Source: an uncultured Eubacteriales bacterium (GTDB lineage Bacteria > Bacillota > Clostridia > Oscillospirales > Acutalibacteraceae). Taken from it: a stretch of DNA of 32,404 bases. Position 1 is the first letter of the stretch; each line of letters begins with the position of its first letter. Below the pieces are notes generated by a model. That model was not told the origin of the DNA. It saw only the letters and a list, made by a program, of their open reading frames with translations, and made no database searches. Of the stretch, positions 1-32,404 are shown in pieces. Position numbers and translations under genes: made by a program. The stretch is taken from contig ONDU01000008.1 of NCBI GenBank assembly GCA_900316615.1, forward strand, positions 1-32,404, written 5' to 3'.

Positions 1-55
1 CTTAAACCGAGCAAATAACTCTAGATTTCGAGAAACACTCACATTTATTTATAGG

Positions 56-76
56 AATATTAACTTTGTTAATATT
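56..76. terminator. short AT-rich hairpin, possible weak terminator
   Basis: A perfect 9-bp inverted repeat (AATATTAAC, loop TTT, GTTAATATT) is followed on the plus strand by TTGTTTA. The stem is AT-only apart from one C-G pair and the T tract is interrupted, so this is at best a weak terminator for a gene to the left of the window. I see nothing else in bases 1-148 apart from a TATAAT at 124-129 just ahead of the NUDIX remnant. Confidence 0.3.
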
Positions 77-148
77 TTGTTTACTCATTCAAAAGCCCTA
101 GAACACGCTCTAATCGACGTTGATATAATAAAAAGATAGGAGTACAAA

Positions 149-534
149 ATGGAGCTTTGGGACGCATACGATAAAGATGTTAAGTTCATTTAAGGATTGA
201 CTTTCAAAAGAGGAGAAAAGAGATAGACAATGGTATTTTCCATCTTATTCACCCAAACGGCGATTATATCATTATGCAGCGTGATGCTCTAAAGCATTAT
301 GGAGGTATGTGGAAAGCAACCGCTGGCGGCTCTGCTTTGATTGGAGAATCGCCGTTGCAATGTGCTATGAGAGAGCTGTTTAAAGAAACGTAAAGCCAAA
401 CATAAACGTTGACCGAGGTTGTCAGAGTAGCTGATTAAAACTTCAACTCTGCATACATCGAATACCTTTGCGTAACCGATTGTGATAAAACTCTGTCAAA
501 AGGTGTGCTTTATGGCAGAGTCTTTTCTTCCTGA
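149..534 (+). pseudogene. NUDIX hydrolase, decayed
   Basis: This is the remnant of a NUDIX-family nucleoside-diphosphate-X hydrolase. It opens with ATG at 149 after a GGAG-type ribosome site and reads MELWDAYDKD before a stop at 191. The rest of the protein continues in another frame from about 220. It contains YIIMQRD, then HYGGMWKATAGG, then a NUDIX box GSALIGESPLQCAMREL at about 320-380, where the final E-E pair has become K-E. The reading frame is broken by TAA at 391, 403 and 436, yet the same frame still spells a recognisable C-terminal part (AYIEYLCVTDCDK) up to TGA at 532. At least one frameshift, an apparent short internal deletion after FHLI and three nonsense codons make a functional product very unlikely. 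The family assignment rests on the NUDIX box. Confidence 0.8.
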
Positions 535-649
535 TTTAACGAAGCTGAAAAAGCTTGACTGCGGTTATGAGTTGAGTGTTCTGCATAGAGAGGACTTTGG
601 GTATTTGTATATGGAACAGTGGAGCAACTGTCGGACCTTTGCAGGTTAA
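512..649 (+). pseudogene. truncated GNAT-family acetyltransferase, N-terminal fragment
   Basis: A 45-codon ORF overlaps the tail of the NUDIX remnant. Its ATG at 512 follows AAAGGTG. The peptide includes ELSVLHREDFGYLYM and then EQWSN. This resembles the N-terminal strand-helix region of a family of GNAT N-acetyltransferases in which a hydrophobic patch ending in QWSN precedes the acetyl-CoA fold. The similarity is judged from memory of the family, not from a search. The ORF stops at TAA 647 with no acetyl-CoA binding motif (R/Q-x-x-G-x-G/A), so if the family call is right the gene has lost its catalytic domain. It could instead be a short independent ORF. Confidence 0.5.
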
Positions 650-700
650 TAAAGTGAGATTTGTGGAATGAATTAAAACTACATAATTGGAGGTCACAAT

Positions 701-1171
701 ATGAAAATTAGACGCTTTACTGAAAATGACGCTGAAAAGGTTTCGGCAATGGTAATCCAAACCTTAAAAAAGACAAATAGTAAGGATTATTCAGAAGAAG
801 CGATCAATGCTCTCGAAAAACAAATGCAGCCCTCGCATATTTTAGAGCGTGCCGCTTGGACGCATTTTTATGTGGCTGAGGAAAATGATACGATTATCGG
901 TTGCGGTGCGATCGGATCTTATTGAGGCAGTGAAACAGAGAGCAGTCTGTTCATGATATTTGTTTTACCGAAATATCAAGGCAAAGGTATCGGCAGAAAA
1001 ATCATTGAAAATCTTGAACAGGACGAGTATTTCTTCAGAGCAAAACGAATTGAGGTTCCTGCGTCGATTACAGCCGTTAACTTCTACAGAAAATTGGGAT
1101 ATAATTACAAAAACGGCGTTGACCGTCCCGATGAGGAACAGATTTATCGGTTGGAAAAGTTCAGATTTTGA
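701..1171 (+). pseudogene. GNAT N-acetyltransferase interrupted by a single in-frame TGA
   Basis: A good ribosome site (TTGGAGGTCAC) precedes ATG 701. The product starts MKIRRFTENDAEKVSAMV and runs about 156 residues in one frame to TGA at 1169, interrupted only by TGA at 923-925. After the stop the same frame gives the acetyl-CoA loop PKYQGKGIGRKIIENL (Q-x-x-G-x-G) and a typical GNAT C-terminus with NFYRKLGY. The full length fits a single-domain GNAT enzyme. The interrupted position, after AIGSY, is where I expect a tryptophan in close relatives, so a TGG to TGA change is the simplest explanation. Reinitiation at ATG 953 would give only the C-terminal half. The substrate cannot be told. Confidence 0.8.
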
Positions 1172-1183
1172 TAAGGTGTAATA

Positions 1184-1621
1184 ATGACAATAAGAGAAAT
1201 CAAAGAAAATGAATTAAGCGACCTTCTTGAATTATATACCCACCTGCACGAACTTGGTATCCCTGAGAACAGCGAGCACTTACAGAATACCTGGGCGACG
1301 ATTTGTAATGACAAGAATCATCATATTATCGTCTGTAAGGTTGCCGGCAAGCTTGTTTCGTCCTGCGTATGCGTAATCATCCCTAACCTGACTCGAAATA
1401 TCCGTCCTTACGCTTTTATCGAGAACGTAGTTACTCACGCTGAATACAGAGGAAAAGGTTACGCAACCGCTTGTCTGAATTATGCGAAAGAATTGGCGGT
1501 CAAGGCTGATTGTTATAAGATGATGTTGCTCACAGGTTCAAAAAGCGACAGCACACTAAACTTTTATAAAAACGCCGGCTACAACTGTACGGATAAAACA
1601 GCGTTTATTCAATGGCTGTAG
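1184..1621 (+). CDS. GNAT-family N-acetyltransferase
   Basis: This 145-residue protein is the only intact enzyme of the island. GNAT enzymes move the acetyl group of acetyl-CoA to an amine; the acceptor here is unknown. The acetyl-CoA binding motif is VTHAEYRGKGYATACLNYA, at about residues 86-104 (R-G-K-G-Y-A). The conserved C-terminal NFYKNAGY segment precedes the last strand. ATG 1184 lies 12 bases after the stop of the broken GNAT, behind AAGGTGTAAT, so the two were probably cotranscribed. The ORF is free of stops despite its decayed neighbours, which suggests it is under selection or was acquired more recently. Small single-domain GNATs next to NUDIX genes often act in detoxification or drug modification, but nothing in the sequence fixes that here. 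Confidence 0.85.
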   Translation: MTIREIKENELSDLLELYTHLHELGIPENSEHLQNTWATICNDKNHHIIVCKVAGKLVSSCVCVIIPNLTRNIRPYAFIENVVTHAEYRGKGYATACLNYAKELAVKADCYKMMLLTGSKSDSTLNFYKNAGYNCTDKTAFIQWL

Positions 1622-1692
1622 AACATAAGTCAGAGTTCTTTTTGTTGCTTGAAACGATCTGTTCCATTATTGATGTGGGTGGGAAGAACAAT

Positions 1693-1800
1693 ATGAAACC
1701 AAAGACTACAATTAAACTCATGAATGCTGAATTTGATGATACAGACAAAACAGAAGTAATTAATGACAAAATGACGATTGTATTTTATGAGAAGGCTTAA
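1693..1800 (+). CDS. 35-aa hypothetical ORF
   Basis: A short ORF starts at ATG 1693 behind a purine-rich stretch (GGGTGGGAAG). The peptide begins MKPKTTIKLMNAEF and ends VFYEKA. The same frame is open back to ATG 1612, which overlaps the GNAT stop. I recognise no domain, and it has no signal peptide or membrane segment. It may be the tail of another lost gene of the island. The strong hairpin 25 bases downstream suggests that transcription does reach it. Confidence 0.3.
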   Translation: MKPKTTIKLMNAEFDDTDKTEVINDKMTIVFYEKA

Positions 1801-1824
1801 ATATATTTCGAGTTTTCTGCAATG

Positions 1825-1861
1825 TGCAATGCCCGACAGAGGTAATCTGTCGGGCATTGCA
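1825..1861. terminator. hairpin terminator between convergent genes
   Basis: A perfect 15-bp inverted repeat built around GCAATGCCCGACAG (left arm 1825-1839, loop 1840-1846, right arm 1847-1861) lies between the plus-strand island and the convergent lipoprotein gene. The stem is GC-rich and very stable. Neither side has a long T run; the plus side has only a short TTTATTTT further on. A bidirectional terminator or transcription insulator is the likely role. Confidence 0.6.
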
Positions 1862-1896
1862 ATATAAAGCTTTATTTTAGTCAGAAAATACTGCCT

Positions 1897-2613
1897 TTAA
1901 TTTTCAAAAGTGATGGAAGCAAGAGCTTCATCTTTCTGAGTGAATACATTACGGTAATTTGCAGCTAAAGCTTCGTCAATTATATTTGCACGTACATCAC
2001 TGGGAGTAAAAACTGAAATATATACGGTATTTCCTGCTGAATTTGTGAAAGAACCGAATGCTTTCGTATTGTTTGATTCTTCTACAGGCTCATCAGATTC
2101 CTGAAGCTTGAAAATCAATCCGAATTCCTTGCCTGAATCATAGTTTGTCTTTTCAACGAATGACAAAGAACGTCCTTCTGAGCTGCTATTGTTAAGTACA
2201 TATATATTATCCTGCCAGTTTTCGGGTAATTTCATTGTCATACCCCAAATGGCGTCACGATACTCTGTCTTTGTAAGAACGCTTCCATCAGTACGTGTAG
2301 CTTCTTCTGCAGGAGCTTCCTCAGGTGCGTTTGTGGGAGCCTCTGTAGCAGCAGTCGTTGTTTCTTCTACAGTAAATTCAGTTGTTTCCTGTACAGTTGC
2401 CTGCTCAGTTACGCTTTCAGTGGTTTTTTCAGCATCGGTTGCTTTTTCACCGGCAGCTTTAGTTGTTTTTTCTGTAGCCTTTGCGGTTGCGGCTGTTGTT
2501 GAAGCTGTAGCAGCTTCGCTGTCAGAATTTGTATTTGCCTGTGAGCAGCCTGCAAATAAAGCACTTAATGCAAGAGCTCCTGTTAATATACCAATTAAAA
2601 CTCTTTTTTTCAT
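1897..2613 (-). CDS. secreted lipoprotein with Thr/Ala/Glu-rich linker
   Basis: The start is ATG 2613, set by GGAGGTATTTAACC; an upstream in-frame codon at 2640 has no ribosome site. The 238-residue product has a lipoprotein signal, MKKRVLIGILTGALALSALF followed by the lipobox A-G-C, so the mature protein is probably lipid-anchored through that cysteine on the outer face of the membrane. A low-complexity linker rich in T, A, E and K covers about residues 25-105. The C-terminal domain of about 130 residues contains IWGMTMKLPENWQDN and ends LASITFEN. This layout of lipid anchor, long flexible linker and small globular domain is common among Ruminococcus-like surface proteins. I do not recognise the globular domain. 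A promoter lies at 2691-2719. Confidence 0.8.
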   Translation of the reverse strand: MKKRVLIGILTGALALSALFAGCSQANTNSDSEAATASTTAATAKATEKTTKAAGEKATDAEKTTESVTEQATVQETTEFTVEETTTAATEAPTNAPEEAPAEEATRTDGSVLTKTEYRDAIWGMTMKLPENWQDNIYVLNNSSSEGRSLSFVEKTNYDSGKEFGLIFKLQESDEPVEESNNTKAFGSFTNSAGNTVYISVFTPSDVRANIIDEALAANYRNVFTQKDEALASITFEN

Positions 2614-2690
2614 GGTTAAATACCTCCGTAATTTTAACACAAAAAATATTCATTTGAACTTAATATGTCATCTGCTTAAGTTCTGCGATT

Positions 2691-2719
2691 ATTATACTAC
2701 TGAATTTTCAATAAGTCTA
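2691..2719 (-). promoter_or_regulatory. sigma-A type promoter for the lipoprotein gene
   Basis: On the minus strand TAGACT (plus 2714-2719) is separated by 17 bases from a perfect TATAAT (plus 2691-2696). The predicted transcript starts about 70 bases ahead of the lipoprotein ATG. The -10 is consensus and the -35 matches four of six positions. Confidence 0.55.
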
Positions 2720-2826
2720 TATGTTAATCTTACAAACATAACTCGACTTTATTTCCCGATTTTGTTTAGTATACGCTTGATTATATAAGTATATACCGAG
2801 GAATTATTTGTGCAGATAAGAAGTTA

Positions 2827-3411
2827 TCATAGTAAAATTTTTTCGTTTACGTGGGCATAGAATATTCTTTTGGGGTTAAAAGAAAGAATATTATTCCAGT
2901 CATTTTTAAGCTTGATGTTATTTTCGTAGGCTTCCAGATATTCCAAAGGCTCAGTATCTCCGACAAAGCAGCTGCCATTGTTTAAAATCAGGGAAACGCT
3001 GTCCTCACTGTGGCTCGGAGTGTGTATAATCTCGCCGTCAATTCCGATATTACGCAAAAAATCCCTGCTTTCGGAACAGCTGATTACTTTTGAAATACTG
3101 TCATCTATCGGATTGTAATTCAACCTCTTATCCCTGAAAAATATTTCATCTGAAAAATGAACCGAGCTTTTCTGAACATCTGCAATCAGAAGCGTAATTC
3201 CCAGTTTTTGCAGTTCACTTACTATTCCGATATGATCAGGGTGATAATGTGTTGCCAGAATGTATGAAATATCGTGTATATCAATGGAAGCTGTTTTTAT
3301 CGCCTTGAAAAAACTAAATAAGGTTCCGGCATAATCGGTATCAACAAGCAAACCGCCGTTATTTCCGTCAATATAAAATGTATTTGTGTTTCCGTACCTA
3401 AGTTTTTTCAT
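2827..3411 (-). CDS. MBL-fold metallo-hydrolase
   Basis: This 194-residue protein of the metallo-beta-lactamase fold superfamily is a metal-dependent hydrolase or oxidoreductase; its substrate cannot be read from the sequence. The signature THYHPDHIG at residues 54-62 gives the H-x-H-x-D-H metal ligands (H55, H57, D59, H60). Later metal-site candidates are the His in HTPSHSEDS (about 133), the Asp in CFVGDTEP and the His in YAHVNEK near the C-terminus. The N-terminus (YGNTNTFYI, then LLVDTDY) is the typical first MBL strand pair. There is no signal peptide, so it is probably cytoplasmic. The start follows GGAGTGATATAAT. It lies 30 bases downstream of the membrane protein gene and is probably cotranscribed with it. 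Confidence 0.85.
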   Translation of the reverse strand: MKKLRYGNTNTFYIDGNNGGLLVDTDYAGTLFSFFKAIKTASIDIHDISYILATHYHPDHIGIVSELQKLGITLLIADVQKSSVHFSDEIFFRDKRLNYNPIDDSISKVISCSESRDFLRNIGIDGEIIHTPSHSEDSVSLILNNGSCFVGDTEPLEYLEAYENNIKLKNDWNNILSFNPKRIFYAHVNEKILL

Positions 3412-3441
3412 ATTATATCACTCCGAAAATTAATATGTATT

Positions 3442-3927
3442 TTAAAGAACAAACTGAACTATAAGTCCTGCAGCTGCACAAACAATCAATGCAAGTGCTT
3501 CTCCGATAAAAAAGCCTTTTATATGAAACAGGTAGTTATGATAATCTTCAATCATATCTTCCGTACCCTTGAAAACAAAATAAGGGTCATGACAGAACCA
3601 TATAATATCAAGCACGACAACGTCATAAAGGTTTACAATAGTCCACAGCAGAAAGCCGTATCCGAAGCTTTCCGCAAAGGCTGAGCAGCCGTTGACATAT
3701 CGCAGAACAACGCTTAACACAATAACTATAAGGAGCGATGCCGCAGCCTTTGCTGTAATCTTATTTTTCTGAGTCGGGATTTTATCCTTGTATTCATCAA
3801 GAGTCTTTACTCTTTCCTGAATTTTCGGAGGATAGTTGTAAAGAGTTTTAACAGGCTCTCTTGACATAATATATACCATTACCGTAAACACAAGGCATAA
3901 AATTATACCTTCAGCAGCAATTATCAT
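3442..3927 (-). CDS. four-helix integral membrane protein, unknown function
   Basis: This is a 161-residue membrane protein with predicted helices at about 2-21, 60-78, 87-112 and 139-160. A charged cytoplasmic-looking loop between helices 1 and 2 contains YPPKIQERVKTLDEYKDKIP. A conserved-looking segment, VVLDIIWFCHDPYFVFKGTE at 104-123, joins helices 3 and 4. I recall similar proteins as conserved hypotheticals in clostridia but have no functional name. ATG 3927 follows AAGGTGATATTCA. The gene has its own consensus promoter at 3962-3990 and precedes the MBL hydrolase in one transcript. Confidence 0.75.
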   Translation of the reverse strand: MIIAAEGIILCLVFTVMVYIMSREPVKTLYNYPPKIQERVKTLDEYKDKIPTQKNKITAKAAASLLIVIVLSVVLRYVNGCSAFAESFGYGFLLWTIVNLYDVVVLDIIWFCHDPYFVFKGTEDMIEDYHNYLFHIKGFFIGEALALIVCAAAGLIVQFVL

Positions 3928-3961
3928 TGAATATCACCTTAAATAAATTTTTATATATAAA

Positions 3962-3990
3962 ATTGTAAATCGGAATAACTTCACTGTCAA
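3962..3990 (-). promoter_or_regulatory. strong sigma-A promoter
   Basis: On the minus strand a perfect TTGACA (plus 3985-3990) is followed after 17 bases by TACAAT (plus 3962-3967). It lies 35 bases before the ATG of the membrane protein gene and directly after the end of tmcAL, so it separates the two transcription units. Confidence 0.7.
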
Positions 3991-4010
3991 CAAAATCGTT
4001 ATAAGCGTTA

Positions 4011-5198
4011 TTATTTTATAATAACAATTCCGTTACGGTATTCCTCGCCGCAGGGCTTTATATTTTTAGTAAAGGTATAGTATATATCGCCTGCATTAAT
4101 CTCCAGAGCAAGAAAAGCTTTTTCAGCAGGGGAGAGGCTTTCCGCTTTTCTTATCTTTGTTATAAGAGGAACAACGCTTTTCTGCTTTACACAGCTGAGT
4201 ATTTCCGCTCCCCTTGAATTGAACCCTAAAACCCGTATATACGGAGCCTTCTCAGTTAAATAACTTTTTTTTATATTGAGCAGACATGCAAGAAGTATAC
4301 GCCTTATACGGGCATATGTGTAGCGTTTTGATTTTGTACGTTCTATAATTTTTTCAAGTGAGGTTGAATTCATTACGGCAGTTTTTATTCTGTTTTCAAG
4401 TCCCTCGTTAACGTCGGCAATAGCGGCAATATCATTTGCGGACATCTGACGCAGTTTGAGTATAAAGCCTCTTTCATTTTCTGAAAGGGAAGCAATATTT
4501 CCTTTTTCAATTTCGGAAAGCAATATATCGACAGAATTTTCGGGAACGTATTTTTTGAAGCTTTTGTTTTCATATATAAGCCTTCTTATTGAAGCGGCAC
4601 TGGCAAACTCCGAGCTTGCAGAGGTATCGTTGTAAGCGTTGCCAATCCTCTTGAATGTGACGGGCTTTATCGGAGAACCCAGCTTGTAAACAGCTTTTAT
4701 GTACTCAATGCCAAGTATATTGTTAGGCTCGCTCATAAGAGGAACAAGTGACGGATTTATTATTTTCATTGTATTTGTAAGTGCAGAGGGATAGCTTATG
4801 CCTGTTGATATTTGTTTTTTAAGCTTTTTCTGAAAATTTTCAGAGATTATCAAAGAAGATAATTCATTCAGAGAGCTTATATCTCCGCACTCGCTTCCAA
4901 AAGCAATACAATCCACGCAATTCATAGCGTCTGCAACAGATGTACCGTTTTCGGCAAACTGCTGTGCATTGGATACGGCAAATGGAAGATGAAGCTCAAT
5001 TACAAGGTCAACACCGTTTTTGAGTGCTGTCAGGGTTCTTATATGCTTGGGAAAAATTGCCGGTTCACCTCTCTGCACGAAATTTCCGCTCATAACTGCC
5101 GTGATATGGGTTGCACCGTGTTCCCTGCAACTTTTGACAAGATAAGCGTGACCGTTGTGAAAAGGGTTAAACTCGCTTATAATGGCATAGTTTTTCAA
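4011..5198 (-). CDS. tmcAL: tRNA(Met) cytidine acetate ligase TmcAL
   Basis: This family (formerly YlbM) activates acetate with ATP and acetylates the wobble cytidine of elongator tRNA-Met to N4-acetylcytidine, in the cytoplasm. The N-terminus carries the nucleotidyltransferase signature SEFNPFHNGH (residues 8-17), followed by HITAVMSGNFVQRGEPAIF, both typical of the family. The length of 395 residues is normal. The start is chosen as TTG 5198: AGAGGTG lies seven bases ahead of it, whereas the longer frame would begin at a GTG (5207) lying inside that ribosome site. The C-terminal part is less conserved. Its promoter overlaps that of the divergent ackA. Confidence 0.9.
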   Translation of the reverse strand: MKNYAIISEFNPFHNGHAYLVKSCREHGATHITAVMSGNFVQRGEPAIFPKHIRTLTALKNGVDLVIELHLPFAVSNAQQFAENGTSVADAMNCVDCIAFGSECGDISSLNELSSLIISENFQKKLKKQISTGISYPSALTNTMKIINPSLVPLMSEPNNILGIEYIKAVYKLGSPIKPVTFKRIGNAYNDTSASSEFASAASIRRLIYENKSFKKYVPENSVDILLSEIEKGNIASLSENERGFILKLRQMSANDIAAIADVNEGLENRIKTAVMNSTSLEKIIERTKSKRYTYARIRRILLACLLNIKKSYLTEKAPYIRVLGFNSRGAEILSCVKQKSVVPLITKIRKAESLSPAEKAFLALEINAGDIYYTFTKNIKPCGEEYRNGIVIIK

Positions 5199-5234
5199 TT
5201 TTATCACCTCTGAAATTTTTGAAAAAGGTTGAAT

Positions 5235-5262
5235 TTGTCTTTGGTTTGTATTATTATATAAT
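5235..5262 (+). promoter_or_regulatory. ackA promoter, overlapping tmcAL promoter
   Basis: TTGTCT (5235-5240) is followed after 16 bases by TATAAT (5257-5262). This leaves a leader of about 80 bases before ackA. I see no riboswitch-like fold in that leader. Confidence 0.55.
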
Positions 5263-5281
5263 ACGTTGGTTCGTTTTACAA
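5253..5281 (-). promoter_or_regulatory. tmcAL promoter, overlapping ackA promoter
   Basis: On the minus strand TTGTAA (plus 5276-5281) is followed after 17 bases by TATAAT (plus 5253-5258). The -10 is part of the palindrome TATTATATAATA and shares two bases with the -10 of the opposing ackA promoter, so RNA polymerase cannot occupy both at once. Confidence 0.6.
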
Positions 5282-5351
5282 TAAGCTTTCCCTGACTGTG
5301 AAACGGGTAGACGGACGAAAATAAAATTTATAAGTAAAGGAAGAATGTGCA

Positions 5352-6563
5352 GTGATGATTTTGGTAATAAACGCAGGAAGCTCATCCCTGAAGTATCAGC
5401 TTTTTGATATGGAAAACGAGAGCGTTCTCTGCAAGGGCAACTGCGAAAGAATAGGACTGGATAAGAGCTTCATAGGTCACAAGACAAGTGACGGAAAAAA
5501 GGTTCAGAAAGAAGTTGTTATGAGTGACCACAAGGAAGCATTCATGCAGGTAAATGCAATGCTGACTGACGCTGAGTACGGCGTTATCAAGAGTACGGAC
5601 GAGATAAAAGCGGTAGGTCACAGAGTTGTTCAGGGCGGAGCACGTTTCAGCAAAAGCGAGCTTATAACTGAGGAAGTAATTGAGGGTATCAGAGAGCTTA
5701 TACCTCTTGCACCGCTTCACAACAAGGGACATGTTCAGGCTATAGAAGCTTGTATAGAGGTATTCGGAAATGATGTACCGCAGGTAGCAGTATTTGATAC
5801 AGCCTTCCACGCAACAATGCCTCCCAAGGCTTATATTTATCCTATTCCTTACGAATATTACGAGAAGTATCAGATTCGCCGCTACGGTTTCCACGGAACA
5901 TCTCATCGTTATGTAAGCAGCCGCTGGGCTGAGCTTACAGGCAAAGCATCGCTTGAGGGAACAAAAATAATTACCTGTCATCTCGGAAACGGTTCTTCTA
6001 TAACAGCAGTAAAGGACGGCAAGGTTATAGATACAAGTATGGGACTTACTCCCCTTGACGGCTTTATGATGGGTACACGCTGCGGAACTCTTGACCCTTC
6101 CGTTGTTACATATATAGAGGAAAAGGAAAATCTCACACCTCAGCAGATGAGCGACATTCTCAACAAGAAATCGGGACTTCTCGGAATTTCGGGAGTATCA
6201 AGCGATGACAGAGATGTAACAAAGGCTGTAGAGGAGGGCAATCCCAGAGCAAAGCTTGCTCATGACATACTCAGATATGAGATAGAAAAGTTTATAGGCG
6301 GTTACTATGTAGCCTTGGGCGGCTGTGACGCTATCATCTTTACAGCAGGTCTTGGAGAAAATCAGTCAAAACACCGTCAGGCTATCTGCGACCAGCTTTC
6401 ATGCTTCGGTGTAAAGGTTGACCCTGAGCTTAACAAGAAAATGGTCGGAGGTAACGAGGGAAAAATTTCCGCACCCGACAGCAAGGTAGAGGTTTATGTT
6501 ATTCCCACAAATGAAGAGCTTGTAATCGCAAGAGATACACAGGCAATTATAAATGCACTTTGA
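5352..6563 (+). CDS. ackA: acetate kinase
   Basis: This enzyme interconverts acetyl phosphate plus ADP with acetate plus ATP, the substrate-level phosphorylation step of acetate fermentation in the cytoplasm. The 403-residue length is standard. Family motifs are present in order: LVINAGSSSLKYQLF at the N-terminus, VFDTAFHATMP, RRYGFHGTSHRYV, ITCHLGNGSSITAV and GFMMGTRCGTLDPSV, then the C-terminal FTAGLGEN. The start is GTG 5352, about 11 bases after AAAGG; ATG 5355 one codon later is the alternative but is spaced further from the ribosome site. No phosphotransacetylase gene is next to it, so acetyl phosphate must be made by an enzyme encoded elsewhere. Confidence 0.97.
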   Translation: MMILVINAGSSSLKYQLFDMENESVLCKGNCERIGLDKSFIGHKTSDGKKVQKEVVMSDHKEAFMQVNAMLTDAEYGVIKSTDEIKAVGHRVVQGGARFSKSELITEEVIEGIRELIPLAPLHNKGHVQAIEACIEVFGNDVPQVAVFDTAFHATMPPKAYIYPIPYEYYEKYQIRRYGFHGTSHRYVSSRWAELTGKASLEGTKIITCHLGNGSSITAVKDGKVIDTSMGLTPLDGFMMGTRCGTLDPSVVTYIEEKENLTPQQMSDILNKKSGLLGISGVSSDDRDVTKAVEEGNPRAKLAHDILRYEIEKFIGGYYVALGGCDAIIFTAGLGENQSKHRQAICDQLSCFGVKVDPELNKKMVGGNEGKISAPDSKVEVYVIPTNEELVIARDTQAIINAL

Positions 6564-6629
6564 TTTTTGAATCGGAACAAAATGTAAAGTAAAAAATTAT
6601 CAGTTTTTATCGTGAGGTTATGTATAGCA

Positions 6630-7049
6630 ATGAATAAGGCTTTGGATTTGATAAAAAAGAATAAGGAATTTATTTTATACGGATTTTTCGGAGTATGCAC
6701 TACAATAGTAAATATAGTGGTATATGCTGTCTGTTACAATGTGCTTAATATAAGCAATGTTGTAAGTACGGTAATTGCATGGATTATTGCCGTATTGTTT
6801 GCATATGTTACAAACAAGATTTTTGTCTTTGAAAGCAAATCTTGGAAGGCTGATGTAATAGTCAAGGAATGCATATCCTTTTTCGGATGCAGATTTCTTA
6901 CGGGAGTTCTTGACGTTGCAATAATGTATGTAAGCGTTGATTTGCTCAATCTGAACAATCTGCTTTTCAAAATAATTTCAAACATACTGGTTATTATTCT
7001 CAACTATATAGCCAGCAAGCTGATAATATTCAAAAAAGCCGAAGAGTGA
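6630..7049 (+). CDS. GtrA-family membrane protein
   Basis: This 139-residue protein has four predicted membrane helices and the GtrA layout: IKKNKEFILYGFFGVCTTIVN at the start, FAYVTNKIFVFES after helix 2, and NYIASKLIIFKK at the end. GtrA-like proteins are proposed to move polyprenyl-linked sugars across the membrane or to assist cell-surface glycosylation; no glycosyltransferase partner is adjacent here. The start is ATG 6630, behind GTGAGGTT; the in-frame GTG at 6612 overlaps that ribosome site and is less likely. It follows ackA by 66 bases with no terminator between them, so it may be cotranscribed. Confidence 0.85.
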   Translation: MNKALDLIKKNKEFILYGFFGVCTTIVNIVVYAVCYNVLNISNVVSTVIAWIIAVLFAYVTNKIFVFESKSWKADVIVKECISFFGCRFLTGVLDVAIMYVSVDLLNLNNLLFKIISNILVIILNYIASKLIIFKKAEE

Positions 7050-7070
7050 TTTTACTGATTTTTAAAATCA

Positions 7071-7116
7071 AAAGCTTTGCCGATACTGAAAAAGGTTTCG
7101 GCAAAGCTTTTTTGTT
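7071..7116. terminator. bidirectional Rho-independent terminator
   Basis: A perfect 13-bp inverted repeat (AAAGCTTTGCCGA at 7071-7083, partner at 7098-7110) with a 14-base loop is followed by TTTGTTTT on the plus side. On the minus side it is followed by a T-rich stretch (TTTGATTTT). It lies between the ends of convergent gtrA-like and queT genes and can serve both. Confidence 0.85.
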
Positions 7117-7120
7117 TTGC

Positions 7121-7666
7121 TCATTCCTTGCTGTCCAGATGAAGAGCAGCTTGTAATTTTTTCTTTTCGATTACGAGAAACAGGGGCAGCCCTAATATAA
7201 ACAGTACGCCAAGCTCGCCCAATGCTACAAGCCCTCCCTGAAGCAGAAAATCGGCAAAATTGAAGTGCAGTGAATTGACAAAGAAAAAATCAATTTCAAA
7301 TCCTACAAAAATTCCGTTCATAACTGCGGGCATAAGAAAAGCCCAAAAAGGTATTTTGAAGATACGGACATTTCTAAGTGCATACATAGTCAGTGCGGCA
7401 AAGAAGCTCGCCGCAGACCCGAAAAGCAAATCGTATATTCCCAGGGAAGCAACGGAGCTTAAATTTGCGATTATACAGCCTATGCTTAGTCCCGGAACGG
7501 CGGCAGGAGTGAAGAGTGCCAGAACCGTAAGTGCTTCGGAAGCACGGAACTGCACAGCCATAGAAGCAGACCCGGGAAGAAGTATATTCTGCATAACGGT
7601 AAGTACAGCGTATAAAGCTGCTATGACAGCACCCTGTACAATGTACATAGTATTCTTATTTTTCAT
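7121..7666 (-). CDS. queT: QueT-family queuosine-precursor transporter (ECF S component)
   Basis: QueT proteins are small membrane substrate-binding subunits of ECF transporters, thought to import a precursor of the tRNA nucleotide queuosine. The 181-residue sequence has five to six hydrophobic helices. The segment RASEALTVLALFTPAAVPGL, followed by SIGCIIANL, is what I recognise as family-typical. The start overlaps the end of cca by 11 bases, and its ribosome site GGAGGATAA lies inside cca, so the two are probably translationally coupled. Many queT genes have a preQ1 riboswitch; none can be placed here because the gene begins inside cca. The energising ECF subunits are not in the window. Confidence 0.85.
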   Translation of the reverse strand: MKNKNTMYIVQGAVIAALYAVLTVMQNILLPGSASMAVQFRASEALTVLALFTPAAVPGLSIGCIIANLSSVASLGIYDLLFGSAASFFAALTMYALRNVRIFKIPFWAFLMPAVMNGIFVGFEIDFFFVNSLHFNFADFLLQGGLVALGELGVLFILGLPLFLVIEKKKLQAALHLDSKE

Positions 7667-9029
7667 TTTTAAAATTATCCTCCGTATTTATTATGTCATA
7701 CGCAGCCTCTGTCAGCGTATGACGGTTATTTTCAAGGGAATTGTCAAGAACCATATAAAGCAGCTTTTTTAAAATAATTCCTACCTCCCTGCCTTGCGGA
7801 ACTCCCATTGAAATAATATCATTTCCGTTTATCTGCAAATCCTTTACCGAGGTTACGAGCGTACTTTTATTTTTTATGCTTTTGTATATTTTACGTATTT
7901 TTTCGATTTCAGATAATCTTTCTGATATATACTCGGGCGACTGTGCTTTTATATCATATTCCTTGAGCTTTAGAAGAAGCTCAAACATCTGATGGGAGCC
8001 TGTTCTGTATACGGCACGTTTTACGGCTTTTTCGGTAGGCTCAATAATTCTGTCATGATGTCTTACAAGTTCAGATACAATGTTCTGAGTTTTGGAATCC
8101 GCCTTAAGTCTTTTGAGAATGTCCAAGGTCATGTGCGAGCCTTTTGCAGCGTGACCGTAAAAATGACCGATATTATTTTCATCTGTAGTAAAAGTACATG
8201 GCTTTGCAATATCATGAAAAAGCACTGCAAGCTTTAAATAAATATTATTTTCAGAAAAGCTGAGAGCCAAAAGCGTATGCCTTAGTACGTCATAACAGTG
8301 GTGAGGGTTGTGCTGTTCAAAATTTTTTTCGGCATAAAGCTCAGGTATGAAAACTTCTGTTACATCGCAGTATTTATCTATTATGATATGAGCGTTTTTT
8401 CCTGAAATAAGCTTTGTAAATTCGCTCCAAATTCTTTCGCAGGCTATATTTTTCAGTAAGCCTTTGTTTCTGTGAATACTTTCTGCTGTACTGCTTTCTA
8501 TCTCAAAGCCGAGAACAGACGCAAAGCGTAATGCACGTAAAATTCTGAGTGCGTCTTCTGAAAATCTTGTATCAGGGCTTCCGACTGCTTTTATAGTTTT
8601 GTACCGTATATCATCATATCCGTTATAAAGGTCAACAAAGCCTTTTTGGGGACTATACGCTATTGAATTTACGGTAAAATCACGCCTTGACAAATCCTTT
8701 TCTATATCTTTTTCAAAGTGAACGCCGTCGGGGTGACGGTTGTCGCTGTAGCCTGTCTCTGAGCGGAAGGTTGTTACCTCATACACAAGATGTTCTATTA
8801 CAATTCCGACAGTGCCGTGTTTTATTCCCGACTGAACTGTTCTGAAGTCTTTAAAAACAGTGATAACTTCATCAGGCAGTGCATTTGTACATATATCCCA
8901 GTCGTGAGGAGGAATGTTCATGATAAGGTCACGCACACAGCCGCCTACTATATATGCTTCGTAGCCGTTTTCAGCTAAGGTATTTATAATAAATTCTGTA
9001 TTTTCAGGTAAATTGAAATTTAATTTCAT
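7656..9029 (-). CDS. cca: CCA tRNA nucleotidyltransferase with HD domain
   Basis: This cytoplasmic enzyme adds or repairs the 3'-terminal CCA of tRNA. The N-terminal polymerase-beta-like head shows GGCVRDLIM at residues 29-37, then the metal-binding DWD at 43-45, then RRDFTVNSIAY. LRALRFASVLGFEI follows, which in this family lies in the neck region. A C-terminal HD-type domain (LAVLFHDIAKP, then YGHAAKGS) is present, as in many bacterial CCA enzymes where it hydrolyses phosphoesters. The 457-residue length fits the HD-containing form. A hairpin at 9053-9081 separates it from pyrF. Its stop lies within the start of queT. Confidence 0.95.
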   Translation of the reverse strand: MKLNFNLPENTEFIINTLAENGYEAYIVGGCVRDLIMNIPPHDWDICTNALPDEVITVFKDFRTVQSGIKHGTVGIVIEHLVYEVTTFRSETGYSDNRHPDGVHFEKDIEKDLSRRDFTVNSIAYSPQKGFVDLYNGYDDIRYKTIKAVGSPDTRFSEDALRILRALRFASVLGFEIESSTAESIHRNKGLLKNIACERIWSEFTKLISGKNAHIIIDKYCDVTEVFIPELYAEKNFEQHNPHHCYDVLRHTLLALSFSENNIYLKLAVLFHDIAKPCTFTTDENNIGHFYGHAAKGSHMTLDILKRLKADSKTQNIVSELVRHHDRIIEPTEKAVKRAVYRTGSHQMFELLLKLKEYDIKAQSPEYISERLSEIEKIRKIYKSIKNKSTLVTSVKDLQINGNDIISMGVPQGREVGIILKKLLYMVLDNSLENNRHTLTEAAYDIINTEDNFKNEK

Positions 9030-9052
9030 AGTAATTTCGTCTTATATCAGTA

Positions 9053-9081
9053 AGGACTGCTGCATTTAAAGCGGCAGTCCT
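9053..9081 (-). terminator. hairpin downstream of pyrF
   Basis: The inverted repeat AGGACTGCTGC / GCGGCAGTCCT (11 bp with one G-T pair, 7-base loop) lies 18 bases past the pyrF stop and 23 bases before cca. On the minus strand it is followed by TTACTGAT, not a clean T run. It is probably a partial terminator, possibly with readthrough into cca. Confidence 0.5.
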
Positions 9082-9098
9082 GAAAGGCAGTGTTGTTT

Positions 9099-10043
9099 TT
9101 ATTGAGGAAGAGCGATTTTTCCCGTAACATCTGTAAGAAGCTTTTTCATTTTGAGAGCCTCATGTCTTGCTGCAAGTGAGAAATCTTCGGGCTTGCAGTC
9201 TTTTTCCTTCTGCCATGCACACATAATTCCTCTTGATGAGTTTACAACAGCTCCAAGACCGTTTTTATCGAAAGCACCTGCAATATCGTCAGCAGTACCT
9301 CCCTGAGCTCCGTATCCGGGAACTAAGAAAAATGTGTGGGGGAGAGCTTTTCTAAGCTCTGTAAGCTGTAGGGGATAGGTAGCACCTACAACCGCACCTA
9401 CTCCCGAATATCCGTATTTTCCTGAGAGCTCCTTTCCCCATTCCTCGCAGAGCTTTCCCATATGGAGGTAGATGGCTTCATCGTTTTCTGAGAGTGTAAG
9501 GTTCTGAAGCTCTCCTGAGCTGGGATTTGAAGTTTTTACAAGAACGAACATTCCCGTATCCATTTTCTGCGATACGCTTACAACAGGCTTTATACCGTCT
9601 GTTCCGAGATAGCCGTTTACCGTCAGAGCATCTGCACCGAAGGCTAAAAGGCTTTCGCCGTCAATATCGGTAATGCCGAGATGTGCATTTGCATATGCCT
9701 CCATAGTAGTTCCAATATCGTTTCTTTTTCCGTCGGTTATAACGAACATACCCTTTGATTTTGCATAGGAAACAGTTTCGGCAAAGGTTTTTACACCCTG
9801 CCAGCCGTACATCTCGTAATATGCAAGCTGTGGCTTTACTGCCGGAACTATGTCATAAAGAGCGTCTATAAGAGCTTTATTATAGATAAGTAAGGCTTCT
9901 GCCGCACCCTCAAGAGTTTTTCCGTATTTTTTAAATGCAGTTTCCTTTATAAAATGAGGAATATATGCAAGCTTGGGGTCAAGACCTGCAACTGTAGGGT
10001 TCTGTTTTTCAACTATATTTTCGATTAATCTGTCAAGTGACAT
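9099..10043 (-). CDS. pyrF: orotidine 5'-phosphate decarboxylase, type 2
   Basis: This enzyme catalyses the last step of UMP synthesis, decarboxylating OMP. The 314 residues and the arrangement of motifs fit the long type-2 subfamily rather than the short type of about 230 residues. NPTVAGLDPKL lies near the N-terminus. The catalytic DGKRNDIGTT is at residues 104-113 (D104, K106, D109), and VPGYGAQGGTADDI forms the late phosphate-binding region. The ribosome site before ATG 10043 is GGAGGTTTTAAGC. It follows pyrC in the same direction, with a family II hairpin repeat filling the 130-base gap. Confidence 0.96.
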   Translation of the reverse strand: MSLDRLIENIVEKQNPTVAGLDPKLAYIPHFIKETAFKKYGKTLEGAAEALLIYNKALIDALYDIVPAVKPQLAYYEMYGWQGVKTFAETVSYAKSKGMFVITDGKRNDIGTTMEAYANAHLGITDIDGESLLAFGADALTVNGYLGTDGIKPVVSVSQKMDTGMFVLVKTSNPSSGELQNLTLSENDEAIYLHMGKLCEEWGKELSGKYGYSGVGAVVGATYPLQLTELRKALPHTFFLVPGYGAQGGTADDIAGAFDKNGLGAVVNSSRGIMCAWQKEKDCKPEDFSLAARHEALKMKKLLTDVTGKIALPQ

Positions 10044-10071
10044 AGCTTAAAACCTCCGTTATATTAAGTAG

Positions 10072-10145
10072 TTTAAGGGTTTCACCCTTAAAAATCCTGA
10101 CCAAAGGCTCTGCCTTTGGAAACCGCAAGCCTTTGAAAAGGCTTG
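10072..10145. repeat. intergenic hairpin repeat, family II, copy 1
   Basis: Three consecutive perfect hairpins fill the pyrC-pyrF gap. Hairpin 1 is TTTAAGGGT with partner at 10084-10092 and loop TTC. Hairpin 2 is CCAAAGGC-TCT-GCCTTTGG at 10101-10119. Hairpin 3 is CAAGCCTT with partner AAGGCTTG at 10138-10145 and loop TGAA. A conserved tail (ACCTAAACTTTATG) continues to about 10159. The same series recurs inverted at 14538 and in direct orientation at 25661. It contains no open reading frame of its own. Confidence 0.8.
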
Positions 10146-10173
10146 ACCTAAACTTTATGTTTTCTTTATCGGA

Positions 10174-11442
10174 CTATGATTTATATACAATATTTCCCGA
10201 AAGAACAGTATATTTTACCCTGCCTTTGAGCTGCATATTCTTGAAAGGTGTATTTTTTGATTTACCGTGCAGTTTATTTATATCTACCGTATATGTTTCA
10301 TAGGGGTCGAATATTACAATATCGGCAGGAGAGCCTACGGAAAGAGTACCAGCCTGTATACCTAAAATTCTTGCAGGATTTAGAGACATTTTTTCTATAA
10401 GCTGAGGGAAAGTAAGTATGCCTTTATCCGCAAGATATGTAACAGCAACAGAAAGAGAGGTTTCCATACCTATAGAGCCGTTGGGAGCTTTTTCAAAGTC
10501 TGATTTTTCTTCGGGAGTATGCGGAGCGTGGTCGGTAGCTATTGCGTCAAGAGTACCGTCACAAAGTCCCTTTATGATTTCCTCCAAATCTTCCTGAGTT
10601 CTCAAAGGAGGGTTCATTCTGAAATCCGCATCTTTTTTCAGAAGTTCCGTTTCGGTCAGAGAAAAATAGTGCGGAGCTGTTTCTGCAGTTACCTTTACAC
10701 CTCTTGCTTTCGCGTCACGCACAAGAGCAACGGAGGTTTTTGTGCTTACATGGCATATATGAACAGGAACGTTGTAAGCGGCAGCAAGAGCAATTTCCCT
10801 TGCGGTACCTGCGTCCTCGGCAGCAGCAGGTATCCCTTTAATGCCGAGCTTTTCGCTTACGCAGCCCTCGTTTATCTTTCCGCCGCCGGCAAGAAATAAA
10901 TCCTCACAGTGAGCTGTAACGCACATTCCGAGTTCTTTGGCTTTTATCATAGCCTCAGCCATAAATTTTGTGTTTTCGACAGGTCTGCCGTCATCGGAAA
11001 GAGCTATTGCCCCGGCTCTGTAAAGTGCGTCTATATCTGTAGGCTCTGCACTTTTAAGACCTTTGGTTATAGCAGCGGCTACATAAACCTTAGCATTTGC
11101 ATTTTCTGCTTTATCCCTTATATACTGTACAGTTTCGGGGGTGTCAACGGTCGGATTGGTATTAGGCATGGCAAGCAGGCTTGTAACGCCGCCTGCGGCG
11201 GCTGCGTTGCAGCCTGTTATTATATCCTCTTTTTGAGTGAAGCCCGGGTCACGCAAATGAACATGCATATCAACAAGTCCCGGTGCGGCTATCAGACCTG
11301 AACAGTTAAGTTGAGTATCGGCAGAGTGTTCATTTTTGCTTACATCTCTGATTATGCCGTTTTCCGCATATATGTTGAGTATATCGTCAATACCATTGGC
11401 AGGGTCTATGACCCTTGCATTTTTTATAAAAACAGAACTCAA
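10174..11442 (-). CDS. pyrC: dihydroorotase
   Basis: This zinc amidohydrolase closes carbamoyl aspartate to dihydroorotate in pyrimidine synthesis. The metal-binding DMHVHLRDPGF lies at residues 58-68 (H60, H62). AAITKGLK, ALSDDGRPV, AHCEDL, ETAPHYFSL and the catalytic DAIATDHAPHTPEEK follow in order, as in the class I bacterial type. The 422-residue length is normal. The start is TTG 11442, ten bases after AAGGAG; no in-frame ATG fits, and the ATG inside the ribosome site is in another frame. It follows the 499-aa membrane protein gene by 14 bases and precedes pyrF, so a three-gene minus-strand operon is likely. I see no PyrR-type attenuator. Confidence 0.96.
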   Translation of the reverse strand: MSSVFIKNARVIDPANGIDDILNIYAENGIIRDVSKNEHSADTQLNCSGLIAAPGLVDMHVHLRDPGFTQKEDIITGCNAAAAGGVTSLLAMPNTNPTVDTPETVQYIRDKAENANAKVYVAAAITKGLKSAEPTDIDALYRAGAIALSDDGRPVENTKFMAEAMIKAKELGMCVTAHCEDLFLAGGGKINEGCVSEKLGIKGIPAAAEDAGTAREIALAAAYNVPVHICHVSTKTSVALVRDAKARGVKVTAETAPHYFSLTETELLKKDADFRMNPPLRTQEDLEEIIKGLCDGTLDAIATDHAPHTPEEKSDFEKAPNGSIGMETSLSVAVTYLADKGILTFPQLIEKMSLNPARILGIQAGTLSVGSPADIVIFDPYETYTVDINKLHGKSKNTPFKNMQLKGRVKYTVLSGNIVYKS

Positions 11443-11456
11443 AAAAATTCATCTCC

Positions 11457-12956
11457 TTATCTGTATTTATCCCAGTACCCGTCAGTTTCAAAACGTGTAA
11501 AAGCATCATTATCTCTTTCACGGCTTCTGTGTGAATGATGTACTGCGGAAGAAGAGGTATGTCTGTTTCCGCGTCTTTCTGAGGAAGAAGAATGTGCTCT
11601 GCTTCTTCCTGTACTTTTTTTCTTTTTATCAGATGAGCCGAAAAGCGAAAAGACTTTTTTGTTTGAAGATTTTCTGCTTTTTGATTTACGCTTTCTCTGT
11701 CTTTCTTCGATTTCAGCCATTTTTCTGTAATATTCGGGTGTATGTTCAGATTTCTGATTATCATTTTCGTATGTATGCTTATGGTCGATGTCTGAGCCGA
11801 TGAAAAGCTTTGCGTATCTTTTAGCAGAGTCCGCACGTCCTGAATGATATGACGGAGTTACGGTTATATCGGGGTCTACAATATCAGAGCTTTCCAGATT
11901 GTCAAGAACTCTTCTGTCAAGGTCGATTATATTGTTTTCAAAAGCAAATTCCTCTTCGGGGATTTCGTCAGGCTGTTTGAACATATCCTGAATATTTTTG
12001 ATATCTACGTCCTCCCACTCGTCCTGAATAAGACTGGGATTACGGGAAGCTTCCTCGATGATAGCGGAAATTTCTTCGGGATTACGGGGTCTTACATTTT
12101 CTGAGGGTTCTATAACAGTTTCCGTATTGTTTATATTTTCGCTTATGAACTCTTCGGCTTCAGCTTTGGTATCTTCCATAAGCCCTTCGTTTTTAAGCTC
12201 GTTGAAGTATTTGTCAGAGAGCTTGCGGCGACGTTTTGCTGTTTCGGCTTTAATTATGCTGGACTTTTTCTTTACATAATATAATGCCAGACAGCCTGAT
12301 ATAAGCAGAGCTATGATTATAACTGCAATGAACATTGTATGCAGTATTCCGGGCATATTCACCTTTTCGGGCTTGTCGTAGAGAGCCTGAACATATACAG
12401 AATCTATTATACTCTGAAATATCTCCATATCCTTATTATCGAAGCCTGATGCAGAGGAATATTTTATTTTGATATATTCTCCGTTTACAAGTGTATACGC
12501 AACCGCATAATTTACGGTTGTATTGTTCTGTATACTGCTGTAGTAAAGAGAGAACAGTATATATTCGGGAGTTTCCTTGAATGCAGCGTTTGAAACGTTC
12601 TTGAATATTTCGCCCGAGAAGGTTGCTCCCGAAGATTTTATAGCGGAAAGCTCGCTTTTTATCTGTTCCTCCGTAAGGTACTTGAAGTTGTAAATATCAG
12701 TTGAATAAGCACTTTTTGAAGATTTTATGCTCAGCTGCTTTGCGGTATCGCTCATAGCCGCTTCTGCACTGTATGTGATTTCGTCATCGGGATTAAGCTC
12801 CGATGAAGTCACGGTAAATTCCTCGGGAATTTTTATGCTGACCCTTGCACTGTCGATATTGGCGTATATGCTTTCGGCAAAGACGCTTACCGATGCCGAG
12901 AAAGCCATTACGACAGTCAGAATAAATGCGGTTGTCAGCCTTATTTTTTTATTCAT
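11457..12956 (-). CDS. exported single-pass membrane protein with basic Ser/Arg-rich tail, unknown
   Basis: The 499-residue product is not recognised. It has a signal peptide (residues 1-27, ending SVSVFA-ES). An outer domain of about 175 residues follows, containing VSIKIPEEFTVTSSELNPDD and SIIDSVYVQALYD. A single membrane helix lies at about 203-227. The long inner region is first acidic (DEWEDVDIKNIQDMF) and then, from about residue 410, strongly basic and Ser/Arg/Lys/His-rich up to the end (RFETDGYWDKYR). The tail is low-complexity and probably disordered, and could bind nucleic acid or acidic membrane lipid; this is inference. ATG 12956 follows AGAGGACTGATGGTCA, and a consensus promoter lies at 12996-13024. 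It heads a unit with pyrC and pyrF. Confidence 0.8.
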   Translation of the reverse strand: MNKKIRLTTAFILTVVMAFSASVSVFAESIYANIDSARVSIKIPEEFTVTSSELNPDDEITYSAEAAMSDTAKQLSIKSSKSAYSTDIYNFKYLTEEQIKSELSAIKSSGATFSGEIFKNVSNAAFKETPEYILFSLYYSSIQNNTTVNYAVAYTLVNGEYIKIKYSSASGFDNKDMEIFQSIIDSVYVQALYDKPEKVNMPGILHTMFIAVIIIALLISGCLALYYVKKKSSIIKAETAKRRRKLSDKYFNELKNEGLMEDTKAEAEEFISENINNTETVIEPSENVRPRNPEEISAIIEEASRNPSLIQDEWEDVDIKNIQDMFKQPDEIPEEEFAFENNIIDLDRRVLDNLESSDIVDPDITVTPSYHSGRADSAKRYAKLFIGSDIDHKHTYENDNQKSEHTPEYYRKMAEIEERQRKRKSKSRKSSNKKVFSLFGSSDKKKKSTGRSRAHSSSSERRGNRHTSSSAVHHSHRSRERDNDAFTRFETDGYWDKYR

Positions 12957-12995
12957 TGACCATCAGTCCTCTGCAAATACTTTATTGACATTATA

Positions 12996-13024
12996 ATTAT
13001 ACCTCAAATATTTTGCGAATACAA
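12996..13024 (-). promoter_or_regulatory. sigma-A promoter for the 499-aa protein and pyrC-pyrF
   Basis: On the minus strand TTGTAT (plus 13019-13024) is followed after 17 bases by TATAAT (plus 12996-13001), about 40 bases before the ATG at 12956. No other promoter is evident before pyrC, so it probably drives the pyr genes as well. Confidence 0.6.
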
Positions 13025-13080
13025 GACATTAAAAGACTTAAAATGTTGATTATATACATTAAGCGGCATAAAAATCAGAC

Positions 13081-13110
13081 AAATCTTATTATTTTGTGTC
13101 AATAAGATTT
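13081..13110. repeat. 10-bp inverted repeat, possible operator
   Basis: AAATCTTATT and its exact complement AATAAGATTT are separated by ten bases, 26 bases upstream of the -35 of the plus-strand promoter, in the divergent intergenic region. One helical turn separates the two arms, which suits a dimeric regulator. A weak terminator-like stem is the alternative. Confidence 0.4.
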
Positions 13111-13135
13111 TTATGTAAGTAATTTATGGTTTATG

Positions 13136-13164
13136 TTGATTTTTACCAAGTAATTTGTTATACT
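13136..13164 (+). promoter_or_regulatory. sigma-A promoter for the zinc-ribbon protein gene
   Basis: TTGATT (13136-13141) and TATACT (13159-13164) are 17 bases apart. The transcript would start about 40 bases before the ATG at 13213. The following genes up to vorC have no equally good promoter that I can see. Confidence 0.6.
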
Positions 13165-13212
13165 ATTATTAAATGCAGTAAATTATGTGTAAATTTTACC
13201 GAGAGGAATATT

Positions 13213-13725
13213 ATGAAATATTGTAAGAAGTGCGGAAGAATAGAAAAGGAAAGTGACGTATACTGTTCCGTATGCAGAAACAGCAGGCTTGAAGAGGGAG
13301 AACCTGACAAAAATTTTCCTGTTGTTGCGGTAAGGGCGGCAGGATTTGAAAAACAAAGAATTTGTTCGGTACTTGACGATGCGGATATACCGTACAGTAC
13401 GAAAATTGCAAGAAAGCAGTTTTCAGCCGATGCGGTTACAGGAAGCAGTAATGCCGATTATGATATTCTTGTTCCATACGGCTTTTATGCAAAGACAAGG
13501 GATATTCTCATAGGAATAAATGCGGCTGAGCCTGATGAAAACGACGGAAATGCGAAGGCTCTTTCAAAGGAAGAGGAAAAGGAGCTTTCAGCTGATTATT
13601 ACAGCACAAAAAATAAGCTTGTAAGAGCGGTTGCAATAATACTGTTTCTGGCAGTGGTTGCAGGTATTGTTATGGGCGTTGACGCAGTTATGGCTCTTAT
13701 CAAGGGCTTTATGAATTTTTCCTGA
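13213..13725 (+). CDS. zinc-ribbon membrane-anchored protein
   Basis: The start at ATG 13213 follows GAGAGGAATATT; the open frame extends upstream to 13126 but without a ribosome site and across the promoter. The 170-residue product has an N-terminal zinc ribbon of C-x2-C-x10-C-x2-C form (C4, C7, C18, C21). A small domain follows (about residues 35-90, FPVVAVRAAGFEKQRI, then YDILVPYGFYAKTRDIL) that resembles putative signal-transducing DUF2007-like folds. An acidic linker (LSKEEEKELSADYYS) comes next, and one membrane helix lies near the C-terminus (about 137-160). It is probably anchored with the ribbon in the cytoplasm. No specific role can be assigned. Confidence 0.7.
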   Translation: MKYCKKCGRIEKESDVYCSVCRNSRLEEGEPDKNFPVVAVRAAGFEKQRICSVLDDADIPYSTKIARKQFSADAVTGSSNADYDILVPYGFYAKTRDILIGINAAEPDENDGNAKALSKEEEKELSADYYSTKNKLVRAVAIILFLAVVAGIVMGVDAVMALIKGFMNFS

Positions 13726-13793
13726 AACTGCTTTTATCCGACAAAATATCAGCCGCTTTTGTGGCAGAATAGTTAAGGGAGGATAAACGTAAT

Positions 13794-14486
13794 ATGGCTG
13801 ATTTGGATTTTAAGGACAGACTTGAACGTATTACCGTAGTATGCGGTCATTACGGAAGCGGAAAGACGAATTTTTCCTTAAATCTTGCCATTGATATGGC
13901 AAAGGAAAAAAGTAAGAGAATTACTCTTGTAGATTTGGACATAGTAAACCCGTATTTCAGAAGCTCCGATTACAGGGAACTTCTTGAAAACAGCGGAGTA
14001 CACGTTATAGCACCAAAATATGCAGGTACAAATCTCGATACCCCCGCACTTTCAGCAGAAATTGACAGCGTGTTCTGTGATGAAAACACGCAGGTTATTT
14101 TTGACGTTGGAGGAGATGATGCGGGTGCTTTTGCGTTGGGAAGATATTCAGATAAGATAAAACAGGAAAATTATTCATTTATTTATCTTGTAAACAAGTA
14201 CCGTAATCTTACAAATACTCCTGAAACTTCGGTTGAGATACTGGGTGAGATTATGTGTGCCTGTGGTCTTATGCCATCGTATATAGTGAACAATTCCCAT
14301 TTGCAGTGGGAAACAACTGCGGAAACCATATTAAACGCAGCAGACTATGGCGAAAAAATCGCAGAGCTTGTAAATGTTCCTCTTCTTTGTACTACCGCTC
14401 CCGATTTTCTTAAAGACAGTGAAAGGCTTGCCGGTTATAAGCTTTATTACGTAAGGTCTATAGTCAGACCGCCTTTTTATGCCTGA
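13794..14486 (+). CDS. ParA/CobQ-like P-loop ATPase linked to 2-oxoacid oxidoreductase
   Basis: This 230-residue cytoplasmic nucleotide-binding protein has a Walker A motif GHYGSGKTN at 18-26. A switch-like segment TLVDLDIVNPYFRS follows, typical of MinD/ParA/CobQ-type ATPases. VIFDVGGDDAGA gives the Walker B-like DVGG. A later NKYRNLTNT segment could supply base recognition. The start follows AAGGGAGGATAAACGTAAT. It lies just upstream of the ferredoxin-vorB-vorA-vorC cluster and I recall similar pairings in other clostridia, so a role in that enzyme's assembly or regulation is possible but unproven. A family II repeat separates it from the ferredoxin gene. Confidence 0.7.
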   Translation: MADLDFKDRLERITVVCGHYGSGKTNFSLNLAIDMAKEKSKRITLVDLDIVNPYFRSSDYRELLENSGVHVIAPKYAGTNLDTPALSAEIDSVFCDENTQVIFDVGGDDAGAFALGRYSDKIKQENYSFIYLVNKYRNLTNTPETSVEILGEIMCACGLMPSYIVNNSHLQWETTAETILNAADYGEKIAELVNVPLLCTTAPDFLKDSERLAGYKLYYVRSIVRPPFYA

Positions 14487-14537
14487 AAGATTTCGGCGTA
14501 ATGTAAAAAATTGTTAATAACTTTTCAACTGAGAAAA

Positions 14538-14622
14538 CATAAATTTCAGGTCTTTTAAAAGGCTTGCGATTTCCAAAGGCAGAGCCTTTGGCGGAGTTTT
14601 CAAGGGCAAAGCTTTTGAGCTT
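14538..14622. repeat. intergenic hairpin repeat, family II, copy 2 (inverted)
   Basis: This is the reverse complement of the series at 10072. It starts ACATAAATTTCAGGTC. A partly eroded hairpin 3 (TTTTAAAAGGCTTGCG) comes next. Hairpin 2 is intact at 14573-14591 (CCAAAGGC-AGA-GCCTTTGG). A changed hairpin 1 at 14601-14617 (CAAGGGC-AAA-GCTTTTG) keeps pairing through G-T pairs. It fills most of the gap between the ATPase gene and the ferredoxin gene; the upstream extension of the ferredoxin reading frame is an accident of this repeat. Confidence 0.75.
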
Positions 14623-14656
14623 AAAATTTTTGAATATGAAAGGAATGATTAAGGCA

Positions 14657-14863
14657 ATGGCTCATATAGAAGTAAATGAAAATTTATGCAAGGGCTGTGA
14701 GATGTGTGTACACGCTTGTCCTAAAAAGATAATAGAGCTTGACAGGGAAAAGCTGAATGCAAAGGGCTATCACCCTGCAAGACTTAGGGAAGCGGATAAG
14801 TGTATAGGCTGCAAGGCGTGTGCTGTAATGTGTCCTGACATAGCAATAACCGTATACCGATAA
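14657..14863 (+). CDS. 2x[4Fe-4S] ferredoxin subunit of 2-oxoacid oxidoreductase
   Basis: This 68-residue protein has two classic iron-sulfur motifs: CKGCEMCVHACP near residue 11 and CIGCKACAVMCP near residue 49. Each gives C-x2-C-x2-C-x3-C-P. It would carry electrons from the TPP-dependent catalytic subunits to external ferredoxin, as the delta subunit of a VOR/KOR-type complex. The start at ATG 14657 (MAHIEVNENLCKGCE) is chosen because the longer frame runs through the family II repeat; GAAAGGAATGATTAAGG lies just upstream. The next gene, vorB, starts 29 bases later, and the four subunit genes form one operon. Confidence 0.9.
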   Translation: MAHIEVNENLCKGCEMCVHACPKKIIELDREKLNAKGYHPARLREADKCIGCKACAVMCPDIAITVYR

Positions 14864-14892
14864 GGCAAGTAACGAAAGGATATGAATATCAA

Positions 14893-15954
14893 ATGGAAGA
14901 TAAATTTTTAATGAAGGGTAACGAGGCACTGGCTGAAGCGGCTATTCAGGCAGGCTGCAGACATTTTTTCGGCTATCCGATTACCCCTCAGACAGAGCTG
15001 GCAGCATATATGGCAAAGAAAATGCCAAAGGTAGGAGGTACATATCTTCAGGCAGAGTCTGAGCTTGCCGCCGCAAATATGGTGCTTGGTGCAGCAGGAG
15101 CAGGAGTAAGAGCTATGACCTCTTCAAGTTCGCCCGGAATAAGCCTGAAATCCGAAGCAATATCATATATGGCGGGAAGCGATATTCCCGCACTTATAGT
15201 AAACGTACAGAGAGGCGGCCCCGGACTGGGAGGAATACAGCCTTCGCAGTCCGACTACTGGCAGGCTACAAGAGCAACGGGACACGGAGATTTTCAGATA
15301 CTTGTTTTCGCACCGGCTTCGGTACAGGAAATGGTTGACCTTGTAGGTCTTGCATTTGATAAGGGTGATGAGTACAGAATGCCGGCTATGATACTGGCAG
15401 ACGGTATGCTCGGACAAATGATGGAACCCGTAAAATTCCCCGAAAAATCAGAACAGCACTTACCTGATAAGCCTTGGGCTTGCTGCGGACATCAGAATAA
15501 AAGAAAGCATAATGTACTCAATTCTCTTTTTCTTTCACCTTCTGAACTTGAAAATCTGATAATTGAAAGATACAAAAGATATGACATAATCAAGGAAAAG
15601 GAACAGAGATGGGACGAATATATGCTGGACGATGCCGATATAGTACTTGTAGCATACGGAGCTTCTGCAAGAGTTTCCCATACAGCCGTTGATATGGCAA
15701 GAGAACAGGGAATAAAGGCAGGTCTGCTCAGACCCATAACCCTCTGGCCGTATCCGAACAAGGCATTTGAAAAGCTCAAAGATACAGCAAAGGCATTCAT
15801 AAGCGTAGAAATGAGTATGGGACAGATGGTAGACGATGTAAGGCTTGCGGTAGAGTGCAGAAAGCCTGTATACTTTACAGGAAGAACAGGCGGAAAAATA
15901 CCTAATCCCAATGAAGTATTAAAGAAAATAACAGAAGTGGAGGGTACTCTGTAA
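14893..15954 (+). CDS. vorB: 2-oxoacid:ferredoxin oxidoreductase, alpha subunit (VorB-like)
   Basis: This is the alpha chain of a CoA-dependent 2-oxoacid:ferredoxin oxidoreductase, which splits a 2-oxoacid to acyl-CoA plus CO2 and reduces ferredoxin. The sequence opens MEDKFLMKGNEALAEAAIQA, then GYPITPQTELAAYM and YLQAESELAAANMVLGAAGAG, the pyrimidine-binding domain of the family. RGGPGLGGIQPSQSDYWQAT follows. A C-terminal transketolase-like domain (DIVLVAYGASARVSHTAVD) completes the 353 residues. This length and the DBAC gene order resemble 3-methyl-2-oxobutanoate (VOR) enzymes, but a 2-oxoglutarate (KOR) substrate cannot be excluded. Its stop overlaps the next ATG by one base (TAATG). Confidence 0.92.
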   Translation: MEDKFLMKGNEALAEAAIQAGCRHFFGYPITPQTELAAYMAKKMPKVGGTYLQAESELAAANMVLGAAGAGVRAMTSSSSPGISLKSEAISYMAGSDIPALIVNVQRGGPGLGGIQPSQSDYWQATRATGHGDFQILVFAPASVQEMVDLVGLAFDKGDEYRMPAMILADGMLGQMMEPVKFPEKSEQHLPDKPWACCGHQNKRKHNVLNSLFLSPSELENLIIERYKRYDIIKEKEQRWDEYMLDDADIVLVAYGASARVSHTAVDMAREQGIKAGLLRPITLWPYPNKAFEKLKDTAKAFISVEMSMGQMVDDVRLAVECRKPVYFTGRTGGKIPNPNEVLKKITEVEGTL

Positions 15955-16718
15955 TGGAGGAAAAGAAAATATTCAGCAGACCTCACGCACTGACGGATAT
16001 ACCGTTTCACTACTGTGCAGGCTGCACACACGGAATAATACACAGGCTTGTAGCCGAGGTAATAGACGAGCTTGGCTGCGAAGGACATACAGTAGGAGTA
16101 TCGCCCGTAGGCTGTGCGGTAATGAACTACGATTATTTCGGCTGCGATATGATAGAAGCACCTCACGGAAGAGCACCTGCCGTAGCAACGGGAATAAAAA
16201 GAGCAAGACCCGAAAATGTTGTCTTTACATATCAGGGTGACGGCGACCTTGCTGCTATAGGAACGGCAGAAACCGTACACGCAGCCACAAGAGGCGAAAA
16301 TATTACAATAATATTTGTAAACAATACAATCTATGGTATGACAGGCGGACAGATGGCACCTACCTCACTCCCCGGACAGATAACACAGACTACACCTTAC
16401 GGACGTGACGTTAATTCCGCAGGCTATCCCGTAAGAATATGCGAACTTTTATCATCGCTTGACGGTGTTGCACTTGCTCAGAGAACGGCTGTCGATACGG
16501 TAAAGAACGTCAACGAAACCAAAAAGGCAATACGCAAGGCATTTCAGAATCAGATTGACGGAAAGGGCTTTTCAATAGTTGAAGTTCTGTCAACCTGTCC
16601 GACAAACTGGGGAATGAACCCGATACAGGCACTCGACTGGCTCAGGGAAAATATGATACCCTACTATCCTCTCGGTGTGTACAAGGACGAAGAGAAAGGA
16701 GCCAGACTAAAAAAATGA
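15954..16718 (+). CDS. vorA: 2-oxoacid:ferredoxin oxidoreductase, beta (TPP-binding) subunit
   Basis: The 254-residue beta chain binds thiamine pyrophosphate. A conserved cysteine motif HYCAGCTHGIIHRL lies near the N-terminus. The TPP motif starts with YQGDGDLAAIGTAE and ends with NNTIYGMTGGQMAPTS about 30 residues later. CPTNWGMNPIQALDW near the C-terminus is family-typical. The genes are tightly packed: ATG overlaps the vorB stop by one base and the stop overlaps the vorC start by four bases (ATGA), which implies translational coupling of the subunits. Substrate preference is uncertain, as for vorB. Confidence 0.92.
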   Translation: MEEKKIFSRPHALTDIPFHYCAGCTHGIIHRLVAEVIDELGCEGHTVGVSPVGCAVMNYDYFGCDMIEAPHGRAPAVATGIKRARPENVVFTYQGDGDLAAIGTAETVHAATRGENITIIFVNNTIYGMTGGQMAPTSLPGQITQTTPYGRDVNSAGYPVRICELLSSLDGVALAQRTAVDTVKNVNETKKAIRKAFQNQIDGKGFSIVEVLSTCPTNWGMNPIQALDWLRENMIPYYPLGVYKDEEKGARLKK

Positions 16719-17251
16719 GCAGAAACTTTGATATATTATTTGCAGGCTTCGGCGGACAGGGCGTTCTTTTTTCGGGAAAGATTGCAGCTTATGCAGGTCT
16801 TTATGACGACAAGAACATAACATGGCTGCCCTCATACGGTCCTGAAATGAGAGGCGGTACGGCAAACTGCAGCGTGTGTATTTCAGATGAGCCGATAGGC
16901 TCGCCATGTGTGGTATCACCTACTGCATTTGTAGCATTGAACCTTCCGTCATTTCAGAAATTCAAGGACAGCGTGAAAACAGGCGGTACTATGATAGCCG
17001 ACAGCTCACTTATACCCGAAAAATGTGACAGAACCGACATAAATATATTTTATGTGCCTGCTGCAAAGCTTGCCGCCGAAAACGGTCTTGACGGACTTTC
17101 AAATATAATACTTCTCGGAAAGCTTTTCAAGGAAACAGGCTTCTGCACAAGAGAATCCCTCGACAAAGCACTGATACACTGTGTACCCAAAAGCAAGCAG
17201 CATCTTTTAGAGCCTAACAAAAGAGCATTACAGCTCGGTATGGACTGTTGA
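16715..17251 (+). CDS. vorC: 2-oxoacid:ferredoxin oxidoreductase, gamma subunit
   Basis: The 178-residue gamma chain matches the POR/KOR gamma domain: [19 protein letters not shown] at the N-terminus, then [20 protein letters not shown]. This is the domain that binds coenzyme A in related oxidoreductases. It overlaps vorA by four bases and ends the operon. A hairpin at 17281-17316 and a cloverleaf repeat at 17321 follow directly. Confidence 0.93.
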
Positions 17252-17280
17252 TTTATCGGTCTGAGTTTAAACAGCATTGT

Positions 17281-17316
17281 GTTGCCCCTTATGCCGTTAA
17301 AGGTATAAGGGGCAAC
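17281..17316 (+). terminator. stable hairpin after vorC, no T run
   Basis: GTTGCCCCTTATGCC pairs with 17302-17316 over 15 bp with a single G-T pair and a 6-base loop. It starts 30 bases after the vorC stop. No T run follows; the family I cloverleaf repeat begins four bases later. It may be an intrinsic terminator that lost its T tract, a processing site or 3'-end stabiliser, or part of the repeat unit. Confidence 0.5.
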
Positions 17317-17320
17317 GTGA

Positions 17321-17416
17321 GGCGATTGCAGCCGTCAAAAGTGTTCACTTTTGACAAAATTCAAGCGAATGCTTGAATTTTCACGGCGGCATCTGCCGCC
17401 GTGGGCTGCAATCGCC
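17321..17416. repeat. cloverleaf intergenic repeat, family I, copy A
   Basis: The outer stem GGCGATTGCAGC (17321-17332) pairs perfectly with 17405-17416. Three hairpins lie inside. The T arm is GTCAAAAGT (17334-17342) with 17347-17355, loop GTTC. The M arm is AAATTCAAGC (17357-17366) with 17371-17380, loop GAAT. The G arm is CACGGCGGC (17382-17390) with 17395-17403, loop ATCT. Single bases join the arms, giving a compact four-way junction. The arm order is the reverse of copies B and C on this strand. A flank at 17417-17437 also matches, in reverse complement, the flank ahead of copy B. Confidence 0.9.
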
Positions 17417-17479
17417 TACCCAGAGCGAAGCCGCAGGCTTTGAAAACAGGCTGATATTATTGATGAAACGGAGATAGAA

Positions 17480-18073
17480 ATGTTTGGATTATTTAACAGC
17501 GGTTCAATAGAGTATATCGCAGTAGGTCTGGGAAATCCGGGGAAAAAATACGAAAATACCCGACATAATACAGGCTTTATTGCTATAGACAAGATAGCGG
17601 AAAAATACGGCTGCAATATAAACAGGCTCAAGTACAATGCCCTTACCGCAGAATGCGTCATAGCAGGGAAAAAGGTACTTCTTATGAAGCCGCAGACCTT
17701 TATGAACCTGAGCGGTGAAGCTGTAACTCAGGCTATGAACTTTTACAAGATACCTGCCGAAAAAGTGGTAATAATTTTTGATGACATATCCCTTGACGTA
17801 GGAAGAATGAGAATAAGAAGAAAAGGCAGTGACGGCGGACAGAGAGGAGTCCGCAGTATAATAGGGTTGAGCGGAAGCGAAAACTTTCCACGCATAAAGA
17901 TAGGAATAGGGGAGAAGCCGCATTCGGGCTGGCAGCTTGCCGACTGGGTTCTGTCACGCTTTACAAAGGAAGAAATTGAAACTCTCGATAAGGTTACGGA
18001 CAATGCGTGTAAAGCACTCGAATATATAGTAAGCGGAAATATTGACAAAGCTATGTCCGAATACAATTCATAA
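17480..18073 (+). CDS. pth: peptidyl-tRNA hydrolase
   Basis: This essential cytoplasmic enzyme frees tRNA from prematurely released peptidyl-tRNA. Family motifs are present: AVGLGNPGKKYENTRHNTGF at residues 14-33 with the catalytic His at 29 and conserved Asn at 19, MKPQTFMNLSG (Asn 76), and IIFDDISLDVGRMRIRRKGS with Asp 101/102. The length of 197 is normal with a short N-terminal addition (MFGLFNSGSIE). ATG 17480 follows CGGAGATAGAA. mfd starts 14 bases after its stop, the pth-mfd pairing common in Firmicutes. Confidence 0.97.
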   Translation: MFGLFNSGSIEYIAVGLGNPGKKYENTRHNTGFIAIDKIAEKYGCNINRLKYNALTAECVIAGKKVLLMKPQTFMNLSGEAVTQAMNFYKIPAEKVVIIFDDISLDVGRMRIRRKGSDGGQRGVRSIIGLSGSENFPRIKIGIGEKPHSGWQLADWVLSRFTKEEIETLDKVTDNACKALEYIVSGNIDKAMSEYNS

Positions 18074-18087
18074 AAAAGAGGTGTCTG

Positions 18088-21000
18088 ATGAAATTTCTCA
18101 ATAAAATATTGGAAAAACTCCCGGAATATAAGCTTCTGAGAAAAGCCGCAGCGGTAAAAGGAGCATATGCCGTTACAGGACTTTCCGCAGTACATAAGGC
18201 ACATATAATAAATTCACTCCCGTTTTCGCTAGGAATGGGAGCTTTTGTGGTTGTATCAGATGAACATGAGGCACAGGTTATGCTTAATGACCTTACAGCT
18301 ATGGGCAGGACGGCATATTTTTATCCTATGAGGGACTTTATATACAAGGATATAAAAAGCCGTTCAAGGGAGTACGAACATCAGAGAATAAACGTACTCT
18401 GCAAAATGCTTGAAGACAATGCTGATGTTGTAATCACTACAATAGATGCACTTGCCCAGTACACAATTCCGAAATCCGTACTTAAAAAGGCAGCACTTAC
18501 GCTCGAAAGCGGAAAGGAAATTTCGATTGACGAGGTTATACAGACGCTTCTTCTCAACGGATACGAAAGATGTGACATAGTAGAGGGTGCAGGACAGTTT
18601 GCAAGCCGCGGAGGTATTCTTGACTTATTTATGCCCGATACGGAAAAACCTGTCAGAATAGAATTCTGGGGTGACGAGATTGACACAATCAATACATTCG
18701 ATACAGAAACTCAAAGAAGAATAGATTATGTTGAAAAAATTACTGTAGTTCCGTCCGTTGAAGTTCTGATAAATGACAAAAAGCGTCTTGCAGAAAAAAT
18801 AGAAGAAAAAATAAAGCTTTTAAGAGGAAAAGGTTCATCTGATGCAAAGGAAATATTGCACAATGAAGCCGATATGCTTTTGCGGGGAATAGTTCCGGGT
18901 TCGGCTGACAAATTCATAAATCTTGTATACGACAAAAAAGCCTCGCTTCTGGATTATGCCGAAAACAGAATGATATTCATATCCGAGCAGACAAAGGTAA
19001 AATCAAGGCAGAATTCTTTTTATACTCAGTACAATGGAGAGATAAAGGATAATTTTGCGGCAGGAAGTCTTTGTAAGGGTTTTGAAAGCTACTGTGTTGA
19101 AAAATTTGAGGTATGGGACTTTTTCAGCAAAGGTACGGTTGTCTTTCTTGATAATTTTGCACACGGTTCATATGAGCTGAGGCTTAAAGAGCTGATAAAC
19201 TTTAATGCAAAGAAGCTTTCACTGTGGAGTGGTTCATACAGTGTTCTGAAAGAGGAGCTTGATTCTGATTTTTCAAACGGTATGACGGTTGTTGTTCTTG
19301 CAGGAACAGAAAAAAGTGCGGTATCCCTTGAGCAGCAGCTTAGAGAAGACGGTTATCCCGTACAGCTTGTAAAGGATGTGGAAAAGCCGCTTCCCGATAA
19401 AATTTATGTAATGGAGGGTGCTTTATCCTCGGGATTTTTATATCCTCAGGCTAAGTTCAGGCTTATTTCACATGGCATAGTTTTCAAAGCCGCAAAAAAG
19501 AAGCTTTCAAGACCAAAAAACGCACAGCAGATATACTCACTTGAGGAACTCAGCATAGGCGACTATGTTGTGCATACAAAGTTCGGAATAGGAATATACA
19601 GGGGCATAAACAAAATAGAAAAAGACGGAGTTATAAAGGATTATATAACTATACTTTACGCAAAGGACGATGAACTGTACGTACCTGTAACACAGCTTGA
19701 TATGGTTTCAAAGTATATAGGACCGCAGGAGGATAAAAAAATAAAACTCAGCAGGCTGGGAGGAAACGACTGGGCAAAGGCTAAATCAAGAGTAAGAAGT
19801 GCCGTAAAGGATATAGCAAAGGAACTTATCAGACTTTATTCGGAGCGTATGAAGTCCAAAGGATATGCGTTTTCAAAAGATAACGAGTGGCACAGGGACT
19901 TTGCTTCTCACTTTGAGTACGAGGAAACAAGCGACCAGCTCCGCTGCATAGACGAGATAACAAACGATATGGAAAGACTTGCACCTATGGACAGACTTTT
20001 ATGCGGAGATGTAGGCTTCGGAAAAACGGAGGTAGCATTAAGAGCAGCATTCAAGTGTGTAGCTGATTTAAAGCAGTGTGCATTACTTTGTCCCACAACT
20101 ATTCTTGCGTGGCAGCACTATCAGACCGCTTTGAGAAGATTTGAGGGCTTTGATGTTAAAATAGAACTTCTTTCACGTTTTCGCACACCTGCTCAGCAGG
20201 CTGAAATAATCAGGAAGCTTGAGCGCGGCGATATTGATATGGTTATAGGAACGCACAGGCTTATTTCAAAGGATATAAAATTCTGTGATTTAGGGCTTGT
20301 CATAATAGACGAGGAACAGCGTTTCGGAGTTGCACAAAAGGAGCGTTTCAAGGAGCTTTGCAGTAATGTAGACGTTCTCACGCTTTCTGCAACACCTATA
20401 CCGAGAACCCTCAATATGGCTATGAGCGGAATAAGGGATATGTCCGTTCTGGAGGAAGCTCCGCAGGACAGACAGCCTGTACAGACCTATGTAATGGAAT
20501 ATGACCGTGAGGTTATATTTGAAGCAATCAGAAGAGAGCTGAGGAGAGGCGGTCAGGTTTTTTATCTGCACAACAGCGTTGAAACTATAGACAGCTGTGC
20601 ATTCGGTATATCTGAGGGAATACCCGAAGCTAATGTCGGAGTTGGTCACGGAAAAATGAGCGAACATCAGCTTTCCGAGGTCTGGAGAAAAATGCTGGAG
20701 CAGGAAATAAACGTGCTTGTCTGCACTACTATCATAGAAACAGGAGTAGATATTCCCAACGCAAACACCCTGATAATAGATAATGCCGATTATATGGGAC
20801 TATCACAGCTTCATCAGTTGAGAGGAAGAGTGGGACGTTCTTCAAGACGTGCATATGCCTATTTTACGTTCAGACCAATGAAAGTGCTTACCGAAGTATC
20901 AGCCAAAAGACTGGCAGCTATCGAAGAATTTACAGAGTTCGGCAGCGGCTTCAAGATTGCTATGCGTGACCTTGAAATAAGAGGTGCAGGAAACGTACTA

Positions 21001-21525
21001 GGAGCACAACAGCACGGTCATATGGAAATTGTAGGCTATGATATGTACTTAAAGCTTCTCAATGAGGCCATAAGAGAGGAAAAGGGAGAAGAAACACTTC
21101 CGCAGGATATGGAATGTTCCATAGATGTTCCCATACCTGCACACATTCCCGAAAATTACATTCCGTCTTTGAAGCTGAGAATTGCAATGTACAGACGAAT
21201 TGCGGATATACGCACAAAAGAGGACGCTGCCGATGTAACAGACGAGCTTATAGACAGGTTTGGAGATGTTCCGGCAGCCGTTACGGGACTTATAGATATA
21301 GCTCTTATAAGAAGTGCAGCTTCATCTTATGGTGTGTACGAGATAAAGCAGCTCAACGATGCTATGCTTCTATATATTGCCGATGTACGCACTCCCAAGG
21401 TTAGCGAGCTTATGGGTAAGCTCGCAGGCAGGGGAATACTCAGGCTTGAAAATAAACCTTATATATATATCAGAACAGATAAATATATACCTGTTCTGAA
21501 AATTCTGAATCAAATTTTCAAATGA
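18088..21525 (+). CDS. mfd: transcription-repair coupling factor Mfd
   Basis: Mfd displaces RNA polymerase stalled at DNA damage and recruits the UvrABC excision system. The 1145-residue length fits the full family. The N-terminal UvrB-like region contains EGAGQFASRGGILDLFMPD. The RNA-polymerase interaction domain contains GDYVVHTKFGIGIYRGI. The RecG-like translocase has Walker A GDVGFGKTEVALRAAF (about residue 640), the DEEQRFGV box (about 740), SATPIPRTLNMAMSGIRDMS, TTIIETGVDIPNANTLII and the LHQLRGRVGRS motif. A C-terminal TRCF domain follows. The start follows GAGGTGTCTG. No truncation is seen. Confidence 0.98.
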   Translation: MKFLNKILEKLPEYKLLRKAAAVKGAYAVTGLSAVHKAHIINSLPFSLGMGAFVVVSDEHEAQVMLNDLTAMGRTAYFYPMRDFIYKDIKSRSREYEHQRINVLCKMLEDNADVVITTIDALAQYTIPKSVLKKAALTLESGKEISIDEVIQTLLLNGYERCDIVEGAGQFASRGGILDLFMPDTEKPVRIEFWGDEIDTINTFDTETQRRIDYVEKITVVPSVEVLINDKKRLAEKIEEKIKLLRGKGSSDAKEILHNEADMLLRGIVPGSADKFINLVYDKKASLLDYAENRMIFISEQTKVKSRQNSFYTQYNGEIKDNFAAGSLCKGFESYCVEKFEVWDFFSKGTVVFLDNFAHGSYELRLKELINFNAKKLSLWSGSYSVLKEELDSDFSNGMTVVVLAGTEKSAVSLEQQLREDGYPVQLVKDVEKPLPDKIYVMEGALSSGFLYPQAKFRLISHGIVFKAAKKKLSRPKNAQQIYSLEELSIGDYVVHTKFGIGIYRGINKIEKDGVIKDYITILYAKDDELYVPVTQLDMVSKYIGPQEDKKIKLSRLGGNDWAKAKSRVRSAVKDIAKELIRLYSERMKSKGYAFSKDNEWHRDFASHFEYEETSDQLRCIDEITNDMERLAPMDRLLCGDVGFGKTEVALRAAFKCVADLKQCALLCPTTILAWQHYQTALRRFEGFDVKIELLSRFRTPAQQAEIIRKLERGDIDMVIGTHRLISKDIKFCDLGLVIIDEEQRFGVAQKERFKELCSNVDVLTLSATPIPRTLNMAMSGIRDMSVLEEAPQDRQPVQTYVMEYDREVIFEAIRRELRRGGQVFYLHNSVETIDSCAFGISEGIPEANVGVGHGKMSEHQLSEVWRKMLEQEINVLVCTTIIETGVDIPNANTLIIDNADYMGLSQLHQLRGRVGRSSRRAYAYFTFRPMKVLTEVSAKRLAAIEEFTEFGSGFKIAMRDLEIRGAGNVLGAQQHGHMEIVGYDMYLKLLNEAIREEKGEETLPQDMECSIDVPIPAHIPENYIPSLKLRIAMYRRIADIRTKEDAADVTDELIDRFGDVPAAVTGLIDIALIRSAASSYGVYEIKQLNDAMLLYIADVRTPKVSELMGKLAGRGILRLENKPYIYIRTDKYIPVLKILNQIFK

Positions 21526-21528
21526 TGT

Positions 21529-21557
21529 TTTACTTTAAAGAATATGCATGCTATAAT
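21529..21557 (+). promoter_or_regulatory. extended -10 promoter for the 68-aa protein
   Basis: TTTACT (21529-21534) is followed after 17 bases by TATAAT (21552-21557), preceded by TG one base upstream (TGCTATAAT, an extended -10). It lies directly after the mfd stop and gives the small gene its own transcript. Confidence 0.65.
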
Positions 21558-21604
21558 CATTACCTGTTAATCAGTATTTTTAAAACGGAGGTTTGTAAAA
21601 TATT

Positions 21605-21811
21605 ATGAAGAATAAATTATCAGCTTTAGCAGCTTCGCTTTTTGCAGTAACAGGACTTTTTATGTTATCTGTATTTAACTGCTTTGCACTTGGCGATGGA
21701 AAAAGCATTATGCCTACAGGTGACAGCAGTACCATAATTGTGGTTATAACCGCTGTACTTATGGTTGCAGCTGTAATTACCATCGTAATTCTTTCAATTA
21801 AGAAAAAATAA
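21605..21811 (+). CDS. 68-aa exported mini-protein with sorting-signal-like tail
   Basis: The 68-residue product consists of an N-terminal signal-peptide-like stretch (MKNKLSALAASLFAVTGLFM onward, probable cleavage near FALGDG). About ten residues follow (DGKSIMPTGD). A second hydrophobic helix comes next (about 43-64, TIIVVITAVLMVAAVITIVI), then a KKK tail. P-T-G-D directly before a hydrophobic helix and basic tail is the layout of an LPXTG-type cell-wall sorting signal, although the pentapeptide is not canonical because one residue between P and T is missing. Almost nothing would be left as an outer domain. ATG 21605 follows ACGGAGGTTTGT. It has its own promoter and a strong terminator, which supports a real transcript. 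Function is unknown. Confidence 0.7.
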   Translation: MKNKLSALAASLFAVTGLFMLSVFNCFALGDGKSIMPTGDSSTIIVVITAVLMVAAVITIVILSIKKK

Positions 21812-21824
21812 ATGCTTTTTTCAA

Positions 21825-21866
21825 GGGCAGCAGCTTATTCCGAAAAAGCTGCTGCCCTGTTTTTTA
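21825..21866 (+). terminator. strong Rho-independent terminator
   Basis: GGGCAGCAGCTT (21825-21836) pairs perfectly with 21846-21857 across a 9-base loop and is followed by TGTTTTTTAT. It ends the small-protein transcript 14 bases after its stop. Confidence 0.9.
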
Positions 21867-21907
21867 TCATAATTTCGTTTTCCGTCTGCGGCTTCACTCA
21901 GGGTGAG

Positions 21908-22002
21908 GCGATTGCAGAACACGGCGGCATTCGCCGCCGTGAAAATTCAAGCAAATGCTTGAATTTCGTCAAAAGCGTGCCGCTTTTGATGTCTGCAATC
22001 GC
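21908..22002. repeat. cloverleaf intergenic repeat, family I, copy B
   Basis: The outer stem GCGATTGCAGA (21908-21918) pairs with 21992-22002. The G arm is CACGGCGGC (21920-21928) with 21933-21941, loop ATTC. The M arm is AAATTCAAGC (21943-21952) with 21957-21966, loop AAAT. The T arm is GTCAAAAGCG (21968-21977) with 21981-21990, loop TGC, including one terminal G-T pair. Single bases (21919, 21942, 21967, 21991) join the arms. The upstream flank 21886-21906 matches copy A in reverse complement with two substitutions and one indel. It lies between the small-protein terminator and sigK. Confidence 0.92.
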
Positions 22003-22109
22003 ACTGTTGCCGTAAGTATGAGTGGTGGACTGGCAAAATCTCCCGAATAAGAGCATATAAATAAACAGATTTGTTTTGAATATTTATAGTAAAAGGGAGC
22101 TGTTCAGAA

Positions 22110-22799
22110 TTGCTGCTTGAATTGTTAAACGGTATGTACATGATATTTATTCTGCATCTTACATCTTCAAATGTATATCCCAAACCTCTGCCGTATGCCG
22201 AAGAAAGAAAATATCTTGAACGTGCCGCAAAAGGGGATACGGAAGCAAGAAATATTCTTGTAGAGCATAATCTCAGGCTTGTGGCACATATAGTAAAGAA
22301 ATATTATTCCGCAGGAACAAATGATTATGATGACTTAATATCCGTAGGTGTAATAGGACTGATAAAAGCAATAAACACATTCGATATAAATAAAGCACAG
22401 AGATTAAGCTCATATGCGGCTACCTGCGTTCAGAATGAAATACTAATGATGTTCAGAAGCTCAAAAAAAAGCCGTCAGGACGTATCGCTCAATGAAGCAT
22501 TTGATACTGACAAGGACGGAAACAAACTGGTACTTATGGACGTAATAGCGGTAAACGATGATATACTTGACAATCTGGACATAAAGCTTAAAAGCGAGGT
22601 TTTAGAAAGCTATATAAATGAGGTTCTTGATGAAAGGGAAAAAACTGTAATAGCTCTCAGGTACGGACTTAACGGTGCAGACGAAAGAACACAGAGAGAA
22701 ATAGCGGATATGCTCAACATATCACGCTCGTATGTGTCAAGAATAGAAACGAAAGCACTTAAAAAGCTTAGAAAAAGATTTGAAAAAGGAAAGTTATAG
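22110..22799 (+). CDS. sigK: sporulation sigma factor SigK
   Basis: This is a sigma-70 family factor of the late mother-cell sporulation type. The segment RNILVEHNLRLVAHIVKKYY at residues 47-66, followed by YDDLISVGVIGLIKAI, is region 2. TQREIADMLNISRSYVSRIE at about 194-213 is the region 4 helix-turn-helix. LDEREKTVIALRYGL precedes it. The N-terminal hydrophobic stretch (NGMYMIFILHL) before NVYPKPL resembles the pro-sequence that keeps Bacillus pro-SigK inactive at the membrane until cleavage, which here would fall near residues 16-20. The start is TTG 22110, ten bases after AAAAGGGAG; ATG codons at residues 9 and 11 are alternatives. The gene is uninterrupted, with no skin-like element. CATATAAAT at 22054-22062 is a weak candidate for a sigma-E -10. 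Confidence 0.9.
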   Translation: MLLELLNGMYMIFILHLTSSNVYPKPLPYAEERKYLERAAKGDTEARNILVEHNLRLVAHIVKKYYSAGTNDYDDLISVGVIGLIKAINTFDINKAQRLSSYAATCVQNEILMMFRSSKKSRQDVSLNEAFDTDKDGNKLVLMDVIAVNDDILDNLDIKLKSEVLESYINEVLDEREKTVIALRYGLNGADERTQREIADMLNISRSYVSRIETKALKKLRKRFEKGKL

Positions 22800-22851
22800 G
22801 CTTTATGCTTTTGCTATTATGTAACTAAATCATTAATTTACAAAGTATATC

Positions 22852-22880
22852 TTGATTTTAAGTAAGTAAAAGGTTAAAAT
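22852..22880 (+). promoter_or_regulatory. sigma-A promoter for ligA
   Basis: TTGATT (22852-22857) and TAAAAT (22875-22880) are 17 bases apart, 30 bases before the ligA ATG. No terminator hairpin is visible between sigK and this site. Confidence 0.55.
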
Positions 22881-22903
22881 AATACGGAAACTGAAAAGGG
22901 TGA

Positions 22904-24898
<1,995 letters not shown>

Positions 24899-24912
24899 AA
24901 CGGAGGTAATTT

Positions 24913-25641
24913 ATGAAAAAGAAAATTGCCGTAGCGTTACTTAGCGTAATTTTGAGTTTATCGGTATTCGGCTGCGGAAACGGAAAAAAAGTATCATCTT
25001 CAGGCAGTTCGGCTACTGATGACAGCAGTATTCAGAACGGAGCTTCACAAGGCTCACAGACAACGCCGCAATCATCAGATGTAACATCGTCTGCTCAGGC
25101 GGCTTCCGAGAGCACTTCTCAGAACAAGCTTATTGATATAACTGAGGCTTACAAAAACAAGCCTTATACAGATGAATTTGCTCTTGAAAGAATAAACGAG
25201 CTTCAATATATAAATGATTACTCTCTTTGCAGACTGGGTTCGTCCGAGCCATCGCCTATATTTTACGAGTCCTTTTATAAGGAAAAGGGAAACTTTAATA
25301 TAGATATGCAGACGTATACTCATAATCATGACAATGAGAGCGTAAGAAAATATTTTGACAACTATGAGTATTCAAAGCTTGCAAGTGCAGGTGCAATACG
25401 TGTCATAGACAGCTTTGCCTATAATGATGAACAAAGCGGAAGAATATTATATTACTGCTATTACACGGTAACTCACTGGAGCGAAAATGAAAATAATGAT
25501 ACCCTTGACTACTACAGGGATTTGATTACAGTAAATAAAAGCGATAATTCAATAACCTTGCAAGGTAAAATAGCAATAAGAACGGGAGTGGAAATTCCCA
25601 AGGAAATTTCGGGAACTCACGATTTCCACAATGTAATATAG
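24913..25641 (+). CDS. secreted lipoprotein, unknown domain
   Basis: This 242-residue protein has a lipoprotein signal (MKKKIAVALLSVILSLSVFG, then C at 21), so it is predicted to be lipid-anchored outside the cell. A Ser/Gln/Thr-rich linker follows to about residue 70. The C-terminal domain of about 170 residues contains DEFALERINELQYINDYSLC and ILYYCYYTVTHWSENENND, and I do not recognise it. Its ATG follows CGGAGGTAATTT directly after ligA, so the two are likely cotranscribed, although a functional link to ligation is doubtful. A family II repeat begins 19 bases after its stop. Confidence 0.75.
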   Translation: MKKKIAVALLSVILSLSVFGCGNGKKVSSSGSSATDDSSIQNGASQGSQTTPQSSDVTSSAQAASESTSQNKLIDITEAYKNKPYTDEFALERINELQYINDYSLCRLGSSEPSPIFYESFYKEKGNFNIDMQTYTHNHDNESVRKYFDNYEYSKLASAGAIRVIDSFAYNDEQSGRILYYCYYTVTHWSENENNDTLDYYRDLITVNKSDNSITLQGKIAIRTGVEIPKEISGTHDFHNVI

Positions 25642-25660
25642 TCAGACTGAGGTATTCAAA

Positions 25661-25716
25661 CTTAAAAGACCTGACGAGGGTTCTGCCCTTGTCCCACAAG
25701 CCGTTGAAAAGGCTTG
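25661..25716. repeat. intergenic hairpin repeat, family II, copy 3
   Basis: This copy has the same orientation as the one at 10072. Hairpin 1 is lost. Hairpin 2 is ACGAGGG (25674-25680) with CCCTTGT (25686-25692), a changed sequence that still pairs. Hairpin 3 is CAAGCC (25697-25702) with GGCTTG (25711-25716). A tail GACCTTAACTTCAGGTTT to about 25732 corresponds to the tail of copy 1. It lies between two lipoprotein genes. Confidence 0.7.
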
Positions 25717-25785
25717 ACCTTAACTTCAGGTTTCTGTTTTTTGTGTACGATGTGTAACGAATATCAAAAAAGGGGATATTTTAAA

Positions 25786-26916
25786 ATGATGAAAAAAATA
25801 ATTGCGGTATTTCTTATGGCAGTTGTGATATGTACTGCTGCAGGCTGTTCACAAAACGGAAGCGGAGATAATGAGTCAAAAACCGAAGCTTCAAATGCAT
25901 CGGAACAGTCAACCAAAAGCAGTACTAAAGCAAAAACAGGAAGCGATAAAGTTGATGCAGTATTAAGCAAGCTGAAGGCTGTTGATTTCGGCGGAATTGT
26001 CTATGCTGAAAAAGGCGGCATGGAGGTTTTTTCTTACTCAAGCGGTAAGCTTTACAATGATGTTCCGATTAAAATGGATACACCTATGCCTATAGGCTCT
26101 GTTTCAAAGCAGTTCTGTGCAGCGGCGGTTATGATTTTGCAGGAAAAAGGTAAACTGAGCGTAAACGATAAACTGGACAAATATTACCCTGAATATAAGG
26201 AAGCATCAAAAATTACACTTCATCAAATGCTTTGTCACCGTTCGGGTATTCCGAATTTTGATGAAAATACATTTTTTGAAGATATAACCTATGATCATAC
26301 GGACGAGGAAAATACAAAAATTATGCTTAAATGGGTATTTGAGCAGCCGCTTCTTTTCGAGCCTGATACGGATTTTACATATTCCAACCTTAATTTTACG
26401 CTTTTAAGCAATATTGTTGAGAAAGTATCAGGTGAGAGTTATATTGCTTTTCTGAGAGAGAATATTTTCAAGCCGCTTGGTATGGAGCATACGGGTTCGG
26501 TTGATGAGCTGGATTCTTCTCCCGAATGGGCAAAGGGGTTCAGCTATGTGAACGATGATTTTGTACCTGTCGGAAGACAACCGGGACTTTGCAAGGGCGG
26601 CGGAGATATTGTTTCCACGGCTTCGGATATGACACTCTGGATGAAGGGACTGTCCTCGGGAAAGGTTGTAAGCGAGGAAAGCTATAAAGCTATGACTTCC
26701 GATTATACGAACACTTCCGATAATTACGGATACGGCCTGTATGTAAACTTTGCAGGCGGAGTAGGTCATTTAGGAAGTACAGGGCATTTTACCGCCTGCG
26801 ACTGCATTGTTGAAAAAGACGGTCTGACAATTTTTATGGCAAGCAACAGCGGTTCGGGTAAAAATATCATAACTAATCAGCTTTTTATACTGTCGTCTGC
26901 TTTAAGAGAAAGCTGA
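25786..26916 (+). CDS. serine beta-lactamase-like hydrolase, lipoprotein
   Basis: The start is ATG 25786, behind AAAAGGGGATATT; the frame upstream runs into the repeat. The 376-residue protein has a lipoprotein signal (MMKKIIAVFLMAVVICTAAG, then C21), a short polar linker, and a class C beta-lactamase/penicillin-binding fold. The S-x-x-K active site is SVSK (S105, K108). The Y-x-N motif is YSN at 199-201, and GHLGSTGH at 327-334 serves as the third H/K-x-G motif. Such surface enzymes may be D-Ala-D-Ala carboxypeptidases, esterases or peptidases; resistance to beta-lactams should not be assumed. LHQMLCHRSGIPNF is the family signature between the first two motifs. Confidence 0.88.
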   Translation: MMKKIIAVFLMAVVICTAAGCSQNGSGDNESKTEASNASEQSTKSSTKAKTGSDKVDAVLSKLKAVDFGGIVYAEKGGMEVFSYSSGKLYNDVPIKMDTPMPIGSVSKQFCAAAVMILQEKGKLSVNDKLDKYYPEYKEASKITLHQMLCHRSGIPNFDENTFFEDITYDHTDEENTKIMLKWVFEQPLLFEPDTDFTYSNLNFTLLSNIVEKVSGESYIAFLRENIFKPLGMEHTGSVDELDSSPEWAKGFSYVNDDFVPVGRQPGLCKGGGDIVSTASDMTLWMKGLSSGKVVSEESYKAMTSDYTNTSDNYGYGLYVNFAGGVGHLGSTGHFTACDCIVEKDGLTIFMASNSGSGKNIITNQLFILSSALRES

Positions 26917-26944
26917 TATTCTAATAATTTTATGATTTTGTTAC

Positions 26945-26981
26945 CATAAAGTTTAGGGTAAACCTTTTAAAATTCCAAAGT
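26945..26981. repeat. family II repeat remnant, copy 4
   Basis: CATAAAGTTTAGG at 26945-26957 is identical to the reverse complement of the tail of copy 1, and the next 15 bases match at about 11 positions (CCTTTT retained). TTCCAAAG at 26973-26980 matches the next conserved block, but the hairpins are gone. The 320-base gap 26917-27236 otherwise holds the terminator at 27091 and the spoIIIAA leader; I see no gene in it. Confidence 0.5.
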
Positions 26982-27090
26982 TAGAACATTCGCTTGTTCG
27001 GCTTGCGGATTACTATAATACTTCAACTGACTATATTCTCAGCCGGACAAATATAAGCAAGCCCTACTGAATAAATAAAAATCAAAAATA

Positions 27091-27139
27091 AAACACAGGC
27101 ACTGAGCTTAATCAAGAGCTTAGGTGCCTGTGTTTTTTT
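27091..27139 (+). terminator. strong Rho-independent terminator upstream of spoIIIA
   Basis: AAACACAGGCAC (27091-27102) pairs with 27124-27135, with an inner AGCT/AGCT stem, and is followed by a run of seven T (27133-27139). It insulates the spoIIIA operon from the serine hydrolase gene. Confidence 0.9.
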
Positions 27140-27236
27140 GTCATTTTTCAGACTTAAAATAAAAATATATAAAAGGTTCTATGAAAGGAAAGTTGTCCAT
27201 ATATATTATCAGGAAGAATCAAAGGAGGAATAAAGC

Positions 27237-28292
27237 TTGTATGGAATAAATAAAAAATATGATGAAAGCTTTGTAAGACGTTTTGATATGTGTGCCTGCG
27301 GACTTGGCAGGAGCTTGTCAAGGATACTTCTGAACGTACCCGAAGATGTCAGGTACAGGACGCAGGAGATACAGATACGCAGAGGAAAGCCGCTTATGCT
27401 TTACTGCGGCGATGAAAGCTTTTTTGTAAAGGACAGCGGAGCGGCTGTAAAATATGCTTCCGATGATATTGTGAGGATATCGGAGGAGGATATTGACGAA
27501 TGCTTTCAGAGTATATGCAGGTATTCCGTATATACAAGGCAGGACGAGATAAAAAACGGCTTTGTTACTATGAAAGGAGGTCATCGTGCAGGAATATGCG
27601 GAACGGCTGTATATGAAAATAACAGTATGACAGGTGTCAGAAACATATCTTCGATAAACGTGAGAATATCAAAGGAAGTAAGGGGAATATCACGGGAGTT
27701 TTTCAGGCTTGCGGGAAGTACTCTGCAAGGTACGCTCATATGCGGTGTACCTTGCAGCGGAAAAACTACTTTACTGCGTGATATAGCAAGGGTAATCTCA
27801 CTTGAAAAGGGGCTGAAGGTCAGCATTATTGACGAAAGGGGAGAGCTGGGTGGAGGTCTGAGCGGCGAGCTTTGCAACGATACGGGGTTCTGCGATGTTT
27901 TCAGCGGCTACAGAAAAGCAGACGGTATGATGCAGGCTGTAAGATGTATGTCGCCCGATGTAATAATATGCGATGAGATAGGCAGTGAAGAGGAGGCATA
28001 CTGTGTATCGGAGGCTCTCAACAGCGGCGTAACCGTTATAGCATCGGTACACTGCTCAGATGTGAAGGAATTTCTTAAAAAGCCGCAGACGCTCCGCCTT
28101 GCCAATACTTCCGCCTTTGAATGTGCTGTGTTCTTATCCGACAGAAGGCATATCGGAAAAATATGCAGTACCGTAAAAATCAAGGAGCTGATGAATTGTG
28201 AAAATAACAGGCTGTATACTGATAATACTGAGTACGACAGCGGCAGGCTTCTATATGTCGCTGAGGGCAAAGAAAAGAATACGGCTGTTTGA
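27237..28292 (+). CDS. spoIIIAA: stage III sporulation protein AA (secretion-type ATPase)
   Basis: SpoIIIAA is the cytoplasmic ATPase of the SpoIIIA-SpoIIQ channel that joins mother cell and forespore; it resembles type II/IV secretion ATPases. The Walker A motif is GVPCSGKTTLL at residues 170-180. SIIDERGEL at 196-204 and the Walker B DVIICDEIGSEEEA at 241-254 follow. The start is TTG 27237, eight bases after AGGAGG. At 351 residues it is longer than the roughly 307 of Bacillus subtilis, and its last 32 codons overlap spoIIIAB. In Bacillus the operon is driven by sigma E; CATATATAT near 27198 is a weak -10 candidate with no convincing -35. Confidence 0.95.
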   Translation: MYGINKKYDESFVRRFDMCACGLGRSLSRILLNVPEDVRYRTQEIQIRRGKPLMLYCGDESFFVKDSGAAVKYASDDIVRISEEDIDECFQSICRYSVYTRQDEIKNGFVTMKGGHRAGICGTAVYENNSMTGVRNISSINVRISKEVRGISREFFRLAGSTLQGTLICGVPCSGKTTLLRDIARVISLEKGLKVSIIDERGELGGGLSGELCNDTGFCDVFSGYRKADGMMQAVRCMSPDVIICDEIGSEEEAYCVSEALNSGVTVIASVHCSDVKEFLKKPQTLRLANTSAFECAVFLSDRRHIGKICSTVKIKELMNCENNRLYTDNTEYDSGRLLYVAEGKEKNTAV

Positions 28293-28698
28293 GGGTCTTG
28301 CTTTATTCGCAGGAGGAATTTCGTCTTCCATAAGATACAGTGCGGCAGATATATCAACACTTCTCAGACTGGAAAACAGAGAGGTTCATATAGAATTTAT
28401 TGACAGGGTATCCGATATGCTTGAAAACGGCGGCAGCCTCAGGGATAGCTGGAGCAGAGCCGTTTCCGAAATATCAGCTTATTCGGGTATAACTGCGGAG
28501 GACAGGGATATTATTATTCAGTTCGGAAGCAAGCTCGGAGCTACCGATGTTATCGGACAAACCGAACACTGCGATTATTTCAGACAAAAATTTTTGCTCA
28601 GGGCTGAAAAGCTTGAAAAGGAGTATGATTCCAAAGCTAAGCTGTACCGTTCCCTTGGATTTTTCAGCGGACTTTCGGCGGCAGTTGTTCTTATATAG
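28198..28698 (+). CDS. spoIIIAB: stage III sporulation protein AB
   Basis: SpoIIIAB resembles the GspF-type inner-membrane platform proteins of secretion systems and is part of the mother-cell side of the SpoIIIA complex. The 166-residue protein begins with a membrane helix (ITGCILIILSTTAAGFYMSL), then LRAKKRIRLFEGLALFAGGI. It ends with a second helix (SLGFFSGLSAAVVLI). The start is GTG 28198, about ten bases after AAGGAG. This places 95 bases of overlap with the end of spoIIIAA, far more than the usual few bases. A family I cloverleaf repeat begins 21 bases after its stop and separates it from spoIIIAC. Confidence 0.93.
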   Translation: MKITGCILIILSTTAAGFYMSLRAKKRIRLFEGLALFAGGISSSIRYSAADISTLLRLENREVHIEFIDRVSDMLENGGSLRDSWSRAVSEISAYSGITAEDRDIIIQFGSKLGATDVIGQTEHCDYFRQKFLLRAEKLEKEYDSKAKLYRSLGFFSGLSAAVVLI

Positions 28699-28719
28699 CT
28701 CAGACCTTCTGCGTGACAG

Positions 28720-28805
28720 GCGATTGCAGACCACGGCATTCGCCGTGAATTTAAAGCGGAGCTTTAAATTGGTCAAAAGCGAAGCTTTTGACCGTCTGCA
28801 ATCGC
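28720..28805. repeat. cloverleaf intergenic repeat, family I, copy C (inside spoIIIA)
   Basis: The outer stem GCGATTGCAGA (28720-28730) pairs with 28795-28805. The G arm is CACGGC (28732-28737) with 28742-28747, loop ATTC, three pairs shorter than in copies A and B. The M arm is AATTTAAAGC (28748-28757) with 28761-28770, loop GGA. The T arm is GGTCAAAAGC (28771-28780) with 28784-28793, loop GAA. The M arm differs from copies A and B at two base pairs, each changed on both sides. GCGTGA occurs on both sides (28711-28716 and 28807-28812), a possible target duplication. Confidence 0.92.
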
Positions 28806-28867
28806 AGCGTGAGCGAAGCTGAAACTAAAAGCCGCCGAAAAAAATTTAACATTAGGTTGTGAACAAT

Positions 28868-29062
28868 ATGGATGTTGATTTGATTTTCAGGATAGCAGCA
28901 ATAGGAATTATAGTAGCCGTACTCAATCAGGTTCTTATACGGAGCGGTCGAGAGGAACAGGCTATGATGACGACACTGGCAGGGCTTATAGTGGTTCTTC
29001 TTATGATAGTACAGCAGATAAGCGGACTGTTCAATACCATAAAGAATTTGTTCGGGCTGTAA
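28868..29062 (+). CDS. spoIIIAC: stage III sporulation protein AC
   Basis: This small membrane protein of 64 residues with two helices (IFRIAAIGIIVAVLNQVLI and MTTLAGLIVVLLMIVQQISG) matches the size and start (MDVDLIFRIAAIGI) of SpoIIIAC. ATG 28868 is preferred over GTG 28859 because AGG at 28854-28856 sits 11 bases ahead of it. The 169 bases before it hold the cloverleaf repeat instead of the usual short intergenic gap. Confidence 0.93.
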   Translation: MDVDLIFRIAAIGIIVAVLNQVLIRSGREEQAMMTTLAGLIVVLLMIVQQISGLFNTIKNLFGL

Positions 29063-29064
29063 GT

Positions 29065-29454
29065 ATGGATATATTCGGAATATGTGTTATGGCGGTAACG
29101 GGCTGCATAATAGCTTTGAATCTGAAAGGAACAGTGCCGCAGTATGCTCTTGCAGCCGCACTTGTCAGCGGAACATTGATACTCATATCCGTATGTACGC
29201 CGATACCGCATATAATAGAAGAGATAAACAGACTTGCTGCACTTTCGGGAGTAAAGGAGGAGTATGCAAAGATACTTTTCAAAGCGGTAGGCATATGCTT
29301 TATAAGTCAGATTTCGGCGGATATATGCAGAGATGCAGGCGAGTCGGCACTTGCAGGAAAAACGGAGCTTGCAGGAAAGATAATGATAATAGTATTGGCA
29401 CTGCCGCTTATGGAAGAAATACTGGAAACGGCAAAGCTGCTGCTTGGAGGATAA
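29065..29454 (+). CDS. spoIIIAD: stage III sporulation protein AD
   Basis: This is a 129-residue membrane protein with helices at the N-terminus (IFGICVMAVTGCIIALNL), in the middle (YALAAALVSGTLILISVCTP) and near the end (IMIIVLALPLMEEILETAKLL). It is related to spoIIIAC in its hydrophobic core and belongs to the membrane part of the complex. ATG 29065 is two bases after the spoIIIAC stop. The stop is followed four bases later by the spoIIIAE start. Confidence 0.93.
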   Translation: MDIFGICVMAVTGCIIALNLKGTVPQYALAAALVSGTLILISVCTPIPHIIEEINRLAALSGVKEEYAKILFKAVGICFISQISADICRDAGESALAGKTELAGKIMIIVLALPLMEEILETAKLLLGG

Positions 29455-29458
29455 AATT

Positions 29459-30628
29459 TTGTGCAGGATAGTAAAATTGAAGAAAGCGGTACTCTTTACG
29501 CTTATTTTTACGGTGCTTATGTTCTGTACGGCAGTTTCGGCGGGTGCAGAAAACAGTATAAATTCCGACTATGAAGATATATACAACGAAGTATACGGTA
29601 TTGCAGGGGCGGATACTTTGACAGACGCACTTCCGAATAAAGTAAAAAGGGAGCTTAAAAAGGCAGGGGTGACAGCTCCGAGATGGGAGGAACTTAATTC
29701 GCTTTCTTTTTCTGAAATTATGGAAAACATAATAAGCGAGGCAGGAGAACAGTCCGTAACACCGCTGAACAGTCTTGTAAAAATAACGGGAATACTGATA
29801 ATTGCAGCATTTATAAACAGTATAAAGACAACTGTGGCTTCGGGAGCTTTAACGGGAGTACTTGACTGTGTATCGGTACTTGCGGTAAGTATAGTTCTGA
29901 TAAGACCGCTGACCGATGTAATAGAATACAGTTCAACCGTGGTAAAGCTTTCTGCGGATTTTATGCTTGTATTTGTTCCCGTTATGGCGGCGGTGATGAC
30001 GGCTATGGGACAGACTGTGCAGTCGGCAGGAAACTATACTGCGGTTATGGGAGCAGGTACGGCAGTATCTCAGGTTTCGGAGCATATCCTTATACCCTTG
30101 CTCAACTCGTTTCTGGGAATATCGGTTGTCAGCGGAATTTCGGAAAAGGTAAGTCTTGACGGCTTCTGCGAGCTTATAAGCAGGATTATAAAATGGGTTC
30201 TTACTTTTGTTATGTCGGTATTTACGGCTGTGCTTACAATGCAGAGCATTGTATCGGTATCGGCTGATTCGGCAGGTACGAGAGCTGCAAGATTTGCCAT
30301 AAGCAGCTTTGTTCCGCTTGTCGGCGGAGCGTTGAGCGAGGCTTATCAGACAGTGAGGGGCTGTATGGGTATGCTGAAATCGGGTGTCGGAGTTTTTGCT
30401 ATACTTGCAACTGCGGCAATATATCTTCCTGCGGTAATATCCTGCGTGATGTGGCTCATATCACTTAACATAGCAACCGCACTGGCAGGAGTTTTCGATA
30501 TGGGACGGATAACTGCACTTCTCAGAAGTATAGGTATGGTAATAAATGTACTGATAGCAGTTCTTCTGTGCTGTATGATGATATTTATAATTTCATCTGC
30601 GGTTATGCTTATGGTGGGGGGCGGCTGA
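29459..30628 (+). CDS. spoIIIAE: stage III sporulation protein AE
   Basis: SpoIIIAE is the polytopic membrane component of the SpoIIIA complex. The start is TTG 29459, eight bases after GGAGG (29446-29450); the longer frame from TTG 29444 would begin before that ribosome site. The 389-residue product has an N-terminal signal-like helix (AVLFTLIFTVLMFCTAVSAG), an outer segment of about 70 residues, and at least six further helices. Among them are SLVKITGILIIAAFINSIKT, FAISSFVPLVGGALSEAYQT and a C-terminal LIAVLLCCMMIFIISSAVML. Length and order match the family. Confidence 0.93.
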   Translation: MCRIVKLKKAVLFTLIFTVLMFCTAVSAGAENSINSDYEDIYNEVYGIAGADTLTDALPNKVKRELKKAGVTAPRWEELNSLSFSEIMENIISEAGEQSVTPLNSLVKITGILIIAAFINSIKTTVASGALTGVLDCVSVLAVSIVLIRPLTDVIEYSSTVVKLSADFMLVFVPVMAAVMTAMGQTVQSAGNYTAVMGAGTAVSQVSEHILIPLLNSFLGISVVSGISEKVSLDGFCELISRIIKWVLTFVMSVFTAVLTMQSIVSVSADSAGTRAARFAISSFVPLVGGALSEAYQTVRGCMGMLKSGVGVFAILATAAIYLPAVISCVMWLISLNIATALAGVFDMGRITALLRSIGMVINVLIAVLLCCMMIFIISSAVMLMVGGG

Positions 30629-30630
30629 TT

Positions 30631-31101
30631 ATGGCAGAGCTTACGGAATGGGCAGGAGCTGTCTGTGCGGCTGCCGTAATATGTGCGGTTTCGGAAATGC
30701 TCCTTCCTGATGGCAGTGTAGCTAAAACCGTAAAGTTTGTACTAGGACTTTTTCTGATAGTTTCGGTTATGCTTCCTCTTGTGAATATGCTGAGGAGCTG
30801 TACATTTGATTTTAAAAATATAAGCATACCCGAAAGCAGTACCGATATAGTTCAGAAAACCGACAATCTTAGTATGACTTACGGAAAAAGTATAATACAG
30901 AAGCTTGTAAACGACTGTCTTGACGAAAACGGTATCGGATACGAAAAAACAGATGTAATTATGGATAGTTCGGACGGAAAAAGCATAGATATTATAAGGG
31001 TATGTATATATATAAGTGCAGACGAGAGAAATTCCCTTGCGGAGATACAAAGGCTTGTAAAGGAAAAAACAGGAATAACACCTGATGTATATGTGAGGTG
31101 A
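30631..31101 (+). CDS. spoIIIAF: stage III sporulation protein AF
   Basis: This 156-residue protein has two N-terminal helices (WAGAVCAAAVICAVSEMLL and VKFVLGLFLIVSVMLPLVNML), then a soluble domain ending SLAEIQRLVKEKTGITPDVY. It is assigned to SpoIIIAF by position, length and topology; the soluble part is thought to lie in the intermembrane space. ATG 30631 is two bases after the spoIIIAE stop, behind a G-rich stretch (GGTGGGGGGCGG). The open frame upstream is inside spoIIIAE and not a likely start. Confidence 0.88.
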   Translation: MAELTEWAGAVCAAAVICAVSEMLLPDGSVAKTVKFVLGLFLIVSVMLPLVNMLRSCTFDFKNISIPESSTDIVQKTDNLSMTYGKSIIQKLVNDCLDENGIGYEKTDVIMDSSDGKSIDIIRVCIYISADERNSLAEIQRLVKEKTGITPDVYVR

Positions 31102-31109
31102 GATTTTAT

Positions 31110-31709
31110 ATGGAAAGTAAAGGCTGCCAGGATATTTTAACAAGGATAAAACAGTTTACCGCAAAACCCGAATTTGTGAAGATAGCTGTTATAGCAGGAT
31201 TTGCAGGAATAGCACTTATTTTGTTTTCGGGAATGTTTTCGGGCAAAAAAACTCAGAACGATACAAAAGCTCTGACAGAGGCAGGTCAGACTAAATACAT
31301 AAGTCTTACCGAGTACGAAAACGAACTTGAACAAAGTCTTGCCGAAATAATAGCTTCCATAGACGGTGCAGGCTCTACAAAGGTTATGCTTACTATGGAA
31401 AGTACTGTGGAACAGGTCTTTGCAGAAAATAAAAATATGTCCCGCAACAGCAGCAATAATACAAGACAGCAGTCAGATACGGTGAATAACAGCGATGTTA
31501 CGGCTCAGAGCAGCTATATAACGCTGGAGCTTTCAGACGGCAGTCAGCAGACTGTTCTGCTCAAGGAGATACAGCCAAGAGTAAGAGGTGTTCTGATTGT
31601 ATGTTCGGGCGGAGATAATGAGGTGGTCAAGGCAAAAATAACCGATGCAGTGACAAAGACACTGGATATATCATCTTCAAGAGTAAGTGTAGCCGGACTG
31701 GCTCAATAA
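31110..31709 (+). CDS. spoIIIAG: stage III sporulation protein AG
   Basis: SpoIIIAG forms a large ring in the intermembrane space of the feeding-tube channel. The 199-residue sequence has one membrane helix at about 26-44 (AVIAGFAGIALILFSGMF). The outer domain contains ISLTEYENELEQSLAEIIAS and, near the end, PRVRGVLIVCSGGDNEVVKA, which fits the ring-building fold of the YscJ/FliF type. An Asn/Ser-rich insertion (MSRNSSNNTRQQS) lies between them. ATG 31110 follows GAGGTGA; GTG 31098, which overlaps the spoIIIAF stop, is less well placed. Confidence 0.93.
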   Translation: MESKGCQDILTRIKQFTAKPEFVKIAVIAGFAGIALILFSGMFSGKKTQNDTKALTEAGQTKYISLTEYENELEQSLAEIIASIDGAGSTKVMLTMESTVEQVFAENKNMSRNSSNNTRQQSDTVNNSDVTAQSSYITLELSDGSQQTVLLKEIQPRVRGVLIVCSGGDNEVVKAKITDAVTKTLDISSSRVSVAGLAQ

Positions 31710-31725
31710 AGGAGGAAAATTTTAT

Positions 31726-32385
31726 ATGAAATTAGGAAAAAGACAGCTCATACTTGCAGGACTTATTCTTACACTGGGCGGAGCGGTTTATCTGAACTGG
31801 CAGTTTTCGAGTACAGGCGACTTGCTCGAAGGGGCAGACGCTGTAAGCGTATCAAAGGAACTCGGTCAGGCTGAGTTCGTAAACACTACGGGCGATAAAA
31901 AAGTCAGCGAAAAAAATCAGAGTACCTTCAAAAGTACTTCAAAAAGTACCGAAAAGACAACCTCACCTTCAAGCGTCAGAACAGATACTGTCAGCAAAGC
32001 CGAAAGCCCTTCCGAAAATACTCAGCAGAAAAGCTCCGATGAATATTTTGCAAAGGCAAAAATGAACCGTCAGCAAACTCAGGATAAAATAGCCGAAATG
32101 GCTAAGGAAATGCTCCAGTCCTCAGACCAGAGCGAAAGCGTCAAGGCTGAGGCTGTCGCAAAGGCGGCTGAGCTTGCTGCCGTTATGGAGCAGCAGACAA
32201 ATATTGAAAGTCTGATACAGTCCAAGGGCTTTGATGAATGCCTTGCATTTATACAGAACGGTGAATGCAGCATTGTCGTAAAGGATAACGAGCTTACCTC
32301 TGAGGAGGCTATGATAATAAAGGATATAGTTACTGGACAGACGGGAGTTTCTGCCGAAAAAATCAAAATAACCGCCGTTGCCTGA
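31726..32385 (+). CDS. spoIIIAH: stage III sporulation protein AH
   Basis: SpoIIIAH spans the mother-cell side of the channel and binds SpoIIQ from the forespore. The 219-residue protein has an N-terminal helix (LILAGLILTLGGAVYLNW), a long Ser/Thr/Lys-rich linker to about residue 105, then a C-terminal domain of YscJ type. That domain opens DEYFAKAKMNRQQTQDKIAE and contains ECSIVVKDNELTSEEAMIIK. ATG 31726 follows AAGGAGGAAAATTTTAT. It closes the eight-gene operon; no terminator is visible in the 19 bases left. Confidence 0.95.
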   Translation: MKLGKRQLILAGLILTLGGAVYLNWQFSSTGDLLEGADAVSVSKELGQAEFVNTTGDKKVSEKNQSTFKSTSKSTEKTTSPSSVRTDTVSKAESPSENTQQKSSDEYFAKAKMNRQQTQDKIAEMAKEMLQSSDQSESVKAEAVAKAAELAAVMEQQTNIESLIQSKGFDECLAFIQNGECSIVVKDNELTSEEAMIIKDIVTGQTGVSAEKIKITAVA

Positions 32386-32404
32386 GCGTTCACAGAATAA
32401 GACT

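What the first reader, a model, noticed from the sequence alone, without database searches (positions are those of the whole stretch)
21908..22002. Family I: a three-arm cloverleaf intergenic repeat in three copies within 11.5 kb
Copies at 17321-17416, 21908-22002 and 28720-28805 each show an 11-12 bp closing stem (GCGATTGCAG...CTGCAATCGC) enclosing three perfect hairpins joined by zero or one base. A stacked triple hairpin with a closing stem is a four-way junction in RNA, or a branched cruciform in DNA. It does not fit simple REP, BOX or terminator patterns, and I cannot name it. Copies A and B share about 20 further bases of flank, so the unit may exceed 110 bp.
Basis: partly seen in the sequence, partly recalled or inferred. 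Interest (0 to 1): 0.8.

Follow-up and report, generated by a model that had tools for sequence, protein, structure and literature searches.

The report
Cloverleaf DNA repeats between bacterial genes
An uncultured gut-type bacterium carries well over a hundred short stretches between its genes that can each fold into the same near-perfect four-armed junction although their letters differ, which points to a repeat kept for its shape rather than its sequence.

Summary
The three copies are real; copy A is reversed relative to B and C. Each is an 11-14 bp closing stem around exactly three abutting, near-perfect hairpins: a four-way junction.

The window's genome (G000) and sister species G394 (its listed copies coincide with MAG RUG158) each hold 133 exact-stem copies. 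A covariance model finds about 149 places in G000 at its cap. Four other congeners give none or one weak match. Pairing covaries in 35 of 41 pairs, and orthologous copies show compensatory changes in place.

A sequence-independent scan found the same three-arm architecture, with different sequence, in another genus (G477), and none in samples of 40 family genomes.

None of 127 mapped copies lies in a called gene; most follow a stop codon by about 40 nt, in either orientation. Arms almost lack wobble pairs (5 of 2,458), and some loops are inverted between species, as expected of template-switch correction of DNA hairpins. Rfam, tRNA, REP/RAYT and terminator readings fail.

Most likely: an old, dispersed, structure-defined DNA element whose closing stem is recognised by something unknown. 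An RNA role remains open; no enzyme was identified.

The parts
17322..17415 (+). Copy A, arm order X-Y-Z. Closing stem 17320-17333 with 17404-17417 (14 bp, core GCGATTGCAG/CTGCAATCGC)
17334..17355 (+). Copy A arm X (GTCAAAAG type), 9-bp stem, 4-nt loop
17356..17381 (+). Copy A arm Y (AAATTCAAG type), 11-bp stem, 4-nt loop
17382..17403 (+). Copy A arm Z (CACGGCGGC type), 9-bp stem, 4-nt loop
17418..17440 (+). Flank of copy A (AGCGAAGCCGCAG), resembling the reverse complement of the left flank of copy B; half of a weak outer stem
21908..22002 (-). Copy B, X-Y-Z on the minus strand. Closing stem 21908-21918 with 21992-22002 (11 bp). Absent at the orthologous site of RUG158, where another hairpin repeat stands
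21885..21907 (-). Left flank of copy B (CTGCGGCTTCACTCAGGGTGAG), half of the weak outer stem
28720..28805 (-). Copy C, X-Y-Z on the minus strand. Closing stem 28720-28731 with 28794-28805 (12 bp); arms 28732-28747, 28748-28770, 28771-28793. Lies between spoIIIAB and spoIIIAC
28806..28822 (-). Right flank of copy C (AGCGTGAGCGAAGCTG), like the outer-stem consensus

Best explanation
A high-copy intergenic DNA repeat that is defined by its fold: an inverted-repeat closing stem around exactly three abutting palindromes, so that one strand folds, or the duplex extrudes, into a near-perfect four-way junction.

SHOWN: the copies, the predicted fold, the covariation including the closing stem, the intergenic placement just after stop codons, the near-absence of wobble pairs, compensatory change at orthologous sites, patchy presence in two genera, and presence/absence between sister species.

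INFERRED: (1) The arms stay perfect because DNA replication template-switches within each hairpin. This copies one arm onto the other, producing double changes without wobble intermediates, and sometimes inverts the loop. (2) The closing stem is the part something recognises. In G000 its sequence hardly varies while the inner parts of even the closest copies differ by about 30%, and its outer GCGR...YCGC is enriched in the other genus too. (3) The element spread by a mechanism that sees the four-way junction, mostly before the two sister species split, and is now resident and slowly lost. The mobilising or binding protein is unknown.
For: Copy number: 133 exact patterns in G000 and in G394.

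Architecture: three arms 55, two/four/five arms 0/0/0 in G000; 17, 1, 0, 0 in G477. Shuffled sequence, four congener samples and 17 unrelated loci give 0.

Covariation: 35 of 41 pairs change on both sides and the score is 0.607, against 0.159 shuffled and at most 0.113 slid (rows include both strands of most copies). The mixed G000+G477 alignment scores 0.666 against 0.171.

DNA-level signs: arm pairs in 83 transcription-oriented copies are WC 2,447, GT 5, AC 2, other 4. In G477 they are WC 809, GT 2, AC 3, other 8.

Orthologs: in 31 syntenic pairs (3 with one flank only), 1,195 of 1,268 stem pairs are unchanged and 40 are WC-to-WC double changes, against 26 single changes from WC. Unpaired positions changed 136 of 390. 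Element identity is 0.91, flanks 0.70 and 0.74. In 50 pairs from a structure-only set, arms show 83 double against 54 single changes. Exact loop inversion occurs in 9 of 57 changed loops, against 3.6 expected under permutation. The whole element is closer to forward in 31 of 31.

Placement: 0 of 127 copies in called genes, median 41.5 nt after a stop codon, orientation 46:40. 0 of 119 in the structure-only set. 0 of 26 in G477.

Age: by one measure, closest paralogs have medians 0.71 and 0.69 and maximum 0.86, orthologs median 0.89. Losses or gains: 7 of 57 syntenic sites lack a cloverleaf.

Shared closing motif: GCGR in 19 of 31 G477 closing strands, shuffled mean 4.1, maximum 10.
Against: No enzyme, no target-site duplication and no near-identical copy pair was found, so mobility is inferred only. 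RNA-level selection would also give covariation, and because the fold is nearly its own reverse complement, random orientation does not exclude RNA. Loop inversion is only moderately enriched. Among arms that differ, 18 were closer to inverted and 14 closer to forward, which saturation could also give. The non-element hairpin control was small: 21 compared, 1 closer to inverted, with some element arms leaking through the mask. Exactly three arms is not explained by template switching alone. The closing-stem invariance is partly built in, because many copies were fetched by that exact pattern. Two of the 50 ortholog alignments (L235:6625, L236:2030) look misaligned and inflate the single-change count.
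Confidence: 0.55

Rival explanations
1. An RNA element of 3' untranslated regions and operon spacers: each copy is transcribed and its four-way junction protects, cleaves or tags the mRNA. It works in either orientation because both strands give nearly the same fold.
For: Position about 40 nt after stop codons, mostly between co-directional genes: 86 of 106 copies with both neighbours called. Copy C sits between spoIIIAB and spoIIIAC. Strong covariation. RNA fold energies are extreme.
Against: Wobble pairs are almost absent (5 GT against 2 AC of 2,458), whereas RNA stems normally hold many (recalled). Single changes in orthologs show no GT preference (5 GT, 9 AC, 12 other; 12, 20, 22 for arms; not oriented by transcription). 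Copy B lies beyond an apparent hairpin-plus-T-run terminator at about 21825-21866. Absent from two congeners at the spoIIIAB-AC gap and from four upstream of pth.
Confidence: 0.25
2. An ordinary MITE: a non-autonomous TIR transposon with ends KGCGATTGCAG, mobilised by a DDE transposase; the inner palindromes are incidental.
For: Short terminal inverted repeat with conserved ends (K before GCGATTGCAG at 248 of 254 ends), random orientation, presence/absence between sister species.
Against: Three clean empty sites show no target duplication and lose more than the cloverleaf. No near-identical copies among those compared. The arms covary in place, which incidental sequence would not. G477 keeps the architecture but not the terminal sequence.
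Confidence: 0.12
3. A transcription terminator or attenuator with an elaborate hairpin.
For: Location after stop codons; weak A-rich upstream and T-rich downstream flanks.
Against: Only 7 of 71 co-directional copies with an outer stem have 6 or more T in the next 10 nt. Copy C interrupts the spoIIIA gene cluster. Copy B follows an apparent terminator.
Confidence: 0.05
4. REP/REPIN-type repeats moved by a RAYT (Y1) transposase.
For: Palindromic, intergenic, high copy, sometimes clustered.
Against: Y1_Tnp (PF01797) has no match in G000, G394 or G477, though it is found in non-carriers G272 and G396. Four-way closed architecture.
Confidence: 0.02

Closest known systems
REP / BIME repeats and RAYTs
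   Same: Small palindromic extragenic repeats, often more than 100 copies per genome (abstract start of PMC2817692 in listing)
   Different: REPs are single 20-40 bp palindromes, many GTAG- or CGTC-tagged (title and abstract start of PMC3733652 in listing). Here a closed four-way junction, variable arm sequence, no Y1 transposase
MITEs and stem-loop repeat families (Cozzuto et al. 2008, PMC2267715, abstract and outline seen)
   Same: Intergenic families sharing a secondary structure rather than a gene
   Different: No target duplication found. Architecture shared across genera without sequence. Arms near-perfect and covarying in place
LIMP palindromes of the Lobosphaera mitochondrion (PMC4524435, passages read)
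   Same: Dispersed intergenic palindromes with loops in both orientations; DNA cruciform or RNA processing proposed
   Different: One hairpin built of pentamer repeats, 19 copies, mitochondrial
Template-switch maintained hairpins (PMC8794818 abstract read; PMC8604942 abstract start in listing)
   Same: Arm homogenisation, multi-base compensatory change and spacer inversion are the reported signature
   Different: A mutation mechanism, not an element; does not explain the three-arm closed design or its copy number
tRNA-like cloverleaf
   Same: Acceptor-like stem plus three hairpins
   Different: Longer stems (means 9.5, 10.4, 9.3 bp for the arms), no tRNA found by ARAGORN in the window, no Rfam match

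Membership tests
REP/RAYT (REPIN) | RAYT (Y1) transposase in the genome | tested here: not met
   PF01797: 0 matches in G000, G394, G477; 3 in G272, 1 in G396
REP/RAYT (REPIN) | Intergenic palindrome in high copy | tested here: met
MITE | Terminal inverted repeats | tested here: met
   Closing stem, exact 10-bp core in 97 of 119 structure-only copies
MITE | Target-site duplication | tested here: inconclusive
   None seen at three clean empty sites (L115, L234, L240); two other sites did not align cleanly, one ortholog is truncated and one is replaced by another repeat
MITE | Autonomous parent transposon with the same ends | not tested
Intrinsic terminator | Hairpin followed by U-tract | tested here: not met
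   7 of 71 co-directional copies with an outer stem
Known structured RNA (Rfam 15) | Match above gathering score | tested here: not met
   0 matches in the window; with E up to 0.5 two sub-threshold matches, both in L163, one of them over a cloverleaf
tRNA/tmRNA | ARAGORN detection | tested here: not met
   0 genes in the window
Functional RNA structure | G-U pairs tolerated in stems | tested here: not met
   5 GT of 2,458; 2 of 822 in G477. The detector demands three perfect pairs next to the loop
Functional RNA structure | Transcription of the element | not testable with these tools
   No RNA-seq available

The most novel reading that the evidence does not exclude
A class of genomic element whose heritable identity is a junction, not a sequence: genome-colonising DNA that presents a perfect four-way (Holliday-like) junction. 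It would be recognised and spread by a junction-specific protein, with arm sequences free to drift because replication template switching keeps re-perfecting them. G000/G394 and G477 would be independent or very old invasions of the same kind.
Probability: 0.3. Interest if true: 0.88.

Novelty: new variant of a known kind. Interest (0 to 1): 0.74.

Why it matters
Repeat searches and RNA searches rely on sequence or on models built from known RNAs. This element is easily missed by both unless one searches for the shape: two genera share the architecture although no G477 copy scores above 0.52 against the G000 copies compared. It offers a natural assay of hairpin template switching in bacteria, with hundreds of arms that can be read for compensatory change and loop inversion. 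It raises the question of which protein sees a four-way junction on the chromosome and what it does there. If mobility is confirmed, it would be DNA replicating by structure rather than by sequence.

Tried and rejected
Rejected readings: chance palindromes (0 in shuffles); Rfam RNA; tRNA; RAYT-driven REP; terminator; plasmid or phage origin (no match to copy B plus flanks in plasmids or phages). L093 is an IMG/VR contig whose two copies are identical to RUG158 copies, so it is probably host DNA.

Led nowhere: the outer stem as a covarying helix. Native flanks give a mean of 15.8 outer pairs and swapped flanks 14.5, so its pairing reflects a shared consensus more than locus-level covariation. 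Search of 394 order genomes with R2 scored only 10 candidates per genome, and that of 150 family genomes with R1 only 28, so both are weak evidence of absence. The RecU cleavage preference that might fit TGCA in the closing stem is recalled only; the paper opened for it (PMC3485210, passages) did not state it in the passages seen, and the idea is not used.

Own results against the reading: the permuted control for loop inversion is 3.6, not zero. The first arm comparison counted 18 'closer to inverted' against 14 'closer to forward', near what saturation would give, so only exact inversions are used. The control hairpin set was contaminated by some element arms.

Rows dropped: of 114 distinct exact-pattern sequences, 17 did not fold to three hairpins and 2 more failed the junction parse. 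All 19 come from unrelated genomes or the viral loci L094 and L095; the remaining 95 come from the carriers or L093. In one search, 3 of 86 copies could not be parsed. Of 52 G000 copies, 44 had a candidate syntenic locus and 31 passed the synteny filter.

Full report
OBSERVATION. The three copies are at 17322-17415, 21908-22002 and 28720-28805. Each folds as RNA or DNA into one closing stem with three abutting hairpins. Copy A reads in the opposite orientation to B and C, which is why repeat finder lists A and B as a 70-nt inverted pair. No RNA family matches at gathering.

COPY NUMBER. The window is G000:C34. The pattern GCGATTGCAG-N55..85-CTGCAATCGC matches 133 places in G000 with 0 in the control. 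RUG158 corresponds to G394, because listed sequences and positions agree. All 95 sequences from the carriers (L093 included) fold as a cloverleaf and all 19 from other genomes or the viral loci L094 and L095 do not. Two of six genomes of the genus match, with 133 places each, and 1 of 394 in the order, G000 itself. It returns 150 in G394 (list cut), one weak match in G395 and none in G272, G396, G397. In 150 family genomes, with only 28 candidates scored per genome, G000 and G477 match.

ARCHITECTURE WITHOUT SEQUENCE. The G477 hit had the same design but a different closing stem. I wrote a detector that uses base pairing only. In 298 kb of G000 stretches it finds 55 three-arm cloverleafs and no two-, four- or five-arm ones. 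In 185 kb of G477 it finds 17 three-arm, one AT-rich two-arm and no others at the same threshold, or 20 at a looser one. It finds none in 100 kb each of G272 and G397, 51 kb of G395, 71 kb of G396, 17 unrelated loci (132 kb) or shuffled sequence, and none in samples of 40 other family genomes, 577 kb, one of which (1.6 kb) is all N. A mixed model R2 gives 105 strand-specific matches in G477 and none in seven congeners; over 394 order genomes it matches only G000, with 10 candidates scored per genome. The G000 stretches were chosen because they hold copies, so densities are not genome averages. G477 copies score at most 0.52 against any of the 52 G000 copies compared, and their closing strands hold GCGR in 19 of 31 cases, against 4.1 when shuffled (the 31 include a few AT-rich doubtful ones).

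COVARIATION. On 121 aligned matches (both strands of most copies), 35 of 41 pairs change on both sides, 92.5% of cells pair, and the covariation score is 0.607 against 0.159 shuffled and at most 0.113 for slid partners. The closing stem varies too: 22 of 119 structure-only copies in 609 kb depart from GCGATTGCAG/CTGCAATCGC, some on one side and several by compensated changes such as GCGATTTCAG/CTGAAATCGC. All 119 sequences are different.

PLACEMENT. None of 127 distinct copies lies in a called gene, with a coding fraction of 0.80. Of 106 with both neighbours, 86 lie between co-directional, 13 convergent and 7 divergent genes. Among 296 gaps of at least 100 nt the numbers are 222, 31 and 43. 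The median distance from the upstream stop codon is 41.5 nt for co-directional pairs. Orientation relative to transcription is 46 to 40. The structure-only set of 119 gives 0 in genes and a median of 40 nt. In G477, 0 of 26 lie in genes. Gene calls come from my own simple codon model and miss small genes. Copy A lies between a pyruvate:ferredoxin oxidoreductase gene and pth; B after mfd and a 68-codon ORF (21605-21811) and before a sigma-factor gene; C between spoIIIAB and spoIIIAC. In G397 the spoIIIAB-AC gap is 50 nt without the element, against 160 nt in G000; in G272 it is 298 nt with a row of other hairpins.

EVOLUTION IN PLACE. For 31 syntenic copies of G000 and RUG158 (3 with one flank only), 1,195 of 1,268 stem pairs are identical, 40 are WC-to-WC double changes and 26 are single changes from WC. 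Unpaired positions changed in 136 of 390. Element identity is 0.91 and the 60-nt flanks are 0.70 and 0.74. A second set of 50 pairs gives 83 double and 54 single arm changes, with two apparently misaligned pairs inflating the singles, and element identity 0.88 against 0.70 and 0.71. By one common measure of the inner part, closest paralogs within a genome have medians of 0.71 and 0.69 and a maximum of 0.86, orthologs a median of 0.89, 20 of 31 above 0.86. Most spread therefore predates the species split, and the copies are maintained where they sit. RUG158 copies were fetched by the exact closing stem, so closing-stem conservation is partly built in.

DNA OR RNA. In 83 transcription-oriented copies, 2,447 of 2,458 arm pairs are Watson-Crick, 5 GT and 2 AC. 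G477 gives 809, 2 and 3 of 822. RNA stems under selection normally tolerate G-U (recalled). Among 57 changed loops, 9 are exact reverse complements of the ortholog, against 3.6 under permutation, while whole elements stay closer to forward in 31 of 31. Arm homogenisation with spacer inversion is the reported signature of template switching (PMC8604942, abstract start in listing), and template switching is reported to give multibase compensatory mutations in stems (PMC8794818, abstract read). I therefore favour DNA-level maintenance. RNA use is not excluded, because the fold is almost its own reverse complement and so orientation carries no information.

EMPTY SITES. Of 57 syntenic G000 copies, 7 lack a cloverleaf in RUG158; the RUG158 loci were fetched for holding copies, so this is no unbiased rate. 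At L115, L234 and L240 the missing stretch exceeds the cloverleaf, with no target duplication; an outer inverted repeat is visible in the lost flanks of the first two. L232 and L233 do not align cleanly. One site is truncated after GCGATTGCAGA, and the site of window copy B holds a different hairpin repeat. Copies are thus gained or lost as a unit longer than the cloverleaf, or decay.

MECHANISM. Shown: predicted structure, copy number, placement, in-place compensation. Inferred: template-switch maintenance, recognition of the closing stem, past dispersal through a junction-specific step. REP/RAYT is excluded as far as the assemblies allow. No candidate enzyme was found; across the carriers only family PF01797 was searched.

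PRINT. Searches for cloverleaf, four-way junction, cruciform and palindromic intergenic repeats listed no paper whose title or abstract start describes such an element. They cover open-licence PMC only, and I read listings apart from four papers (PMC4524435 and PMC3485210 passages, PMC2267715 and PMC8794818 abstract and outline).

Noticed in passing
window 10101-10165, 14532-14591, 25694-25764: A second intergenic repeat made of perfect or near-perfect hairpins in a row (CCAAAGGCAGAGCCTTTGG, AAGCCTTT...AAAGGCTTG) without a closing stem. The same kind of row stands in RUG158 at the site of window copy B.
   Followed up: partly
L264, L265, L266 upstream of pth; L261 between spoIIIAB and spoIIIAC: Congeners without cloverleafs there (G396, G272, G395) carry rows of hairpins (AAGGGCTTTGCCCTT, GGGGCTTTGCCCC and others) in the same intergenic slots, as if different palindromic repeats occupy equivalent places.
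   Followed up: partly
L109:7888-7957 and L109:12005-12085: Weak matches that look like half-elements: one end of a cloverleaf joined to unrelated sequence, probably decayed copies.
   Followed up: partly
L244:6407-6534, L230:7619-7740, L047:4417 region: Copies whose closing stem extends as an inverted repeat for 20-30 bp into the flanks.
   Followed up: no
window 17281-17316: A near-perfect hairpin (GTTGCCCCTTAT...ATAAGGGGCAAC) immediately left of copy A, without a T-run; identical in G394.
   Followed up: no
L093 (IMG/VR contig 3300032007_004071): Two copies identical to RUG158 copies on a contig classed as viral; probably host DNA or a prophage flank.
   Followed up: no
G000:C25:3-88 and G000:C71:12-97: Matches of equal score at the ends of two contigs, perhaps one copy at an assembly break.
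   Followed up: no
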